Origin: Cupriavidus basilensis
GTDB lineage: Bacteria; Pseudomonadota; Gammaproteobacteria; Burkholderiales; Burkholderiaceae
Direction: 5' to 3'
Assembly: GCF_000832305.1 (NCBI RefSeq)
Contig: NZ_CP010536.1
Location: forward strand, 3,596,001 to 3,660,000
Length of the DNA stretch: 64,000 nt
In this document: piece by piece, positions 1 through 64,000 of the stretch
How the letters are laid out: each line of letters starts with the position of its first letter
Numbering within the stretch: position 1 is the stretch's first letter
The notes under the pieces: model-generated
Database searches by the model: none
Told to the model about the DNA's origin: nothing
The model's input: the letters and a program-made list of their open reading frames with translations, nothing else
Made by a program: the position numbers and the translations under genes

Positions 1-168
1 GGCACGCGGCGAAGTCCGTTCGGATATTTCAGCGCTGTCGATCCTCGACGCATTCGCTGGCATGTTGAACAGAACGTTCGTGATGTGGGAGTATCGTCGC
101 AGGAAATACTCACTGGTTGGAAAGACAGAAGAGATTTTTTCGATTATATGGGGGGGCATCAGCTCTAG
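1..168 (+). CDS. 3' end of an unidentified gene (partial)
   Basis: Reading frame 1 is open from the window edge to a TAG at 166-168, giving 55 C-terminal residues that end in DYMGGHQL. The composition is protein-like, with many charged and aromatic residues (DPRRIRWHVEQ, GWKDRRDFF). I do not recognise the family from this tail. The stop lies 96 bases before the thiolase start, and a promoter sits in that gap, so this gene may belong to the preceding transcription unit. Confidence 0.5.
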   Translation, partial: GTRRSPFGYFSAVDPRRIRWHVEQNVRDVGVSSQEILTGWKDRRDFFDYMGGHQL

Positions 169-191
169 CCAGACCGTTGTTTCGACGTAAT

Positions 192-220
192 TTGTGACGC
201 TCAATCCATCTTTTTATAAC
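192..220 (+). promoter_or_regulatory. sigma70-like promoter of the catabolic operon
   Basis: TTGTGA at 192-197 and TATAAC at 215-220 are separated by exactly 17 bases. This would start transcription near 227, about 38 bases before the thiolase start codon. The assignment rests on motif match and spacing only. Confidence 0.55.
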
Positions 221-225
221 CACGC

Positions 226-240
226 AGTAACAACGTTACT
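226..240. promoter_or_regulatory. Inverted repeat overlapping the predicted start of transcription
   Basis: AGTAAC-AAC-GTTACT is a perfect 6-bp inverted repeat with a 3-base centre. It lies directly on the expected +1 of the promoter at 192-220, a usual position for a repressor operator. No regulator gene is visible on this side of the operon inside the window. Confidence 0.4.
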
Positions 241-264
241 AAATGTCGACGGAAAGCCTTCCTT

Positions 265-1503
265 ATGAATCGAGTATATATAGCCGGGGCGGGAATGACC
301 GCCTTCGGAAAACATCTTGACCGAGGTCTGAAATCATTGGCTTCCGAAGCGATTTCGGCTGCGCTGCGTGATGCGGGAATGTCCAAGGATGCGATTCAGG
401 CGGCGTACATGGGAAACGCGGCCGCGGGTGTAATGACGGGACAAGTGCTGGTCCCCGGACAGGTTGTACTTCGAGGCATGGGCATCGGGCGCATTCCAGT
501 TGTCAATATTGAGAATGCATGTGCCACGTCTGCCTCTGCATTCCAGCAAGCCGTCACGATGATCGAACTGGGCGCCTACGACGTTGTGCTGGTGGCTGGC
601 TTCGAAAAATTGTATAGCGAAGATAAGCGCAAGACGTTCTCGGTCTTCCAGGGCGCGGTCGACGTGGAAGCAATGGACGACGTTCTGGCATCGCTCGCGA
701 AGAGTATCAGAGATACCGGCTCGGAAGCCGACCTTGCCGGGGCCGGTACCACTCGTTCTCTCTTTATGGATATCTACGCGGCCATGGCACGTGAGTATTC
801 GAAAGAGACTGGGGCTACCGCTCGGCACTTCGCCATGGTATCGGCAAAAAATTCAAGGCACGGCAGCTTGAATCCTAAAGCCCAGTTCCGGGAAGTGTTG
901 ACCGTGGATGAAGTGCTAGCGGCTCCAATGGTAGTCGCTCCGTTGACGCGACCCATGTGTTCGCCTATCGGGGATGGAGCGGCGGCCCTGGTACTCGTCT
1001 CAGAAAAGAAGGCGAAGGGGCTCGGACTGCAAAAGCGTGTGCGGGTACTGTCGTCCGTTGCCGCTACTGGATGGGATTATCAGGGCGGCGAGGAGAGGCT
1101 CGTGCCGTATGCGGCGAGGAAGGCTTATGAAAAGGCCGCCATCGAACCCAGTGACATTGACGTAGTCGAGCTACACGATGCGGGGGCGCCAGCGGAACTC
1201 ATGTACTACGAGTATCTGGGCCTTGCGAAGCCCGGTGCGGGGATCGAACTGATTGAAAGTGGCGCGACGGAACTCGGCGGCCGCATTCCCGTCAACACGT
1301 CCGGCGGATTGCTTCGCAAAGGGCATCCTATTGGTGCTTCTGGATGTGCTCAACTCGTTGAGCTATTCGATCAACTGTTGGGACGCGCTGACGCTCGCCA
1401 AGTTGACGGCGCGCGCACTGCCGTCGCAGAGAATGGTGGAGGCTGGATTGGGGACGACGCAGCGACCGTCGTGGTTTCTGTCTTGCAGAGAGAAGACCAA
1501 TGA
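265..1503 (+). CDS. SCP2-type thiolase family protein with altered HDCF motif
   Basis: The 412-residue protein belongs to the thiolase superfamily and looks like a lipid-transfer/SCP2-type beta-ketothiolase. Such enzymes cleave or form 3-ketoacyl-CoA in the cytoplasm. The nucleophilic cysteine is visible at about residue 86 in NACATSASAF, and the C-terminal GHPIGASG motif supplies the usual histidine near residue 354. The HDCF motif expected near residue 304 reads HDAG, so the second catalytic cysteine of this subfamily is replaced by alanine; the thiolase at 41186-42367 keeps HDCF. The stop overlaps the start of the downstream ligase (ATGA), so the two are translationally coupled. It may be a degradative thiolase, a condensing enzyme or a non-classical acyltransferase. 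No strong Shine-Dalgarno is seen before the ATG. Confidence 0.8.
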   Translation: MNRVYIAGAGMTAFGKHLDRGLKSLASEAISAALRDAGMSKDAIQAAYMGNAAAGVMTGQVLVPGQVVLRGMGIGRIPVVNIENACATSASAFQQAVTMIELGAYDVVLVAGFEKLYSEDKRKTFSVFQGAVDVEAMDDVLASLAKSIRDTGSEADLAGAGTTRSLFMDIYAAMAREYSKETGATARHFAMVSAKNSRHGSLNPKAQFREVLTVDEVLAAPMVVAPLTRPMCSPIGDGAAALVLVSEKKAKGLGLQKRVRVLSSVAATGWDYQGGEERLVPYAARKAYEKAAIEPSDIDVVELHDAGAPAELMYYEYLGLAKPGAGIELIESGATELGGRIPVNTSGGLLRKGHPIGASGCAQLVELFDQLLGRADARQVDGARTAVAENGGGWIGDDAATVVVSVLQREDQ

Positions 1504-3104
1504 AACATCTTGAGGTGAGCATCCTCGATGTGATACGCCGCAGGGCATTCGAAACGCCCGATTCCGTCGCATTGATATTTGAAGGGGCGGAGACGGTCGC
1601 CGACGTCGAAGTCACGTATGCCGCATTGTGGGATCGGATTCAGGCAGTGGGCCGCGGCCTGAAGCATAGCGGATTGGCATCCGGTGACAGGTGCGCCACG
1701 CTAATGGCAAATCATCTCGAGTTCATCGAGTTGCTATTCGCGTGCAGTCTGATCGGCGTGACGCTCGTGCCAATCGATCCACGAACGCGTGGGGAAAAAC
1801 TCGCATTCATGCTGGCGCAGGTCAACGCGTCTGCATTGGTGTCGGCCGACTACTCGCTTGCGCACGTTCTGGAAGTATTGGATGAATCGCCCTCGCGCAC
1901 CTGCATTGCGGTCGTTGCCACCGGCGAAAAAGCAGCCGCCAGGCCCTGCAACGATTCGATAAGAGACTTTGCCGATTTCTATCGTGATGGTGACGAGATC
2001 GTGCATCAGATCGACCCGGACGATCCCATGGAGATTCTCTTCACATCGGGGACCACCGGCGATCCAAAGGGTATCGTCATGACCCATCGACGCTACTTCA
2101 GCACGTCGAGGGCAGCTTTTAATCAGTTTGGATACGTAGCGTCGGATCGCCTTTACACCGGCTTGTCGCTAACGCACGCCAATGCGCAGATTGCAACCCT
2201 CGGCGCCGGGATAGTCGGTGGGCTTTCCATCGTGATCTCGCGCAGGTTCACGAAGACCCGTCTCTGGGATATTACGCGCCGCTTCGCATGTACTTCATTT
2301 ACTTTGCTCGGCGGGATGACTACGGCGGTATATGCGGAGCCTCCGCGCGGTGACGATGCGGCGAATCCAGTGCGCCTGGTGGTCTCTGCCGGTATGCCTG
2401 AGTCGATCTGGCGCAGATTCGAGTCGCGCTTTGGCGTCCAGGTTCTTGAATTCTATGGTGCGGCAGAAGGTGGGCTCGCAGTGAATCCTCCAGGGGTTGG
2501 CCCCGTGGGGAGTTGCGGGCGCCTCGGAAATGACTTTATTGCAAGGATCGTGGACGAGGCTGGAGAGCCGGTGATACCGGGAGCCTTGGGCGAACTGCTC
2601 ATTGGGCGGGCCGATGGCTCGCCTGTCACAGTCGAATATATCGGCGCTCCAGAAGCGTCAAAGCGCAAATGTGCGGGCGGATGGCTGCACATGGGGGACA
2701 TTGTTCGCACAGATTCGGACGGCTGGATCTTCTTTTCACATCGAAAGGGCGGAGGAATTCGAAAAAATGGAGATTTTGTCAATACCGCATTCATCGAGCG
2801 CGTCATTGCAGATTCAGGACTTGTGGACGACGTCTATGTCTACGGCATCGATGCAGCGTCCAAAGCTCCCGGAGAGAAGGATATCGTTGCCGCAATCGTA
2901 CCGTCCCGCATCATTCGCTTCGATCTGCAAAAGCTTATCAATATCTGCCGCGATATGTTGGAGGCCAACTTCGTTCCAACTTACATTCACATGGTGGAAA
3001 ACATACCAAAAACTGCGTCGGAGAAACCGCAGGACAGGTTCTTGATTTCGGATTTCGAGAAGAATCCAGGTAACGTTTTTCATACTGGAAAATATGTCAT
3101 CTGA
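1500..3104 (+). CDS. AMP-dependent acyl-CoA synthetase/ligase
   Basis: The 534-residue protein is an ANL-superfamily adenylating enzyme that would activate a carboxylic acid to its CoA thioester. The P-loop-like motif TSGTTGDPKG lies near residues 182-191. The adenylate-binding YGAAEG motif and the GDI..DSDGW hinge region follow in the expected order. The C-terminal motif reads KTASEKPQDR, retaining a lysine but differing from the usual GK. The RKGGGIRKNGDFVN segment resembles crotonobetaine/carnitine-CoA ligase-like members. It overlaps the upstream thiolase by four bases. Together the two suggest that a substrate acid is taken up, CoA-activated and thiolytically processed. The substrate cannot be read from the sequence. 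Confidence 0.85.
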   Translation: MKHLEVSILDVIRRRAFETPDSVALIFEGAETVADVEVTYAALWDRIQAVGRGLKHSGLASGDRCATLMANHLEFIELLFACSLIGVTLVPIDPRTRGEKLAFMLAQVNASALVSADYSLAHVLEVLDESPSRTCIAVVATGEKAAARPCNDSIRDFADFYRDGDEIVHQIDPDDPMEILFTSGTTGDPKGIVMTHRRYFSTSRAAFNQFGYVASDRLYTGLSLTHANAQIATLGAGIVGGLSIVISRRFTKTRLWDITRRFACTSFTLLGGMTTAVYAEPPRGDDAANPVRLVVSAGMPESIWRRFESRFGVQVLEFYGAAEGGLAVNPPGVGPVGSCGRLGNDFIARIVDEAGEPVIPGALGELLIGRADGSPVTVEYIGAPEASKRKCAGGWLHMGDIVRTDSDGWIFFSHRKGGGIRKNGDFVNTAFIERVIADSGLVDDVYVYGIDAASKAPGEKDIVAAIVPSRIIRFDLQKLINICRDMLEANFVPTYIHMVENIPKTASEKPQDRFLISDFEKNPGNVFHTGKYVI

Positions 3105-3182
3105 TCCGGATCAGACACAATAAAAACAAAAAAATAAACGACTTTAACGTTCGTAACTAAAAAATAAACAATTGGAGGAGAC

Positions 3183-4211
3183 ATGATTGATAAATATGGC
3201 CGCCGTCGCGGCCGGGAAACGTTCGCCCTGGCGATTCTTCTGGCTGTAGCGACGCCCGTCAACGCGGGCAGCCAGGTGTATGGCATTGCGGACGCATACT
3301 TTGGCACGGTGAAGCCAAGTGGGGCCAGCGGCAGTGTAGTTGGCATCGGCAGCGGCGGAATGTCGTTGTCATTTTGGGGCGTGGCAGGCAGTGAGGATCT
3401 TGGGAATGGCCTGAAGGCAAACTTCCGCGTGGAAGGCTTCTACCAAATCGATACGGGAGCATCCGGGAGATCGGCAGCCGACAGTCTTCTGTCAAGGAAC
3501 GCCTACGTTGGCATTGAGGGAAGGGGTGGAGAGGTGCGCATCGGGCGACTATCCAGCCCTACCTACCTGGCGACCGCCCAGTTTGATCCATTTGGAGGCT
3601 CGACGGTCTTTTCCCCGGTGATGAACCCACTTTGGGTTCCATCGTTTGGCCGATACATCGCAAGCGACACGGCCTGGAGCAATGCCGTCGGCTACTACAC
3701 ACCCGAATATGCTGGGGTGTCTGGTCGCTTCGTCTATAGCCTTGGCGAGGTCAGTGGCACGAACTCCTCGAACAATGGCGTCGCTATGTTGTATCTGGAC
3801 CGCGGACCGCTTACCGCAACCATCTTGTTTCAACGAACTCGCGTAGGTCCAGGCCTGCCGACGGGAAGTTGGGCACAAAGCGTCTTGGTGGCAGGCGCCG
3901 CTTATGACTTTGGCTGGATCAAGCCAATCTTGCAATACGACGCGACGCGCGCGAGCGGCACGACCTTCAGGACGGATACGTTCATGGTTGGCGCGAATAT
4001 TCCATTTTCGACCGGAAAAATTGCGCTCGCTGTGACGCAAACCAATGTTCGCTCCTCCACCCAAGCGGACGTTCGCCGGCGCGACGCGGCAGTTGGTTAC
4101 ATTTATCCGCTGTCAAAGCGAACCGACATCTACGGAAACGTGCTTTATGACAAGCTAGGCAATTTCGGTAGCGGAATTACGGCGGGCATCGGTATGCGAC
4201 ATAAATTTTGA
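3183..4211 (+). CDS. Gram-negative general porin
   Basis: The 342-residue protein has a signal peptide (hydrophobic stretch ALAILLAVATPVNA) and a mature start of the SQVYGIADAYFG type that is typical of betaproteobacterial trimeric porins. Glycine- and aromatic-rich beta-strand segments follow, and it ends in HKF, the terminal phenylalanine expected for BAM-dependent outer-membrane insertion. The usual length for this family is 340-390 residues. A GGAGG ribosome-binding site precedes the ATG. The 78-base gap after the ligase is very AT-rich. The position inside a degradation operon suggests a dedicated outer-membrane entry route for the substrate. Confidence 0.88.
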   Translation: MIDKYGRRRGRETFALAILLAVATPVNAGSQVYGIADAYFGTVKPSGASGSVVGIGSGGMSLSFWGVAGSEDLGNGLKANFRVEGFYQIDTGASGRSAADSLLSRNAYVGIEGRGGEVRIGRLSSPTYLATAQFDPFGGSTVFSPVMNPLWVPSFGRYIASDTAWSNAVGYYTPEYAGVSGRFVYSLGEVSGTNSSNNGVAMLYLDRGPLTATILFQRTRVGPGLPTGSWAQSVLVAGAAYDFGWIKPILQYDATRASGTTFRTDTFMVGANIPFSTGKIALAVTQTNVRSSTQADVRRRDAAVGYIYPLSKRTDIYGNVLYDKLGNFGSGITAGIGMRHKF

Positions 4212-4245
4212 TTTACTCAGGCACCGTTTATTTGAGGAGTCCCAC

Positions 4246-5208
4246 ATGAATATGCATGGATACCTTTTTCTCGCATTTGCACTAGTTTCGTCCGCCGCTA
4301 TGGCTCAACCATCGTCGTGGTTGCCGTCAAAACCCGTCCGAATCGTGGTTCCTGCTTCTGCCGGGTCTGCGCCGGACATTTTCGCGAGAATCTATGCAAG
4401 TGAGTTACAGAAAGCGTTGGGGCGATCTGTTGTGGTCGACAACAAGCCCGGCGCCTCTGGCATCATCGGAACGGAAAATGTTGCGAAATCTGATCCGGAT
4501 GGGAGCACGATTCTTTTTGGCTACAATCAACTTGTCACGATAAATCCATATCTTTATCCAAAATTGCCATTTAACGTAAAGCGCGACTTGAAGCCTATCT
4601 CGATAGTTTTGGCAGGCTCATATGTTCTCATTGCGAACAATGATTTACCTGTCCGAAATCTGGATGATGTAATCAAACTCGCGAAAAGCAAGCCGGGAGC
4701 GCTCAACTACGGCAGCAGCGGAAACGGGAGCATGATGCATCTGGGCACAATGTTGATTGAGCAGGCAACAAAAATTCAACTGACTCACGTGCCATACAAG
4801 CAAGCGGCGATTAACGATCTGGCGGCGGGGCATATCCAATTGTTGATGGAGCCCGCGGCCACCGCCATCCCTCAAATCAAAGCAGGGAAAGTCAAGGCGA
4901 TTGCGGTGACCGGGCTGAAGCGGCTCGCCGCTCTTCCAGATGTGCCGGCAGTATCCGAGACGTTGCCAAACTATGATTTGTCGGGTTGGAACGCGTTCTG
5001 GGCGCCTGGAAACACGGGGAATAGCGTTATTCAGCGATATCAGCAGGAGCTCGATAAAATCAATCAAACTCCAGTTATCAAGGACCGCGCGCGCGATCTC
5101 GGTTATTTTCCCGCCTCAACCAACTCCCAGGAAATGGCTTCAAAAATCAACAAAGAATCTGAAATCTGGGGAAAATTGATCAGGGACCACCATATTCAAC
5201 TTGATTGA
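4246..5208 (+). CDS. Bug (TctC) family periplasmic solute receptor
   Basis: The 320-residue protein is a tripartite tricarboxylate transporter receptor of the Bug family, which is greatly expanded in betaproteobacteria. A signal peptide ends around SAAMAQ. The mature part begins with PVRIVVPASAGSAPD, the ligand-carboxylate motif typical of Bug proteins, and VVVDNKPGASGIIG follows. Bug proteins bind carboxylates or small aromatic acids. A GGAG ribosome-binding site lies before the ATG. No TctA/TctB membrane genes are in the window, so it probably works with a permease encoded elsewhere. Its place between the porin and the hydrolase supports uptake of the operon substrate. Confidence 0.9.
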   Translation: MNMHGYLFLAFALVSSAAMAQPSSWLPSKPVRIVVPASAGSAPDIFARIYASELQKALGRSVVVDNKPGASGIIGTENVAKSDPDGSTILFGYNQLVTINPYLYPKLPFNVKRDLKPISIVLAGSYVLIANNDLPVRNLDDVIKLAKSKPGALNYGSSGNGSMMHLGTMLIEQATKIQLTHVPYKQAAINDLAAGHIQLLMEPAATAIPQIKAGKVKAIAVTGLKRLAALPDVPAVSETLPNYDLSGWNAFWAPGNTGNSVIQRYQQELDKINQTPVIKDRARDLGYFPASTNSQEMASKINKESEIWGKLIRDHHIQLD

Positions 5209-5262
5209 TCGAGACCGCAGGGGCCGCCCGGCAAACAACCTGTTTTTGAAGGAGATGCAAGC

Positions 5263-6258
5263 GTGAAACTTGGGACTATTGACAATTGGACGCGGGATGG
5301 TGCTCTCGCTTTGGCAGACACGCGCTCAGGCCAGGCGATCGTTGTGTCGCACATCGTTGGCACGATGCAGGAAGCCATCGATTCGTGGTCGAAATATTCG
5401 GCACCGCTGCATGAAGAGTATCGACGCCTGCAGGAAGGCACACTGTGCGCAACGGTACCAATCAGCGAGTTGCGGTGGCGCGCGCCGTTACCTCGTGCGT
5501 ATCAGTTGCTCGACGGCGGCGGATACAGGCCGCATTTAGAACTCGGCTTTAGCATGCGGAAACAAAGTTTCCCTGAGGAAATGGCGGAGAAGCCCAGCTT
5601 CTATCAGAGCGTTTCCGACTCGATCCTGGGTCCAACGGAAGACTTCATTCTCGGCACTGACGATCTGGGTACGGACTTCGAGGCCGAACTGGTGGTCGTG
5701 ACCAACGACGTCAAGCAAATGGCAACAAAGGTCGAAGGCGCAAACGGAATTCTGCTGGTCGGGCTTATGAATGACATTAGTCTTCGCCTTACTCAAAGGG
5801 TGGAGCACGCGAGAGGTTTCGGTTTTTACCACTGCAAGCCTAAAAAGACGCTCGCGCCGTTCTTGGTTACGCCGGATGAGCTTGGTGAGCACTGGATCAA
5901 TTTCAAAGTTTCACTTCCGGTGGAAGTCAGGTGGAACGGCGAGGTATTTGGTTGCCCAGACGGGGCGGAGCACATGATGTTCGATTTCGCGACGCTGGTT
6001 TCGGAGGCCTCGCGCCATAGAAAGCTCACCGCGGGCACAATTATCGGTGGGGGCACCGTCGCAACTTATGACCGCGACACGTTCGGCCAATGTTGCATTC
6101 TCGAGCGCCGTGCACTGGACATTCTGGAGTTCGGCGAAGAAAGAACGTCGTGGTTAAAGCCCGACGATCGGGTCCGGATCGAAGTCAGAATGCCGGATGG
6201 GTCGACTGTCTTCGGCGCGATCGATCAGGTTTATCGTGTCACGCCATGGGGGCGCTAA
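5263..6258 (+). CDS. Fumarylacetoacetate hydrolase (FAH) family protein
   Basis: The 331-residue protein fits the FAH superfamily, whose members hydrolyse or decarboxylate acylpyruvate-like products of ring cleavage. The N-terminal part (LRWRAPLPRAYQLLDGG) and the metal-binding acidic motif DFEAEL near residue 147 are visible, as is the later GTIIGGGTVA segment. The start codon is GTG, chosen because AAGGAGATG lies seven bases upstream. This is the last gene of the operon. With the ligase and thiolase it points to degradation of an aromatic or alicyclic acid, but the reaction is not certain. Confidence 0.8.
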   Translation: MKLGTIDNWTRDGALALADTRSGQAIVVSHIVGTMQEAIDSWSKYSAPLHEEYRRLQEGTLCATVPISELRWRAPLPRAYQLLDGGGYRPHLELGFSMRKQSFPEEMAEKPSFYQSVSDSILGPTEDFILGTDDLGTDFEAELVVVTNDVKQMATKVEGANGILLVGLMNDISLRLTQRVEHARGFGFYHCKPKKTLAPFLVTPDELGEHWINFKVSLPVEVRWNGEVFGCPDGAEHMMFDFATLVSEASRHRKLTAGTIIGGGTVATYDRDTFGQCCILERRALDILEFGEERTSWLKPDDRVRIEVRMPDGSTVFGAIDQVYRVTPWGR

Positions 6259-6290
6259 GGCAACCATGCGCTGAGGATGGGCTTGCGCAT

Positions 6291-6308
6291 GCCGCCCATG
6301 CGGGCGGC
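6291..6308. terminator. GC hairpin after the catabolic operon
   Basis: GCCGCCC-ATGC-GGGCGGC is a perfect 7-bp stem with a 4-base loop, 32 bases after the FAH stop codon. There is no uridine tract, so it is only a weak candidate for an intrinsic terminator. Confidence 0.3.
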
Positions 6309-6857
6309 GGATCTCGTCAAGTGTGCATCAAAGAAGGGGCACACGGGCTTCGCGTTCCGGAGCCTTTCTTGGATGGCGAAGCTCACCGCTTCGTCGGCAG
6401 TAGAAAGGCCCTGTAACGCATGCACAGGAATACGACGCATCGAAGCTCCTGTTACCAGTCGTGCGATGGGGAAATGTGCCAGATGCATCGCATGCGACTA
6501 GACCTGAATTCCATCTCGCTTTCGCCTGCACGCGCTCACTGACGGGAAGCAGGCAACGTCGGTCACTGCGTGTCGGCCGCCTGCGTGACCGTTGGCCCTT
6601 AACGGGGGAGCGGTGTGCGGGTTGCTTATGACCGTTCACGACCCATTGCTGACGGTCGGGTCGTCGCGGTTCCAACGTCAGGTATCAGAGCGGAACGGCC
6701 ATGCCGCGCCTTCATTTTTGAACTCGTCTTCGGCCCTTGCGGACGGTGGAATGTCGGCCACTGCGAGGCAGCTCTATGGGTCTTAGGCGACAATCTGACA
6801 CGAAGCAATCCTAGTGCATGTTAGTACGATGTTAACGACACCGGCGAACCATCATCC
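6309..6857. other. Gene-poor stretch
   Basis: About 550 bases lie between the catabolic operon and the next convincing gene. Short open frames occur on both strands. A minus-strand frame of 77 codons (6255-6488) has a somewhat protein-like middle (GLSTADEAVSFAIQERL) but no ribosome-binding site and no family I can name; it could be a gene relic. Nothing else is supported here. Confidence 0.4.
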
Positions 6858-7766
6858 TCAGCCGAAGTGCTGCTGAATGTCGTGGATCATCGCGGCAGCG
6901 TCGCAGTCGCCAGCGTCGATTCTAGGTTTGCGATCAAAACGGACGAGGGCGGCTATGGAAACCAAGCCGGATGCACCGGCGAAGACCAGCGGCATGCCAG
7001 CCCCGGCGGTCACCATGCCGATCGCGGCCGGGATTGCGATGAAGGCGAACCTCCAGTAGACGTCGACCTTAGCTTTCCGGGCGATAACCTCGAACTGCTT
7101 CAGGTGGCCTTCCATTTCTTCGACGGCCTGCTCGGGCTCGATTTGCTGCTCGATGATGTCTTCCTGCCAGCGATGAAACCTTGCACGCTTTTCCCTGAAA
7201 TCATCACGACCGGCCAATTCGACCGCCTGGGAGAGCAACTCATCGCCCGACTTGCCTTTGGTTCCGGGAATGAAAAACTTGTGCCTCAAGACCATTGCCA
7301 GAATTTCCTGGCGGCCTGGGCTCGACGCAAGTGCCTGATCTTCCCGATACGCGAGCAGTGACGGGAAGGCCGCAAAAGCCCATACTTTGGTGACACCTTT
7401 GGGCAATTGGGGCCGGCAGTCTTGAGCCAGGATCATGCGTGTCATGTGAAGCGCATCAACCGTGGCCTGTTCCTCGACGATATGGCCGCCATCGAATGCG
7501 ACGTCTTTGGCGGCGGTGATGCGCGAGTTGTAGCGCTCCTGTGCAAATTCGTTCCACGGCACCCTGATGACCATTTCTTCCGGCAGGACATCGAGCTTGG
7601 CATCGAGCAGATCTGGCCGCCATTCCTGTTTGGACCATCTCGCTCGCTCTTCCGCACTGGGCGGATAGGGGACGACCAGCCGGTCATAAAGCAAGGCCTC
7701 GGCGACGAACGCACGCGGCCGTTGATGGTCAGCAACGGAAAATGTTCCCCAACGTTCACGGCTCAT
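6858..7766 (-). CDS. Hypothetical protein with C-terminal membrane segments
   Basis: This 302-residue protein is of unknown function. The first two thirds are soluble, charged and tryptophan-containing (RERWGTFSVADHQRPRAFVAEALLYDRLVVPYP), with a helical, glutamate-rich region (EDIIEQQIEPEQAVEEMEGHL) around residues 190-220. Two hydrophobic stretches follow (about residues 237-272), then a short soluble tail. This topology would place most of the protein in the cytoplasm, anchored at the inner membrane. The start lies near an AGG-rich sequence. It stands alone in a gene-poor accessory stretch, and I do not recognise a domain. Confidence 0.6.
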   Translation of the reverse strand: MSRERWGTFSVADHQRPRAFVAEALLYDRLVVPYPPSAEERARWSKQEWRPDLLDAKLDVLPEEMVIRVPWNEFAQERYNSRITAAKDVAFDGGHIVEEQATVDALHMTRMILAQDCRPQLPKGVTKVWAFAAFPSLLAYREDQALASSPGRQEILAMVLRHKFFIPGTKGKSGDELLSQAVELAGRDDFREKRARFHRWQEDIIEQQIEPEQAVEEMEGHLKQFEVIARKAKVDVYWRFAFIAIPAAIGMVTAGAGMPLVFAGASGLVSIAALVRFDRKPRIDAGDCDAAAMIHDIQQHFG

Positions 7767-8248
7767 GATGGCTAGCCTCCCGTTTGACGATCAATTGCCG
7801 CGACGACAGATTGATAGCACCGGCCTCAATGTCGCCATTGAACCTATGCCTTGCTGCGCCGGAAATTGTCGATGGAATCTTTAGCCGGCAGGCGGAGATG
7901 CTGCATGATCTTGCCAGCGCGGTTCACGGCAAGGTTGCATCGATGCAGAAGGACTTCGAAGTACCAACGTAACCGGGCATTCATTGCGGCGAATCGTTAC
8001 AGGGTAGACCATTTTGCTCGCGATTCTACCGACATTATTCAAGGCTTCAGATCGGGTGCTCACCAGGGTCCGCTATCTGGAGACAGCCGACTTTAGAGTG
8101 GCAAGCTCAGCGCGCAGGCCAACGTCGCCTGCTGGCCTGCCCCGGTCCGAATCGGCGGCCCGTGTAGATCAAGCGTTATGTCCAGTAAACTGCCGTGCTC
8201 GTCTGCGGTGGCTGCTCGAGCTCGCTCCTCCTACAGTGGCACGCGGCC
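7767..8248. other. Gene-poor stretch
   Basis: About 480 bases lie between two same-strand hypothetical genes. Only short frames without ribosome-binding sites are present. No repeat, tRNA or clear promoter was recognised. Confidence 0.4.
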
Positions 8249-9151
8249 TCAAGTTCCAGTTAGATTTGTTATCTGTCGAAGCATGAGATTAAAGTACAAC
8301 TTGTAGGATGAATCTCCATCGGAGATAAGGTCGGACTCAAAATTGTAACTTATCGCCCCTATTTTTTTGGAATTCACAGGGGGAAGCTGGATGATTTCGT
8401 TTAGGTCAACGAATGTTTTTGTCCAGGTGTTAATCTCGGTGTCGTCTAGTCCGACCAGATTCGAGAGTGCGTTCGCTACCGCCGCTCCGAATGCCGCCGC
8501 CGCAGTCGCGATGGCCGCTATTCCCGTCAGTGCGGCGCCTGCCGCACCTGCTGCTGCTGCCGCAGCGGCGTCGACGGCTTGTCTTGTGCTGCCGGTATTG
8601 CAGCCCAAGGCGCCACAGCGCATAACTTTTCCGCTGATGGCTATTGGCTGCGGTGGATAGAGATCTGCCGGATCGATTGTGACTTGACCTTTGGTGCTGT
8701 CCTGGCCCGCCTCAAGGTTATTCCACACATCATCCGTACCGTCATTGGGCATCTTCTTCGTCTTCACCACCGCTTGCTCAGGTCTGAAGATCGTGACGAT
8801 AAGGTAGGCGTCATCGTTCTTGAAGGTACCAGGGTTTCCAAAGCAGTGAATACCTGAGAACTCGACCAGCAATTGAAAACCATGCTCGAGATCCGGTATC
8901 GGGGCACCTGAGAATCGCAGGTCGCCGCCCCGGAAGCTTTGTAGAAAGCTCCCAGCGTCGGACGGTAGCAACGCGCTCGTCGCAACGCCGAGCTGACCTT
9001 TGAATCCGCCAGCGGACTGATACGCATGGTCAATTGCCTGATGGGCGGCCAATGCGCGCACGCTGATCGGTCGAACTAGCCCGAAATCTGTCGCGGCTGC
9101 GTTGAGGCCGACGTCAGGTTTGGTGAATATTGAGCGGAGGCTTGTGTCCAT
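8249..9151 (-). CDS. Hypothetical protein with long Ala/Gly hydrophobic segment
   Basis: The 300-residue protein begins MDTSLRSIFTKPDV. This ATG is chosen because AGGAG lies ten bases upstream and because a longer frame would run into the neighbouring gene. No secretion signal is evident. Residues about 192-231 form a very alanine- and glycine-rich hydrophobic stretch (AAGAAGAALTGIAAIATA) that could enter a membrane or form a helical hairpin. A cysteine pair (MRCGALGCN) lies just before it. The flanking regions look like beta-rich soluble domains. It lies 70 bases downstream of the GVFG-repeat gene and probably shares its transcript. Function unknown; a membrane-active or structural role is a guess. 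Confidence 0.6.
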   Translation of the reverse strand: MDTSLRSIFTKPDVGLNAAATDFGLVRPISVRALAAHQAIDHAYQSAGGFKGQLGVATSALLPSDAGSFLQSFRGGDLRFSGAPIPDLEHGFQLLVEFSGIHCFGNPGTFKNDDAYLIVTIFRPEQAVVKTKKMPNDGTDDVWNNLEAGQDSTKGQVTIDPADLYPPQPIAISGKVMRCGALGCNTGSTRQAVDAAAAAAAGAAGAALTGIAAIATAAAAFGAAVANALSNLVGLDDTEINTWTKTFVDLNEIIQLPPVNSKKIGAISYNFESDLISDGDSSYKLYFNLMLRQITNLTGT

Positions 9152-9221
9152 TGCGCAGTATCTCCTGAGCACACAGTGGCTGGTTCGCGCCGGGAAGATG
9201 GGCAGACATGGCCCCGCAGCG

Positions 9222-10007
9222 TCACAGCCGAACAAGCAGGATCGGTATGAGGTCGCGACCGCCGGCCAGTGGCGCAAGCGCCTTGCCAACGGTGGATCCA
9301 AAGCTGCGATATGGATCTTTTGCCTTCATCGCATGACCCTGCACCGCAGAGGTCGTCAACATGTCACCCACATCAACCGGATTATCGGTGGCGTCCACAA
9401 AGCAATACGCTGTGCCGATCAATGCTATTGGCACAGTGTCACCCGCCTGCTCTTCAGTCCCGAGCGTAATTGCCGGACGCAAAGCGCCGCCGCCGGAGAT
9501 CACTCCAACAGCTCGCTTATCGTACTCTCGGTCGCAGGGCTCCAGTCGGCCTTGGTCTGTCATCACCATGACATACCCGGGTTCGAACGCTATACCCGGA
9601 TCTACCCTGAACCTTTCAGCAACATCTTGCCCGCCCTTCAAGATCACATCACCGGTGACGACAACATTACCTTCAAAATGGCCGGCTTCTCCGCCTTGGC
9701 TTGATGCCCATATTCCAAACCCGTTGCTCTCATTCACTGCTGAAACACCTGCGTGATTCGGCGCAGAGCTTCGCCCCTGAATACCGTCAGCTGACTGACT
9801 TCTGCCGAATACCCCGAGAGAGGAATCGCTCTCTCCGCGCACCCCTACCCCGCTCGGACTATGCCCGAAAACACCGTTTCCACCTGCGCAGTTGGCGCCG
9901 AAGACTCCGTCGGTTCCAGTTGATCGAGAACCACCCGTGAGTGGCGCTGGTAGGTCGGGGCTGCTGCAGGGATCAGCAAACTCATGCTGCGGAGGAAGAA
10001 TAGGCAT
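9222..10007 (-). CDS. GVFG-repeat protein with conserved C-terminal domain
   Basis: The 261-residue protein has an N-terminal region (about residues 25-100) of imperfect 10-12-residue repeats of the form GVFGxSxxGxGVxG, which suggests a left-handed or triple beta-helix. Then follow VVVTGDVILKGGQDVAERF and a conserved module (about 115-261) with GYVMVMTDQGRLEPC, AVGVISGGG, GDMLTTS and GHAMKA motifs. I recall this C-terminal module from many large bacterial repeat proteins, and it loosely resembles tail-spike processing domains. No signal peptide is visible. A ribosome-binding site (AAGAGGAGCAACAG) precedes the ATG. It probably forms an operon with 8249-9151. The function is unknown. Confidence 0.65.
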   Translation of the reverse strand: MPILPPQHEFADPCSSPDLPAPLTGGSRSTGTDGVFGANCAGGNGVFGHSPSGVGVRGESDSSLGVFGRSQSADGIQGRSSAPNHAGVSAVNESNGFGIWASSQGGEAGHFEGNVVVTGDVILKGGQDVAERFRVDPGIAFEPGYVMVMTDQGRLEPCDREYDKRAVGVISGGGALRPAITLGTEEQAGDTVPIALIGTAYCFVDATDNPVDVGDMLTTSAVQGHAMKAKDPYRSFGSTVGKALAPLAGGRDLIPILLVRL

Positions 10008-10598
10008 CTGTTGCTCCTCTTATTCAGAAGGGGTATTTCATGCTTTTCGCAAGCAAAATTCGCGCCGATGCCAGTACGACAAGGGTTATCGGGATTGCGT
10101 TCGTCGCAGAGGGGTGATTTCGAGCCAAATCTGTTTCACCGCTGAAACGGTGCCACTGAATGGGACGGCGGAGCGACACGCCCAAGGCCGTGGTGGTGTG
10201 TCTGCGTTCGCCCGTCGGTCACAGGTCCACGCACGCAGCATGCATGGCAATGGCCGGCCCAATGTGCAGACGGTTTGGAATCAAGTGCGTCATTGCGTCC
10301 CTGAGATCGACGAGCCGACGTTCGCACCTAGACCAGCGACCGTCCGATTTCGAGGCGCAACCGACGCCTAAATGTCGGAACCACGGTGCGGGTGAGTGTC
10401 GCTTCCTGGCCGAAACCGGAAGTTCGTCTCCGGCCAGCGCTCGATCGCCCGGACTGAGCTACCAACGTTCGTGGTCGACCCAATTCAGCCGGTCAGATTT
10501 CTACAAACCCGCCATTGGCTCGTCGTGGCATGCAACAAGGCTACCGTCCCAGCGAGAACGAACCGAAGCGGCGAATGGCGCATGGCAAATGGCAACGC
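10008..10598. other. Gene-poor stretch
   Basis: About 590 bases hold overlapping short frames on both strands, none with a ribosome-binding site or recognisable motif. No mobile-element end or structured RNA was recognised. Confidence 0.4.
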
Positions 10599-11483
10599 CT
10601 ACGCCAATCGCAGATCCCACAACACATCGAGTACGTGTTGCGTGGAACGCTCGACGTGCCCCGCGCGATGTGCGATGCCGAGCCGACGCCACAACGCCGG
10701 GCGCAGTGGACGCATGACAATGCGCTTGTCGGGTAACGGCGTGGTGGCCTCATGGGGCAACAGCGCCGCGCCGTAACCTGCCGCTACCAGACTCTTGATC
10801 GCATCGTTGTAGTTGAGTTGAATGCGCGGCGCAGGATGGTGCCCCCCGGCCGCGAACCACTCCGTGGTCAGGCGCGAGAGACGCGTGGTCGCGTCATTGA
10901 GAATGAGAGGTTGGGCGGCGAGCCATGCAGGCGTAACGCGGGCCGGACAGCGCCAATGCGCCGGCAAAAAGGCCATCACGGGGTCGCGGCGCCAGGGCTT
11001 TATCACGAGTCCGGCCACCGGGGGCTGAGGCAGTGCGATCAGCCCGACATCCAGCGTTCCATCCGCCAGCCGGGACAGCGTTTCATGCGAAGTGAGTACG
11101 GCAACCTGAATGTCGATAGCGGGATGGTGCTTGCGCAGCACCTCAAGTGCTTGCGGCAACAGGTGCGCGATCACGCCAGTCGACGCACCGAGCCGCGCGC
11201 GCCCTTCGAGCCCCTGTACCTGGCGTTGAATATCGTCCAACGCCTGCTCCGCGTCGGCCAGCAGTCGACGCGCGCGCTCCACCAGCACCTCGCCTATCGC
11301 CGACGGCCTGACATGTCCGCGCTTGCGTGACAGGAGTGGAGCCCCGATGCGGTCTTCGAGTTCAGCGATGTGGAGGCTGACCGTTGGCGGCGCCAGGTGC
11401 AATGCGCGCGCCGCCTCGGCAAATGAGCCACGGTCGGCAATGGCGACCAGAGTGCGCAAACGGTCCAGGCTGATCTCTCGCAT
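10599..11483 (-). CDS. LysR-family transcriptional regulator
   Basis: The 294-residue protein has the standard LysR layout. The N-terminal winged helix-turn-helix covers residues 3-62 (DRLRTLVAIADRGSFAEAARAL, then PPTVSLHIAELE), followed by a linker helix and a two-lobed inducer-binding domain. It is divergent from the ArgC-type gene with about 130 bases between the starts. A 21-bp palindrome lies in that gap, 11 bases before the LysR start. It probably represses itself and controls the divergent gene in response to an unknown inducer. Confidence 0.9.
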   Translation of the reverse strand: MREISLDRLRTLVAIADRGSFAEAARALHLAPPTVSLHIAELEDRIGAPLLSRKRGHVRPSAIGEVLVERARRLLADAEQALDDIQRQVQGLEGRARLGASTGVIAHLLPQALEVLRKHHPAIDIQVAVLTSHETLSRLADGTLDVGLIALPQPPVAGLVIKPWRRDPVMAFLPAHWRCPARVTPAWLAAQPLILNDATTRLSRLTTEWFAAGGHHPAPRIQLNYNDAIKSLVAAGYGAALLPHEATTPLPDKRIVMRPLRPALWRRLGIAHRAGHVERSTQHVLDVLWDLRLA

Positions 11484-11493
11484 GCTGGCCTCC

Positions 11494-11514
11494 AGATTCA
11501 GAAAATCTGAATCT
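11494..11514. promoter_or_regulatory. Palindromic operator candidate between LysR and ArgC genes
   Basis: AGATTCAGA-AAA-TCTGAATCT is a perfect 9-bp inverted repeat with a 3-base centre. It contains a T-N11-A core as expected for LysR proteins. It sits between the divergent genes and close to the LysR start codon, so binding would block that gene. Confidence 0.6.
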
Positions 11515-11612
11515 TCACGTTATGAAATACAACTTTCTCTATTCTAGCGGCCAATGGAACATAGGGGCTCGTTCTCCTTGTTAAACCCCACAGTCACCGG
11601 AGTATTCCGCAT

Positions 11613-12542
11613 ATGAGCTCTCCCGTTGTTTTCATCGACGGCGACCAAGGCACCACCGGGTTGCAAATCCACGAACGGCTGCGCGATCGGACCGACCTCA
11701 GGCTATTCACGCTTGCCGCTGCGGAGCGCAAGGATCCGCGGTGTCGCGCGCAAGCCATCAACGCCTGCGACATCGCCATCCTCTGCCTGCCGGATGCCGC
11801 CGCGCGCGAGGCAGTGGATGCCATCGTGAATCCCGCCGTCAGGGTCATCGACGCCAGTTCCGCCCACCGCACGCAACCGGACTGGACCTACGGCTTTCCG
11901 GAAATGACGCAGGGACAGGCTGAGCGCATTGCGAACGCGCGTCGGGTCACCAATCCCGGTTGCTATCCGACCGGGGCCATTGGCTTGCTGCGTCCCCTGT
12001 TGCAGGCCGGGCTCATACCGGGCGACTACCCTGTCAGCATTCATGCGGTGTCGGGCTACTCCGGACGCGGGCGCGCTGGCGTGGAGGAACATGAGGGACA
12101 GGGTGCCGTCAATGCGCCGGCATACCAGGTATATGGCCTGGCACTCGCGCACAAGCACCCGCCGGAGATCCAGCTGCACGCCGGGTTGGCGCAGCGTCCC
12201 ATTTTTGTCCCGGCGTATGGCGCGTTCCGCCAGGGCATCGTGCTGACGGTGCCCCTGGCGTTGCGGCTGCTGCCACCCGGCGTGGATGGCGCCGCGCTAC
12301 ACGCATGCCTCGCACGCCACTATGCCGATGCGGCCCACGTACGTGTCGTGCCGCTGGACGAGTCATGCGCCTTGCAGCACCTGGATCCGCAAGCGCTGAA
12401 CGCAACGAACGACATGCACTTGAGCGTGTTTCCCAACGCGGAACACGGGCACGTCCTGCTGTCCGCGGTCTTCGATAATCTTGGCAAAGGCGCGTCCGGC
12501 GCTGCGGTTCAGAACCTGGACCTGATGCTCACGCGGCAATAG
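11613..12542 (+). CDS. argC: N-acetyl-gamma-glutamyl-phosphate reductase, short (type 2) form
   Basis: The 309-residue protein is an ArgC-type NADPH-dependent reductase that converts N-acetylglutamyl-5-phosphate to the semialdehyde in arginine synthesis. It begins [17 protein letters not shown], the nucleotide-binding start of type 2 enzymes. The catalytic cysteine is at about residue 117 in [10 protein letters not shown]. The substrate motif [11 protein letters not shown] and the closing segment [12 protein letters not shown] are intact. Type 2 enzymes are near 310 residues, shorter than the 340-350 of type 1. It stands alone beside a divergent LysR gene and not in an arg operon, so it may be a second copy under special control. 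Confidence 0.85.
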
Positions 12543-12596
12543 TGAATAGTGGCCGACGGCTTGCGCTAACGAAGCGCCTGGCGCGGCCCGAGACGC

Positions 12597-13100
12597 TCAG
12601 GCCTTCGCGGGACGCCCGGTCTTGATGGCTTCGACTTTTGACACCGCGGCCAGCAGTTGCTCCGGCGATCTCGCGGCAAGCAGCAGCAAGCCGGCGCGCA
12701 GGATCTCGCTCTTCTTGATGTGCACGCCCGCGTCCAGGCATCGCTGCTTGAGTTCGGCGATTTTCTCGTAATCGGACTTCGGCATCGTGAAGCTGTCGCG
12801 CAGCACCTTCTCCTTCTTGGCGCCCTGCGCCTTTTTCGGCGCGGTCACATCGGCGCGCGCTTCCACCTTCGATGGTTTGCTCTTCCGGGGTTTCGTCCCG
12901 GCCTTGGTTTCGGCCTTCGTTGCCGCCTTCGTTGCCGCCTTCGTTGCCGCCTTGGGCACTGCCTTGGTCACTGCCTTCTTGCTGCCCGAGCCCTTTGGCG
13001 TCTTCTCCTTGGAGGCGGCTGCGTTGCTGTCGGCTGCTGGCGCGCTCGTCGGAAAATGAAAGACCTCGTTCGTCGGCGGCTTGATGATGGGTGAATTCAC
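12597..13100 (-). CDS. Lys/Ala-rich protein with possible ribbon-helix-helix C-terminus
   Basis: The 167-residue protein has a low-complexity middle made of repeated KAATKA-type units, like the tail of histone H1-like bacterial proteins. A more ordered C-terminus follows (about residues 100-165; RDSFTMPKSDYEKIAELK, KKSEILRAGL), which resembles a ribbon-helix-helix DNA-binding fold. GTG at 13100 is preferred because GAGA lies just upstream; a TTG four codons earlier is also possible. A 20-bp palindrome lies 27 bases ahead of the start, suggesting autoregulation. It probably binds DNA in the nucleoid, but this is inference. Confidence 0.7.
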   Translation of the reverse strand: MNSPIIKPPTNEVFHFPTSAPAADSNAAASKEKTPKGSGSKKAVTKAVPKAATKAATKAATKAETKAGTKPRKSKPSKVEARADVTAPKKAQGAKKEKVLRDSFTMPKSDYEKIAELKQRCLDAGVHIKKSEILRAGLLLLAARSPEQLLAAVSKVEAIKTGRPAKA

Positions 13101-13127
13101 GGTGATTCTCAAATCAAAAAAACAGGC

Positions 13128-13147
13128 TAAACAGTATATACCGTTTA
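13128..13147. promoter_or_regulatory. Near-perfect 20-bp palindrome upstream of the Lys-rich gene
   Basis: The sequence is TAAAC-A-GTATATAC-C-GTTTA. The arms are fully symmetrical apart from one base pair on each side of the central GTATATAC. Its AT-rich centre could also serve as part of a promoter. The position fits an operator for the downstream gene product. Confidence 0.5.
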
Positions 13148-13205
13148 GCGACGGGCATCGGGCGGCTCCTCAAGCCGCCCCCTTCGCCCGTGCGGGGCGC
13201 CTCGG

Positions 13206-13892
13206 TTATTTGCCGGTGGCGTCGACGGGGATGCCGGCGTCGCTGCCGGCCGCGCCGCCTCGTCCGGGCCGCCGCACGGCTCTCACCTTCCCGCTGCTGC
13301 CGCCTCCGCAGAAGAACTGGTCGCCGCCATCGGACTCGAGTCCCGACACGCCAACGCCGGCTGGCATCTCGATGCTCTCCAGGACCTTTCCCGTGCGGGG
13401 ATCGACTTGCCGCAACTCGCTCTGCTCACCCTCCCAGGTGCCGTGCCAGAGTTCTCCTTCGATCCAGGTGACCCCGGTAACGAAGCGATTGGACTCGATG
13501 GTGCGAAGAATCTCCCCGGTTTGGGGATCGACCTGATGGATCTTGCGCTCCCGGTACTGCCCCACCCAGAGCGTCCCTTCGGCCCATGCGAGTCCCGAGT
13601 CGTTGCCACCGCCGGGCGCCGGAATCGTGGCGACCACGCGGCCGGTCTGCGGATCGATCTTCTGGATGCGATCCTCGGCGATCTGGAACAGGTGCTGGCC
13701 GTCGAAGGCCGTTCCTGCGTGTGCGGCGACATCCATGGAGCGCAGCGTCTTGCCGCTTGCCGGATCCAGCGCGATCAGCTTGTCGCCGGTGGCGAACCAG
13801 ACTTGCCGACCGTCATACGTGACCCCGTGCACGCTGTCGACACCCGGGAAAGGGCCATATTCACGGGTGATTTCTGCCGCCGATCGTTTCAT
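13206..13892 (-). CDS. Beta-propeller repeat protein (SMP-30/Vgb-like)
   Basis: The 228-residue protein consists of about five repeats of the form LWxGQ...I..VDPQTGEILRTI, each closing with a DPxTGxV turn. This is the pattern of small beta-propellers related to virginiamycin B lyase, SMP-30 and glutamine cyclotransferases. No signal peptide is visible, so it would be cytoplasmic. The start is the ATG with GAGG eight bases upstream. The gene follows the HTH regulator at 13956-15176 on the same strand. The propeller may bind a small molecule; catalytic activity cannot be judged. Confidence 0.7.
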   Translation of the reverse strand: MKRSAAEITREYGPFPGVDSVHGVTYDGRQVWFATGDKLIALDPASGKTLRSMDVAAHAGTAFDGQHLFQIAEDRIQKIDPQTGRVVATIPAPGGGNDSGLAWAEGTLWVGQYRERKIHQVDPQTGEILRTIESNRFVTGVTWIEGELWHGTWEGEQSELRQVDPRTGKVLESIEMPAGVGVSGLESDGGDQFFCGGGSSGKVRAVRRPGRGGAAGSDAGIPVDATGK

Positions 13893-13955
13893 GTTTCCAT
13901 CCTCGTGACACCGTAGTGAAGTGCAATCGATGAGCTGCAATCGATGAAGTGAATT

Positions 13956-15176
13956 CTAGTCACCCGGCAGTGGCGCGGGGAGTAACAAGGTCGTCGCGAA
14001 TCCCGCCACGGGCGGCGTCAGCCAGCGGCGCGCGCGCCCGCGGCCAAACGACTGCACCTTGCCCGCTGCCGCGAGCGCGTCGAGTGCCCGCTGCACGGTG
14101 CGCTGGCTAGCGCCAAGGGCCACCGCCAGGGCCGAACTCGACCATGACTCACCGTCTGCAACGAAGGCGAGCACCGCCGCGTGCGCCTCGTCCACGGGTC
14201 TCGCCAGCACGACAACCTCGTGGGCGACTTGCGGCACCAGCGCAAACCCGCGCCGGGTCGCGCTCACGCCAGCCAGCGGCCCGAGCACCGTGCGAAGCCG
14301 CCCGATTTCAACGCGTAGCCGCGCGCGATGCGACGCATCGGCGTGCCTGGCACGGAATGCCCGCGCAACGAGCGCGTCTCTCGGCACGTCCGCGGGCCAC
14401 GCTTCGGCCAGCGCGCGTGCGAGCGCGAACAGCACCGGACGCCTCGCCAGCGAGACCACCGTGCCCGCGTCACGCACGGCATGACGGCACGCGTCCACGA
14501 CGAGCGCCTTGGACGCCAGCAACGCTTCCACCTCATCGAGCAGGAGGAGCCGCTCCTCCCCACGCGCAATCAGGCGCGCCGCGGGCGTTTTCAGGACGAG
14601 CCATGCGCTCTGGACCTCCGCCGTCAGCGCGGGGATGCCGGCGTGGCGCGCCGCGTGCTCGGCCCGGGCAAGCGCGGCGCGTGCCGCCTTCGTGCGCAGG
14701 CGCCGTATCGCAATCCCCGCGACGACCAGCGCATGGGCGGCTCTGGACGCGGGCGGAAAGGGCGCCGGGTCGAGCTGGGCCAGCGCAAGCTCGGCCTCGT
14801 CGAGGCGCCCGATCAGGAGGAAGCGCCGGGCTTCGAGAAACCGCGCGTGCGCGGCGTTCACCCGGTCGCCGTGCGCCTCCAGGGTTGCGCGCGCCGCGTC
14901 GAGCGCCTTCGCTGGCCAGCTCAGGTCGCGCGAGACCAGCGCGATCTCCGCCTCGGCGACGACGCACCGCGCGCGGGCTACGGCCTCTTTCGGGCCGAAG
15001 GCGCGCGCCGCGCTTCGCACCAGCGCCTTCGCGCGCACGAGATCGCCAAGCTGCGCCATCGCGATGCCGCGCAGCGCAAGCGCTGGCGCGTCGTCGCGCA
15101 AGGCAACCCGGTTCAGCGCGCCAAGCGGGTCACCCGCCGCGAGCGCGCGCGCCGCGGCCGTGATCAGCGCATCCAT
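13956..15176 (-). CDS. TPR-like regulator with C-terminal winged HTH
   Basis: The 406-residue protein is extremely alanine- and arginine-rich. Its N-terminal two thirds look like helical TPR-type repeats (LGALNRVALRDDAPALALRGIAMAQLGD), and a helix-turn-helix lies near the C-terminus (SSALAVALGASQRTVQRALDALAAAGKV, then GRGRARRW). It is divergent from the DUF899 gene and precedes the beta-propeller gene. The arrangement suggests that it controls one or both. No sensor domain is identified. Confidence 0.7.
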   Translation of the reverse strand: MDALITAAARALAAGDPLGALNRVALRDDAPALALRGIAMAQLGDLVRAKALVRSAARAFGPKEAVARARCVVAEAEIALVSRDLSWPAKALDAARATLEAHGDRVNAAHARFLEARRFLLIGRLDEAELALAQLDPAPFPPASRAAHALVVAGIAIRRLRTKAARAALARAEHAARHAGIPALTAEVQSAWLVLKTPAARLIARGEERLLLLDEVEALLASKALVVDACRHAVRDAGTVVSLARRPVLFALARALAEAWPADVPRDALVARAFRARHADASHRARLRVEIGRLRTVLGPLAGVSATRRGFALVPQVAHEVVVLARPVDEAHAAVLAFVADGESWSSSALAVALGASQRTVQRALDALAAAGKVQSFGRGRARRWLTPPVAGFATTLLLPAPLPGD

Positions 15177-15306
15177 CGGAATCCCAATCGCGCCACCCTT
15201 GTCACTCCCACCGTTCGGATGCCCGGCACTAATCTATCACGACCACCAACCCGCACATCGTACCCAGCACGGAGCGAACGACGATGGACACCCAACGGAG
15301 GAAAGC

Positions 15307-16074
15307 ATGATGACGCAACACATGACCGCGACACGCGAAGAGTGGCTGGCAGCGCGGCTCGCACTGCTCGAAGCGGAAAAGGACCTGACGCGGCGCAGCG
15401 ACGCGCTCGCGCGGCAACGCCAGGCGCTGCCGTGGGTCCGGGTCGACAAGGCGTACCGGTTCGAGACCGACGAAGCCAGCGCCTCGCTGGCGGACCTCTT
15501 CCGGGGACGCTCGCAGCTCCTTGTCTACCATTTCATGTTCGGGCCCGACTACACGGCGGGGTGCCCGTCCTGCTCGTCGATCGCGGACGGGTTCGACGGC
15601 GTCGTGGTTCACCTGGCGAACCACGACGTCACGCTTGCGGCGGTGTCACGCGCACCGCTGGCGAAACTGCAGGCATACAAGCGGCGAATGGGTTGGACGT
15701 TTCCCTGGGCGTCCTCGCTCGGCAGCGACTTCAACTTTGACGCCAACGTCTCCTTTACCGAGGCGCAACAGCGCGACGGGTTCGTCGACTACAACTACCA
15801 GCGCGGCGGCCACGCGATGGACGCCACACCGGCTCCGGAACCCGTCGCCCGGTTCGCGGCCACATGCGGCACCGACGCGGCTACGTACTCGCGCGATCGG
15901 CCGGGCCTGAGCACGTTCGTGCTTGAGGATGGCGTGGTCTATCACACCTACTCCACCTATGCGCGCGGGGTGGACGGCCTCTGGGGCATGTACCAATGGC
16001 TCGACCGCGCCCCCAAGGGACGCAACGAGACGGGCATCTGGTGGCGCCGCCACGACGAGTACGGCGAGCGCTGA
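15307..16074 (+). CDS. DUF899 family thioredoxin-fold protein
   Basis: The 255-residue protein matches the DUF899 family of thioredoxin-like proteins. Visible features are the N-terminal EWLAARLALLEAEKDLTR helix, the KAYRFET strand, YHFMFGPDYTAGCPSCSSIAD with a CPSC cysteine pair, and the C-terminal GMYQWLDRAPKGRNE. The CxxC suggests redox chemistry, but no substrate is established for the family. The ATG is chosen because GGAGGAAAGC lies immediately upstream; the frame is open much further 5' without a start signal. It is divergent from the TPR-HTH regulator. Confidence 0.85.
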   Translation: MMTQHMTATREEWLAARLALLEAEKDLTRRSDALARQRQALPWVRVDKAYRFETDEASASLADLFRGRSQLLVYHFMFGPDYTAGCPSCSSIADGFDGVVVHLANHDVTLAAVSRAPLAKLQAYKRRMGWTFPWASSLGSDFNFDANVSFTEAQQRDGFVDYNYQRGGHAMDATPAPEPVARFAATCGTDAATYSRDRPGLSTFVLEDGVVYHTYSTYARGVDGLWGMYQWLDRAPKGRNETGIWWRRHDEYGER

Positions 16075-16195
16075 GCCAGGCCATGGGCACGACAGGCGGG
16101 CCGCGCCCGGGTCCGCTCACTGCGCCAGCGTCTTGCGCAAAGCTGCCTGCGGGTTGGCTTGCGTTGCACGCGATGTCCGCGGCGGCCTGGGCGAA

Positions 16196-16201
16196 TATAA
16201 T
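16196..16201 (+). promoter_or_regulatory. -10 element candidate before the cytochrome c gene
   Basis: A perfect TATAAT lies 31 bases before the cytochrome start codon. No good -35 hexamer is seen at 16-18 bases, so the promoter may need an activator. Confidence 0.3.
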
Positions 16202-16232
16202 GCCAGGCTCCTCCCCTGCCCCGCATCCGCCC

Positions 16233-16601
16233 ATGAAGAACGCCGCATTGTTGACCCTGGCGCTGGCCTTGCACGCAACCGCGCAGGCCGCCGGCGACGC
16301 GCAGGCCGGCAAGGCGGTATTCACCTCGAAGTGTGCCTCCTGCCACAGCGTCGGGCCCTCGGCGCGCGCCGCCTTTGGCCCCCAGCTCAATGGGATCTTC
16401 GGCAGGGTCGCCGGCGGCACGACCGACTACAAGTACTCCCCGGAGATGAAGAAATCGGGCATTGTGTGGTCCGAGAAAACCTTGAGCGCGTTTATCGCGT
16501 CGCCGAGCAAGGTTGTGCCCGGCACCAGGATGCGCTTCTGGGGAATCAGCAACGAGCGGCAGATCGCAGACCTGCTGGCCTACCTGCATGCGTACCAGTA
16601 A
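16233..16601 (+). CDS. Periplasmic class I cytochrome c
   Basis: The 122-residue protein has a short signal peptide (MKNAALLTLALALHATAQA) followed by a single-haem cytochrome c domain. The haem-binding motif CASCH lies near residues 34-38, and the likely distal methionine is in PGTRMRFWG. The NGIFGRVAGG and YSPEMKKSGIVW segments are typical of the mitochondrial/c2-like cytochrome c subgroup. It would carry electrons in the periplasm. The longer open frame upstream is rejected because it lacks a signal peptide in the right place. Confidence 0.88.
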   Translation: MKNAALLTLALALHATAQAAGDAQAGKAVFTSKCASCHSVGPSARAAFGPQLNGIFGRVAGGTTDYKYSPEMKKSGIVWSEKTLSAFIASPSKVVPGTRMRFWGISNERQIADLLAYLHAYQ

Positions 16602-16765
16602 CCTTCGCTCCTAGGCCCCCACGCCTTCTCGGACAACTTATTTCTTCAACGAATTTCAGGCTCAGGACACCAGCACTACAGAAAGCATCAAACGCTCCGT
16701 AACCGATAGAATAGGTGCCGGCGCCACATGGCATGGCGCCCCCACAGATCTGATCCGGAGTTGGC

Positions 16766-17140
16766 ATGGAACCCCTCTCATTCGAGTTTGTCACCGTCGA
16801 GGAAGCGAGGCTGATCCTGGATGGCGCCGTGCCCACGCAAGGCGAGCCCGACTGGGCTGGCCAGCGGCAACCCGAAACCGCGGAAGCGAAAACCCTCTCG
16901 GCCACCGCGCTCAAATGGCTGGCTGTGCTGCCACCACAGGCGCGGCCCCTGGAACTGTGCCGCAGCTATCCGCGCATCGGCAACCAGCTGGCAGCGCTTT
17001 GGGCCGACCCAGCCGCGCTATCGAATTTCCTGGCCGACCTGCTGATCGACAAGCGCGGCGGCCGCCAGGGGTTCCCCGGCGGCATCGCGCTTGAATTATC
17101 GCAACTGCAGGAGCACGTTCTGCGCACGATGGAGCCGTAA
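16766..17140 (+). CDS. Small hypothetical protein
   Basis: The 124-residue protein is soluble and rich in leucine and proline (ALKWLAVLPPQARPLELCRSYPRIGNQLAALW). I do not assign a function. The pattern DKRGGRQGFPGGIALELSQL near the C-terminus looks conserved and unlike random coding. A weak GGAG-type signal (GATCCGGAGTTGGC) precedes the ATG. It is followed by a short tandem repeat and then the convergent lipoprotein gene. Confidence 0.6.
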   Translation: MEPLSFEFVTVEEARLILDGAVPTQGEPDWAGQRQPETAEAKTLSATALKWLAVLPPQARPLELCRSYPRIGNQLAALWADPAALSNFLADLLIDKRGGRQGFPGGIALELSQLQEHVLRTMEP

Positions 17141-17157
17141 CGGCAGAACGCCTTGAC

Positions 17158-17180
17158 GCCATAACGCCATAACGCCATCG
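17158..17180. repeat. Short tandem repeat, period 9
   Basis: Consecutive copies of CCATAACGC lie about 20 bases after the stop of the preceding gene. Confidence 0.6.
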
Positions 17181-17226
17181 CGGCAATGCCGCAGTGCGGC
17201 GTATCAGCAAGGATTTGGCGTTCCGC

Positions 17227-17634
17227 TTAGTGCGCTCTTCCCGGCGTGCAGTCTTCCACCATGCCGGAGATGCGGCTGGCGCTCATCATGGGGTGCCACT
17301 CCCCGGAACTGCGGATCTCGACGTCAGTGCCATCGGCGCCCTCGGTAGCGCGCCGCAAGCTGATCAGGTGGAAGAACTTGTATTCATCCGCGTCCGCACG
17401 CCCGACCCGGATATCAACCTTGCCCGGTTCCGGATACGCGATCACGGTGGCGTCGTCGCCCAGCCGCTGCTTCAGGCACAGCACCACGTCGCCTACGCTG
17501 GCCTTGGCGTGCACGCGCTTCGGCTCCATGGCTTGGATGGAATTGGCGGTCACGCCGCCCGAACAGGCCGACAGCCATTGCGCCGCCATCGCGACAACCA
17601 GCAATGCCCGTACCCGTACCCGACCTTTTGACAT
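17227..17634 (-). CDS. Putative lipoprotein of unknown function
   Basis: The 135-residue protein starts at the ATG with AAGGAG seven bases upstream. It has a basic N-terminus, a hydrophobic segment and a lipobox-like LSAC, so it should be lipid-anchored in the envelope. The mature part (residues about 22-135) carries VGDVVLCLKQRLGDDATVIAYPEPGKVDIRVG and ends in two cysteine-bearing turns. No family is recognised. It faces the convergent small gene at 16766-17140. Confidence 0.7.
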   Translation of the reverse strand: MSKGRVRVRALLVVAMAAQWLSACSGGVTANSIQAMEPKRVHAKASVGDVVLCLKQRLGDDATVIAYPEPGKVDIRVGRADADEYKFFHLISLRRATEGADGTDVEIRSSGEWHPMMSASRISGMVEDCTPGRAH

Positions 17635-17684
17635 TCCCGCTCCTTGGCTAGATGAGTCGGGTGATGTTACAGCAAGTGAATTCG

Positions 17685-17707
17685 GATGCTGATGCTGATG
17701 CTGATGC
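17685..17707. repeat. Tandem repeat, period 6
   Basis: Four near-identical copies of GATGCT lie between the lipoprotein gene and the tRNA-Leu terminator. Confidence 0.6.
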
Positions 17708-17741
17708 GCTCGCCGCGCGCGAGACACGACGCGGTAGAAGC

Positions 17742-17782
17742 AAAAAAGCAAAAGGCCCGCACGGATGCAGGCCTTTTGCTTT
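17742..17782 (-). terminator. Intrinsic terminator of tRNA-Leu(CAG)
   Basis: A 13-bp perfect stem (AAAGCAAAAGGCC with GGCCTTTTGCTTT) and a 12-base loop lie directly beyond the tRNA 3' end. On the minus strand the stem runs into a tract of six U residues. This is a textbook Rho-independent terminator. Confidence 0.85.
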
Positions 17783-17788
17783 CAATCT

Positions 17789-17875
17789 TGGTGCCCAGGA
17801 GAGGACTCGAACCTCCACAGTGTTGCCACCGCTAGGACCTGAACCTAGTGCGTCTACCAATTTCGCCACCTGGGC
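17789..17875 (-). tRNA. tRNA-Leu (anticodon CAG)
   Basis: The 87-base gene folds as a class II tRNA. The acceptor arms GCCCAGG and CCTGGGC pair fully, the CCA end is encoded, and the anticodon stem CTAGG/CCTAG encloses TTCAGGT, giving CAG. The T-arm carries GTTCGAGTC. It reads CUG, the main leucine codon of this high-GC genome. Confidence 0.95.
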
Positions 17876-17890
17876 TAGGTGAGGTTGCGA

Positions 17891-17918
17891 ATTCTACCCA
17901 ACGTAACGAAATTTGCAA
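17891..17918 (-). promoter_or_regulatory. Promoter of tRNA-Leu(CAG)
   Basis: On the minus strand TTGCAA (17918-17913) and TAGAAT (17896-17891) are separated by 16 bases, placing the start of transcription just ahead of the tRNA. Confidence 0.6.
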
Positions 17919-18210
17919 GTGCTGGCCGCGCTGAATCAGCAGAAAAGTACAACTTTCCCCGAGCACGCCCGCTGACGGCCCCGCTTGCGTCCGTCCGGCC
18001 CAGGGCGATGGACAAGCCGCCGGAGAAATTTCCATTCATCACTTGGCGCACAGTACACGGCCCACACCGGTTGGCCGCCCTCCCAGCCCAGCGTATTTTC
18101 TTCTAGCATTCCTCCCGTGCCCTGTCGATTTCGACGGCTCCCGTTCGTCGTCCCAATGACGGCGCGCGCAAGGCTCGCCGCTTCGCAGGCAATCCCAAAG
18201 GAGACCGGAC

Positions 18211-18561
18211 ATGCATTACATCGATGGATTTGTTGTCGCCGTGCCCACGGCCAAGCGCGACATCTACCGCGCGCACGCCGAGGCTGCCGCCGTGGTGTTC
18301 AAGGATCATGGCGCGCTGGGGCTGGTCGAGTGCTGGGGCGACGATGTGCCCGAGGGCAAGCTCACCTCGTTCCCGATGGCCGTCAAGCTGGAGAAGGATG
18401 AGACCGTGGTCTTCTCCTGGATCACCTGGCCATCGCGCAAGGCCCGGGACGAAGGCATGAAGGCCTCGATGGAAGACCCCAGGCTGCGCAGCCAGGGGCC
18501 GATGCCGTTCGACGGCAAGCGGATGATCTTTGGCGGCTTCGAGGTGATCGTCGACGCTTAG
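18211..18561 (+). CDS. DUF1428 family protein (YbaA-like)
   Basis: The 116-residue protein matches the DUF1428 family, small dimeric alpha+beta-barrel proteins related to E. coli YbaA. The features seen are MHYIDGFVVAVPT at the start, LGLVECWGDDVPEGKLTSFP in the middle and MPFDGKRMIFGGFEVIVDA at the end. AAAGGAGACCGG precedes the ATG. The biochemical role of the family is unknown. The next gene, convergent, is another dimeric ferredoxin-like fold protein. Confidence 0.85.
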   Translation: MHYIDGFVVAVPTAKRDIYRAHAEAAAVVFKDHGALGLVECWGDDVPEGKLTSFPMAVKLEKDETVVFSWITWPSRKARDEGMKASMEDPRLRSQGPMPFDGKRMIFGGFEVIVDA

Positions 18562-18624
18562 TGGCTTGACGGCAGTGCGTGATTGACCTTGCCCGGGGTT
18601 CCCGGGCTGGGACCGTTTTGGCCA

Positions 18625-18650
18625 GAGGGGCACTTTCGTGTGCACCCCTC
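18625..18650. terminator. Hairpin between convergent genes
   Basis: GAGGGG and CCCCTC arms with GCAC/GTGC inner pairs and a one-base irregularity lie between the DUF1428 gene and the convergent YciI-family gene. No clear U tract is seen. Confidence 0.35.
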
Positions 18651-19086
18651 AACGCGGCTTCTTCGCAGCGTCTTGCGCCTGCGCCCACAAGCGCTCCTCC
18701 TGAGCCCGCAGCTCAGGCGTGAGCTCGGCACCAAAATCGTCGAGCTCGAACAGCGGGCGAATCTCGATCTCGGAGTCGCTCTGCATGGGGTTGGGGCAGC
18801 GCTTGACCCATTCGACGGCCTCTTCCATGGACTTGACTTGCCACAGCCAGAACCCGGCGACCACCTCCTTGGTCTCTGCGAACGGTCCGTCGACCACGGA
18901 CCGCTGGCTGCCAGAAAATTGCACCCGCTTGCCTTTGGCGCTCGGGTGCAAGCCCTCGCCCGCGAGCATCACGCCGGCCTTGACGAGTTCTTCATTGAAG
19001 TTGCCCATGGCGGTAAGCAGCGCCGTGCTGGGCATTTCGCCGGCCTCTGACTCTTTCGTTGCCTTGATCATCACCATGACACGCAT
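18649..19086 (-). CDS. YciI/DGPF-domain protein
   Basis: The 145-residue protein belongs to the YCII-related group with the signature VDGPFAETKEVVAGFWLW near residues 64-82 and the N-terminal MRVMVMIKATKESEAG. These are dimeric ferredoxin-like proteins often encoded next to ECF sigma factors, though no sigma gene is present here. AAGGAG lies just before the start. The charged C-terminal tail (ERLWAQAQDAAKKPR) is an extension beyond the core domain. Function is not established. Confidence 0.85.
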   Translation of the reverse strand: MRVMVMIKATKESEAGEMPSTALLTAMGNFNEELVKAGVMLAGEGLHPSAKGKRVQFSGSQRSVVDGPFAETKEVVAGFWLWQVKSMEEAVEWVKRCPNPMQSDSEIEIRPLFELDDFGAELTPELRAQEERLWAQAQDAAKKPR

Positions 19087-19377
19087 CGTCGCTCTCCTTG
19101 AGTGGATTTAGGGTGCCGCACGTCCTGAGCCCGGAACAGGTTTGACGGGCGGCTCTGATACTACGACGAATCGGGATACCGGAAATCGACAGCGCCTTCA
19201 AAGTATCTGGTGGGGAGAGCCTGCCCGGCCCGACCTGGGCCGATTCCGCCCGACTTGGCCTGCTTTGGCTGCGAGGCGCGACAATCACATCCGATCGGTT
19301 TTTTTAAGCCTCGCTTAAGACTCGGCCCGTAGACTGCGATCACACAAGATAACCCGGACCCCCGGATAGGAGCTGCC

Positions 19378-20076
19378 ATGACCCCCCAAGAGATGCAAGC
19401 GCTGGAAGGCTTCCTGACCCAACTCACGCAGGCCAGGGCTGGCGCCAAGGACCCCCAGGCGGACGCCCTCATCGCCGACGCGGTCGCCAGGCAGCCGGAT
19501 GCCGCCTACCTGCTGGTCCAGCGCGCCATGATGCTTGACCATGCCCTGGCGACGGCAAAGGCGCAGATCTCCACGCTGCAGAGCCAGTTGCAGATGGCGC
19601 AGGCCAATGGCGCCAATCGCTTCCTCGACCCGGAAAACGCCTGGGGCAACAGTGCCAACCGCGTGGCACCCAGCCCCGTCATGCCGCCGCCGATGGCCGC
19701 GCCCGTGGCGCCGCCGCAGGCCTTCCAGGCGGCCCAGCCTGCGCCCGTGCAGCCATCCCGGCCCGGATTCCTGAGTGGTGGCCTGGGCGGCGCGCTGGGC
19801 GGCATTGCCACGACGGCAGCCGGCGTGGCCGGCGGCGCGCTCCTGTTCCAGGGCATCGAGAACATGTTCCATCGCAACGGCAATGGCAACAGCGCAAGCG
19901 GCTTTCTGGGACAGCCGGGCGCAGGGGCGCAGCCAACGGAGACCGTCGTCAACAACTACTACGGCAATGACGACCGCTCGCCGCTGGGCTCACCGGATGC
20001 GGCACTGGACAGCGGCCTTCTGGATGACGCATCGGGCAACGACGACTTCCTGAGCGACGACACCTGGAACGCCTAG
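19378..20076 (+). CDS. DUF2076 family protein
   Basis: The 232-residue protein fits DUF2076. It has an N-terminal helical segment (MTPQEMQALEGFLTQLTQAR) and a coiled-coil-like stretch to residue 80. A Pro/Ala-rich linker, a glycine-rich hydrophobic region (GGLGGALGGIATTAAGVAGG) and an acidic tail with VVNNYYGND follow. The family is found around proteobacterial envelope or stress genes but has no known activity. A 5-bp inverted repeat (TTAAG/CTTAA at 19304-19318) lies about 60 bases before the start. The gene appears to be monocistronic. Confidence 0.8.
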   Translation: MTPQEMQALEGFLTQLTQARAGAKDPQADALIADAVARQPDAAYLLVQRAMMLDHALATAKAQISTLQSQLQMAQANGANRFLDPENAWGNSANRVAPSPVMPPPMAAPVAPPQAFQAAQPAPVQPSRPGFLSGGLGGALGGIATTAAGVAGGALLFQGIENMFHRNGNGNSASGFLGQPGAGAQPTETVVNNYYGNDDRSPLGSPDAALDSGLLDDASGNDDFLSDDTWNA

Positions 20077-21177
<1,101 letters not shown>

Positions 21178-21372
21178 TCGTCCTGGTGCTGCCAGCCCTG
21201 GGCGGCACAGCGCCGAAAGCACCGACAGCACCGAAGCGGACTTTTGATGGCCGGCGGTTGGGGTCTTGAACACCCGTGTCCTAGACTGGAAGACCGCATT
21301 GCCACCACCCGGCTGCGCATTGGCCGGCGGATAGCAAAGCGCCGTTCAAGGCTCTCACCGACAGGGTGCACT

Positions 21373-21753
21373 ATGGAATTCCTGAACTCCGGCAAAGTCC
21401 TCCCCGCAGGGCTGCCATTCTCCGAAGCCGTGCGCGTTGGCGATATGTTCTACCTCTCTGGACAGATGGGCATCGTCCAAGGCAGCACCCGCCTGGTGCC
21501 CGGCGGCATCCGCGAAGAAGCCAAGCAGGCGCTGATGAACATCCGCATCACGCTGGAAGCACACGGCCTGTCGCTCAAGCACGTCGCCAAATGCACCATC
21601 TTCCTGGCCGACATCAGCGAATGGCAAGTGTTCAACGAGGTCTACAAGGAGTTCTTCCAGGCACCCTATCCGGCGCGCAGTGCGCTTGGGGCGAATGGAT
21701 TGGCGCTTGGGGCCAGGGTGGAGGTGGAGTGCATTGCGGTGTTTAGCGGCTGA
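21373..21753 (+). CDS. RidA family enamine/imine deaminase
   Basis: The 126-residue protein is a member of the Rid (YjgF/YER057c) family, trimeric enzymes that hydrolyse reactive enamine/imine intermediates. GDMFYLSGQMGI and the C-terminal YPARSALGANGLALGARVEVECIA carry the conserved residues, including the arginine of the active site (about residue 106). The start MEFLNSGKVLPAG gives the family length. The stop codon lies inside a run of GGCTGAGT repeats. Confidence 0.88.
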   Translation: MEFLNSGKVLPAGLPFSEAVRVGDMFYLSGQMGIVQGSTRLVPGGIREEAKQALMNIRITLEAHGLSLKHVAKCTIFLADISEWQVFNEVYKEFFQAPYPARSALGANGLALGARVEVECIAVFSG

Positions 21754-21790
21754 GCGGCTGAGTGGCTGAGTGGCTGAGTGGCCGAGTGCC
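21746..21790. repeat. Tandem repeat, period 8, spanning a stop codon
   Basis: Copies of GGCTGAGT/GGCTGAGC begin within the last codons of the RidA gene and continue about 35 bases past its stop. Confidence 0.65.
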
Positions 21791-21861
21791 TGATACGGCG
21801 GCTACGAGCGGCCACGCCCCCGCTTGCGGGACGGTGGCACAGCTCGCCCTGCCGCCCTGGC

Positions 21862-22230
21862 TCAGAGCATGCCCTGCACCCGGTTCAAAGCCTCATCCAG
21901 CTGCTGCTTCAACGGGGTCAGCAGGCAGTGCAGCCCGTGGCTGTCCTCCACATCGTCGCTATCAAAATCCAGCAGCCTGAGCACAGCGCCAAGCCCTGCA
22001 CTGACGCGCAGCAGGTCGGCGCAGCTTTCTTGCGCGGTGCTTTGCGCACGGCTACGAAGTTCCTCGAGTTGGTAGGCCAGTTCCTGGACGCTGAGCTTGG
22101 TGGGCGTGTCGGCCGGGAAGGTCAGGCGGATTAGTTCGGCTAGCAGGGAGGATTGCCGGGAGATGGCGAGCGAGCGCTCTGGTGGATCAAGGTGAGTGGT
22201 TTGCTCTGAGCGAGCGACGGTATTAGGCAT
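21862..22230 (-). CDS. DUF1484-like small protein
   Basis: The 122-residue protein is helical and acidic, with VQELAYQLEELRSRAQ and LLTPLKQQLDEALNRVQGML at its end. This pattern is close to DUF1484, which I know mainly from Ralstonia and relatives. The ATG is preceded by GGAGG, eight bases upstream. Its leader contains a segment complementary to a predicted small RNA encoded just upstream on the same strand. Its function is unknown; the surrounding RNA layout recalls phage control genes, so a phage or satellite origin is possible. Confidence 0.65.
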   Translation of the reverse strand: MPNTVARSEQTTHLDPPERSLAISRQSSLLAELIRLTFPADTPTKLSVQELAYQLEELRSRAQSTAQESCADLLRVSAGLGAVLRLLDFDSDDVEDSHGLHCLLTPLKQQLDEALNRVQGML

Positions 22231-22300
22231 TGCGGCCTCCAGTGACAGAATGGAAGGCCCGCCGCTCATTTCCACATGAGGGTGGCGGACCCGCAGCGGG

Positions 22301-22320
22301 GGTGGAAACCGGCGTCACTA
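22301..22320 (-). promoter_or_regulatory. Antisense target site in the DUF1484 leader
   Basis: On the minus strand this reads TAGTGACG followed by CCGGTTTCCACC. Both blocks are complementary to the predicted RNA at 22397-22473 (TAGTGACG at 22425-22432 and GGTTTCCAC at 22438-22446 on the plus strand). A further TTTCCAC copy at 22270-22276 could pair with it within the leader, so two alternative structures are possible. Confidence 0.5.
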
Positions 22321-22396
22321 CATCCGGTCAGCCCGAAGGCTGCCCCGCCCGGCCCGCCATAGAAAAGTTATAGGCGTGCGCGAACGCAACGGACAC

Positions 22397-22417
22397 AAAA
22401 AAGCCGCAGAAAGCGGC
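22397..22417 (-). terminator. Intrinsic terminator with no protein gene before it
   Basis: GCCGC-TTTCT-GCGGC followed by TTTTTT on the minus strand is a canonical Rho-independent terminator. No minus-strand protein gene ends here, which is the main reason to propose a small RNA. Confidence 0.75.
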
Positions 22418-22473
22418 AGTCCGCTAGTGACGAATCGGGTTTCCACACCCGGTCACCCTTGTTTGGGGTGACG
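22397..22473 (-). ncRNA. Predicted C4/CI-like antisense RNA of about 77 nt
   Basis: Read on the minus strand, the region folds into three hairpins. The first is GTCACCC/GGGTGAC with a 7-base loop. The second is CGGGT/ACCCG with GTGGAA in the loop. The third is the terminator GCCGC/GCGGC followed by six T. A promoter with 17-base spacing lies at the right distance upstream. The loop and flanks of the second hairpin are complementary to the leader of the following gene. Size, promoter, terminator and complementarity all resemble phage P1 C4 and P4 CI RNAs; identity to either is not claimed. Confidence 0.6.
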
Positions 22474-22479
22474 TGGCAG

Positions 22480-22508
22480 ATTTTCGGCCAGCCAACGGTC
22501 GAAGTCAA
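22480..22508 (-). promoter_or_regulatory. Promoter of the predicted small RNA
   Basis: TTGACT (22508-22503) and GAAAAT (22485-22480) are separated by 17 bases on the minus strand. The expected start near 22473 coincides with the base of the first hairpin. Confidence 0.55.
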
Positions 22509-22741
22509 TCGACCCGGCGGAGCCAGGAATCGCCGACGTGTCGCAGCTTTCGCGTTCGCGCCACGGTCGATCTCCCCCTCGAGACCAGTTCGCCTGCAGC
22601 CCCGCTGATTGGTTACTCGCCCGCCATCGCCCGCACTTCGCGACACCATCCGGCGTTTCATCGCAGCGACCTGCCCAACGCGCCAGTGTCAGCCGAACAT
22701 GAGCATCATCGCGTTTCCCCCTGACAAGACTGGATGCTCAC

Positions 22742-23263
22742 ATGCTCACTGGAATCCTCCTCCACACGCCGCGATGGGTCTGGATCCTGCTCGCGAGCCT
22801 GATCGCGCTCGGCTTCGCGCAAGCCGTCCCCAGACGGATGACGCCGGCCCGCGCCACGGCTGTGCCCGTGGCCATGGCGGTGGTCTCGCTGGGCGGCGTC
22901 ATGTCAACCTTCTCGGCCTTCTCGGCGCAACCGCTCGCGCTGCTTGGATGGGGCGTCGGCGCGGCTGCCGCGCTGGCGCTGGCCCACACCGTCGGCGCCT
23001 GGAACGGCATTCGCTGGCTGGAGGCCGATCGCCGCCTGCTGGTGCCCGCAAGCTGGGTGCCGCTGTCGTTGATCCTCTGCCTGTTCATCACCCGCTACGG
23101 CGTGAGCGTGGCCATGGCGGTAAACCCCGGCTTGCTGTGGCATGCCGGCGTGGCGATGCCGATCGGCTTTATCTATGGTGCCGTTAGCGGTATCTTCCTC
23201 TCACGTAGCCTGGTGACCTGGCGGCTGACCCGGCAGGCAATGCTCGACAGCGTGCCGGGCTGA
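22742..23263 (+). CDS. Four-to-five-helix membrane protein (DUF6622-like)
   Basis: The 173-residue protein is almost entirely hydrophobic, with about five membrane segments. The N-terminus MLTGILLHTPRWVWILLASL and the conserved-looking SLGGVMSTFSAF resemble the DUF6622 membrane family. It should sit in the inner membrane. The next gene, a sterol-desaturase relative, follows 74 bases later on the same strand. No function is known. Confidence 0.7.
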   Translation: MLTGILLHTPRWVWILLASLIALGFAQAVPRRMTPARATAVPVAMAVVSLGGVMSTFSAFSAQPLALLGWGVGAAAALALAHTVGAWNGIRWLEADRRLLVPASWVPLSLILCLFITRYGVSVAMAVNPGLLWHAGVAMPIGFIYGAVSGIFLSRSLVTWRLTRQAMLDSVPG

Positions 23264-23337
23264 TCACTCAGGCCGCCACTGATGCCAGCAACTCAAGCCA
23301 GCAACCGCTGTCCCGAACCACGTCCAGGCCTGCCGTC

Positions 23338-24237
23338 ATGAACGCATTCGAGAAGTTTCAGCTGTTTATCGCGGCCCCGTCGGTACTGGCATTCGCCTTG
23401 ATCGAGGCCATCGTCTTGTCGCGCCGCCAGCGCTACGACTGGCGGGCGTTCGGGGTGTCGGCGCTGGATCTGGTGGCGCGCATCGCGGTGGGCATTGCCT
23501 TGCCGCTGTCGATCGCGGCGCCGCTGGTGCGGCTGGCGTTCGAGCACCGCTGGATGACGATCCACCCCACCGGCTGGATCGCGTTGCCGCTGCTGTTTGT
23601 CGGGCAGGAGTTCTGCTACTACTGGTATCACCGCGCGGCGCACAGGGTGCGGTGGTTCTGGAGCAACCATGCGGTGCACCACTCGCCGAACCAGCTGAAC
23701 CTGTCGGCGGCGTTTCGCATCGGGGTTCTCGGCAAGCTGACCGGCACGGCACTGTTCTTCGTGCCGCTGGCCTGGATTGGCTTTGAGCCGCGCGTCGTGT
23801 TTGCCGTGTTGTCGCTGAACCTGCTCTATCAGTTCTGGATTCATGCGACGTGGATTCCGCGCCTGGGCTGGCTGGAGGGGATCTTCAATACGCCTTCGGC
23901 GCACCGGGTGCATCACGCGTCCAACCTTGAGTACCTGGATGCGAACTATGGCGGTGTGCTGGTGGTGTTCGATCGCTTGTTTGGCACCTACGTGAGGGAG
24001 CGCGAGGACCTGCCCTGCCGGTATGGCCTTGTGCATCCGATCGAGAGCGCAAATCCGTTGCGGATCGAGTTCACGCAGTGGGTGCATCTGTTGCGCGACC
24101 TGGCCGGGGCGCGCAGCTTGCGCGCGTTCCTTGGGTACTTGCTCATGCCGCCGGGCTGGACGCCGCATGGCGAGGGCAGTACCACCATGGAGCTGCGCGC
24201 GCAGGCTGGGATGTCCGGGGGCGTTGGTGATGGCTGA
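23338..24237 (+). CDS. Sterol desaturase/fatty acid hydroxylase family protein
   Basis: The 299-residue integral membrane protein has the histidine clusters of the di-iron fatty acid hydroxylase superfamily: HRAAH near residue 101, NHAVHHS near residue 114 and HRVHH near residue 191. Several membrane helices surround them. Members hydroxylate or desaturate lipids using oxygen. Its final codons overlap the start of the histidine kinase gene by eight bases, so lipid modification and the two-component pair may be linked. The substrate is unknown. Confidence 0.88.
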   Translation: MNAFEKFQLFIAAPSVLAFALIEAIVLSRRQRYDWRAFGVSALDLVARIAVGIALPLSIAAPLVRLAFEHRWMTIHPTGWIALPLLFVGQEFCYYWYHRAAHRVRWFWSNHAVHHSPNQLNLSAAFRIGVLGKLTGTALFFVPLAWIGFEPRVVFAVLSLNLLYQFWIHATWIPRLGWLEGIFNTPSAHRVHHASNLEYLDANYGGVLVVFDRLFGTYVREREDLPCRYGLVHPIESANPLRIEFTQWVHLLRDLAGARSLRAFLGYLLMPPGWTPHGEGSTTMELRAQAGMSGGVGDG

Positions 24238-25345
24238 CGTCCGGCCGCAGCGCATCATGCGCTATCCCGCCAAGGAACTGGCCTGGCTGTTTCGCCAACT
24301 GCGGATTAGCGTGCCCGTGGCGTTCGGTTCCGCCGCCTTCTTCGCCGTCATGTTCCGCGAGCCGTTTGGCATGAACCTGGTCTACGCCCTGTGCATCGCG
24401 CTGATGATACAGGCGCTGGTGAAGCTGGGGCACTATGGTCTCACGCGCTGGCTGCCAGATGCCTCGCCGGGCACTCCCGCCACGCAGCGGCGCTGGCCGG
24501 ACTGGAAGTGGATGTTTCCGTGGATCGTCATATCTGGCGTAGCGGGCTATTTTGGCGGGCACGCGATTGCCAACGTGCTCACCGGTAGCCACGGCACGCC
24601 GTCGGATCTGTTGCGCAATCCGCGCACCCTGCTGCTGAGCATGACGGTGGCACTGGTGCTGGCGCTCTGCATCTCTTACTTCCACTATGCGCGCGGGCGC
24701 ATGGCGGCTGCGGACGCGCGGGCGCAGGCGGCCATGCGCAGCGCAGCGGAGAATCAGCTGCGCTTGCTGGAGTCGCAGCTGGAGCCGCACATGCTGTTCA
24801 ATACGCTGGGCAACCTGCGCGTGATGATCGGGCAGGATCCGCAGCGCGCGCAAGAGATGCTGAACCAGGTGATCTCGTTCTTGCGCGCCACGCTGCAGGC
24901 ATCGCGCTCCGGCTCGCATCCGCTGTCATGCGAGTTCGATCGCATTGCGGACTACCTGGCGCTGATGCAGGTGCGCATGGGCGCGCGGCTGCAGGTCGAA
25001 CTCGACCTGCCCGCCGGCCTGGCCAACCTGCCTGTGCCGCCGCTGCTGCTGCAACCACTGGTTGAGAACGCCATCAAGCACGGGCTGGAGCCCATCGTCG
25101 CGGGCGGCTGGATCAAGGTGACGGCCCGCCGCGAAGGCGGCACGCTGATGCTCACCGTGCGCGACACCGGCGCGGGCTTGAGCGAGCTGCTGCCCGGCCC
25201 GGATTGCTTTGGCACATCGCAGGTGCGCGAACGGCTCGCCCAGCTCTATGGCAAAGCGGCGAGCTTCCAGTTGCTGGATGCCGGCGATGGCAGCAGCGAT
25301 GGCGGCGGCGGCACGCTGGCCATCGTGCGCCTTCCGCTCTTCTGA
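24230..25345 (+). CDS. LytS/AlgZ-type sensor histidine kinase
   Basis: The 371-residue protein has four or so N-terminal membrane helices. The His_kinase domain follows, with the phospho-acceptor histidine in QLEPHMLFNTLGNLR (about residue 188) and the ATPase motif PLVENAIKHGLEP. The PF06580 group pairs with LytTR regulators. The ATG is within the end of the preceding gene and gives a sensible N-terminus. The partner response regulator starts 34 bases downstream. The signal is probably sensed in or near the membrane. Confidence 0.9.
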   Translation: MADVRPQRIMRYPAKELAWLFRQLRISVPVAFGSAAFFAVMFREPFGMNLVYALCIALMIQALVKLGHYGLTRWLPDASPGTPATQRRWPDWKWMFPWIVISGVAGYFGGHAIANVLTGSHGTPSDLLRNPRTLLLSMTVALVLALCISYFHYARGRMAAADARAQAAMRSAAENQLRLLESQLEPHMLFNTLGNLRVMIGQDPQRAQEMLNQVISFLRATLQASRSGSHPLSCEFDRIADYLALMQVRMGARLQVELDLPAGLANLPVPPLLLQPLVENAIKHGLEPIVAGGWIKVTARREGGTLMLTVRDTGAGLSELLPGPDCFGTSQVRERLAQLYGKAASFQLLDAGDGSSDGGGGTLAIVRLPLF

Positions 25346-25379
25346 TGGATTGCCGCCCACTCTGCCCGATATCGCCTCC

Positions 25380-26198
25380 ATGCAAACCACTGCCCTGATC
25401 GCCGAAGATGAAGCGCTGCTGGCCGCTGACCTCCGCGCGGAGCTGGCTCGCTTGTGGCCGGCGCTGAACATCGTCGCGACCGTAGGCGATGGCGAGGCTG
25501 CCGTGACGCAGGCGCTCGCGCTGCAGCCTGACCTGCTGTTCCTGGACATCCGCATGCCGGGCATGAGCGGACTGGAGGCAGCGCAGACCCTGGCCGAGGA
25601 TTGGCCCGACTCGGCCAAGCCGTTTCCACTGATCGTGTTCGTGACGGCTTACGACAAATACGCCTTGCACGCATTCGAGCATGCGGCCGTCGATTACGTG
25701 CTAAAGCCCGTGCAGGCCAACCGCCTGGCAAAGACCTGCGCGCGCCTGCAAGCCACGCTGCAACAGCGTGCGGCCCCGCAGGGCGCCCCACCATCGCTGG
25801 ACGCTGCCATGGATCAGTTGCGCGCGCTGCTTGGCGTTGGCATGCCCGCGCCGCCAGCCACACCGGCGGCCAGCCCGTTACAGGTGATCCAGGCCAGCGC
25901 CGGCAATACCATCACGATGGTGCCGATCGACGAGGTGCTGTATTTCGAGGCCGCGGACAAATATGTGCGGGTGGTCACCGCGCAGCGCGAGCACCTGATT
26001 CGCATGTCGCTGCGGGAGCTGCAGATGCGGATCGATCCGGCGTGCTTCTGGCAGGTCCACCGCAGCACCATCGTACGCTGCACGGCCATTGCCAGCGCGC
26101 TGCGCGATGACAGCGGCAAGCTCACCCTGACCTTGCGCGACCGGCCGGAAAAGCTGGGGGTCAGCCGGCTCTATGCGGACGCGTTCAAGGGGATGTAG
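25380..26198 (+). CDS. LytTR-family response regulator
   Basis: The 272-residue protein has a receiver domain (residues 1-125) with EDE at the acidic pocket, the phosphorylated aspartate in LLFLDIRMPG (about residue 55), and a VFVTAYD...YVLKPV switch region. After a Pro/Ala linker comes a LytTR DNA-binding domain (about 168-270) with VLYFEAADKYVRVVT and FWQVHRSTIVR. It forms a two-gene unit with the upstream kinase. Likely targets are nearby, including the two small genes downstream. Confidence 0.92.
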   Translation: MQTTALIAEDEALLAADLRAELARLWPALNIVATVGDGEAAVTQALALQPDLLFLDIRMPGMSGLEAAQTLAEDWPDSAKPFPLIVFVTAYDKYALHAFEHAAVDYVLKPVQANRLAKTCARLQATLQQRAAPQGAPPSLDAAMDQLRALLGVGMPAPPATPAASPLQVIQASAGNTITMVPIDEVLYFEAADKYVRVVTAQREHLIRMSLRELQMRIDPACFWQVHRSTIVRCTAIASALRDDSGKLTLTLRDRPEKLGVSRLYADAFKGM

Positions 26199-26417
26199 GC
26201 GCCACGGTGTCGCGCAAGTCACGGACAAAAAACCTGCGCAGGTGTCTGCGCACCGCCAACGCTTGCCCGGCGTGTTGGCGCGGCACCATCGTTTTCCACC
26301 TGAGTTATGCCCGCCCGCGCACACGGCGCGGCGCCGGGCCATGGCATGCCGTGTGCATGGTGAAGGGGGAGCGTCGAGTCCGGCGCTCCGCCATCACAAC
26401 CCACTCAGGAGAAGACC

Positions 26418-26684
26418 ATGTCCACCCTATCCATCGGAAACCTGCCTCGCCTCAGCGCGCTTGAGCAGGCCGCCCGGATTGCCGTGACCGGCGGCACCGG
26501 TGTCTACCCCATGCCCATGATCATCCGCAGGGAGCCCGGCTATGGCGAGTTTCCGAAGCTGCCCGGCATGCCGGAAATGCCGGACATGCCTGCGATCCCG
26601 AACGCGTTCCCGTGCGGCTCGCCGATCTATCACGGGCCGCTGATGAGGCCCGACTCCGGCGAGCCGAAGATCGTTCCTCTCTGA
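26418..26684 (+). CDS. Small Pro/Met-rich protein
   Basis: The 88-residue protein has a strong AGGAGA ribosome-binding site seven bases before its ATG. The C-terminal half contains repeated P-x-M-P steps (LPGMPEMPDMPAIPNAFP) and a single cysteine (CGSPIYHGP). There is no signal peptide. I do not recognise a family. It could be a peptide precursor or a partner of the small exported protein that follows. Confidence 0.55.
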   Translation: MSTLSIGNLPRLSALEQAARIAVTGGTGVYPMPMIIRREPGYGEFPKLPGMPEMPDMPAIPNAFPCGSPIYHGPLMRPDSGEPKIVPL

Positions 26685-26763
26685 CCCCGCCCCTTTTACG
26701 TCACGAACGTCACGAGATCCAACGGCACGCAAGAGGCCGAACCCCGCTTTCAAGGAGCACGCC

Positions 26764-27003
26764 ATGCACAACAAATTTGCCATTGCCACCCTCACCACCG
26801 CCGCGCTTGCAGCGGCCTTGCTCGCCGGCGCCGCCCAGGCCGCCGCCCCACAGGACCGCGCTCTCTACGGTGGCCAAGGCGGCTACAGCTTCCGGGCCGG
26901 CAAAGTGGACCCATGCACCGACGGCGGCCGCACCGGCAAGTTCGACGCGTTCGGCGAAGGCGCTCGCCAGGTTGACCCGTACACCGACGGCGCCAGGGGC
27001 TGA
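26764..27003 (+). CDS. Small exported protein with DPYTDGAR repeats
   Basis: The 79-residue protein has a clear signal peptide (LTTAALAAALLAGAAQAA) and AAGGAGCACGCC before the ATG. The mature part is about 50 residues with three degenerate repeats of the D-P-x-T-D-G type. Similar small periplasmic proteins with TDGAR repeats occur in Cupriavidus and Burkholderia as far as I recall. The repeats might bind a ligand or metal. Function is unknown. Confidence 0.65.
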   Translation: MHNKFAIATLTTAALAAALLAGAAQAAAPQDRALYGGQGGYSFRAGKVDPCTDGGRTGKFDAFGEGARQVDPYTDGARG

Positions 27004-27014
27004 GTGGCGCCCGG

Positions 27015-27048
27015 CGAGCGAAAGCACGCGCTGGCGTGCTTTCGCTCG
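27015..27048. terminator. 15-bp hairpin between convergent genes
   Basis: CGAGCGAAAGCACGC and its complement form a perfect 15-bp stem with a 4-base loop, between the small exported protein and the GlpP gene. It has no U tract in either direction but is well placed to end both transcripts. Confidence 0.55.
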
Positions 27049-27056
27049 GCCAGACC

Positions 27057-27641
27057 TCAAGACTTCAGCTCGGAAGGCGCCAGGTTCCACAGCTTGCTGT
27101 CGCTGGTGGACACCGCCACGGCGCCTTCCCGGATCGCGCTGCGGATGTCGTCCTTGTTGCAGACGAACCCCGAGGTCACGATGGGCGGCAGTGCCTTGCG
27201 GTCCTGGGTGGAAAGATGCGCGAGCATGGGCGCCGGCATCAGCTGCACCAGGTTGGGATCGCTTTGCTCCAGCGCCTTGACGCTGCGCGGCCAGGTCGAA
27301 CGGTCGGTCACGAACACCTTCTGCATGGTGATCAGGCCAGCCCGGTTGGCGCGCTGGATGGTGGCCACCCGGGTCGAGACGAGACTGGTCACCCCGATAT
27401 CGGCGAGATACTCGACGCCGCCCTTGTCTTGCGACAGCCCTTCGCAACTGTCGATATTGACGATAACGTACTTGCCGGCCTTGGTCAGCGTGGCCACCAC
27501 GGGCTGCAGCTTGCGCAGCTCCACGTTGGCAACGATGCAGACCTCGGCGTGGCTCTCGATCAGGATATCGGCCTGCTCGACACCGAAGAGCGTCGCGATG
27601 ACCGGGTGCCGTGTCAGGCGTGCCCCGAGGGACTTGTCCAT
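27057..27641 (-). CDS. glpP: GlpP-family glycerol-3-phosphate-responsive antiterminator
   Basis: The 194-residue protein matches the GlpP family in order: VIVNIDSCEGLSQDKGGVEYLADIG, then STRVATIQRANRAGLITMQKVFVTD, then PIVTSGFVCNKDDIRSAI and AVSTSDSKLWN. In Bacillus, GlpP binds glycerol-3-phosphate and the glpD leader mRNA to prevent termination. Here it is the last gene of a glycerol-type operon, five bases after the FAD oxidase. The operon leader has an 11-bp hairpin, a plausible target. The ribosome-binding site is weak, so translational coupling is likely. GlpP is unusual outside Firmicutes. Confidence 0.85.
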   Translation of the reverse strand: MDKSLGARLTRHPVIATLFGVEQADILIESHAEVCIVANVELRKLQPVVATLTKAGKYVIVNIDSCEGLSQDKGGVEYLADIGVTSLVSTRVATIQRANRAGLITMQKVFVTDRSTWPRSVKALEQSDPNLVQLMPAPMLAHLSTQDRKALPPIVTSGFVCNKDDIRSAIREGAVAVSTSDSKLWNLAPSELKS

Positions 27642-27646
27642 GGTGC

Positions 27647-29200
27647 TTACCGATCCGGGTCGTGGGGCAGCGCGTCCGTCAGGCCGAGCTTGCCGGGGTT
27701 GAGGATGTTCTTGGGATCCAGCGCCTGCTTGACCGCCATCAGCACCGCGAACGCGCCGCCGAGCGATTCGCGCATATACGGCGCGCGCAGCAGCCCGATG
27801 CCGTGATGGTGGCTCAACGCGGCATTGTATTTGATCAACACCGCGTTGGCGGCATCCCAGGCCTGGCGATACCATTTGGCCCGGTTCTCCACCTCGACCT
27901 CGCCGCGCAGCGAGAAGTACAGGCAGGCGCCGTCCACATAGGCATGCGACTGGTGCGCGGAGCCGGCCAGCGTGCCGGGCACGGCGTTGATGGCCTTGAC
28001 CACGTCCGTGTAGATGGCGGGCAGGTCGCGCCAGGGGCCGGACATCTCCAGCGTGTCGGCGACAAAGCCGGGGCTGCGCTTGAAGCCTTCGGCGCTCTTG
28101 CCGGTCAGGTAGCGCGTATCCAGCCAGCGCTCGAAGATCGCGTCGCTGTCCAGCGCGTCGCCGAGCCCCTTGCACACGCCTTCGCTGATGGCCATCACGG
28201 CATCGACCATCTCGCGCGCGCCTTCGTCGGCGATCAGCAGCACGTTGGTGTCCGGCAGGTTGAACTGCACGCGGCTCTCAAGCTCGTCGTACAGGCGCAG
28301 GGCGGCGGGATTGGCGCCACGCTGCATGATCTCGCGGCAGGCTTCGAGGCCGATGGCGAAGGTCTTGAAGCCATAGGCGATGGCGCGGCCGTAGTCCGGC
28401 AGCCGATGCAGCTTGAGGCGCACGCGCACGATCACGCCGAGCGTGCCTTCCGAGCCGATGAACAGTTGCTGCAGGTCCGAGCCGAGCGCCGCGCGCGAGT
28501 AGCCGCCCACGCTGATCAGGCTGCCATCGGCCAGCACCACGTCCATGCCGAAGACCATGTCCTCGATCTTGCCGTAGCGCGTGGAGAGCTGCCCGGCACC
28601 CCGGCACGCCACCCAGCCGCCCACGGTGCTGATGGCGAAGGACGACGGCCAGTGGCCCATCGTCATGCCGTAGTCCTTCTGGATGGTCTGCTCGAACACG
28701 TCGCCGAACAGGCCGGCTTCCACCTCGACGATCTGGCTTTCCCCGTCGAAGCCCAGCACCTTGTTCAGCCCGCACACGTCCAGCACGATGCCGCCGCGCA
28801 CCGGCAGCGCGGCGCCGGTGACATTGCTGCGGCCCGCCGACACCGTCAACGGGATCGCCGCCGCGTGCGCGATCCGCATGACGGCCTGGATCTGCGCGAT
28901 CGTGGACACGCGCACGATGACGGCCTGCGGCGTGGCCGGCCGGCCCGCGGTCTCGGTCATCATGGAACCGGCCCACCAGTCGCGCGTCCAGGCCACCACG
29001 CTGGTGGAATCGGTCAGCACCTCATCGGCCACGCCGCGCAGCGTATCGATGTGCGCGGCGTCCACGCCAACAGCGTTGCGCTGCAGGCCGGGCATGCCGG
29101 AGGTTTCCTTGATGGTGGCCGCATAGGCCGGCGGCGTGTGCGCGCCGACGACATAGTTGCCACGGTTGTAGCCGCGCTTGATGGCTTCCTTGCTGATCAT
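27647..29200 (-). CDS. FAD-binding oxidase of the alkyl-DHAP-synthase type
   Basis: The 517-residue protein has an FAD-binding type 4 (PCMH/VAO) domain, about residues 85-265, with PLTVSAGRSNVTGAALP and WPSSFAISTVGGWVACRGAG. A C-terminal cap domain carries HHHGIG, the histidine cluster of alkyldihydroxyacetonephosphate synthases and related oxidases. It overlaps the upstream glpD by four bases (ATGA). In this operon it may oxidise a polyol or hydroxy acid, or act on dihydroxyacetone phosphate. Ether-lipid synthesis is less likely in this organism. Confidence 0.85.
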   Translation of the reverse strand: MISKEAIKRGYNRGNYVVGAHTPPAYAATIKETSGMPGLQRNAVGVDAAHIDTLRGVADEVLTDSTSVVAWTRDWWAGSMMTETAGRPATPQAVIVRVSTIAQIQAVMRIAHAAAIPLTVSAGRSNVTGAALPVRGGIVLDVCGLNKVLGFDGESQIVEVEAGLFGDVFEQTIQKDYGMTMGHWPSSFAISTVGGWVACRGAGQLSTRYGKIEDMVFGMDVVLADGSLISVGGYSRAALGSDLQQLFIGSEGTLGVIVRVRLKLHRLPDYGRAIAYGFKTFAIGLEACREIMQRGANPAALRLYDELESRVQFNLPDTNVLLIADEGAREMVDAVMAISEGVCKGLGDALDSDAIFERWLDTRYLTGKSAEGFKRSPGFVADTLEMSGPWRDLPAIYTDVVKAINAVPGTLAGSAHQSHAYVDGACLYFSLRGEVEVENRAKWYRQAWDAANAVLIKYNAALSHHHGIGLLRAPYMRESLGGAFAVLMAVKQALDPKNILNPGKLGLTDALPHDPDR

Positions 29201-30876
29201 TGTGCATCTCCCAGTAGAACGGATTTTTCATGTGCGACGGCAGCGAGGTAGTCATTGACCTGCTGCGCCACCACGGATTCGGACAGGCCAAGCTCGGCCT
29301 GCAGGATTGCGCCCACGCGGGACGCGGCGCGCGCCGAGGCATCGCGCGCCATCAGGCGGGCGCGGATGCGGCGCGAGAGCACATCGTCCACGCTCCCCGC
29401 CAGCTCGTGGCGCGCGGCGTAGACAATCTCGGCTTCGGTATAGGGAAGCCCTTCGACGATCGGTGCCTGCAGGCGCGCATCGGCCTGCAGGATGTCGCTG
29501 ACAAAGCGGGCTTCCGTGCCATAACGCTCGCCCAGGTGGGCGGACAAGCCGCCCGATGCCACGATGGCCTGCGCGTCGTATCCCGCGGCACCCAGCAGGT
29601 AAGCGGACTTAGTCTGGCATCTGTTGCGCTGGCCAAGCACTTTCTGGGCCGCGTCGATGGTTTGCTCAGCCATGTGCCGGGAGGTGGTCAGCTTGCCCCC
29701 GACAATGGTGACAAGGCCATCGGCGGCGGTATGGATCTCATGGTTGCGCTTGATCTCCAGCGTCTTGCCCCCCGGCGGCGCCACCAGCGGCCGGCAGCCC
29801 GCGATGCTGCCGAGCACGTCTTCGGCCTGCAGGTCGGTCTTCAACGCCCAGCGCGCGCCGTCCAGCAGGAAGTCGAGTTCCTCGCGGGTGCAGCAGACGT
29901 TGTCGAGATCGCCCTCGTAGTCTTCGTCCGTGGTGCCCAGGTAGGAGACGTTGCCCCAGCGCGTGATGGTGGCGCGGCGGTTGCGCCCCGGCACGGGGAT
30001 GGTCACGGTGCAGTCGTTGCGGACCTTGAGCCAGGGAATGGCCACGTGCACGCCCTTGGCCGGGCGGATATGCAGCGTCTTTTCCTCGCCCTTCTTGCGC
30101 CCGGTCCAGTCACGCAGCCACACGCCGGTGGCCATGACGACGACGCCGGCCCTGGCGCGGATCTCTCGATCCCCGGCATGAATGATGGCGCCGTCGACCT
30201 TGCCGTGGCCGTTGCGCGTGATCTCCACCACCTTGGCGTGGTTGACCACTGCCGCGCCGTGAAAGGCCGCGGTGCGGGCGATGTTCAGCGTGAGCCTGGC
30301 ATCGTCCACGCGCGCATCGAAGTACATGAAGCCGCCGAGCAGGTTCTCCTCGTTGAAGGTCGGGCAATGCGACAGCACCTCGGCCTTGGTGAGCTTTTGA
30401 TGCAGGATGCCTTCGCGCCAGCCGCCCGCCAGGTCGTAGGTCCAGAGCAGGCTCTCGAATGCCTTGGACAGACGCTTGTCGAACACGCCATCCTTCTCCA
30501 TCACGGGAAACAGGAACGGCAGGCGCTGCACCAGGTGCCGCGCGTTCCTGCGCAGGCGTTGGCGCTCCAGCAAGGAATGACGGACCAGCCCGAGGTTGCC
30601 CTGCTCGATGTAGCGCAACCCGCCATGCACCATCTTGGAGGACTTGGACGACGTGCCGGAGGCAAAGTCGTTCTTCTCCACCAGGGCGACGCGATAGCCG
30701 CGCAGGCTGGCATCCAGCGCGGCGTAGGCGCCGGTCACGCCGCCGCCGACGATGAGGATGTCGAAGGTCTCGCTGCCAAGTCGATCAAGCTGCGCCTGGC
30801 GCGCCAGACGCAGCGGTTCGGTGGATGTCATCCCGGCGCGGTCCCGGCTGGGACTTCTGGATGGAAAAACCATCAT
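29197..30876 (-). CDS. glpD: Aerobic glycerol-3-phosphate dehydrogenase
   Basis: The 559-residue flavoprotein oxidises glycerol-3-phosphate to dihydroxyacetone phosphate at the inner membrane and passes electrons to quinone. The FAD motif FDILIVGGGVTGAYAA is near residue 36, followed by SSKMVHGGLRY and RPAKGVHVAIPW. A C-terminal helical domain follows. The ATG beginning MMVFPSR is chosen for its AGGAG; MTSTEPL, 15 codons later, is an alternative closer to the usual length. It lies 22 bases after glpK. Confidence 0.9.
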   Translation of the reverse strand: MMVFPSRSPSRDRAGMTSTEPLRLARQAQLDRLGSETFDILIVGGGVTGAYAALDASLRGYRVALVEKNDFASGTSSKSSKMVHGGLRYIEQGNLGLVRHSLLERQRLRRNARHLVQRLPFLFPVMEKDGVFDKRLSKAFESLLWTYDLAGGWREGILHQKLTKAEVLSHCPTFNEENLLGGFMYFDARVDDARLTLNIARTAAFHGAAVVNHAKVVEITRNGHGKVDGAIIHAGDREIRARAGVVVMATGVWLRDWTGRKKGEEKTLHIRPAKGVHVAIPWLKVRNDCTVTIPVPGRNRRATITRWGNVSYLGTTDEDYEGDLDNVCCTREELDFLLDGARWALKTDLQAEDVLGSIAGCRPLVAPPGGKTLEIKRNHEIHTAADGLVTIVGGKLTTSRHMAEQTIDAAQKVLGQRNRCQTKSAYLLGAAGYDAQAIVASGGLSAHLGERYGTEARFVSDILQADARLQAPIVEGLPYTEAEIVYAARHELAGSVDDVLSRRIRARLMARDASARAASRVGAILQAELGLSESVVAQQVNDYLAAVAHEKSVLLGDAQ

Positions 30877-30898
30877 GTTTCGGCGATCTCCTGGCTGG

Positions 30899-32422
30899 TC
30901 AGTGGTGATGGAAGGATTGCGCGTGGCGCAACTCGGACGCGACCCGTGCGTGCCAGAGCGCGCGGCGCTCGCCGCGTTGGTCGGCGCCAAGGCGTGGCTC
31001 GAACACGGCATCGGTTTCATTGGTCGCGCGGGCGTCCTGCAGCGAGTCCCACAGCAGCCCTGACGAGCCCGCGAAGAAGGCGATGCCGCGCAAGCTGGCG
31101 CGATCGGTCTCGCGCATGCGCCGGATCGGCATGCCGGTCAGGTCCGCCTGGATCTGCAGCAGCGCGTCGCTGCCGGACAGACCGCCACCCACGATGAGTT
31201 CGGCCACGGGCACGCCGGCGACTTCCTCGTTGGCCTCCATGCAGGACGAGACCGCATGCGCGATGCCTTCCAGGATGGCGTAGGCCACCTCGGCCTGCGT
31301 GCTTGCGATGGAGATGCCCGTTAGCGACGCGCGGGCTTCGGGCTGCATCTGCGGCACGCGCAGCCCGGTGAGCGCGGGCAGGAAGGTCACGCCGCGCGCG
31401 GCGTCGACGGTGGCGGCCAGCGCGCTGATCTGCTTTGCGCTCTCGAACCAGCGCAGCTTCTCGCAGACCCAGTTCAGCGCGGAGCCCGTGGTGGCGACGA
31501 AGGTCTCCACGGAAAGATGCGAGACATCGTGCTGCCGGCGCGCGGTCATGGTCAGGGTGCCGTCGTACAGGCCGGCCTTGGCCGGTGGCTGCGGCCCGAT
31601 CACCAGGTCCACGAAGCTGCCGGTGCCGTGCACGCACATCGACTGCCCGCGCTCCAGGCATCCGAGCCCCGCGGCGCCGGCAAGCTGGTCGCCCGCGCAA
31701 GCGAGGATCGGCACGTCGATGCCCAGCAGCGCGGCGCGCGTGCGCCCGAAATCGTCGGCGTCCTGGCGCAGCGCGGGCAGCAGCGCGTGCGGGAAACCCA
31801 GCGCATCGAGCCAGCCAAGGTGATAGCGGTGCCCGGCCAGCACGTAGGCGCTGGCGGAGGTGGCGTTGGTCGGCGTGGTCACGCAGGCGCGCTCGGTGGA
31901 CAGGTGCCAGAGCAGCCAGGTGTCGATGGTGCCGAACGCCAGGCTGCCCGCGCGCAACGCCTCGGCCACCTCGGGCGTGTCCCGCAGATGGCGTGCGGCC
32001 CAGAGGTAGGGAGAACGCACGCCGACCGGGCGCCCGACCTGCTCGAGCAGCGTCTTGTCCCAGGCCGGCGCCAGCGCGCCGAGCTCGCCGGCATAGCGCG
32101 TGTCTTGCCAGACCATGGCGGGCACGATCGCCCGCCCGCTGCGGGTATCCCACAGCACGGCGGTGGCACGCTGCGTGGCAATGCCCAGCGCGACGATGCG
32201 CAACTGCGCTTGCCGCGCGCGTGCGATGGTGGCGCGGCAAACGGCGATCGTCTTTTCCAGTACCGCGTTGGCATCTTGCTCGACCACGCCGGGCCGTGGC
32301 GTGTTCACCTGCAGCGTCGTGTACTCGAGGCACGAGACATGGCCGTCGGCGGCAACCACGGCCGCGCGCGTGCCGGACGTGCCTTCGTCGATGGCGAGTA
32401 TGACGTTCCTGTTGGTCTTCAT
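30899..32422 (-). CDS. glpK: Glycerol kinase (FGGY family)
   Basis: The 507-residue protein phosphorylates glycerol, or a related polyol, with ATP. It shows DEGTSGTRA near the N-terminus, the substrate segment WQDTR, the catalytic aspartate in CAGDQLAGAAG, the phosphate motif VHGTGSF and the adenosine motif VGGGLSGSDALLQ. The stop of the permease gene overlaps its ATG by four bases. A glycerol kinase with GlpD downstream makes the pathway glycerol to dihydroxyacetone phosphate complete. FGGY specificity is hard to judge, so another polyol is possible. Confidence 0.85.
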   Translation of the reverse strand: MKTNRNVILAIDEGTSGTRAAVVAADGHVSCLEYTTLQVNTPRPGVVEQDANAVLEKTIAVCRATIARARQAQLRIVALGIATQRATAVLWDTRSGRAIVPAMVWQDTRYAGELGALAPAWDKTLLEQVGRPVGVRSPYLWAARHLRDTPEVAEALRAGSLAFGTIDTWLLWHLSTERACVTTPTNATSASAYVLAGHRYHLGWLDALGFPHALLPALRQDADDFGRTRAALLGIDVPILACAGDQLAGAAGLGCLERGQSMCVHGTGSFVDLVIGPQPPAKAGLYDGTLTMTARRQHDVSHLSVETFVATTGSALNWVCEKLRWFESAKQISALAATVDAARGVTFLPALTGLRVPQMQPEARASLTGISIASTQAEVAYAILEGIAHAVSSCMEANEEVAGVPVAELIVGGGLSGSDALLQIQADLTGMPIRRMRETDRASLRGIAFFAGSSGLLWDSLQDARATNETDAVFEPRLGADQRGERRALWHARVASELRHAQSFHHH

Positions 32423-33879
32423 CGTTGGGATTTCTCTATCGCCGGGTTGAGGAACGCCGGGGCCGGCGCCTCGTCGCCGCCAAATTGCGGGGCGTCGGCT
32501 TCGTTGTCAGGATGGATGGTGGTGCGCGTCGGGTCCCACTTGATGGCAAAGCAGATGATGCTGGCCGCCAGCGGCACGACCGAGAGGATGAGAAAGGTCG
32601 TCTCCAGGCCGTATTTTTCCCGGAAGAGCGGGAAGATCAACAGGCCCAGTGCGGCGCCGGTCGCGCCTAGTGCGCCGATGATGCCGTTGGCCCCCGCGCG
32701 CAGTTCGCTGCGAAACGACAGCGACGAAAGGCTCTTGCCGTTGGCGCCGGGGCCGCCTGAATGGAAAAGGATGAACAGCGACGGCACGATCACCGCCACC
32801 CAGATCGGCATCTTGCCGTTGAACAGGCCGAGGATCAGCAGCATGACGAAGACGGCGGCGAAACCAAAGGCCGAAGCACGGCGCAGACCCAGCTTGCGCC
32901 CGATCAGCGGCGACATGAAGCCACCCAGGATGCCAAAGACGTTGAAGACCAGCGCACCCACCGTGGCGTAGACAAAGTCCTTGCCGAACAGCGCCGCGCT
33001 GATCAGCGGCAGATACCAGCCCACCGCGAAATACTGGATGGATTGCCCGATCTGCACCGTCGCCGCAAGCACGGTGCGCGGCAGGTACACACCGCGAAAG
33101 ATCAGCAGCACATTGGCCAGCCCGCGCTTTGCCTGGTTCAGCACCGGCAGGCGCTCCTCCACCGGCGCAGCGACAAAGGGCCGGCCATAGATCCGCGTCA
33201 TTGCCTTGGCGGCGTCGGCCAGCCGCTCCTTGCGCGCCAGCCAGATCGGGCTCTCCACCAGGAACGCAAGCTGCAGTACCAGGATGCCAATCCCGAAGAT
33301 GGCGGTGGCCGCAACCGAGTAGCGCCAGATGGCGTCGCCCACATTCCACGAATGGAACAACAACGCCAGCAGCAAATTGCTGCAGACCGCGGTGTACCAC
33401 ATGCCCTGCCACGTATTGAGCCGGCTCTTCAGCCTGACGGGCGTGAACTCGGCCAGCACTGCCATGGCGATGGCGAAGTCGATGCCGTAGGCGGCGCCGA
33501 CAAAGAAGCGCCCGACGAGGATCACTTCGAAGCCAGGCGCGAACACCACCAGCAGCGCGCCAATCACCGCCAGGAATTTCGCGATGATCAGCGGGCGAAT
33601 GCGGCCCCAGCGGTCCGCCATCCATCCGCCGATGGGATTGAAGGCGATAGCCACCCACGAAGCAAAGGACGTCAGCAGCGCAACCTGCGAAGCGGCAAGC
33701 TGCAGGTTGCGCGTCATGGGCCCGAGCCCGGCGCTCAATGCGGAATTGGAAAATGCGTCAAGGAACAGTCCCCCCAGCGCGAGCCACCAGATGAGGCCGG
33801 CTCTACCTTTTATGCCTGGGCAGGAATCAATAAATGCGATGACATCATCGATGCCACGGATCTTGATCGTGGATTGCAC
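32419..33879 (-). CDS. MFS transporter, polyol/sugar porter type
   Basis: The 486-residue protein has twelve predicted membrane helices and major-facilitator signatures GGWMADRWGRIRPL (loop 2-3) and GRFFVGAAYGIDFAIAMAVLAEF. It is the first gene of the operon and starts with GTG, chosen because AAGGAGACCGCT precedes it. Position suggests import of glycerol or a related polyol instead of a GlpF channel, which is absent from the operon. The leader of this gene holds the promoter and hairpin described separately. Confidence 0.88.
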   Translation of the reverse strand: MQSTIKIRGIDDVIAFIDSCPGIKGRAGLIWWLALGGLFLDAFSNSALSAGLGPMTRNLQLAASQVALLTSFASWVAIAFNPIGGWMADRWGRIRPLIIAKFLAVIGALLVVFAPGFEVILVGRFFVGAAYGIDFAIAMAVLAEFTPVRLKSRLNTWQGMWYTAVCSNLLLALLFHSWNVGDAIWRYSVAATAIFGIGILVLQLAFLVESPIWLARKERLADAAKAMTRIYGRPFVAAPVEERLPVLNQAKRGLANVLLIFRGVYLPRTVLAATVQIGQSIQYFAVGWYLPLISAALFGKDFVYATVGALVFNVFGILGGFMSPLIGRKLGLRRASAFGFAAVFVMLLILGLFNGKMPIWVAVIVPSLFILFHSGGPGANGKSLSSLSFRSELRAGANGIIGALGATGAALGLLIFPLFREKYGLETTFLILSVVPLAASIICFAIKWDPTRTTIHPDNEADAPQFGGDEAPAPAFLNPAIEKSQR

Positions 33880-33931
33880 AGCGGTCTCCTTGTTTTATTT
33901 CTGTAAGAGGCCGCAGCAAGCTGCACGCAGG

Positions 33932-33958
33932 AAGAGACCATCCTACAGATGGTCTCTT
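33932..33958 (-). promoter_or_regulatory. Leader hairpin of the glycerol operon, candidate GlpP target
   Basis: AAGAGACCATC and GATGGTCTCTT form a perfect 11-bp stem with a 5-base loop, 53-79 bases before the permease start and just inside the predicted transcript. Its 5' arm can also pair, with one mismatch, with GGCCTCTT at 33906-33913 (minus strand), so two folds compete. There is no long U tract. Confidence 0.5.
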
Positions 33959-33976
33959 ATCTAGATCTGCAGGCAA

Positions 33977-34005
33977 ACTCTAGGTTGAAAGGTTCAGGGT
34001 GTCAA
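33977..34005 (-). promoter_or_regulatory. Promoter of the glycerol operon
   Basis: On the minus strand TTGACA (34005-34000) and TAGAGT (33982-33977) are 17 bases apart. Transcription would begin near 33970, giving a leader of about 90 bases that contains the hairpin. Confidence 0.65.
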
Positions 34006-34204
34006 GGAGGACAAGCGCGGGGACGCGTGCACATTGATCCGCCTCTATCAGCGCGATGCATGACGGCAACTCGGCAGGCGCATGACCTGGATTTCCGGTC
34101 CGGTACGTCTTTCACAGGACTTTGCTACATTGCTGACTGCTGGCGAAAACGGCCTCACGCGGCCGCCCCGCTCACCGCAAACCGACTTACCAAGGAGACA
34201 TCGA

Positions 34205-35341
34205 ATGCACGCCGCACTTCAACTTCGTTCGCTAATCAAGAGCAGCGGTGAACTCGAACTGTCGCTAGACAGCATCGACACCCCGAACCCCGGCCCGGAT
34301 GAAGTGCTCATCCGCATTGAAGCCTCTCCCCTCAACCCGTCCGATCTCGGCCTGCTGTTCGGTGCGGCCGACATGAGCACGGCCAAGGCCAGCGGCACGG
34401 CGGAGCGCCCCGTGGTCACCGCGCGCGTCCCGGAAGGCGCGATGCGCAGCATGGCAGGCCGCATGGATGCGTCCATGCCGGTTGGCAATGAGGGCGCGGG
34501 CGTGGTTGTCGATGCAGGCTCGTCCCCGGCGGCGCAAGCGTTGCTGGGCAAGACCGTGGCTGCCATCGGCGGCGCGATGTACTCGCAGTACCGCTGCATT
34601 CCGGCGGACCAGTGCCTGGTCCTGCCCGAAGGCGCCACGCCCGCCGATGGCGCGTCGTCGTTCGTCAACCCGCTCACCGCGCTGGGCATGGTCGAGACCA
34701 TGCGGCGCGAAGGGCATAGCGCCCTGGTGCACACCGCCGCGGCTTCCAACCTGGGCCAGATGCTCAACCAGATCTGCCTCAAGGATGGCATCAAGCTGGT
34801 GAACATCGTGCGCAAGCAAGAGCAGGCTGACCTGCTCAAGGCACAGGGCGCGGTCTACGTCTGCAACGCCGCGTCGCCCACGTTCATGCAGGACCTCACC
34901 GAGGCGCTCGTCGCCACTGGCGCAACGATCGCGTTCGATGCCACGGGCGGCGGCAAGCTCGGCGGCCAGATCCTCACCTGCATGGAAGCGGCCTTGAACA
35001 AGACGGCGCGCGAATACAGCCGCTATGGCTCGACCACCCACAAGCAGGTCTACCTCTACGGCGGCCTGGACACCAGCCCGACCGAATTCAACCGCAACTT
35101 CGGCATGGCGTGGGGCATGGGCGGCTGGCTGCTGTTCCCGTTCCTGCAAAAGATCGGGCGCGAGCGGGCCAGCGAACTCAAGCAACGCGTGGTGGCGGAG
35201 CTGAAGACCACCTTTGCCAGCCATTACTCGAAGGAGATCTCGCTGGCCGAGGTGCTGGACCTGGACGTGATCGCCGTCTACAACAAGCGCGCGACGGGTG
35301 AGAAGTACCTGATCAACCCGAACAAGGGCCTGGCCGGGTAA
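34205..35341 (+). CDS. Zinc-independent MDR oxidoreductase (quinone oxidoreductase-like)
   Basis: The 378-residue protein is a medium-chain dehydrogenase/reductase with the GroES-like N-terminal domain (PDEVLIRIEASPLNPSDLGLL) and a Rossmann domain (ALVHTAAASNLGQMLNQ). The zinc-ligand cysteines of alcohol dehydrogenases are absent. Such proteins reduce quinones or enones with NADPH. AAGGAGACATCGA precedes the ATG. It is divergent from the glycerol operon and shares its 325-base intergenic region. No role in glycerol metabolism is evident. Confidence 0.85.
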   Translation: MHAALQLRSLIKSSGELELSLDSIDTPNPGPDEVLIRIEASPLNPSDLGLLFGAADMSTAKASGTAERPVVTARVPEGAMRSMAGRMDASMPVGNEGAGVVVDAGSSPAAQALLGKTVAAIGGAMYSQYRCIPADQCLVLPEGATPADGASSFVNPLTALGMVETMRREGHSALVHTAAASNLGQMLNQICLKDGIKLVNIVRKQEQADLLKAQGAVYVCNAASPTFMQDLTEALVATGATIAFDATGGGKLGGQILTCMEAALNKTAREYSRYGSTTHKQVYLYGGLDTSPTEFNRNFGMAWGMGGWLLFPFLQKIGRERASELKQRVVAELKTTFASHYSKEISLAEVLDLDVIAVYNKRATGEKYLINPNKGLAG

Positions 35342-35342
35342 A

Positions 35343-35732
35343 TCATCCCGGGGCGCCTTGCGCGCCCACCGTGTCAAGAATCAGCCGCTGCGCCGCGGCC
35401 AGCGGCGCGGCGCTGCCGGCCGGCAACGGGTGAGCGCTTTCCAGTTCCGCGGCGGCGTGGAAGCTCACCCAGGTGCCGCCCTGGCCGTCATCGCGCACCA
35501 GTACGCGCAGGGGCAAATCCAGCGCAACGCTGGGTGCCGCGAGCATCAGCGGCGTTCCCCCCTTGGGGTTGCCATAGATCAGCACCTGCGTCGGCGGCAT
35601 CGCCAGCCCGGCGTTGCGTGCCGCCTCGGCATGGTCGATCCGCGCGAAGATCGTCATGCCCTTGTCTTTGAATGCCGCGAGCAGGCGCTCCACGGTCCTC
35701 GGAAAATCGTAGCGGCTGGGATAGGTTTCCAT
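35343..35732 (-). CDS. DUF302 family protein
   Basis: The 129-residue protein contains the DUF302 core: RTVERLLAAFKDKGMTIFARIDHAEAA, then PPTQVLIYGNPKGGTPLMLAAPSVALDLPLRVLV. The fold binds small ligands or metals, but the function of the family is not settled. It is convergent with the MDR gene, with only one base between the two stops, so transcription of one may affect the other. Confidence 0.88.
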   Translation of the reverse strand: METYPSRYDFPRTVERLLAAFKDKGMTIFARIDHAEAARNAGLAMPPTQVLIYGNPKGGTPLMLAAPSVALDLPLRVLVRDDGQGGTWVSFHAAAELESAHPLPAGSAAPLAAAQRLILDTVGAQGAPG

Positions 35733-35830
35733 GACGGATCTCGTTGCTTGCCTGGATCACTCTATATCCCTGCCGCTCGCCTGCCATGCGCAACTTGGCG
35801 CAACGCCTTCGATGAAGTGCGCGAGCAGCA

Positions 35831-35863
35831 TCTCGCCTAAATCTCGCCTAAATCTCGCATTAA
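35831..35863. repeat. Tandem repeat, period 11
   Basis: Two exact copies of TCTCGCCTAAA and one degenerate copy (TCTCGCATTAA) lie in the gap upstream of the Nramp gene. Confidence 0.7.
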
Positions 35864-35906
35864 GCCGGCGCGCATTTTTCGCCACAAATAATCCATCGGC
35901 GTCGGG

Positions 35907-35935
35907 TTTCCATGTAGCCATATAGCCCTTATAAA
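35907..35935 (+). promoter_or_regulatory. Promoter candidate for the Nramp transporter gene
   Basis: TTTCCA and TATAAA are separated by 17 bases. The expected leader is about 100 bases, AT-rich at first and without an evident metal riboswitch. The rest of the 308-base gap between DUF302 and Nramp holds the period-11 repeat and nothing else recognised. Confidence 0.45.
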
Positions 35936-36040
35936 TACGAGTGATTTGCATTTACAATTTGATCTATCGCACCGCAGCGACAACAATCAAGCACCGAACA
36001 CCCAACGCCGAACCCCGTCTACATCACGCACACGCCAGCC

Positions 36041-37357
36041 ATGCCGCCGACCCGCGATCCACTCACCCTGCCCGCCAGCCTGCGGCTCGCCCCGCCGCCG
36101 GTGCCGCGCCTGGCCTATCTGGGCGCCGGCACCCTGGTCGCGGTCGGTTACATGGATCCCGGCAACTGGGCCACTGCCATCTCCGGCGGCGCCAAGTACG
36201 GCTACAACCTGCTGGCGGTCATCGCCGCGTCCAGTCTCGTCGCCATGCTGCTGCAGTGGATTGCCGCGCGCGTCGGCGTGGTCACCGGGCGTGACCTGGC
36301 GCAGCTCAGCCGGGAACGTTTCTCCCGGCCCATCGTGCTCACCCTGTGGGTGGGCAGCGAGATCGCCATCATCGCCTGCGACGTGGCCGAGGTGGTCGGC
36401 TGCGCCGTGGCGCTGCAACTGCTGCTGCACGTGAACCTGTGGGCCGGCGTGCTGATCTCGGCGGCAGCCACCGTGGCCATGCTGGCCGTGCACCGCGAAG
36501 GACGGCGCACGCTGGAAGCGCTGGTGGGCACGCTGATCCTGCTGGTGGCGCTGTGCTTCGTCGCGCAACTGGCGATGGCGCAGCCCGACTGGGCGGCGGT
36601 GGCTGGCGGCTTCGCCCCCACGCCGGAACTGGTGCGCGATGCGGGCATGCTGTGGCTGGCAGCCGGCATCGTGGGCGCTACCGTCATGCCGCACAACCTT
36701 TACCTGCACGCTTCACTGGTGCGCAAGTACAGCCCTGGCGCCGTGCATGGACAGCCGCCTTCGCCCGCCGCCGCGCCGGCGCTGGTGCAGGCGCTGCGCG
36801 GCGTCAGCATGGACACCTTCGGCTCGCTCACCTTCGCCTTCCTGATCAATGCCGCGCTGCTGATCGTGGCAGCGGCCGTGTTCCACGCCGGCGGCATGAC
36901 CGACGTATCGGACCTGGCCGACGCGCACCGCTTGCTCGACCCGCTGCTGCATTCCCAATGGGCCAGCCTGCTGTTCGCCGCCGCGCTGCTCGCGTGCGGC
37001 CTCAACTCCACCCTCACCGGCACGCTCGCCGGGCAGGCGGTGATGGAGGGCTTTCTCAACCTGCGCATGTCGCGCGTGCGCCGCGCGCTGCTGACGCGCG
37101 GCCTGGTGATCGCGCCGGCCCTGGTTGCGGTCGGCATCTTCGGCCAGCATGGCTCGGCGGAACTGCTGGTGGCCAGCCAGGTAGTGCTCAGCGTGAGCCT
37201 GCCCCTTGCCGTGCTGCCGCTGATCGGGTTCGCCTCCCGCGCCGACCTCATGGGCGCGTGGCGCTTGCGCGGCCTGCCTCTGGCGCTGGCGTGGCTGAGC
37301 GCGGGCGCCATCCTCTTCCTGAACGGCGCGCTGCTGTGGCAAAGCATCGCGGCATGA
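36041..37357 (+). CDS. mntH: Nramp family divalent metal transporter
   Basis: The 438-residue protein has eleven to twelve membrane helices and the two metal-binding signatures of Nramp proteins: DPGNW at residues 39-43 and MPHNLYLHASL near residue 217. These coordinate Mn(II) or Fe(II) during proton-coupled uptake across the inner membrane. The length is usual for bacterial MntH. The ribosome-binding site is weak. A promoter with a 100-base leader lies upstream; no Fur or MntR box was recognised. Confidence 0.92.
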   Translation: MPPTRDPLTLPASLRLAPPPVPRLAYLGAGTLVAVGYMDPGNWATAISGGAKYGYNLLAVIAASSLVAMLLQWIAARVGVVTGRDLAQLSRERFSRPIVLTLWVGSEIAIIACDVAEVVGCAVALQLLLHVNLWAGVLISAAATVAMLAVHREGRRTLEALVGTLILLVALCFVAQLAMAQPDWAAVAGGFAPTPELVRDAGMLWLAAGIVGATVMPHNLYLHASLVRKYSPGAVHGQPPSPAAAPALVQALRGVSMDTFGSLTFAFLINAALLIVAAAVFHAGGMTDVSDLADAHRLLDPLLHSQWASLLFAAALLACGLNSTLTGTLAGQAVMEGFLNLRMSRVRRALLTRGLVIAPALVAVGIFGQHGSAELLVASQVVLSVSLPLAVLPLIGFASRADLMGAWRLRGLPLALAWLSAGAILFLNGALLWQSIAA

Positions 37358-37379
37358 GGCCGCCAGGGTGGACCGCAAA

Positions 37380-37406
37380 GAAGCTAGTGAGCTAGTGGGC
37401 TAGTGG
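37380..37406. repeat. Tandem repeat, period 8
   Basis: Three copies of GCTAGTGG/GCTAGTGA lie between the convergent Nramp and enoyl-CoA hydratase genes, and the last touches the stop region of the latter. Confidence 0.6.
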
Positions 37407-38200
37407 GGCGCCTCGCCCCGCGTGAACCGCGGCGGCCTCTTCTCCACGAACGCGCGCACGCCTTCCCGCGCATCGCCACTGCTCGCACAGGCCGCGAGCA
37501 ACTGGTGCTCCAGCGCCAGGTGCTCCTGCAACCCGCGCGCCGGCAGCCCGCTGCACAGACGCTTGATCGCGTCCAGCGACCCGCCGGCCGCGCCAGCCAG
37601 CCGCGCCACCAGTGCCTCGGCGGCATCGGCCAGTTCGGCGTCCGGGTGCAAGGCATCGATCACGCCATGCTGCAGGCAGCGCTGCGCGTCGATCGTCTCA
37701 CCGAGCATCAGCCACTGCTGCGCCCGCAACGCGCCGACGCGCCGGGCCAGGAAATACGAAGCACCGGCATCGGGCGACAGGCCGATCGCGGCGTAGCCGG
37801 TGCGCAGCGCCGTCGACGCTGCGCCGAGCACGAAATCGGCGCACAGCGCCAGGCCGATGCCCGCGCCGGCCACTGGCCCGCCGAGCGCCGCCACTACCGG
37901 CATCGGCGCCGTGGCCAGCCGGTACAACGCAGGGTGCAGCGGGGTGAGGATGTCGTCCACCAGCGTGTCCAGCGCCGTCCCCGCGGCGGCGAACTCGTCG
38001 ATATTACCGCCGGCGCAGAAGATGCGGCCTTGCGCCGCCAGCAGCACCACGCGCGGCTGGCTTTCCAGGACTTCGCCGATGGCGCGCACCAGCGCCCGGC
38101 TTGCCGCGAGCGTAAGCGAATTCGCGTGCTCAGGCCGGCACAACGTGATGCGGCCGATATGGCCGGCCACGCCCCAGCTCACCCCTTCCGATTGCTGCAT
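37400..38200 (-). CDS. Enoyl-CoA hydratase/isomerase (PaaG-like)
   Basis: The 266-residue crotonase-fold protein has the oxyanion segments GRIFCAGGNIDEFA and GGPVAGAGIGLALCADF. The active-site loop IGLSPDAGASYFL resembles PaaG-type isomerases, with an aspartate in place of the hydratase glutamate pair. It may therefore shift double bonds instead of adding water. The start at 38200 is chosen because GGAGG lies seven bases upstream; an ATG four codons earlier has no such site. It is the last gene of the acyl-CoA operon. Confidence 0.85.
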   Translation of the reverse strand: MQQSEGVSWGVAGHIGRITLCRPEHANSLTLAASRALVRAIGEVLESQPRVVLLAAQGRIFCAGGNIDEFAAAGTALDTLVDDILTPLHPALYRLATAPMPVVAALGGPVAGAGIGLALCADFVLGAASTALRTGYAAIGLSPDAGASYFLARRVGALRAQQWLMLGETIDAQRCLQHGVIDALHPDAELADAAEALVARLAGAAGGSLDAIKRLCSGLPARGLQEHLALEHQLLAACASSGDAREGVRAFVEKRPPRFTRGEAPH

Positions 38201-38255
38201 GGGTTCCTCCATACTTGCTTGAGACGCTTGCGATGCCTGAGATCGATCCGCGCCA

Positions 38256-39407
38256 TCATGCCGCGAGCTTGCGCGCGATGAGTTCCTTCATGATCTCATT
38301 GGCGCCGCCGTAGATGCGCTGTACGCGCGCGTCGGCATACAGGCGCGCGATCGGGTATTCCATCATGTAGCCGTAGCCACCGAACAGTTGCAGGCATTCG
38401 TCGGTGACCTTGCCCTGCTGCTCGGTGCACCACCACTTGGCCATGTAGGCCGCCGTGTCGTCCAGCGTGCCGTCAAGCAGGCGTTGGATGCAGTCGTTGA
38501 CGAAGCTGCGCACCACGTGCGCCAGCGTGGCGCACTCGGCGAGCTTGAAGCGCGTGTTCTGGAAATCGTACAGCGATTGGCCGAAGGCCTTGCGCTGCTG
38601 CGTGTAGTCGAGCGTCAGCGCCACCGCGCGCTCGATCACGGCGGCGGCGGGCACGGCAAGCAGCATCCGTTCGTACGGGAGCTGGCTCATCAGTTGGGCA
38701 AAGCCCCTGCCCTCCACCCCGCCCAGCAGGCAATCCGCCGGCACCCGCACGCTGTCGAAGGACAGCTCGGCGGTGTCCGATGCATGCTGGCCCAGCTTCT
38801 CCAGCCGCCGCCCTACCCGGAAGCCTGCCAGGTTCTCCGTCTCCAGCACCACCAGCGACACGCCCCGGCTGCCGGCTTCGCCGGTGCGCACCGCCACCAC
38901 CAGCAGGTTGGCGGTAAAGCCGTTGGTGATGAAGGTCTTGGCGCCATCGATCACGTAGTCGCCACCCTCGCGCCGGGCACGGCTGTTTAGCGCCTGGAGG
39001 TCGGAGCCGCAGCCGGGTTCGGTCAACGCGATACCGGCCAGCATGTCGCCGCTGGCGAGCCTGGGCAGCCAGCGCTGCTTCTGCGCCTCGGTGCCGTAGT
39101 CCAGGATGTAGTGCGCGGCGATGGTGTGCACGGCGGTGTTGGCGGGCACCTCGGCCTTGGCCAGCTCGTCCTGCACCACGCACTGGTAGGCCAGGCTGGC
39201 GCCCGCGCCGCCATAGGCCTCATCCATTTCGGGCAGCAGGAAGCCCATCTGCCCGAAGGGGCCCCAGACCTCGCGCGGGATGTAGCCCTGGCGGCGCCAG
39301 CCGTCCAGGTGCGGCGCCAGCTCGCCGGCGACATAGCGGCGCACCTGCTCGCGAAAGGCTTCGATGTCTGCATCCATCCATTGATGGCGGTACGGTTGCG
39401 GCAGCAT
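38256..39407 (-). CDS. Acyl-CoA dehydrogenase
   Basis: The 383-residue flavoprotein introduces a 2,3-double bond into an acyl-CoA and passes electrons to ETF. ALTEPGCGSDLQAL and the C-terminal QLFGGYGYMMEYPIARLYADARVQRIYGGANEIM are the family signatures. The YEGT position of the medium-chain base reads YGGA, as in long- and branched-chain members where the base lies elsewhere. It follows the SDR gene with a three-base gap. The chain type of the substrate is not determined. Confidence 0.92.
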   Translation of the reverse strand: MLPQPYRHQWMDADIEAFREQVRRYVAGELAPHLDGWRRQGYIPREVWGPFGQMGFLLPEMDEAYGGAGASLAYQCVVQDELAKAEVPANTAVHTIAAHYILDYGTEAQKQRWLPRLASGDMLAGIALTEPGCGSDLQALNSRARREGGDYVIDGAKTFITNGFTANLLVVAVRTGEAGSRGVSLVVLETENLAGFRVGRRLEKLGQHASDTAELSFDSVRVPADCLLGGVEGRGFAQLMSQLPYERMLLAVPAAAVIERAVALTLDYTQQRKAFGQSLYDFQNTRFKLAECATLAHVVRSFVNDCIQRLLDGTLDDTAAYMAKWWCTEQQGKVTDECLQLFGGYGYMMEYPIARLYADARVQRIYGGANEIMKELIARKLAA

Positions 39408-39410
39408 GGC

Positions 39411-40241
39411 TCAGATCCCCGTCAGGCCGCCGCTGCACATCAGCGTCTGGCCGCTTACATAGTCCGACTCCGGGATGCAGAACATGTACACGGCGCCCGC
39501 CGCCTCGTCCGGGGTGCCGCCGCGTCCCAGCGGAATGCCTCGCTCCATCGCGGCCATCAGGTCCGGGTTGACGCCGACCTTGATCTCCCGGCCTTCGATA
39601 CTGGCGGTGGCCTGGTCCGCGGTGCTGCCTGTCAGCCGGGTCTTGATCAGGCCATAGGCCACGCAGTTGACGGTGACATTCATGCGGCCCCATTCCTTGG
39701 CCAGCGTCTGCGTCATGCCAACGATGCCGGCCTTGGCGGTGGCATAGTTGGCCTGGCCGGCATTGCCGAACAGCCCAGCCACCGAGGACGTGTTGATCAC
39801 CTTGCGCACCACGCGCTGACCGGCCTCGGTTTCGGCCTTGACCAGCCCGCGCAGCACCGGCTGCGCGGCGCGCAAGATGCGGAACGGCGCCGTGAGGTGG
39901 CAGTCGAGCATGGCGTACCACTGCTCGTCGGTCATCTTCTGGATCACGTTGTCCCAGGTGTAGCCCGCATTGTTGACGATGATGTCCAGGCCCTGGTACG
40001 CATTGACGGCGGTGCCGATAAAGCGCTCGGCAAAGTCCGGCGCGGTCACGCTGCCAACGCAGGCCAGCGCCTCGCCACCGGCAGCGCGGATGGCCTGTAC
40101 CACTTCCTCGGCCGGTTCGGCATCGAGATCGTTGACGACGATGCGGGCGCCTTCGCTAGCCAGCTTGAGCGCGATCGCGCGGCCAATGCCACGGCCCGAG
40201 CCGGTGATGAGGGCAATCTTGCCTTCGAGTTTGCGCGTCAT
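39411..40241 (-). CDS. Short-chain dehydrogenase/reductase (3-hydroxyacyl-CoA type)
   Basis: The 276-residue Rossmann enzyme has TGSGRGIGR at residues 14-22, NNAG near 92, the catalytic serine in NTSSVAG and the YATAK dyad near 167. It begins MTRKLEGKIALITG with CAGGAGACACACCC upstream. In this operon it probably oxidises the 3-hydroxyacyl-CoA made by the hot-dog hydratases. It is somewhat longer than FabG because of an insertion after the active site. Confidence 0.88.
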   Translation of the reverse strand: MTRKLEGKIALITGSGRGIGRAIALKLASEGARIVVNDLDAEPAEEVVQAIRAAGGEALACVGSVTAPDFAERFIGTAVNAYQGLDIIVNNAGYTWDNVIQKMTDEQWYAMLDCHLTAPFRILRAAQPVLRGLVKAETEAGQRVVRKVINTSSVAGLFGNAGQANYATAKAGIVGMTQTLAKEWGRMNVTVNCVAYGLIKTRLTGSTADQATASIEGREIKVGVNPDLMAAMERGIPLGRGGTPDEAAGAVYMFCIPESDYVSGQTLMCSGGLTGI

Positions 40242-40254
40242 GGGTGTGTCTCCT

Positions 40255-40297
40255 GCAGTCAGGTTCGGGTTCGGGTTCGGGTTCAGGCTCAGGTTCA
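40255..40297. repeat. Tandem repeat, period 6, between operon genes
   Basis: Six imperfect copies of GGTTCG/GGTTCA separate the SDR ribosome-binding site from the stop of the MaoC gene inside one operon. Confidence 0.65.
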
Positions 40298-40732
40298 GGG
40301 CAGCGCGACCAGCGCCTCGCCCACGATCTTGGTTTGTCCGAACTGGTTGGCGCTGTGCACCTCGATGCGCACGCAGCGCTCGCCGTTGACGTCGAGCTTC
40401 TCGAGCACGCGGCCGCCGCAGTGGATCACGTTGCCCAGGTGCGTGATGCCCTGGAAGCGCACATCGAAGCGGCGCAGCCGGGCTTGCGGCGCCCAGCCGG
40501 TCAGCAGTCGGCCCAGCCAGGCCATGCCCAGCATGCCGTGCGCGAACACGTCCGGCATGCCGGCGCGGCGCGCGAAGTCGAGGTCAATGTGGATCGGGTG
40601 GTGATCGCCGGAGGCACCGGCAAACAGCGCGAGCGTGCGGCGGTCCACCGGGGGCAGCGTCAGTTCGGGCAGTGTGTCGCCGACCTGCACCGAATCGAAA
40701 CCAGGGGATGTCAACGCCATCATGTCGGTCAT
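40295..40732 (-). CDS. MaoC-like hot-dog hydratase subunit
   Basis: The 145-residue protein has the MaoC/(R)-hydratase signature FAGASGDHHPIHIDLDFARRAGMPDVFAHGML, with the catalytic Asp-His pair. It ends FGQTKIVGEALVALP. It follows another hot-dog protein by ten bases; AAGGAGCGGAC precedes its start. The two probably form a heterodimeric enoyl-CoA hydratase, as in HadAB-like pairs, with this subunit catalytic. Confidence 0.85.
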   Translation of the reverse strand: MTDMMALTSPGFDSVQVGDTLPELTLPPVDRRTLALFAGASGDHHPIHIDLDFARRAGMPDVFAHGMLGMAWLGRLLTGWAPQARLRRFDVRFQGITHLGNVIHCGGRVLEKLDVNGERCVRIEVHSANQFGQTKIVGEALVALP

Positions 40733-40742
40733 GTCCGCTCCT

Positions 40743-41183
40743 TCAGTTGCGCACCACGGTCAGCGACCGCAGCCTGGCCACGGGCTCGCCGCGCTGGTTC
40801 GTCACCTGCGATTCGGTCTCGATGAATTCGAGCACGCCGCCCTTCTTGTCGTAGATGTCCTTGATCCGGGAGGTGACCGTCACCGTATCGCCGGCCACGA
40901 TGGGGCCGAGATACTCGAAGCTCTGCTCGCCATGCAGCACGTTCTGGATCGGCACGCCAAGCCGGTCGAGCAGGCCAAACATCGCGCCCGAATCGAGCTC
41001 GGCGGTAAAGAGAAAGGTGGGCGGCGCCGGCAGGTCGGCATAGCCCGCGTCGCGCGCGGCGGACTCGTCGAGGTAGACCGGGCTGGTCTCGCCGATGGCC
41101 TTGGCGAAGAACTTCAGCCGGCCGCGTTCGACCGGCAGCACCGAGCTGCCGATCTCAAAGCCAATCCATTTCTTGTCGACCAC
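40743..41183 (-). CDS. FAS1-like (MaoC N-terminal type) dehydratase subunit
   Basis: The 146-residue hot-dog protein starts at a GTG two bases after the thiolase stop. WIGFEIGSSVLPVERGRLKFFAKAIGETSPVY and ELDSGAMFGLLDRLG match the N-terminal, non-catalytic hot-dog domain of the FAS1-like dehydratases. It lacks the Asp-His of MaoC and is thus the likely structural and substrate-binding partner of the next gene product. Confidence 0.82.
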   Translation of the reverse strand: MVDKKWIGFEIGSSVLPVERGRLKFFAKAIGETSPVYLDESAARDAGYADLPAPPTFLFTAELDSGAMFGLLDRLGVPIQNVLHGEQSFEYLGPIVAGDTVTVTSRIKDIYDKKGGVLEFIETESQVTNQRGEPVARLRSLTVVRN

Positions 41184-41185
41184 GA

Positions 41186-42367
41186 TCAGACTCGCTCGTA
41201 CAGGGTGACGACGCAGGCGCCGCCCAGGCCCAGGTTGTGCTGCAGCGCCAGCCGGGCGCCGTCCACCTGCCGCGCACCGGCGCGCCCGCGCAGTTGCCCG
41301 ACCAGTTCCGTGCATTGCGCCAGGCCCGTGGCGCCGAGCGGATGGCCCTTCGACAACAGGCCGCCGGAGGGATTGGTGACCACCTTGCCGCCATAGGTGT
41401 TGTCGCCATCGACCACGAACTTCTCCGCGCCGCCGATGGGGCACAGGCCAAGCGCCTCGTAGCTGATCAGCTCGTTATGGGCAAAGCAGTCGTGCAGTTC
41501 CACGACGCCGATATCCTCCGGCCCGACACCCGCGGCCTCGTACACCTGCCGGGCGGCGCTGCGCGTCATGCCGAAACCGACCACGTCTCGCATATCGCGC
41601 GTGGCGAAGCTGTCGGGTGTATCGGTGGTCATGGCCTGGGCGCGGATGCGTACCGTCGCGTCAAGGCCGTGCTTCTTCGCGAACGCCTCGGAAACCAGGA
41701 TCGCCGCCGCCGCGCCGCAGGTCGGCGGGCAGGCCATCAGCCGGGTCATCACGCCGGGCCAGAGCATCGGCGCGGCCATCACTTCCGCCTCGGTCACCAC
41801 GTTGCGAAACAGCGCCAGCGGATTGTTGGCGGCGTGGCGGCTGGCCTTGGCGCGTATCTTGGCAAAGGTCTCGACCTTGGTGCCAAACTCCTGCATATGC
41901 GCGAGGCCCGCGCCGCCAAAGTAGCGCAACGCGAGCGGCAGCTCGACATCGGTCAGCTCGGCCGCCAGCGCGTCAAAGCGCTCGAAGGGGCTGGGGCGGT
42001 CGTTGAACACCGAGCCCAGCGCGCCCGGCATCATCTGCTCGAAGCCGAAAGCCAGCACGCAATCGGCCATGCCGCTGGCCACCGCCTGGCGGGCCAGGTA
42101 CAGGGCGGTAGAGCCGGTCGAGCAATTGTTGTTGACGTTGACCACCGGGATGCCGGTCATGCCGACTTCGTACAGCCCACGCTGGCCTGCGGTGGAGTCG
42201 CCGTAGACGTAGCCGGCGTAGGCCTGCTGCACGCTGGCGTACTCGACGCCGGCATCGGCCAGCGCCGCACGCACGGCCTTGGCCACCATCTGCGGATACG
42301 GCTCGCTCGCTCCTGGCTTGGTAAATGGAATCATGCCGGCGCCGGCAACGATCACGGATGAGGTCAT
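41186..42367 (-). CDS. SCP2-type thiolase
   Basis: The 393-residue protein would cleave 3-ketoacyl-CoA. The nucleophile is Cys82 in NNNCSTGSTAL. The subfamily motif VELHDCFAHNELISYEALG is intact, and the C-terminal KGHPLGATG supplies the histidine. The ATG has AAGGAG eight bases upstream. It follows the ligase gene and precedes the dehydratase pair. Its HDCF contrasts with HDAG in the thiolase at 265-1503. Confidence 0.9.
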   Translation of the reverse strand: MTSSVIVAGAGMIPFTKPGASEPYPQMVAKAVRAALADAGVEYASVQQAYAGYVYGDSTAGQRGLYEVGMTGIPVVNVNNNCSTGSTALYLARQAVASGMADCVLAFGFEQMMPGALGSVFNDRPSPFERFDALAAELTDVELPLALRYFGGAGLAHMQEFGTKVETFAKIRAKASRHAANNPLALFRNVVTEAEVMAAPMLWPGVMTRLMACPPTCGAAAAILVSEAFAKKHGLDATVRIRAQAMTTDTPDSFATRDMRDVVGFGMTRSAARQVYEAAGVGPEDIGVVELHDCFAHNELISYEALGLCPIGGAEKFVVDGDNTYGGKVVTNPSGGLLSKGHPLGATGLAQCTELVGQLRGRAGARQVDGARLALQHNLGLGGACVVTLYERV

Positions 42368-42399
42368 GGTGACTCCTTGTTGTATTGCGTATGGATGAA

Positions 42400-43959
42400 T
42401 CAGCCCACCTGCCGCTGCTGCCCTTCCCAGAAGGGCTTGCGCAGTTCGATCTTGAGGATCTTGCCGGCGCCGGACAAAGGCAGGGCGTCGCGGAACTCCA
42501 CGCTGCGCGGGCATTTGTAGCCGGCGATCAGCGTCTTGCAGTGGTCGATGAGTTCGCCAGCCGTGGCGGACGTGCCCGGCCGGCCCACCACCACGGCGTG
42601 CACGGCCTCGCCCCACTCGGCGCTCGGCACGCCGATCACGGCACTGGCGACCACGGCGGGATGCAGGGCAAGCGCGTTCTCCACCTCGGCGGAATACACG
42701 TTCTCGCCGCCGCTGACGATCATGTCCTTCAGGCGGTCGACAATAAAGATGAAGCCATCCTCGTCCATGTAGCCGCCATCGCCGGTGTGCATCCACCCGT
42801 CGCGCACGGCGGCGGCGGTCTGCTCCGGCTTGTTCCAGTAGCCTTGCATCACGGTGGGCCCGCGCACCGCCACCTCGCCCACGGTGCCGCGCGGTACTTC
42901 GCGGCCTTCGCCGTCGACAATGCGGACTTCGGAGGTGTAGCTGGCGCGGCCGGCGGCGCGCAGCTTGCCTTGTGCGCGCCCTTCGGCGGTGTGATACCAG
43001 GCGGGGTTGATGGTCGCCAGCGGCGACAGCTCCGTCATGCCGTAGGCCTGCACGAAGCCAACGCCCGGCAGCGCGGCCATGGCGCGCTCCAGCACCGCTT
43101 CGGAGATCGGCGAGGCACCATAGAAGATGGCCTGCAGTGCGCTCAGGTCGCGCGGCTTTTTCATCGCCGGGTGATCGACCATCATCTGGATCATGGTCGG
43201 CACCAGCAGCATATGGGTCACACGGTCGCGCTCCAGCGTATCGAGCACCAGCTCCGGGTTGAACGCCGGGATGATCGCGTGCGTGTTGCCCTCCATCCAT
43301 TGCGGCATCGCCAGCCCCATGTCGGCCAGGTGGAACATCGGCGCGGCGTGCAGGTAGGTGCCGCCCGGCGTGGCCAGTCCTTCCGCGCGCAGTGCCAGGC
43401 CGGAGGCGCACAGGTTGGCGTGGCTCAGCATGACCCCCTTGGGAAACCCCGTGGTGCCACCCGTATAGAAGATGCCGGCGAGGTCCTCGTCGCGCCGCAC
43501 GGCATCGGGTACCGGCGCGGCATTGGCCAGCAGCGCCTCGTAGCCATGCATGCCGGCAGGCACTTCGCCGTCGCCGCAGTAGATCAGCTCGCGCAGCGTC
43601 GCGGCGTCGCGGCGAAGCTGCACGGCGAGCGCACGGAACGTCTCGTCGACCAGCAGGATGGTCGAGCCCGAGTCGTCCAGCGAGTACAGGATCTCCGCCG
43701 CCGACCAGCGGGTATTGCAGGGGTTGAGCACGCCGCCGGCCCAGGGCACCGCCATCTGGTACTCGAGGAAGCGGTCGGAATTCAGCGATAGCATGGCAAC
43801 GCGGTCGCCGCTTTGCATGCCCAGCTTGCGCAAGGCGCCAGCCAGGCGTGCCACGCGCTCGGCCAGCTGGCGGAAGCTGCGCTGGCGCTCGCCGTAGCGC
43901 ACCGCGATGCGTTCGGGGTGTTGCTGCACTGCACGATGCAGGGCCTGGGTGAGGTACAT
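42400..43959 (-). CDS. AMP-dependent acyl-CoA synthetase (long/medium chain or aryl type)
   Basis: The 519-residue enzyme adenylates a carboxylic acid and forms its CoA ester. YTGGTTGFPKGVMLSH (about residue 164), YGMTELSPLA, DRLKDMIVSGGENVYSAEVE and the catalytic LSGAGKILK near the C-terminus are all intact. It is the first gene of the operon and starts with GGAGACAACC-ATG. The AraC gene is divergent, 145 bases away, and probably controls it. Confidence 0.9.
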   Translation of the reverse strand: MYLTQALHRAVQQHPERIAVRYGERQRSFRQLAERVARLAGALRKLGMQSGDRVAMLSLNSDRFLEYQMAVPWAGGVLNPCNTRWSAAEILYSLDDSGSTILLVDETFRALAVQLRRDAATLRELIYCGDGEVPAGMHGYEALLANAAPVPDAVRRDEDLAGIFYTGGTTGFPKGVMLSHANLCASGLALRAEGLATPGGTYLHAAPMFHLADMGLAMPQWMEGNTHAIIPAFNPELVLDTLERDRVTHMLLVPTMIQMMVDHPAMKKPRDLSALQAIFYGASPISEAVLERAMAALPGVGFVQAYGMTELSPLATINPAWYHTAEGRAQGKLRAAGRASYTSEVRIVDGEGREVPRGTVGEVAVRGPTVMQGYWNKPEQTAAAVRDGWMHTGDGGYMDEDGFIFIVDRLKDMIVSGGENVYSAEVENALALHPAVVASAVIGVPSAEWGEAVHAVVVGRPGTSATAGELIDHCKTLIAGYKCPRSVEFRDALPLSGAGKILKIELRKPFWEGQQRQVG

Positions 43960-44103
43960 GGTTGTCTCCGTCGCGTTGCGTGAAAGCGTTGGCGTCTTGT
44001 ATTGTTTGTGCTGCCCATGGTAGAAACGCGCGGCTGAGCGTGCAATTGCGCATCGCCCCGAATGCATGGCAGAAGACCTCAACCCACCACGCCCGCCCGC
44101 TCC

Positions 44104-45117
44104 ATGCCACCTCCCCCGGTCACCATCTCGATCGCCTTAGTGCACGGCATGCTGGCCGGGGTGCGGGCCCGCGGCCAGTCCTGCGACGTGTACCTGGCCG
44201 ACGCCGGCATCGCGCCGGATCTGCTCCGGGAAGCCGGCGCGCGCGTCACCGGGGCCCAGTACATCGCGCTGTTCCGCTCGCTGATCGACCGCCTCGGCGA
44301 CGAGGGCTTGGGCTTGCTGTCGCGCCCGCTCAAGCCTGGCAGCTTCGCCCTGACGGCGCGCTCGGCGCTGGGCGCGCCCGACCTGGAGACGGCCATCCGG
44401 CGCATTGCGCGCACCTTCCGGCTGGTGCAGGACGACATTGAGCTGGTGCCGGTGCGCGAGGCCGGCCTGGCCGGCCTCGCCCTGCACTTCACCCACGCCG
44501 CGCAGGCACGGCCTGGCTTCCTGGACGAGATGCTGTTACGCGTGTTCTGGCGCCTGCTGGCCTGGCTGGCCGGCGGGCAACTGCCGGCCGCGCGCTTTGA
44601 CTTTGCCTTCGAATGCCCGCCGCATGTGGGCAGCTATGGCAAGGTCTTTCCCGCGCAGCTGAATTTCGGGCAACCGCGCACGGCCATCTGGTTCGACGCC
44701 GTGCGGCTCGAGAGCCCGGTACGCCGGGATGAGGCCGCGTTGTGGGACTTCCTGGCCCAGGCGCAGGCCAATGTCATCATGCCGCGCCGCCGTGAAGAGA
44801 TGACCAGCGCGCGCGTGCGCGGCCACCTGCAGCGCACGCAGCCCGCCTGGCCCGATCTTGCCGCTACCGCCGATGCGCTGCATATGTCGACCTCCACGCT
44901 GCAACGCCGCCTGGCCACGGAAGGCACCTCGTTCCAGGCGCTGAAGGACGAGCTGCGCCGCGATATCGCGATCGTCCGGCTGAACACCTCCACGGTGGCC
45001 CTGGCCGCGCTGGCACAAGAACTGGGATTTACCGACAGCGCGTCATTCCAGCGCGCGTTCAAGGCGTGGACCGGCAGTGCGCCGGGGACGTATCGGCGCG
45101 GCGAGAGCGGTAGCTAG
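44104..45117 (+). CDS. AraC-family regulator (OruR-like, Arabinose_bd N-terminus)
   Basis: The 337-residue protein has an N-terminal ligand-binding domain of the PF12625 type (about residues 20-200) and a C-terminal AraC DNA-binding domain with MSTSTLQRRLATEGTSFQALKDELR and the second helix-turn-helix LGFTDSASFQRAFKAWTG. Members often sense acyl compounds or amino acids. It is divergent from the acyl-CoA operon. The start MPPPPVT is used for its family-like N-terminus; an ATG 14 codons upstream is possible. Confidence 0.85.
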   Translation: MPPPPVTISIALVHGMLAGVRARGQSCDVYLADAGIAPDLLREAGARVTGAQYIALFRSLIDRLGDEGLGLLSRPLKPGSFALTARSALGAPDLETAIRRIARTFRLVQDDIELVPVREAGLAGLALHFTHAAQARPGFLDEMLLRVFWRLLAWLAGGQLPAARFDFAFECPPHVGSYGKVFPAQLNFGQPRTAIWFDAVRLESPVRRDEAALWDFLAQAQANVIMPRRREEMTSARVRGHLQRTQPAWPDLAATADALHMSTSTLQRRLATEGTSFQALKDELRRDIAIVRLNTSTVALAALAQELGFTDSASFQRAFKAWTGSAPGTYRRGESGS

Positions 45118-45239
45118 CCGCCGCCGATTTACAATTGCCGATACATGGTGGCGGCGAATTCCGGGAGGGGATGCGCCAAACCAACCATGCAAAAAATACA
45201 AAAAACACAAGAAACGCAAAGACACCGAGGAGACTGCCC

Positions 45240-46415
45240 GTGCCCCACCCGCTCAACCGCGCCACCCTGCTGTCCGCTGCCCTTCTGCTCGCATCGTTCG
45301 CCGCCCTGCCCGCCCGCGCCGACATCCGCGTGGGCATCGACGTCTCCACCACCGGCCCCGCCGCCTCCATCGGCATCCCGTCCAAGAACACCGTCATGAT
45401 GTGGCCGCAGACCCTGGGCGGCCAGCGCGCGCAGTACGTGATCCTGGACGATGGCTCCGACCCGGCCGCGGCCGTGCGCAATGTGCGCAAGCTGATCTCC
45501 GAGGAAAAGGTGGATGTGGTGGTGGGCCCCAACATCACGCCCACCGCCATTGCCGCGCTGGATGCCGTGGCGGAGGGCGAAACGCCGATGGTGGCGCTGG
45601 CGGCGTCGGCCGCCATCATCGAGCCGCAGTCGGACCCCAAGCGGCGCTGGGCATTCAAGATGCCGCAAAACGATTCGCATATGGCGACGGTCCTGACCGA
45701 GTACATGAGCAACCATGGCATCAAGACGGTCGGCTTCATCGGCTTCAGCGATGCCTATGGCGAGAGCTGGTGGCGCGAGTTCTCCAAGCTGGCGGACGTG
45801 CGCAAGCTCAAGGTGGTGGCCAACGAGCGTTTCTCGCGCACCGATACTTCGGTGACCGGGCAGGTGCTCAAGCTGATGGCGGCCACCCCGGATGCCATCC
45901 TGATTGCCGGCGCGGGCACGCCGTCGGTTTTGCCGCAGAAGACCCTGGCCGAGCGCGGCTACAAGGGCAAGGTGTATCAGACGCACGGCATCGCCACCTG
46001 GGATTTCCTGCGGGTAGGCGGCAAGGATGTGGAGGGCACCCTGTTCCCGACCGGGCCGGTGGTGGTGGCGCGGCAGTTGCCGGATGGCCATCCGGTAAAG
46101 AAGGTAGCGCTGGAATTTGTGACGCGCTATGAGGCGAAGTACGGCGTGGACAGCATCACGCAATTCGCCGGCGATGCCTGGGGCGCATGGATGCTGCTGG
46201 ACGATGCCGCGCGCCGTGCGGGCAAGAGCGGCGCGCAGCCGGGCACGCGCGAGTTCCGCCACGCCATGCGCGATGCGTTGGAGACGACCACCAACCTGAC
46301 CATTCCCAACGGCGTGATGAACCTGAGCGCGAAGGACCATCAGGGCTTTGACCAGCGCTCGCGCGTGATGGGTGTGATCCGCGACGGCAAGTTTGCCTAC
46401 GCGTCGGACAAGTAA
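45240..46415 (+). CDS. ABC branched-chain-type solute-binding protein
   Basis: The 391-residue protein has a signal peptide (LLSAALLLASFAALPARA) and the mature start DIRVGIDVSTTGPAASIG of periplasmic-binding family 6 (LivJ/K type). The start is GTG, chosen because CGAGGAGACTGCCC precedes it. The 60 bases upstream are A-rich. It may feed the neighbouring acyl-CoA operon with a carboxylate or amino acid. The membrane and ATPase subunits are not in the window. Confidence 0.88.
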   Translation: MPHPLNRATLLSAALLLASFAALPARADIRVGIDVSTTGPAASIGIPSKNTVMMWPQTLGGQRAQYVILDDGSDPAAAVRNVRKLISEEKVDVVVGPNITPTAIAALDAVAEGETPMVALAASAAIIEPQSDPKRRWAFKMPQNDSHMATVLTEYMSNHGIKTVGFIGFSDAYGESWWREFSKLADVRKLKVVANERFSRTDTSVTGQVLKLMAATPDAILIAGAGTPSVLPQKTLAERGYKGKVYQTHGIATWDFLRVGGKDVEGTLFPTGPVVVARQLPDGHPVKKVALEFVTRYEAKYGVDSITQFAGDAWGAWMLLDDAARRAGKSGAQPGTREFRHAMRDALETTTNLTIPNGVMNLSAKDHQGFDQRSRVMGVIRDGKFAYASDK

Positions 46416-46436
46416 GGATAGGGAAGGATATTTGAG

Positions 46437-47306
46437 ATGAGCAAGACGACGATTGGCTTTATCGGCCTTGGCGCCATGGGCACGCCGATGGTGCGCCACC
46501 TGCTCGCCGGCGGGCACGCCGTGCGCGCGTACGTGCGCCGCCCCGAAGCCGCCGACGCGGCCCGCGCGCTTGGCGCCGTGCCCTGCACCACGCCTGCGCA
46601 AGCCGCGCGCGGCGCCTCGGTGGTGTTTACCAACGTCACGTCATCGCAAGACGTGCATGCCGTGCTGCTGGGCGAGCACGGCGTGATCGAAGGCGCGGCG
46701 CCGGGCACCATCTGCATCGACCACAGCACCATCTCGCCCATCACCACCCGCGAGATCGCCGCCAGGCTGGCCGAGCGCGGCATCGAAGCACTGGATTGTC
46801 CGGTCTCCGGCGGCACCGTCGGCGCCGAGGCCGCCAGCCTCACCATCATGGTGGGTGGCAAGGCCGAGATGCTGGAGCGCGTGCGGCCGCTGCTCGCGCT
46901 GCTCGGCAAGACCATCACCCACATCGGCGATCACGGCGCGGGACAAGTCGCCAAGCTGTGCAACCAGATCGCGCAGGTGGTCAATATCGAAGGCATTGCC
47001 GAAGCCATGCGCTTCGCGCAGGCGCAGCAGGTAGACAGCGCGCGCGTGCTGCAAGCCATGGCCACCGGCATGGCCGGCAGCCGCATGCTCGACATGATGG
47101 GACCGAAGATGGTCGCTCACGACTTTGCCCCCGGTATCGAAGCGCGGCTGCACGACAAGGACTTCGGCCTGGCCGCGGAAATCGCGCGCCAGCTCGGGCT
47201 GGAGCTGCCGGCCATGCAAGCCACCTCGCGCCAGCTCGGCACGCTGATGGAAAAGGGCTGGGGCAAGGACGATACGTCGTCGCTGCTGCGGGTGCTGGAG
47301 GGCTGA
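46437..47306 (+). CDS. 3-hydroxyisobutyrate dehydrogenase family oxidoreductase
   Basis: The 289-residue protein has the NAD motif GFIGLGAMGTPM, the substrate-binding DHSTISPITTREIA and the catalytic lysine in GAGQVAKLCNQ near residue 170. Such enzymes oxidise beta-hydroxy acids (3-hydroxyisobutyrate, tartronate semialdehyde and others). It begins 21 bases after the solute-binding protein, so the two are probably cotranscribed. The exact substrate is open. Confidence 0.88.
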   Translation: MSKTTIGFIGLGAMGTPMVRHLLAGGHAVRAYVRRPEAADAARALGAVPCTTPAQAARGASVVFTNVTSSQDVHAVLLGEHGVIEGAAPGTICIDHSTISPITTREIAARLAERGIEALDCPVSGGTVGAEAASLTIMVGGKAEMLERVRPLLALLGKTITHIGDHGAGQVAKLCNQIAQVVNIEGIAEAMRFAQAQQVDSARVLQAMATGMAGSRMLDMMGPKMVAHDFAPGIEARLHDKDFGLAAEIARQLGLELPAMQATSRQLGTLMEKGWGKDDTSSLLRVLEG

Positions 47307-47372
47307 ATGGCCGATTAGTGGCCGAGGAGTGGCCGAGGAGTGGGCGAGGAGTGGGCGAAGACTGGCCAAAGA
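47300..47372. repeat. Tandem repeat, period 10
   Basis: About five imperfect copies of GTGGCCGAGGA follow directly after the stop codon of the dehydrogenase gene and run to the convergent hydrolase gene. Confidence 0.65.
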
Positions 47373-47379
47373 GGAGGCG

Positions 47380-48309
47380 CTAAGCCACCCCCATCATCCG
47401 CCGCACAGCCAGCAGCAACGGGCTGTCGCCGTCGGCAAAATCATGCATCACGTTGAAATGGTGCCTGTCTGGCATCGGCACATGCGCCGCGCCCGGTGCC
47501 TGCGCGTTGGCGAGCCAGGCGGCGCGCAGCAGGTCGGTCTGCCGATGGTATTCGCCCGGCTCCAGCCCGCCTACCGCGGTGACCAGCGGCGCGTCCGTGG
47601 CCGGCGGCAGGAAGGCCGGCGAGAGCCGGTCAACATCGCGCGCCGACAGCTTCAGGTCGACCTGCAGGAAGTCGGCCCGGCGCAGCGGCTCCAGGTCATG
47701 CAGGCCGCTGACCGAGACCACGCCCTTGACCAGGTCGGCCGGCAGATCGCGGCCTACACGCGGCCACAGCGTGGTGAGCATCATCGCGGCCATGTGGCCG
47801 CCGACGGAATGCCCGCCCACGAAGATGCGCGCTTTGTCGTGGCCAAGCCGGCCGGACTCCCGGTACAGCCAGGCCACGCTGCGCACAGCCTGCAGCACGA
47901 TGGTCTCCACCGTCACCGCCGGGCACAGCGAGTAATTGATCACCGCCACCGACACGCCGCAGCGCGGCAGCGCATTGGCCACCAGGCTGTGGTCGCGCTT
48001 GTCCAGCGCGCGCCAGTAGCCGCCGTGAACGAACACCAGCAGCGGCGGCGGCCCATCGGTGGCGCCTGGCTCGGCCGGGAAGTAGTCGAGCCGCTCGTCC
48101 GCTGCGTGCGGGCCAGGCTCGGCACCGGCATAGCTCAGGTCCTCCAGCCAGCCGGCGCGCTTGCGCACCTGCCGCGACAACTCCGCCCAGTGGGCCATGT
48201 GGGTGGCGTTGTCGGGCACGTTGGCCCGGTTGTTGTATTCGCGCGCATAGAAGGCGGGATCCTGCGACGGCAGCCGTGCAAGGCTGGCGAGGGAGGGCTG
48301 GGCTGACAT
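47380..48309 (-). CDS. Alpha/beta hydrolase, kynurenine formamidase-like
   Basis: The 309-residue hydrolase has the oxyanion motif VFVHGGYWRAL (about residue 92), the nucleophile elbow GGHSVGGH (about residue 169) and a C-terminal histidine in DRHHFNVMHDF. HGGYWR and the spacing of motifs resemble arylformamidases and related esterases. The start MSAQPSL is chosen because it gives the usual N-terminus. No tryptophan-degradation gene is nearby, so a general esterase role is equally likely. Confidence 0.8.
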   Translation of the reverse strand: MSAQPSLASLARLPSQDPAFYAREYNNRANVPDNATHMAHWAELSRQVRKRAGWLEDLSYAGAEPGPHAADERLDYFPAEPGATDGPPPLLVFVHGGYWRALDKRDHSLVANALPRCGVSVAVINYSLCPAVTVETIVLQAVRSVAWLYRESGRLGHDKARIFVGGHSVGGHMAAMMLTTLWPRVGRDLPADLVKGVVSVSGLHDLEPLRRADFLQVDLKLSARDVDRLSPAFLPPATDAPLVTAVGGLEPGEYHRQTDLLRAAWLANAQAPGAAHVPMPDRHHFNVMHDFADGDSPLLLAVRRMMGVA

Positions 48310-48552
48310 ATGGCTCCGGGGTGGATGAGCGAAACCGGGCGGCGCCGCGGCTGCCAGCATGCTAGCGAGTTCGCACAGCGCCAGATATCGACAACTTCCC
48401 GGATATCGGGCCGCCGCCCCCCCTTGGCCAGTTTCATCCGCTGTACCGCCCGCAAGCCGCCTGAATCCTGCGATCGCAGCCGGGCGACGCGAGACAAGCG
48501 CAGGCGCTGGGGCTGCGGATGGGACGCGCTGGGGGCCATCTACCGGGGCTAG
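48310..48552. other. Gene-poor stretch before the tRNA
   Basis: No convincing gene, repeat or terminator was recognised between the hydrolase gene and the tRNA-Leu promoter. Confidence 0.4.
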
Positions 48553-48581
48553 TTGTGGCCTGGCAGGATTTGCGGCATAAT
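48553..48581 (+). promoter_or_regulatory. Promoter of tRNA-Leu(CAA)
   Basis: TTGTGG and CATAAT are separated by 17 bases, about 60 bases before the tRNA gene. Confidence 0.55.
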
Positions 48582-48641
48582 TCCCGGCTCAGCACCGTGC
48601 TGGCACGCCGGACTCCCGGCAAATCCGCCAGCACCCACTCA

Positions 48642-48726
48642 GCCCGGGTGGTGAAACAGGTAGACGCAGGGGACTCAAAATCCCCCGCCGCAAGGCGTGT
48701 CGGTTCGAGTCCGACCCCGGGCACCA
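48642..48726 (+). tRNA. tRNA-Leu (anticodon CAA)
   Basis: The 85-base class II tRNA has acceptor arms GCCCGGG/CCCGGGC and an encoded CCA. The anticodon stem GGGGA/TCCCC encloses CTCAAAA, giving CAA. The long variable arm CCGCCGCAAGGCG and T-loop GGTTCGAGTCC are clear. It reads UUG, a rare codon here. Confidence 0.95.
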
Positions 48727-48835
48727 CAATATTTCCCAAGAAACAAGCAGATACATAGATGCGTGCGCCCAAGGGCGAGCGCAGCTTCGCCACACGTCGA
48801 TAGTCCGTACAGCGTGCTGGCCCGACGCCGGGACG

Positions 48836-49741
48836 CTAAGCCGGGAAAAACTCAACCCGCTCCCCGGCGCCAGCCATCGACTGCCCGAACGTAATCCAGC
48901 CGTGCCCTCTCAGCGCGACCTCATCGCGGCGCAGGATGATTTCGTCATCACCGTCGATGGCGACATGCGTACCGTTCGCGCTTCTGTCGATCAGCATGTA
49001 CTTGCCGGCGCGGAACTCGATCATGGCGTGGAACCGCGATGTCTGCGGATCCGCAACGACGATCGTCATCGCGGCGTCGCGCCCTATCGTGACCGGCGGC
49101 GATGCGCCGTTCATGCGGACCTCCATCTCCCGATACCGCAGCGTTAGCAGCGCGGGGCGGATCGCGCGCTGGCTTACGTCGGCGAGGATGGTCATGTCGG
49201 CGTTCTGCTGCCATATCGCTTCGAACAACTCCACGGGCACGTCCTTGCCGCGCACCTGTATCGGGTAGAGGTAGCGCATCGCCTGGCGCAGGCTTGCCGG
49301 CAGATGCGCCACGGCGTCCTTGCTGGTGATGATCTGCCCCTGCGATGCGAGCTTGGTGAGGCGCGCGGCAAGGTTGACCGTGTCGCCGAACACGTCGCCC
49401 GATGCATCATGCAGGAGCGGGCCGTGGTGAAAGCCGATATGGATGGACATGGGGATGCCGGATACGGGCGGCAGCGCGGCAATCGCCATTTGCATGTCGA
49501 GTGCAGCCTGCATGGCATTTTCGGCGGAGGGGAACACTGCCATGACTTCATCGCCGATGGTCTTCACCACGCGGCCTTGCTGCGCCGACGAACAGGACTT
49601 CATCAGGGCGATGCACTGCCCGATCGCACCGAAGGCGGCCGCGTTGCCGGCCTTTTCATACAGCTTGGTGCTGCTGCTGATATCCGCGAACAGTACGGAC
49701 CCGTCACCGTCGGACTTCGCAGGCATCGATTCCCGGTCCAT
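48836..49741 (-). CDS. Class III adenylate cyclase with C-terminal FHA domain
   Basis: The 301-residue protein has a cyclase catalytic domain (about residues 12-165) with metal-binding aspartates in FADISSSTKLYE and KTIGDEVMAVF, the Lys and Asp that select adenine (VVKTIGDE, GDVFGDTVN) and the transition-state segment VNLAARL. A linker leads to a forkhead-associated domain (about 200-300) with IGRD and SRFHAMIEF, which would bind phosphothreonine. It is soluble. ATG at 49741 has GAGG six bases upstream; a TTG at 49831 would add 30 residues. It is the second gene after the patatin, 86 bases away. Confidence 0.85.
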   Translation of the reverse strand: MDRESMPAKSDGDGSVLFADISSSTKLYEKAGNAAAFGAIGQCIALMKSCSSAQQGRVVKTIGDEVMAVFPSAENAMQAALDMQMAIAALPPVSGIPMSIHIGFHHGPLLHDASGDVFGDTVNLAARLTKLASQGQIITSKDAVAHLPASLRQAMRYLYPIQVRGKDVPVELFEAIWQQNADMTILADVSQRAIRPALLTLRYREMEVRMNGASPPVTIGRDAAMTIVVADPQTSRFHAMIEFRAGKYMLIDRSANGTHVAIDGDDEIILRRDEVALRGHGWITFGQSMAGAGERVEFFPA

Positions 49742-49827
49742 ATGCACCTCAAACTGCGCCTCAACCCGTTCGCTCGCCGCGCGCCTCGCGCGGCGCCCTG
49801 CACTGATGGTAGTACGCGGCCGAACGC

Positions 49828-50862
49828 TCAAAGGAATGTTTCAGCGATATCGATCGATGAGCGCTGGCCGAGTGCCTCGAAGTTTGCCGCGAGCCAGGCG
49901 TCGGCCCGCTCGCGCCCGAGCGTGAACAGGCCGCGCAGGAAGGCCCAGTCCGCGTTGAACTTGCTGGGCGCGCCCAGCCGGGCCATCTCGGTTTCGGCAT
50001 CGATGCTGTGGATCAGCATGCGGCGGTAGCGTGCCGGGTCGAGTGCGCCTTCGTCGATCAGCCGGGTGATGAACTCGATGGCGCGCATCTCGCGCATCAG
50101 CGAGGAGTTGAAGCTGAGTGTGTTGATGCGGTCCAGGATTTCGCGTGCCGTGACAGGCACCTGGGGAATGTGGATCGGGTTGAGGCGGATGATCAGCACA
50201 TCGCGGCTGTCGGTTTCATAGATCAGCGGATAGATCGGCGGGTTGCCCATGTAGCCGCCATCCCAGTAATACTCGCCGTCGATCTCCACGGCCTGGAACA
50301 GCGTCGGCAGGCAGGCCGAAGCCATCACGGCCTTGGCGCAGACCTCGCCGGTGCTGAACACGCGGATGCGTCCGCGCAGCACATTGGTTGCGCACAGGAA
50401 CAGCTTGACGCTCTTGCTGCGGCGCAGCACCTCGAAATCGATGGTCTCGTCGAGGATGTTATGCAGCGGATTGAGGTTGCAAGGATTGAGCTGGTAAGGC
50501 GAGTAAAAGCGCGTGAGATGATCGAACATCATCCACGCCGGCGACATCTCCATATTGCCGCCGGCGCCCATCAACCAGTCCAGCCAGGTAGGCTGCAGGG
50601 GACTCAGCTTCGCGCAGTCGGACACCTTGCGCCAGCACGTCTCCAGGGCCTGCCGCGCGCCCTCGGGCCCACCGCTTGCCAGGCCGTAGGCAAGTACGGT
50701 GGCATTGACGGCGCCGGCGCTGGTGCCACTGATGCCGTCGATGCCGATGCGCTTGTCTTCCAGCAGCCGGTCCAGCACGCCCCAGCTGAATGCCCCGTGG
50801 GTGCCGCCCCCTTGCAACGCGATGTTGATGCGGCGGATCGCGGGGGGTTGCTTGGCTTGCAT
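49828..50862 (-). CDS. Patatin-like phospholipase
   Basis: The 344-residue protein has the patatin hallmarks: oxyanion motif LQGGGTHGAF at residues 16-25, nucleophile serine in GISGTSAGA near residue 48 and the dyad aspartate in WDGGYMGN near 208. The C-terminal region (INTLSFNSSLMREMRAIEFI) resembles the DUF3734 extension common in betaproteobacteria. It hydrolyses lipid esters, perhaps at the membrane or on storage granules. AGGAGGCCACC-ATG sets the start. It is cotranscribed with the cyclase-FHA gene. Confidence 0.9.
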   Translation of the reverse strand: MQAKQPPAIRRINIALQGGGTHGAFSWGVLDRLLEDKRIGIDGISGTSAGAVNATVLAYGLASGGPEGARQALETCWRKVSDCAKLSPLQPTWLDWLMGAGGNMEMSPAWMMFDHLTRFYSPYQLNPCNLNPLHNILDETIDFEVLRRSKSVKLFLCATNVLRGRIRVFSTGEVCAKAVMASACLPTLFQAVEIDGEYYWDGGYMGNPPIYPLIYETDSRDVLIIRLNPIHIPQVPVTAREILDRINTLSFNSSLMREMRAIEFITRLIDEGALDPARYRRMLIHSIDAETEMARLGAPSKFNADWAFLRGLFTLGRERADAWLAANFEALGQRSSIDIAETFL

Positions 50863-51583
50863 GGTGGCCTCCTGTTTGCGTGCCTTAGTGATGCTTCTGC
50901 CTCTGCGTGCCTGGGAGTGGGAGCGGCGCCGGCCGGGCGAGCGGCCACGCCAGGTTGCACCGGGCGCTGGTGTCGTAGCCGGCATCGTCCAGCCCTGGCA
51001 GCTCGGCCCGCGCTGGCCTTTCCGCCTCCCCTTTGGTTGCAGCGTAGTGCATGCGGGCGGACAACCGGCTCAATCCCGCGCATTGCCTGGCTTCGCCATC
51101 CATCCGGCCGCTTGGGACAAAAGAGACGGATCAGGTATGAAGCGGCGCCTGGACGCAAATGGAGAGATGGAAAGCGCCCAGATTTCTTTTGCCTTCTGCA
51201 GACCTGCATGGCGATGGGAACAGATGTTGCCGGGGTGCTACCCCTGCCCCGCTTGATACGGTTGCTCCCCCTATCAGCGCCTTGATCCACTCATGCACCA
51301 CCCGCACCGCCTGCGAGGCCTTGAGCCGCGCCGACACCATCAGATCGTACGAATACGCCGATGACAAGCTGACCGGCGGCGACCGCACCCGTTGTCGGGC
51401 ACCTCGCCCCCCCTCATCGGCAAGCCCGGAAGTGTCAATTTTTTAAAAAGATAACCTCAAGGCACATTACCGATTTCTGTTTGCAGATCGTCCATGCCGC
51501 AGGCGAATTCCTGCTGCGGCAAGTCCATTGCCTGACCGATAGTGGGCGCGTTACAACGCTAGCCGAGCCATGCAGCAGAGGCT
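50863..51583. other. Gene-poor stretch with a possible relic
   Basis: About 720 bases contain no convincing gene. A minus-strand frame (51131-51388) has one protein-like part (SYDLMVSARLKASQAVRVVHEWIKAL) that could be the tail of a decayed regulator or binding protein, followed by low-quality sequence. A T/A-rich patch lies at 51437-51455. Confidence 0.35.
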
Positions 51584-51612
51584 TTGACCATCACGTGAAT
51601 CGCGACTACACT
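51584..51612 (+). promoter_or_regulatory. Promoter of the minor-pilin operon
   Basis: TTGACC and TACACT are separated by exactly 17 bases. Transcription would start near 51619, about 34 bases before the first start codon. Confidence 0.6.
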
Positions 51613-51652
51613 CCCCGCGAAGTACCTCCGGAACCGGGTCGTCTGGAGAATA

Positions 51653-52180
51653 ATGAAAAACAGGAGCGCGAGCATGGGCCAAAGAAGCCCGGCGGTGCGA
51701 TTTAGCCGAAAGCATCGGTTATTTCGGGATTTTGGGGCGGTCACGGCGTGTATCGGTTGCGACCGGCGCGCTCGACTCGAGGCAGGCTTTACGCTGATCG
51801 AGCTGATGGTGACCGTGGCAATCATTGCGATTCTCGCGTCAGTCGCCTACCCGTCCTATCTCCAGTACGTCGTGCGATCCAATCGCGTGGCAGCGGAATC
51901 TTTCCTGCTTGAGGTTTCCAGCATGCAGGAGCGCTATCTGGTAGACAACCGGGCTTATGCGTCCAGCCTTGCCACGCTCGGCTACGCCAGCCTTCCCGCC
52001 ACCGTCTCCCCGAATTACCAGATCACCGTCGCCGTGGTCGCGGGCCCACCGCCCGGCTATGTGCTGTCGGCAACGCCGCAAGGCGGGCAGGCCACCAACG
52101 ACACCGCGTGCGGAACGCTTACCCTGTCAGGCAACGGGGACAAGAGCGCGTCGGGCGGCAGCTTGAACTGCTGGAAATAG
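51653..52180 (+). CDS. pilE: Type IV pilin, PilE-like, with unusually long leader
   Basis: The 175-residue protein has the class III signal EAG-FTLIELMVTVAIIAILASVAYP, with Glu at +5 of the mature chain, so it is cleaved and methylated by PilD. The mature pilin is about 130 residues and has the C-terminal cysteine pair of pilin D-loops. The leader is 45 residues from the first ATG, or 38 from the ATG at 51674; both have GGAG-type sites. Usual leaders are 6-15. It heads the minor-pilin operon. The prefix may be an extra control domain or a start artefact. Confidence 0.8.
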   Translation: MKNRSASMGQRSPAVRFSRKHRLFRDFGAVTACIGCDRRARLEAGFTLIELMVTVAIIAILASVAYPSYLQYVVRSNRVAAESFLLEVSSMQERYLVDNRAYASSLATLGYASLPATVSPNYQITVAVVAGPPPGYVLSATPQGGQATNDTACGTLTLSGNGDKSASGGSLNCWK

Positions 52181-52183
52181 CCC

Positions 52184-52672
52184 ATGCGAAATTTCACTGC
52201 ATGGCGCGCGGCCGGCCTTCTCCCCAAGCGCGGATTCACATTGATCGAGCTGCTGGCCACGCTGACGATATTGGCAATCATTGCGTTTGCCGCGGCCCCT
52301 TCGTTCTCAAGCATGGTTGCGACGCAACGCGCGCGTAATGCTGCGCTCGACCTCTCTGCCGCCGTGTCGTTGACCCGCAGCGAAGCGGTGAAGCGTAACA
52401 GCACCATCACCATGGCCGCATCGAGCGCCTGGGCCAGTGGCTGGTCCGTAACGGCAGGCACCGAGAAGGTGCGCAGCTTCGGCCCCTATGACGGCATTGC
52501 AATCACTGCCAGCGCGGGCAACTCCCTTGCGATCGGCAACGACGGCAGGCCCGCGACCGGGAGCCTGACGTTCCAGGTCGCGCCTTCCGTTTCCCCCCAG
52601 CCGGCTTCTACGATCTGCGTGCAAGTGAGCGGCACCGGGCGCATCGCTGTGGTATCCGGAGCTTGCACATGA
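52184..52672 (+). CDS. fimT: Pseudopilin FimT/GspH family
   Basis: The 162-residue minor pilin has a cleavage site PKRG-FTLIELLATLTILAIIAFAA and the FimT/GspH beta domain (GWSVTAG, ICVQVSGTGRIAV). It primes pilus assembly in the inner membrane with the other minor pilins. The gene starts three bases after pilE and overlaps the next by four (ATGA). In some naturally competent bacteria FimT binds DNA; whether that applies here is not known. Confidence 0.88.
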   Translation: MRNFTAWRAAGLLPKRGFTLIELLATLTILAIIAFAAAPSFSSMVATQRARNAALDLSAAVSLTRSEAVKRNSTITMAASSAWASGWSVTAGTEKVRSFGPYDGIAITASAGNSLAIGNDGRPATGSLTFQVAPSVSPQPASTICVQVSGTGRIAVVSGACT

Positions 52673-53259
52673 CTTCGCGCTCGTCACGCCATGGCAAGTG
52701 CGCGGCCCGGTCCTCGCAGTGCGGCGCCACACTGATCGAGGTCTTGATATCGGTCGTGATCTTGCTAGTGGCGCTGCTTGGAACTGCGGGCCTGATCGCG
52801 CGCTCCAGCCAGTCGGAGATGGAATCCTATCAACGCGTGCAGGCGCTGACACTGCTACAGGACATGGCGGCACGGCTGAATGGGAATCGCCAGGCCGCGC
52901 CCTGCTATGCCAGCGGCACAATCATCACGACGGCGGGCAGCGCGACCGTTGCCCCGCCGGCTTGCACGGTCGGATCCGCAGCCCAGGTGGCCATCGCCAA
53001 TGCCGACCTGGCAGCCTGGGGTACCGAGTTACTCGGGAGCGCGGAGATCAGTGGCGGCAAGGCGGTCGGTGCGATGATCGGCGCGCTTGGCTGTATCGAA
53101 GCCGTCGATGCCGCGAACCAGATCTATCGCATCACGGTAGCGTGGCAGGGCCTCGCCAAGACCGCAGCCCCCGCGCTGCCTTGTGGCAGTGGGCAGTTTG
53201 GCAATGATGCGAACCGCCGCGCGGTAAGTATCCAGGTACGCATTGGAGTGCTCTCGTGA
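52669..53259 (+). CDS. pilV: Minor pilin PilV
   Basis: The 196-residue protein has a prepilin motif CG-ATLIEVLISVVILLVALLGTAGL with Glu at +5, then a domain typical of PilV (ASGTII, AQVAIANADLAAW, IYRITVAWQG). The +1 residue is alanine, which PilD tolerates. It overlaps fimT by ATGA and pilW by GTGA, so the genes are translationally coupled. Confidence 0.88.
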   Translation: MTSRSSRHGKCAARSSQCGATLIEVLISVVILLVALLGTAGLIARSSQSEMESYQRVQALTLLQDMAARLNGNRQAAPCYASGTIITTAGSATVAPPACTVGSAAQVAIANADLAAWGTELLGSAEISGGKAVGAMIGALGCIEAVDAANQIYRITVAWQGLAKTAAPALPCGSGQFGNDANRRAVSIQVRIGVLS

Positions 53260-54290
53260 CCAGGCTGCACATTGCAATGCGGCACCGTCAGCGCGGCCTT
53301 TCCTTGATCGAGCTGATGGTCGGGCTGACCTTGGGGCTGCTGCTCCTGACAGCGCTCGGGAGCCTGTACTTCTCCACCACGCGGTCACGCTCCGAGTTTT
53401 CCAATAGCGCAGAGCAGGTGGAGAACGGGCGCTACGTGCTGGACACACTCGGGCGCGAAATCGAGCTTGCGGGCTTTTTTGGCGCTGCCAGCGTAACTAG
53501 CGGTGCAACGGTGGCAGGCCCCGCCGCATGTGCCACGACACCCGATGCACTCGGCTTTGCCAGCTCGCCCGCCACAGTACCGCTTGCCGTGCAGGGCTAC
53601 GCGCCAGGCACGGCACTCCCTTGCCTGCCTGGCCTCGCGCCAACCTCGGAGGTGCTGGTGATCAGGCGCGTCTCGACGACGCCAACCACGACACCCATCA
53701 CCGGACAGGCCTATATGCAGGTTTCATTCTGCGCCAACGACGCCACATCGTTCGTGTTCGGCGCCAGCGCGCCGGCCTTCACGATGCGCACCAAGGCATG
53801 TGACGCGGCCACGCCCACGGTGTTGCGCCAGGCAGTCGTGCGCATCTTTTATCTTGCCGCCTGCGATGTGTGCTCCGGCAATGGCGACGGCGTGCCGACG
53901 CTGAAAATGGCCGAACTGATCGGCGGTGCCTTTCAGGTCAGCTCGATGGCGCAAGGCATCCAGGATATGCACTTGTCCTACGGGGTGGACCTCGACAACA
54001 ACGGCTCCGCCGACTGCTATGTCAGCGACCCCGGCGCAAACAACCAGGCGATCTGCGCCTCAGCGCCGGCCTATGACTGGACGGTCGCCGCGCTCACCAA
54101 CTGGCAGAACGTGACATCGGTACGCATCAACATCCTGGCCCGTGCACAACGGACCTCGCTCGGCTGGACCGACAGCCGCACCTATGATCTCGGGCGGCCC
54201 ACCGCGAGCGGCCCATTCAACGACGGCTTCAAGCGCCATGTCTATGCCCGGGTGGCAAGGCTGGCCAATGTGGCAGGCCGCCGGGAGTAA
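53256..54290 (+). CDS. pilW: Minor pilin PilW
   Basis: The 344-residue protein begins with GTG and has RQRG-LSLIELMVGLTLGLLLLTALG, a class III signal of PilW type. The long C-terminal domain is beta-rich, with VRINILARAQRTSLGW near the end as in PilW homologues. It forms the pilus tip complex with PilV, PilX and FimT. It overlaps pilV by four bases. Confidence 0.88.
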   Translation: MTRLHIAMRHRQRGLSLIELMVGLTLGLLLLTALGSLYFSTTRSRSEFSNSAEQVENGRYVLDTLGREIELAGFFGAASVTSGATVAGPAACATTPDALGFASSPATVPLAVQGYAPGTALPCLPGLAPTSEVLVIRRVSTTPTTTPITGQAYMQVSFCANDATSFVFGASAPAFTMRTKACDAATPTVLRQAVVRIFYLAACDVCSGNGDGVPTLKMAELIGGAFQVSSMAQGIQDMHLSYGVDLDNNGSADCYVSDPGANNQAICASAPAYDWTVAALTNWQNVTSVRINILARAQRTSLGWTDSRTYDLGRPTASGPFNDGFKRHVYARVARLANVAGRRE

Positions 54291-54293
54291 GCC

Positions 54294-54836
54294 ATGCAAC
54301 ACGCAAAACGCGGGGAGTCCGGCGCCACCCTGATCGTTACGTTGATCTTCCTCGTCATCTTCATGCTGATGACGATATCGCTGGTTGGATCCAGTGTCGT
54401 CAATGTGAAGGTCGCCGCCAACCAGCAGCATGGCGTCGAAGCGCAGAATGCAGCACAACAAGCCATCGAACAGGTCATCAGCAAGGACTTCACCGCCAGC
54501 CCGGCGGCGGCGGCCGCCAGTGTGCCGGTCGACGTCAATGGCGATGGCAACGCGGACTACACGGCACAGGTTGCCGTGCCTGCGTGCCAGACCAGCAAAC
54601 CGATCAAGAATACCGATCTGGATACCACCAACGCCGACGATGTTTCCTGCTTCATCGGCAACGGCAACCAGAACACCGGCATGCTGACCGCCTCCGGAGC
54701 CGGTGGCGGCAATTCTTTATGCAACGCCACGCAATGGGACGTGAACGCCAGCGTCAACGATAGCGCCACCGGCACCAGCACCACCTTGCACCAGGGAGTT
54801 GCAGTACGCGTTCCGACCGGCACGGCTTGTCCGTGA
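54294..54836 (+). CDS. pilX: Minor pilin PilX
   Basis: The 180-residue protein has an N-terminal helix ESGATLIVTLIFLVIFMLMTISLVGSS without the usual Glu at +5, as is typical of PilX. AANQQHGVEAQNAAQQAIEQV follows, the family region after the membrane helix. It sits three bases after pilW and 60 bases before pilY1. Confidence 0.85.
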   Translation: MQHAKRGESGATLIVTLIFLVIFMLMTISLVGSSVVNVKVAANQQHGVEAQNAAQQAIEQVISKDFTASPAAAAASVPVDVNGDGNADYTAQVAVPACQTSKPIKNTDLDTTNADDVSCFIGNGNQNTGMLTASGAGGGNSLCNATQWDVNASVNDSATGTSTTLHQGVAVRVPTGTACP

Positions 54837-54896
54837 GCTTGTCCCCGCCCATGGGCGGCTGATCTGATCATTTCACCTCGTACACCAGGACTCACC

Positions 54897-57800
54897 ATGC
54901 GCCAATCCGCCGGATGCATCGCCTCGCGCATTGCCATTGCCGCGTTGTTCTCACTCTGCGTCGTGCGCCCGGCAATGGCGGAGGACATCGACTTGTACAC
55001 GGGTTTGCAGCCACAGGCTGGCAAGCCCAATGTGCTGATCCTGTTCGACAACGCGTCAACCTGGGATGCTTCGGCCAGCTTCACCTGCTCCACGGCGAAC
55101 GTGGTATCCAGCAATAACGCTGGCAAGGATGTCGGCGCCGAGCAGTGCGCACTCTATAACGCGGTGGCGTCCATCAAGAACAGCCCCGCCCTGCTGGGCA
55201 ACCTGAATCTCGGGGTGATGATGTTCGGCACCGGGAATAATGTCGGCGGCTCGATGCGGTTTCCGTCGGTGGCGCCTTACAAGCTGCCGCTGATGGACAG
55301 CACCGGCGTGGACAATTTCCTGACGTATGTGAAGTCCATCGATCGCCAGGCCGACAACTCGAACAACTCGCAGGTTGGCGGAGGCATGCAGGAGTCATGG
55401 GCCTTCTACGCCGGGCGGACCGGCTTGTCGGGCACCAAGTACACATCGCCCATCGACAATCCCTGCCAGCGCAATTTCGTTATCTATATCGCCAACGCCG
55501 TCAACAACGGCAAGCCGCAGGACACTGGCCAGAACGTCATCAACGCGCTGGTAGCCGCGGGCGCGACTACCGCCCAGCAACAGCAAATCACGATTCCCGC
55601 CCCTTACAACGGATACCAGAGCAACTGGGGCGACGAATGGGCTCGCTTCATGTACCAGACCGACGTACAGGGCAACATGGCCAACCAGCAGAACATCGTG
55701 ACCTACACGATCGCGGTGACTGATGGCAAGAACCCGGATTACGTCCAGTTCACAGATAGCATGGGGACCAATGGCGGCGGCAAGACCTATGTGGTCCAGC
55801 TCGGGGATGTCAACGGACTGACTTCCGCTTTGCTGCAGATCTTCAACGAAGTGCAGGCCGTCAACAGCGTCTTTGCCTCGGTGAGCTTGCCGGCATCGGT
55901 GAACGCGCAAGGCCAGTTCCTCAACCAGGTCTATGTCGGCATGTTCCGCCCGGACGCCACGGCCGCGCCACGCTGGATGGGCAATCTCAAGCAGTATCAG
56001 ATTGGCTACAACAGCAAGGGCAATATCGTACTGCAGGATGCCAGCGGCAACAGCGCGATCAGCAACGCAGCGACCGGGTTCATTTCCCCGGGTGCCGTCA
56101 GCTACTGGACCGCTGAGCCCCCGCTCACGTTCAGCACAAGTGGCTATGGCACCGGCGGGGTGGCAAACTGGCCCGCCAAGGGCTTCTGGACGAACAGCCC
56201 ATCGAGCACCGGATGGAACCTGGACTCGCCCGATGGAGAGGTGGTGGAGAAAGGCGGCGCGGGCGAGATGCTGCGCGCCCAATTGCTGACCAGCCAGGAT
56301 AGCCGGGTACTGTTCACGTGCAACGGCGCGGGCAACTGCCCGACCAACGCCGCCATGCCAACGTTCGATACCGCCAATACATGGCTGAACGGCGCCAATG
56401 GCCTTGCGGCCGTCAACGCCGGAACCAGTGGTGCGGCAACCATCAGCAGTACGGAATTGCCCAAGCTGATCGCCTGGATGCGCGGTGCGGATGTGAAAGC
56501 GGCGGATGCCAGCAGCATCGCCGGCCAGGAGGCGCAGCAGGGTCCGGGCTCACCGGTCACCGTGCGCGGTTCGATTCATGCCGATGTGCTGCACTCGCGG
56601 CCGGCGGTCGTCAACTATGGTGGAAGCACGGGGGTCGTGGTGTTCTATGGCACCAACGACGGCGTGTTCCACGCGATCAACGGCAACCAGGCACAGGGGA
56701 TCGGCAGCGTAAGGCCCGGGGGTGAGCTCTGGGGCTTTATTGCTCCGGAGTTTCTCGGCAAGCTCAGCCGCATCTATACCAATTCGCCGGAGGTAAAGCT
56801 CTCGACCACGCCGGGTGGCATTACCCCGGCACCGACACCCCGCGACTATTTCTTCGACGGCAGCACGACGGTCATGCAAGACCTGCGGGACCCGGCACAT
56901 CCGCGCATCGTCCTCTACCTGACCGCACGCCGCGGCGGCCGGCTGATCTATGCCCTGGATGTGACCGACCCCGCCAATCCTCGCTACCTGTGGAAGCGCA
57001 CCAACGCCGACTTCCCTGAACTCGGCCAGAGCTGGTCCCAGCCACGCGTGATACGCGCGCGAGGCAGCGCGTCCGCGCTCATCGTCATGGGTGCTGGCTA
57101 CGACACGACGGAGGACAGTGATCCCGCACCAGGCACCGACATCATGGGGCGGGGCGTTCTGGTGCTCGATGCCTTGACCGGCTCCCCCGTATGGAGTGCC
57201 CTGCCTAGCTGCGCGGGCATGGGCGGCACCTGCCTGCCAGTGCCGGACCTGACTCGTGCCATCCCCTCGGATGTGACCGTGCTCGACCGCAACGGCGACG
57301 GGTACATCGAACGCTTCTATGTCGGCGACGTCGGTGGCAACATTTGGCGCGCGGATCTGGAGACTACCGCGGGGAATGCGCCGGCGAACTGGACCCTGAA
57401 CAAGCTTGCCGCCCTAGGTGGCGCGTCCGGCACAAACGCCGCACGCAAGTTTTTCTACCCCCCCGATGTCGTCTCCACCGCTGGCTACGATGCCGTCACT
57501 GCCGGCACGGGAGACCGCGAGCATCCGCTTTACTCTGCCTCGACGACGCCGGGCACGGCCTACAACGTGGTCAATCGGCTTTACATGGTGAAGGACACCA
57601 ACATCCTCGGCATGCCGTCGACCTGGAAGCCGATCACCGAAGCCGGCCTTGTCGATGCCACGACGCTGACGGGCACCTATGACGGATCGGGTTCGGGCTT
57701 CTACATCACGCTGACCAATCCCGGCGAGAAGGCGGTCAACGCACCGCTGACGGTCAGTGGCTACACCACGATCGGTACCAACACGCCAAGAGTGCCGGAT

Positions 57801-58112
57801 GCCAACACGTGCTATCCGAATCTCGGGATCGCCCGTAGCTACTCCTTCAGCTTCCTGACGTCGGCCGGGCAAAACCCGGCCCGCTCGATCATCCTGGACG
57901 GCGGCGGCTTCCCGCCATCGTCCGTGTTCGGCATGGTATCGATCGGCAGCGGCACGAGCGCGACCGTGGTGCCGGTCTTGCTCGGCGGGGGGAACCAGAC
58001 CGGTCCTGGCGGCGGCGATGCCACCTCCGCGCTAGGTGCGCAAAAGGTCAATATCGCTGGCGTCGGCAAACGCAAGCGCATCTACTGGTACCCGGAAAGC
58101 GACAAGCACTAG
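54897..58112 (+). CDS. pilY1: PilY1-like tip adhesin
   Basis: The 1071-residue protein has a signal peptide, an N-terminal VWA-like part (KPNVLILFDNASTW) and a C-terminal beta-propeller of the PilY1 type (YGTNDGVFHAI, WSQPRV, YVGDVGGNIWRADL). A calcium-binding loop of form DxNGDGxIE lies near residue 797 (DRNGDGYIERF), the site that controls retraction in Pseudomonas. The MIDAS of the VWA part is imperfect. It should sit at the pilus tip or outer membrane and mediate adhesion or mechanosensing. It closes the operon. Confidence 0.9.
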   Translation: MRQSAGCIASRIAIAALFSLCVVRPAMAEDIDLYTGLQPQAGKPNVLILFDNASTWDASASFTCSTANVVSSNNAGKDVGAEQCALYNAVASIKNSPALLGNLNLGVMMFGTGNNVGGSMRFPSVAPYKLPLMDSTGVDNFLTYVKSIDRQADNSNNSQVGGGMQESWAFYAGRTGLSGTKYTSPIDNPCQRNFVIYIANAVNNGKPQDTGQNVINALVAAGATTAQQQQITIPAPYNGYQSNWGDEWARFMYQTDVQGNMANQQNIVTYTIAVTDGKNPDYVQFTDSMGTNGGGKTYVVQLGDVNGLTSALLQIFNEVQAVNSVFASVSLPASVNAQGQFLNQVYVGMFRPDATAAPRWMGNLKQYQIGYNSKGNIVLQDASGNSAISNAATGFISPGAVSYWTAEPPLTFSTSGYGTGGVANWPAKGFWTNSPSSTGWNLDSPDGEVVEKGGAGEMLRAQLLTSQDSRVLFTCNGAGNCPTNAAMPTFDTANTWLNGANGLAAVNAGTSGAATISSTELPKLIAWMRGADVKAADASSIAGQEAQQGPGSPVTVRGSIHADVLHSRPAVVNYGGSTGVVVFYGTNDGVFHAINGNQAQGIGSVRPGGELWGFIAPEFLGKLSRIYTNSPEVKLSTTPGGITPAPTPRDYFFDGSTTVMQDLRDPAHPRIVLYLTARRGGRLIYALDVTDPANPRYLWKRTNADFPELGQSWSQPRVIRARGSASALIVMGAGYDTTEDSDPAPGTDIMGRGVLVLDALTGSPVWSALPSCAGMGGTCLPVPDLTRAIPSDVTVLDRNGDGYIERFYVGDVGGNIWRADLETTAGNAPANWTLNKLAALGGASGTNAARKFFYPPDVVSTAGYDAVTAGTGDREHPLYSASTTPGTAYNVVNRLYMVKDTNILGMPSTWKPITEAGLVDATTLTGTYDGSGSGFYITLTNPGEKAVNAPLTVSGYTTIGTNTPRVPDANTCYPNLGIARSYSFSFLTSAGQNPARSIILDGGGFPPSSVFGMVSIGSGTSATVVPVLLGGGNQTGPGGGDATSALGAQKVNIAGVGKRKRIYWYPESDKH

Positions 58113-58215
58113 GCAGAATCGGCCCCGTCCTGCCACCAAGGGCGGGGTCGCGTCGCCAATGATGCAGTGCACGACGCCTCGCCGGTTCACATTTGTATCG
58201 AAAAATTTACATTGT

Positions 58216-58235
58216 TACAGTGGACTAACACTGTA
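58216..58235. promoter_or_regulatory. Inverted repeat upstream of the DUF4382 gene
   Basis: TACAGTG-GACTAA-CACTGTA is a perfect 7-bp inverted repeat with a 6-base centre, 61 bases before the start codon. TTTACA at 58206-58211 is a possible -35 box. The repeat is a candidate operator. Confidence 0.45.
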
Positions 58236-58295
58236 CGGGCCGCACGAATCTTAATCTCTGGGCATCCCCAATGTCGTCCTAAAGAGGAGATCGTG

Positions 58296-59471
58296 ATGAG
58301 AGACCATAAGTCCGTTTATAGCGCGCTGGCACTTGGCTGCGCCGGCACATTCGGCCTGGCTGCGTGTGGTGGCGGGGGCGATGGCGGCACGCCCCAGGCG
58401 TCGCAGGGAACCTTGCAGGTTTCCATGACTGACGCACCCGCCTGCGGCTTCGATCACGTGTTTGTGACCGTCAACAAGGTGCGTGTGAACGGCAACGCCA
58501 ACGTTGACGAGAACGGCTCGGGCTGGGTGGACATTCCCGTGTCACCGGCACAACGCATCGACCTGCTGTCACTCACCAACGGCGTGCTCGCCACCCTTGG
58601 CAAGACAGCGCTGCCTGCTGGCACGTACCAGCAGATCCGATTGCTGCTGACACCAAATGCGGGCAATTCGCTTGCCAATTCCGTCGTTCCTACCGGTGGC
58701 ACGGAGACCGCGCTGGATACGCCGAGCGCCATCCAGAGCGGGATCAAGATCATCCGGCCTTTTACCGTTGCGCCAGATACGCTCACCGATCTCGTGCTCG
58801 ATTTCGATGCGTGCAAATCGGTGGTGACGCGCGGCAATGGCGGCTACAACCTGAAGCCGGTGGTCACCGCGCTGCCCGTCGTCGTCAGCGGCAAGGTCAC
58901 CGGCATGTTGACCGCGGCCGAGGCCGGCGCCCAGGTCTACGCCGAACGCAATGGCGTGGTCGTGAAGGCAACCGTTGCGGACAGCCTGGGCGCATTCACG
59001 CTTTCGCCCATCGAGCAGAGCAGCACCAATGGCAATGTCGATGTGGTCATCGTACCGGCCAGCCGCGCAGTTGGCATTGTGCGTAGTGTTCCAGTTGTTG
59101 CCGGTGCAAGCACCGTGGTGTCGACGTCAGGCGCCCCCATCGACTTGCCGGCTTCCACGGTCAACACGGTCTCGGGTTCCATGTCGCCGGCCAGCGCGGC
59201 TGGCAGCTTGCGCGCGCTGCAACTGACGGGGGGCAACAACTACACAATCGCAAGTGCGACGGCAAACAGCACAACGGGCGCTTACAGCCTGAATTTGCCC
59301 ACGGCATCGCCATCGGTTGGCACTTACCAGGCAACCTTGCCGATCGCGCTCTTCCCGGATGTCAGCGCGGCCGGAAAGTACACCATCGAAGCAACCAGCG
59401 CGAGTGGCACCATCCAGTCGCAGCCCGTAAACGTCGGCGCCGGCAGCGTGACGCAGAATTTCGCGTTCTGA
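58296..59471 (+). CDS. DUF4382 domain lipoprotein
   Basis: The 391-residue protein begins with a lipoprotein signal (GCAGTFGLAACGGGGDGG, lipobox LAAC). A DUF4382 domain follows (about 35-215) with LQVSMTDAPACGFDHVFVTVNKVRV and QRIDLLSLTNG, then a carboxypeptidase-regulatory-like beta domain (SGKVTGMLTAAEAGAQVYAERNG). It is probably exposed on the outer membrane. AGAGGAGATCGTG precedes the ATG. It is not in the pil operon, but stands directly after it; a surface role next to pili is plausible. Confidence 0.85.
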   Translation: MRDHKSVYSALALGCAGTFGLAACGGGGDGGTPQASQGTLQVSMTDAPACGFDHVFVTVNKVRVNGNANVDENGSGWVDIPVSPAQRIDLLSLTNGVLATLGKTALPAGTYQQIRLLLTPNAGNSLANSVVPTGGTETALDTPSAIQSGIKIIRPFTVAPDTLTDLVLDFDACKSVVTRGNGGYNLKPVVTALPVVVSGKVTGMLTAAEAGAQVYAERNGVVVKATVADSLGAFTLSPIEQSSTNGNVDVVIVPASRAVGIVRSVPVVAGASTVVSTSGAPIDLPASTVNTVSGSMSPASAAGSLRALQLTGGNNYTIASATANSTTGAYSLNLPTASPSVGTYQATLPIALFPDVSAAGKYTIEATSASGTIQSQPVNVGAGSVTQNFAF

Positions 59472-59529
59472 CCGAAAACTGCGGCAGAAAGCCGCTTGAA
59501 TGTGACCGTTCGATATGCAAGGAGAAAGT

Positions 59530-59691
59530 ATGAAAATCATTCTGCTAGTGTGCGCGACAGCCGCTACCCTGTCGGGTTGCGCAGTCTATACGCCAAACGG
59601 TGCCGTGGTGGCGCCCGCTGCCGTGGTGGTGGATCCGGGCCCCGGTCCAGGTTTCTGTCCGCCTGGCCAGGCGAAGAAAGGGCGCTGCTAG
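59530..59691 (+). CDS. Small lipoprotein of 53 residues
   Basis: The protein has a signal peptide with lipobox LSGC and a short proline/glycine-rich tail ending in PPGQAKKGRC, a pattern I know from small Burkholderiaceae lipoproteins. AAGGAGAAAGT precedes the ATG. Its last seven codons overlap the start of a cardiolipin-synthase remnant in another frame. Confidence 0.7.
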   Translation: MKIILLVCATAATLSGCAVYTPNGAVVAPAAVVVDPGPGPGFCPPGQAKKGRC

Positions 59692-60015
59692 CAAGCGCGC
59701 GGGGCGTGCGCTGCCGCCTGCTGGTGGATGCGCTGGGCGCGCGCTGGCTGGCGCATGTTTGCCGATACGCTGCGCGACGGCGGCGTGGAGGTGGTGCAGG
59801 CCCTGCCCATGCGCTCGCTGATGGCGGTGCTCAAAAGCAAGAGCGCGCGCCTCGACCAGCGCAATCACCGCAAGATCATGGCGGTGGACGGCAGCATTGG
59901 CTACATCGGCTCGCAAAACGTGATCGATGCCGAGTCGATGCCTGGACTGCCCAATGAAGAACTGGTGGCGCGCGTGACCGGGCCAGCGGCGGCCGCTGCC
60001 TACGCGGACCTGCCA
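59673..60015 (+). pseudogene. cls: Cardiolipin synthase (phospholipase D) fragment
   Basis: Two frames together encode an interior piece of a PLD-type cardiolipin synthase. The first reads RGVRCRLLVDALGAR. After a frameshift near 59750, the second reads RDGGVEVVQALPMRSL, RNHRKIMAVDGSIGYIGSQN (an intact HKD motif, H-x-K-x4-D) and NEELVARVTGP. The rest of the gene, including the second HKD motif, is missing. No start signal exists. This is a decayed remnant. Confidence 0.75.
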
Positions 60016-60136
60016 AGATATTTGCCGATTGGCGGATTTGTTGCTGTAGATGTGACAACGCGACCCGTGGCTAGGGGTCGCGCCGGTAGTCATGCAAAAG
60101 CACGAGGACACCGAGAATCGGCAGGCGCCAGCAGGC

Positions 60137-60952
60137 TTAACGCGCTTCCACGTACCCCAACACCGTCTCCAGCATCGTCTTCAGCGTGGGCTGAATGCGC
60201 GTTGCCCGTGCCTCGTCATAGGCGAAGGGATAGGTCTCGCTCATATAGGCCGACTGCGTCAACTCGAGCTGCACTGCCTGCACGCCCTGCGCCGGCGCCC
60301 CGTACTGCCGCGTGATATAGCCGCCCTTGAAGCGCCCGTTAAGCACAGAGGTATAGCCCGGCAACGCGCCCGCGATATCCAGCAACTGGTTGGCCAGCGC
60401 GGCGTCGCAGCTGGCGCCATTGGCGGTGCCCAGGTTGAAGTCGGTCAGCTTGCCTTCGAAAAAGCGCGGCAGCACCGAGCGGATCGAATGCGCGTCCCAC
60501 AGCGCCACGGTACCGTGCTCGGCGCGCAAGCGGGCCAGTTCTTCGGCGAGCGCGCCGTGGTACGGGCGCCAGATGGCGTCGCGGCGCGCGGCGATTTCAT
60601 CGTCGGCGGGCAGGCCGCTGGCGTCGGCGTAGATCGGCGTCTTGTCGAAGGTATCGACCGGGCACAGGCCGGTGGTGTCCTGGCCGGGGTAGAGATTGGC
60701 GTTGTCGGGCGGGCGGTTCAGGTCCACCACGTAGCGCGAGTGGGTGGCCACCAGGATGGAGGCACCGAGCTCGCGCGCGAAATCGTACAGGCGCTCCAGG
60801 TGCCAGTCGGTATCGGGCACGGTGCGTGCCTCGGCGGTCAGCCGGTCGGACACGCAGGCCGGCAGGTGGGTGCCGACGTGCGGCATCGACACCAGCATCG
60901 GGCGCGTGCCGCGATGCAGGGTGAAAGCGGGGGTATCGGTCGAGAAGGCCAT
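60137..60952 (-). CDS. hutG: N-formylglutamate deformylase
   Basis: The 271-residue protein hydrolyses N-formylglutamate to glutamate and formate, the last step of the histidine route. PMLVSMPHVGTHLP, ATHSRYVVDLNRPPDNANLYPGQ and LWDAHSIRSVLPRFFEG carry the zinc-binding and substrate residues of the HutG2/FGase family. It ends a hut operon, separated from hutF by 114 bases with a strong hairpin. ATG at 60952 is used; a TTG eight codons earlier is possible. Confidence 0.92.
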   Translation of the reverse strand: MAFSTDTPAFTLHRGTRPMLVSMPHVGTHLPACVSDRLTAEARTVPDTDWHLERLYDFARELGASILVATHSRYVVDLNRPPDNANLYPGQDTTGLCPVDTFDKTPIYADASGLPADDEIAARRDAIWRPYHGALAEELARLRAEHGTVALWDAHSIRSVLPRFFEGKLTDFNLGTANGASCDAALANQLLDIAGALPGYTSVLNGRFKGGYITRQYGAPAQGVQAVQLELTQSAYMSETYPFAYDEARATRIQPTLKTMLETVLGYVEAR

Positions 60953-61007
60953 GTTTTCTTGTTTGCTGCTTTGCAACGTAAAGGCGCAGTGCTCATCAAC
61001 GCGGGCC

Positions 61008-61038
61008 TGAAGCTTGTCGCGTCAAGCGACAAGCTTCA
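61008..61038. promoter_or_regulatory. Perfect 13-bp hairpin between hutF and hutG
   Basis: TGAAGCTTGTCGC and GCGACAAGCTTCA enclose a 5-base loop. Outer arms GGCCTGA and TCAGGCC offer an alternative pairing. There is no U tract, so it may stabilise the mRNA or attenuate hutG instead of terminating fully. Confidence 0.55.
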
Positions 61039-61066
61039 AGCGTCAGGCCGCGTGGTGCGCCGGGTT

Positions 61067-62467
61067 TTAGTCAGTCAGCAGGCTTGCGCGCGCAGCGGCA
61101 AAGCGCTTGCCAGCATCGGCCTGCAAGGCGTGCAGACCATGCTGCACGCGCATGCGGCCCGCCGTGCGGACTTCCGCTAGTGTCTCATGCCCATGGTTGG
61201 CAAACACATGGACTGCCAGCGCCTGGCTGCCCGACAAACCGGAGAGCGCGGGATGCGCCCCGTCCAGCACGACGAAATCCGCCTGCTGCCCGACGGCAAT
61301 CGCGCCGATATCCCGGCCCGACGCGCGCGCGCCGCCAAAGGCGGCATCGAGGTAAAGGCGGTCCGCCACCTGCCTGTGCGCGTCCGACGCCAGCACATTG
61401 CGCTTTTGCAGCGCCAGCCGCTGGCCGTACTCGAACAGCCGCAGCTCTTCCACGACGCTGACGCTGGCGTGGCTGTCCGAGCCGATGCCCCAGACACCGC
61501 CTTGCCCCAGGTAGGGCGCGGCATCGAATACCCCATCACCCAGGTTGGCCTCGGTGGTCGGGCAGATGCCGGCCACCGCGCCGCTGTGCGCCAGCCGCCT
61601 GCGTTCATCCCAGTCCAGGTGCGTGGCGTGCACCAGGCACCAGCGCGCATCCACCTCGGCATGGTCGAGCAGCCATGCCACCGGGCGTGTGCCCGTGAGC
61701 GTGATGCACTCGTCGACCTCGCGCTGCTGCTCGGCGATATGGATGTGCACCGGCGCTGTTGCATCCAGCGCGTGCAGGCCCGCCACGGCGTCGGCAAGGC
61801 TCTGCGGCGGCACCGCGCGCAGCGAGTGCGGGGCAAGCCCCAGGCGAGCCTGGCCATGGCATTGCGGGGCCAGCCGGCCAAGCAAGGCGAGCATGGCGTG
61901 CGTCTCATGCAGGAAGCGGCGCTGATCCGGCACCGCGGGCTTGTCGCCAAAGCCGGCCGTCTGGTACAGCACCGGCAGCAGCGTGATGCCGATGCCGGCG
62001 GTCTGGGCGGCGCGCAGCAGGCGCAGCGACATCTCGGCAGGGTCGGCATAAGGCTTGCCGTGTGTGTCGTGATGCACGTAGTGGAACTCGCAAACGCTGG
62101 TGTAGCCCGCGCGCAGCATCTCGATATAGAGCTGCGTGGCGATGGCTTCCAGCGTATCGGGCGAAAGCCGCAGCGCGAAGCGGTACATCAGCTTGCGCCA
62201 GCTCCAGAAGGAATCGCTCTGCTGGCCGTCAGCCAGCGTCTCGCTGCGGAACTCAGTCAACCCGGCAAAACCGCGCTGGAACGCGTGCGAATGCAGATTG
62301 GGCATGCCCGGCAACAGCGGCCCGGCGGCGCGCGGCACGTCCACGGCGGGTTGCGCGCCGGCCTGCACCGTCGTGAATGCGCCAGCGTCGTCCCAGGCCA
62401 GCAGTACATCGCTGGCCCAGCCCGTGGGCAGCAAGGCCTGCGTGGCAAACAGGCTTCCGGCGTTCAT
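61067..62467 (-). CDS. hutF: Formimidoylglutamate deiminase
   Basis: The 466-residue amidohydrolase converts N-formimidoyl-L-glutamate to N-formylglutamate and ammonia. [18 protein letters not shown] carries the metal-binding histidines, [14 protein letters not shown] the substrate helix, and [21 protein letters not shown] the catalytic aspartate. AAGGAG lies before the ATG, which overlaps the hutI stop by ATGA. HutF with HutG marks the five-step Pseudomonas-type pathway. Confidence 0.93.
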
Positions 62468-63756
62468 GGCCGCACTCCTTGCACTGACGTGGCCGCAGGA
62501 TAGACCTTGCCCTGGCGCACCACGGCGGCGGCGGGATTGCGCCCGAACCAGTAGGCCAGCTCGGCCGGCGAATCGACATTCCACAGCACGAAATCGGCGG
62601 CGCGCCCGGCGGCCAGCAAACCGTGCCGGTCGGCTGCGCCCAGCGCGCGCGCGGCGTGCGTGGTGACGCCTGCCAGCACTTCGGGCACGGTCAGCCTGAA
62701 CAGGGTGCACGCCATATTCATCATCAGCAGCAGCGAAGTGACGGGTGACGTACCGGGATTGTGATCGGTGGAGATCGCCATCGGCACACCATGCCGGCGC
62801 AGCAGGTCGATCGGCGGCAGGTTGGTGTCACGCAGGAAATAGTAGGCACCCGGCAGCAGGACCGCCACCGTGCCCGACCCGGCCATGGCAACGACGCCGG
62901 CCTCATCGAGATGTTCCAGGTGATCGGCCGACAGCGCGCGGTAACGCGCCGCCAGCGCGGTGCCACCCAGGTTGCTGAGTTGCTCGGCGTGCAGCTTGAC
63001 GCGCAAGCCGTGGCGCTCGGCGGCCTGGAAGACGCGCTCGGTCTGCGCCAGGCTGAAGCCCACGGATTCGCAAAAGGCGTCCACCGCATCGATGAGGCCC
63101 TCGTCGGCCAGCACGGGCATCATGGTTTCGCACACCAGCGTGATGTAGTCGTCGGCGCGGCCCGCGTATTCCGGCGGCAGCGCGTGCGCGCCAAGAAAGG
63201 TGGTATGCACCGTTACGCCGAAGGCATCGCCCAGGCGGCGCGCCACGCGCAGCTGCTTGCGTTCGCTGGCGAGATCCAGGCCGTAGCCAGACTTGATCTC
63301 CAGGGTGGTCACACCTTCGGCCAGCAGCGGCGCAAGACGCGCGGCGGCCAGCGCGAACAGCGTGTCTTCATCGGCGGCGCGGGTGGCGCGCACGGTGGAG
63401 ACGATGCCGCCGCCGGCGCGCGCGATTTCCTCATAGCCTGCGCCGGCCAGGCGCATGGCGAATTCATCGGCACGCTGCCCGCCGTACACCAGGTGGGTGT
63501 GGCAGTCGACCAGGCCCGGCGTGATCCAGGCGCTGCCCGCGTCATGGCGCGGCAGCGCTGCGTACGCCTGCGGCAGCTCGGCCTGCATGCCGAGCCACAC
63601 GATGCGGCCTTGCTGCACGACCAGCGCGGCGTCACGGATGGCCTTGGCGGGATCCCCGTCGGGCAGCAGGTGGCAGCGATGCCAGACGCCATCGGCGGAC
63701 TTGGCGGATTCAGTGGACGAAGAGATAGCGGCGGCATGCGCCGGGTTCAGGTTCAT
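62464..63756 (-). CDS. hutI: Imidazolonepropionase
   Basis: The 430-residue amidohydrolase opens imidazolone-5-propionate to formimidoylglutamate. [20 protein letters not shown] supplies the zinc histidines, [11 protein letters not shown] and [17 protein letters not shown] the substrate site, and [11 protein letters not shown] the catalytic aspartate. The ATG beginning MNLNPAH overlaps the hutD stop (ATGA). The next gene, hutF, also overlaps by four bases, so translation of all three is coupled. Confidence 0.94.
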
Positions 63757-64000
63757 TGCGGGTTCTCCAACTCCAACTCCAGGGTGACGCACAGGCAAAG
63801 CGCGGGCTCCGACATCGCCTGCAGGCGATATGGCACCGCTACGCCTTGGGCAAACAGCATGCCATCGTCGCTGGCCAGCACGGCTTGGCCGCCCTGGCCG
63901 GCAATGCCGTGGCGCCATGCCCCCTCAACCACAAACAACAACACCGCATGCGCGCCGGGCGCGATCGTGAATTCGTCGTGCGCCGCGACCACGCTCGCGC
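63753..64000 (-). CDS. hutD: HutD family protein, C-terminal part (cut by window end)
   Basis: The visible 80 or so residues match the C-terminal cupin half of HutD ([29 protein letters not shown]). HutD is a small protein of hut operons thought to moderate pathway flux. The frame is open to the window edge, so the start lies outside. The stop overlaps the hutI start by ATGA. Confidence 0.75.

Follow-up and report, generated by a model that had tools for sequence, protein, structure and literature searches.

A C4-type antisense RNA ahead of a DUF1484 gene in Cupriavidus basilensis: a probable free-standing switch cassette

A stretch of 64,000 nucleotides from Cupriavidus basilensis, referred to here as the window, carries on its minus strand an antisense RNA of the C4 family ahead of a small gene of the DUF1484 family. 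The membership of this RNA in the C4 family is firm, and we consider it quite probable that the RNA, its targets and the gene form a free-standing cassette in which DUF1484 is under antisense control. The case rests on comparison, namely the match to the C4 model and the covariation of the pairing boxes, because the duplexes of the window alone perform unequally against shuffled sequences.

Identification of the C4 RNA and anatomy of the locus

When the whole window was searched against all Rfam models, C4 (RF01695) matched with 65.8 bits (cut-off 45, E = 1.5e-10) over model positions 1-87 of 87. A sequence-only reading of the same DNA had proposed an antisense system of the C4/CI type, and the match above the cut-off confirms it. 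That reading had also described a minus-strand TTGACT-17-GAAAAT motif, which is present, and about 77 bases with three hairpins and a T6 terminator, which were recovered by folding 22473-22397: the predicted fold consists of three hairpins and the terminator hairpin. However, since Rfam places C4 at 22364-22278, the parts had been assigned the wrong way round. The 77-nt stretch, taken for the antisense RNA, is the upstream a1/b1 target with its terminator; that it could be C4 itself is ruled out by the Rfam models and by the control with phage P4. Positions 22301-22320, taken for the target leader of the next gene, sit inside the C4 RNA.

In a search at lower stringency, the 77-nt stretch scored 49.1 bits with the isrK model (RF01394, at 22472-22397), just under the cut-off of 50, and its 5′ part scored 23.0 bits with c4-a1b1 (RF03163), under the cut-off of 46.7. 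Four related DUF1484 loci (L063, L065, L066 and L073) pass the isrK cut-off. As controls, satellite phage P4 gave 74.9 bits for C4, 60.8 for isrK and 44.1 for c4-a1b1, the last again below its cut-off of 46.7, and phage P1 gave 68.8 bits for C4. Our box-finding script recovered a1, b1, a2 and b2 in both phages, in the same order as in the window. The 14 control genomes yielded no C4 match at the default limit and a single one, below the cut-off, at E <= 1.

The features of the locus are collected in Table 1. The promoter-like site is the sole sigma-70-like site found within 21700-22750, where shuffled sequences average 0.0. The window has two complete target pairs, a1b1 upstream of C4 and a2b2 downstream. 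In the sequence-only reading a1, b1, a′ and b′ had been seen, as well as a third box near 22270, which is GTGGAAA on the minus strand and corresponds to a2; b2 had been overlooked. The gene, correctly recognised as DUF1484-like, matches PF07363 with 41 bits (cut-off 21.2). Its start is probably ATG 22230 rather than GTG 22275, which coincides with the a2 box, because of the position of the Shine-Dalgarno sequence and the alignment with relatives. The four neighbour genes tested encode an L-PSP family protein, a DUF6622 protein, a fatty acid hydroxylase and an alpha/beta hydrolase. A tandem repeat of GGCTGAGT (21748-21793, 5.8 copies) sits at the cassette edge, where the L-PSP gene ends.

Table 1. 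Features of the C4-DUF1484 locus in the window
Feature	Position	Strand	Basis or remark
Promoter-like site TTGACT-17-GAAAAT	22508-22480 (TTGACT 22508-22503, GAAAAT 22485-22480)	-	Motif scan
isrK/seqA-type leader RNA, 77 nt, with a1 and b1, intrinsic terminator at its end	22473-22397	-	Predicted fold; Rfam matches below cut-off
a1 box GTGGAAA, complement of a′	22446-22440	-	Within GGTGTGGAAACC, 22449-22438
b1 box CGTCACTA, complement of b′	22432-22425	-	
Intrinsic terminator, 5-bp G+C stem and T6	Hairpin 22417-22403, T6 22402-22397	-	
C4 antisense RNA (RF01695)	22364-22278	-	65.8 bits, cut-off 45
b′ loop of C4, TAGTGACG	22320-22313	-	
a′ segment of C4, TTTCCAC	22308-22302	-	Within GGTTTCCACC, 22310-22301
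a2 box GTGGAAA	22275-22269	-	
b2 box GTCACT, abutting the Shine-Dalgarno sequence	22246-22241	-	
Shine-Dalgarno sequence GGAGG of the DUF1484 gene	22240-22236	-	
DUF1484 gene, 122 aa	22230-21862	-	PF07363; probable ATG start at 22230-22228

Covariation of the pairing boxes

In the window alone, the a′-a1 duplex (-23.4 kcal/mol) was reached by none of 1000 mononucleotide-shuffled targets and the energy of b′-b1 by 4.7% of 1000. For b′-b2, with six Watson-Crick pairs, the share was 13% of 1000 shuffled targets, and for a′-a2 it was 50%. A proof from the duplex energies of the single window was rejected, as two of the four pairings fail to beat the shuffles.

Comparison with relatives shows covariation in all four predicted pairings. 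For this purpose 91 C4 loci were used (52 from Cupriavidus, 28 from the search of the order and 11 from Chromobacterium and Aquitalea), a subset of the C4 matches in genus and order which includes near-duplicates and holds 79 distinct box pairs; at least six contiguous Watson-Crick pairs are formed by a′-a1 in 90, by a′-a2 in 79, by b′-b1 in 81 and by b′-b2 in 71 of them. With boxes swapped between loci, the shares were 17.5%, 7.4%, 19.0% and 9.9%, respectively. Once repeated box pairs had been removed, 46 Cupriavidus loci remained, among which there are 22 distinct a′ and 42 distinct b′ sequences; pairing was found in 45 (a′-a1), 35 (a′-a2), 42 (b′-b1) and 32 (b′-b2) of them. For each of the four pairings, the observed mean was reached in none of 10000 permutations on these loci; like the swaps, the permutations ignore the relatedness of the loci. 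The test on 91 loci replaced a cruder one on 61 loci, with fixed windows and roughly placed boxes, in which the contrast between own and swapped mean scores was much weaker (20.8 and 18.7 for b upstream, 26.0 and 18.8 for a upstream, 22.7 and 16.9 for b downstream, 18.1 and 16.9 for a downstream).

The concerted change is also visible in an alignment of four DUF1484 leaders (window, G005, G006 and G015) with a mean column identity of 76%. The a boxes are identical here, and the b boxes (b1, b′, b2) fall into three types that change together, the window and G006 nearly sharing one of them. The boxes first marked from the sequence, GGTGTGGAAACC and CGTCACTA against TAGTGACG and GGTTTCCACC, are genuine, as their pairing is kept across relatives. 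The complementarity of the upstream boxes is largely maintained in homologous loci, as the sequence-only reading demanded, but some relatives have lost downstream boxes or C4.

Distribution and form of the cassettes

The named close protein relatives of the window's DUF1484 protein belong to Cupriavidus, with up to 82% identity. C4 was detected in 40 of 60 Cupriavidus genomes, with up to 11 copies; across the order, 55 of 399 genomes carry it. DUF1484 was found in 29 of the 60 and in seven of the 399 genomes, two of the seven being Cupriavidus and three others lying just at the cut-off. A C4 stands upstream on the same strand in 33 of 56 Cupriavidus DUF1484 matches and is missing in 14 (13 from the locus scan and one from the whole-genome search), the remaining nine being outside this check. 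The window genome gave five matches to C4 and four to DUF1484, and the two occur together at the window only. Two further proteins were noted: P0055, a DUF1484 protein 61% identical to that of the window and labelled Acinetobacter pittii, which points to contamination or transfer, and P0077, a metagenome protein of 192 aa that combines a transposase domain (PF00872) with DUF1484, perhaps by insertion beside such a gene.

When the 52 Cupriavidus C4 loci were compared with one another in all combinations, 455 blocks over C4 were obtained. The longer ones in many cases extend from about 110-160 nt before C4, including promoter and a1b1, to about 490-550 nt past the C4 start, where the small gene ends, and the DNA outside these longer blocks is unlike, with some locus pairs sharing more; the median block is far shorter (-41 to +110). 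The C4 units often measure about 0.65 kb. That of the window occupies about 21748-22609, and its syntenic DUF1484 gene is common to G058 and G003; at the syntenic site of G005 the neighbour genes are the same but lie about 5.8 kb apart, with other DNA between them. Of ten small genes tested behind C4, seven lack any Pfam match and three encode short DUF1484-like proteins, one of which exceeds the cut-off.

As far as checked, most units appear to lie outside any recognisable element, since integrases are rarely near them and the primase zinc-ribbon domain is absent or located elsewhere. Among the matches listed for 13 few-contig Cupriavidus genomes, three of 73 C4 are at most 20 kb from a listed integrase. 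No primase zinc-ribbon was found in eight of these genomes, and its five matches are on contigs without C4 among the matches listed. The window genome (G000) gave no match to this domain, with 150 of 165 candidates scored. On contig 2 of that genome, two inverted C4 cassettes about 92% alike were observed 8 kb apart (L137:5743-6456 and 13917-14635); they flank about 7.5 kb of other genes and could drive an inversion. In the case of L005 (C1:971141 of the same genome), C4 stands beside a tRNA-like sequence and is not followed by any obvious small gene.

Loss of C4 and insulation between copies

The syntenic orthologue of the window gene has no C4 in G058 and lacks the whole leader in G003, and the switch is thus not indispensable. 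Such losses speak for a decaying satellite or prophage relic without present function, as does the C4 at C1:971141 of the window genome, for which matching a1, b1 and b2 boxes are absent. The same holds for L040 and L041, two loci with DUF1484 genes of the C4 type that gave no C4 match in the locus scan and by eye seem to retain no more of C4 than its 3′ end, as though a rearrangement had cut off the rest. For the window itself, decay is nevertheless an unlikely explanation: it has a promoter-like site, a1, b1, terminator, C4, a2, b2, Shine-Dalgarno sequence and reading frame, and the b boxes change in step among close relatives, a pattern that decay would not produce.

The C4-less orthologue of G058 and the C4-less paralogues keep the promoter-like site in the same place, as judged by eye. 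A kept leader was seen, likewise by eye, at the C4-less loci L008 (G000 C1:3536811), L060/L146 (G003 C1:3555191), L147 (G058 C9:2450741), L009 and L144: here DUF1484 is directly preceded by the promoter-like site, by the a1 hairpin with GTGGAAAC or a close variant and, in most cases, by a hairpin resembling a terminator. In three species the leader would thus have outlived its antisense RNA. The a1 core of the window, GTGGAAAC, also stands in the leaders of two C4-less DUF1484 genes of its own genome (C1:3536811 and C2:3051157), so that the window C4 might reach both of them in trans. What speaks against it is that leaders of this kind persist in G003 and G058 as well, where the C4 boxes, read for one of two and two of three copies, are of other types.

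Cross-reaction between copies was assessed in six Cupriavidus genomes, using 44 of their 50 reported C4 matches. Among cognate pairs, the upstream target fits at both boxes in 35 of 44, compared with only 12 of 290 non-cognate pairs; the downstream target does so in 14 of 44 and 1 of 290, respectively. These counts suggest that the copies are insulated from one another; because the upstream a box by itself fits in 55 of the 290 non-cognate pairs, this insulation would rest on the b box. Several cassettes (L200, L203, L204, L229, L231, L232, L233 and others) were seen to keep the upstream a1b1 complementarity, with b of up to 10 nt, and to have lost one or both downstream boxes, which makes them possible attenuator-only switches. 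Since many cassettes keep only the terminator-linked upstream target, these would work by transcription termination alone. The window retains both targets.

Relation to phages and satellites

A named scan delivered 11 DUF1484 loci from Chromobacterium (7) and Aquitalea (4), and C4 lies upstream in all 11. Flanking genes were read for two of these loci. The locus of Chromobacterium subtsugae (L105) lies in a P2/P4-type element: upstream it has genes for a P2-type capsid protein and an Ogr/Delta protein, and C4, a small ORF and DUF1484 are followed by a gene for a primase with zinc-ribbon and Toprim domains; C. vaccinii (L103) has an Ogr/Delta gene upstream as well. From this setting we infer that the C4-DUF1484 unit derives from P2/P4-type elements, and the phage-satellite origin suggested from the sequence alone is credible. 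The setting in C. subtsugae is not general, because no primase zinc-ribbon was found in four C4-carrying genomes of another family, which we take to be Aquitalea on the strength of a protein match and of which two have DUF1484. Instead, a tRNA lies upstream at three of the four Aquitalea loci. In the order, at L076, L086 and L094, the first or second gene after C4 was recognised by eye as an Ant- or Rha-like phage regulator, which is the classical C4 setting.

Unlike an immunity locus of the P1/P4 type, the window unit does not lie in a phage or satellite genome, going by the four neighbour genes tested and the primase zinc-ribbon search. Neither 50,697 phage records nor 2.9 million viral contigs yielded a relative of DUF1484 at the sensitivity used, and one pattern for window-cognate a1b1 targets had no exact match in viruses. 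A search of plasmids with the DUF1484 protein led nowhere; at the DNA level, seven plasmid records gave partial matches, none of which covers 80% of the query.

Proposed mechanism of control

Control of DUF1484 by C4 is likely. P4 CI pairs with the nascent leader and causes termination, P1 C4 covers the flank of the Shine-Dalgarno sequence, and both RNAs act in trans. From these precedents and from that of Gifsy-1 (PMC4825925, accessible part), we infer transcription, processing, repression and release in the cassette. A single promoter would give rise to a transcript whose first 77 nt comprise a1, b1 and the terminator, and most transcripts would stop at this first terminator. Read-through transcripts would carry C4, which would be released by processing. 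In trans, C4 would pair with a1b1 of nascent transcripts and favour termination, as P4 CI does, and with a2b2, covering the flank of the Shine-Dalgarno sequence and blocking translation, as in the case of P1 C4. The DUF1484 protein would be kept off by its own leader and come on when C4 is titrated, for example by the short a1b1 RNA, or is not made. Processing of P1/P7 C4 from a longer transcript by RNase P is reported in the accessible text of PMC5320573. An RNA of about 77 nt is expected here because isrK (81 nt) and C4 of Burkholderia cenocepacia J2315 are described as one transcriptional unit in the part of PMC4603805 available to us. Evidence against a cassette switch comes from the c4-a1b1 and isrK scores, both below their cut-offs, and from the b′-b2 and a′-a2 energies, which in the window alone lie within those of shuffles.

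The 77-nt RNA could instead be a trans activator or sponge that opens downstream translation by binding C4, either as a segment of the long transcript or in free form, in the way that IsrK of Gifsy-1 acts in Salmonella (PMC4825925, accessible part). This is a serious rival because the long leader (274 nt) is predicted to pair in cis, a1b1 with b′a′ (-124.8 kcal/mol), which resembles the inactive structure A of IsrK. The isrK score of the 77-nt stretch points in the same direction, but it stays just under the cut-off, and the C4 model predicts just as well that b′ covaries with b1 and with b2. Activation of this type is conceivable, though we are rather doubtful about it; it may also coexist with C4 repression in one locus. 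The same predicted fold would suit a purely cis-acting attenuator, in which pairing of a1b1 with b′a′ in one transcript sets translation or termination without any free antisense RNA, and so would the a1 hairpins, mostly with a terminator-like hairpin, which C4-less paralogues in G000, G003 and G058 keep (by eye). Such a device is improbable here, as the C4 fold is kept in full, even in its P1 stem, for which cis pairing has no need, and its homologues in phages P1 and P4 act in trans.

The DUF1484 protein

Apart from PF07363, no Pfam domain was found in the protein. Its AlphaFold2 model consists of three helices with a mean pLDDT of 76.2; fold comparison with this model gave no match at E <= 0.001, and an NCBIfam search led nowhere. 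By position the gene corresponds to ant of P1, to kil, which is among the P4 genes, or epsilon of P4, and to anrP of Gifsy-1. P4 epsilon is annotated as a helper derepression protein. Because of this position, and because the Chromobacterium protein VioS binds CviR, we think that DUF1484 may be a small helical protein which inactivates a DNA-binding regulator.

VioS was annotated as DUF1484 by its authors on a weak match (E 8.35e-3; PMC5339254, accessible part) and is reported, with two-hybrid data, to bind and inhibit the quorum-sensing regulator CviR (accessible parts of PMC11019928 and PMC13043044). It is only a lead for the function of DUF1484, since the loci found here differ from the description of vioS and no protein of its length was recovered. 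In the accessible text of PMC5339254 and PMC11019928, vioS encodes 138 aa and adjoins a divergent XRE gene. The Chromobacterium loci L105 and L103 were rejected as vioS given their Ogr/Delta-type genes upstream and their products of 108 aa, and two protein searches yielded no Chromobacterium protein of 138 aa.

Significance

C4 was predicted in Proteobacteria in 2010 (PMC2864571), named for Burkholderiales (PMC5320573) and noted in Mycetohabitans chromids (PMC12696581) and in Xylella (PMC12189769), as far as the accessible parts of these papers go. In the literature searched, which was mostly non-subscription and in part available as excerpts, neither C4 before DUF1484 nor free-standing C4 cassettes were found described. 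The RNA family is known, and its solitary, multi-copy and code-varying form is a variant that we did not find described.

A known phage immunity RNA is thus met here as a compact unit outside recognisable phages and across the genomes of one genus. Its pairing code has changed many times while the pairing was kept, so that the cassettes offer a natural set of antisense switches in which the evolution of specificity and the avoidance of cross-talk can be measured. Furthermore, the uncharacterised DUF1484 family is tied to a phage-type control, and the report on VioS and CviR makes an anti-regulator role testable. A more far-reaching idea, which we put forward as a speculation with little chance of being right in full, is that the dispersed single-gene C4 cassettes of Cupriavidus, each with its own pairing code, are mutually insulated RNA-locked switches that form an alarm repertoire with DUF1484 anti-regulators. 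If this were true, each lock would open only on a matching a1b1 RNA, from an invading satellite or a sister cassette, and the set would constitute a chromosomal immunity and alarm repertoire built of phage parts.

Comparison with known systems

Close in layout is the seqA-CI-seqC region of P4, where a terminator leader, an RNA with the C4 fold and a second target downstream follow each other in the same order as in the window. In P4, epsilon lies between CI and alpha, much as DUF1484 of C. subtsugae lies between C4 and the primase gene. The window unit differs in standing alone among cellular genes and in having DUF1484 as its gene, and its gap between terminator and C4 is 32 nt, compared with 107 nt in P4. 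With the C4-ant system of P1/P7 it shares the C4 fold, the pairing of b′ beside the Shine-Dalgarno sequence and a′ as a second contact, and in P1 a1b1 and a terminator-like hairpin (by eye) are likewise found upstream of C4. However, the target gene of the window is not ant, and no tripartite c1/ant immunity was seen beside the unit.

IsrK/STnc1160/anrP of Gifsy-1 in Salmonella resembles the window in its short terminated RNA, the read-through into a complementary RNA and the small gene (PMC4825925, accessible part), whereas antQ or prophage genes are absent among the window neighbours tested. The isrK-C4 unit of B. cenocepacia differs in that it is located on a genomic island, and DUF1484 is not mentioned in the accessible text of PMC4603805. 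The Group 1 C4-like sRNAs of Acinetobacter baumannii, with 21 copies in one genome and variable a′ loops, are alike in being multiple (PMC5320573, accessible part). That part of the paper describes neither an adjacent target gene nor an a1b1-a2b2 set for them; most of the C4 copies examined here, in contrast, have an upstream target and a small gene of their own.
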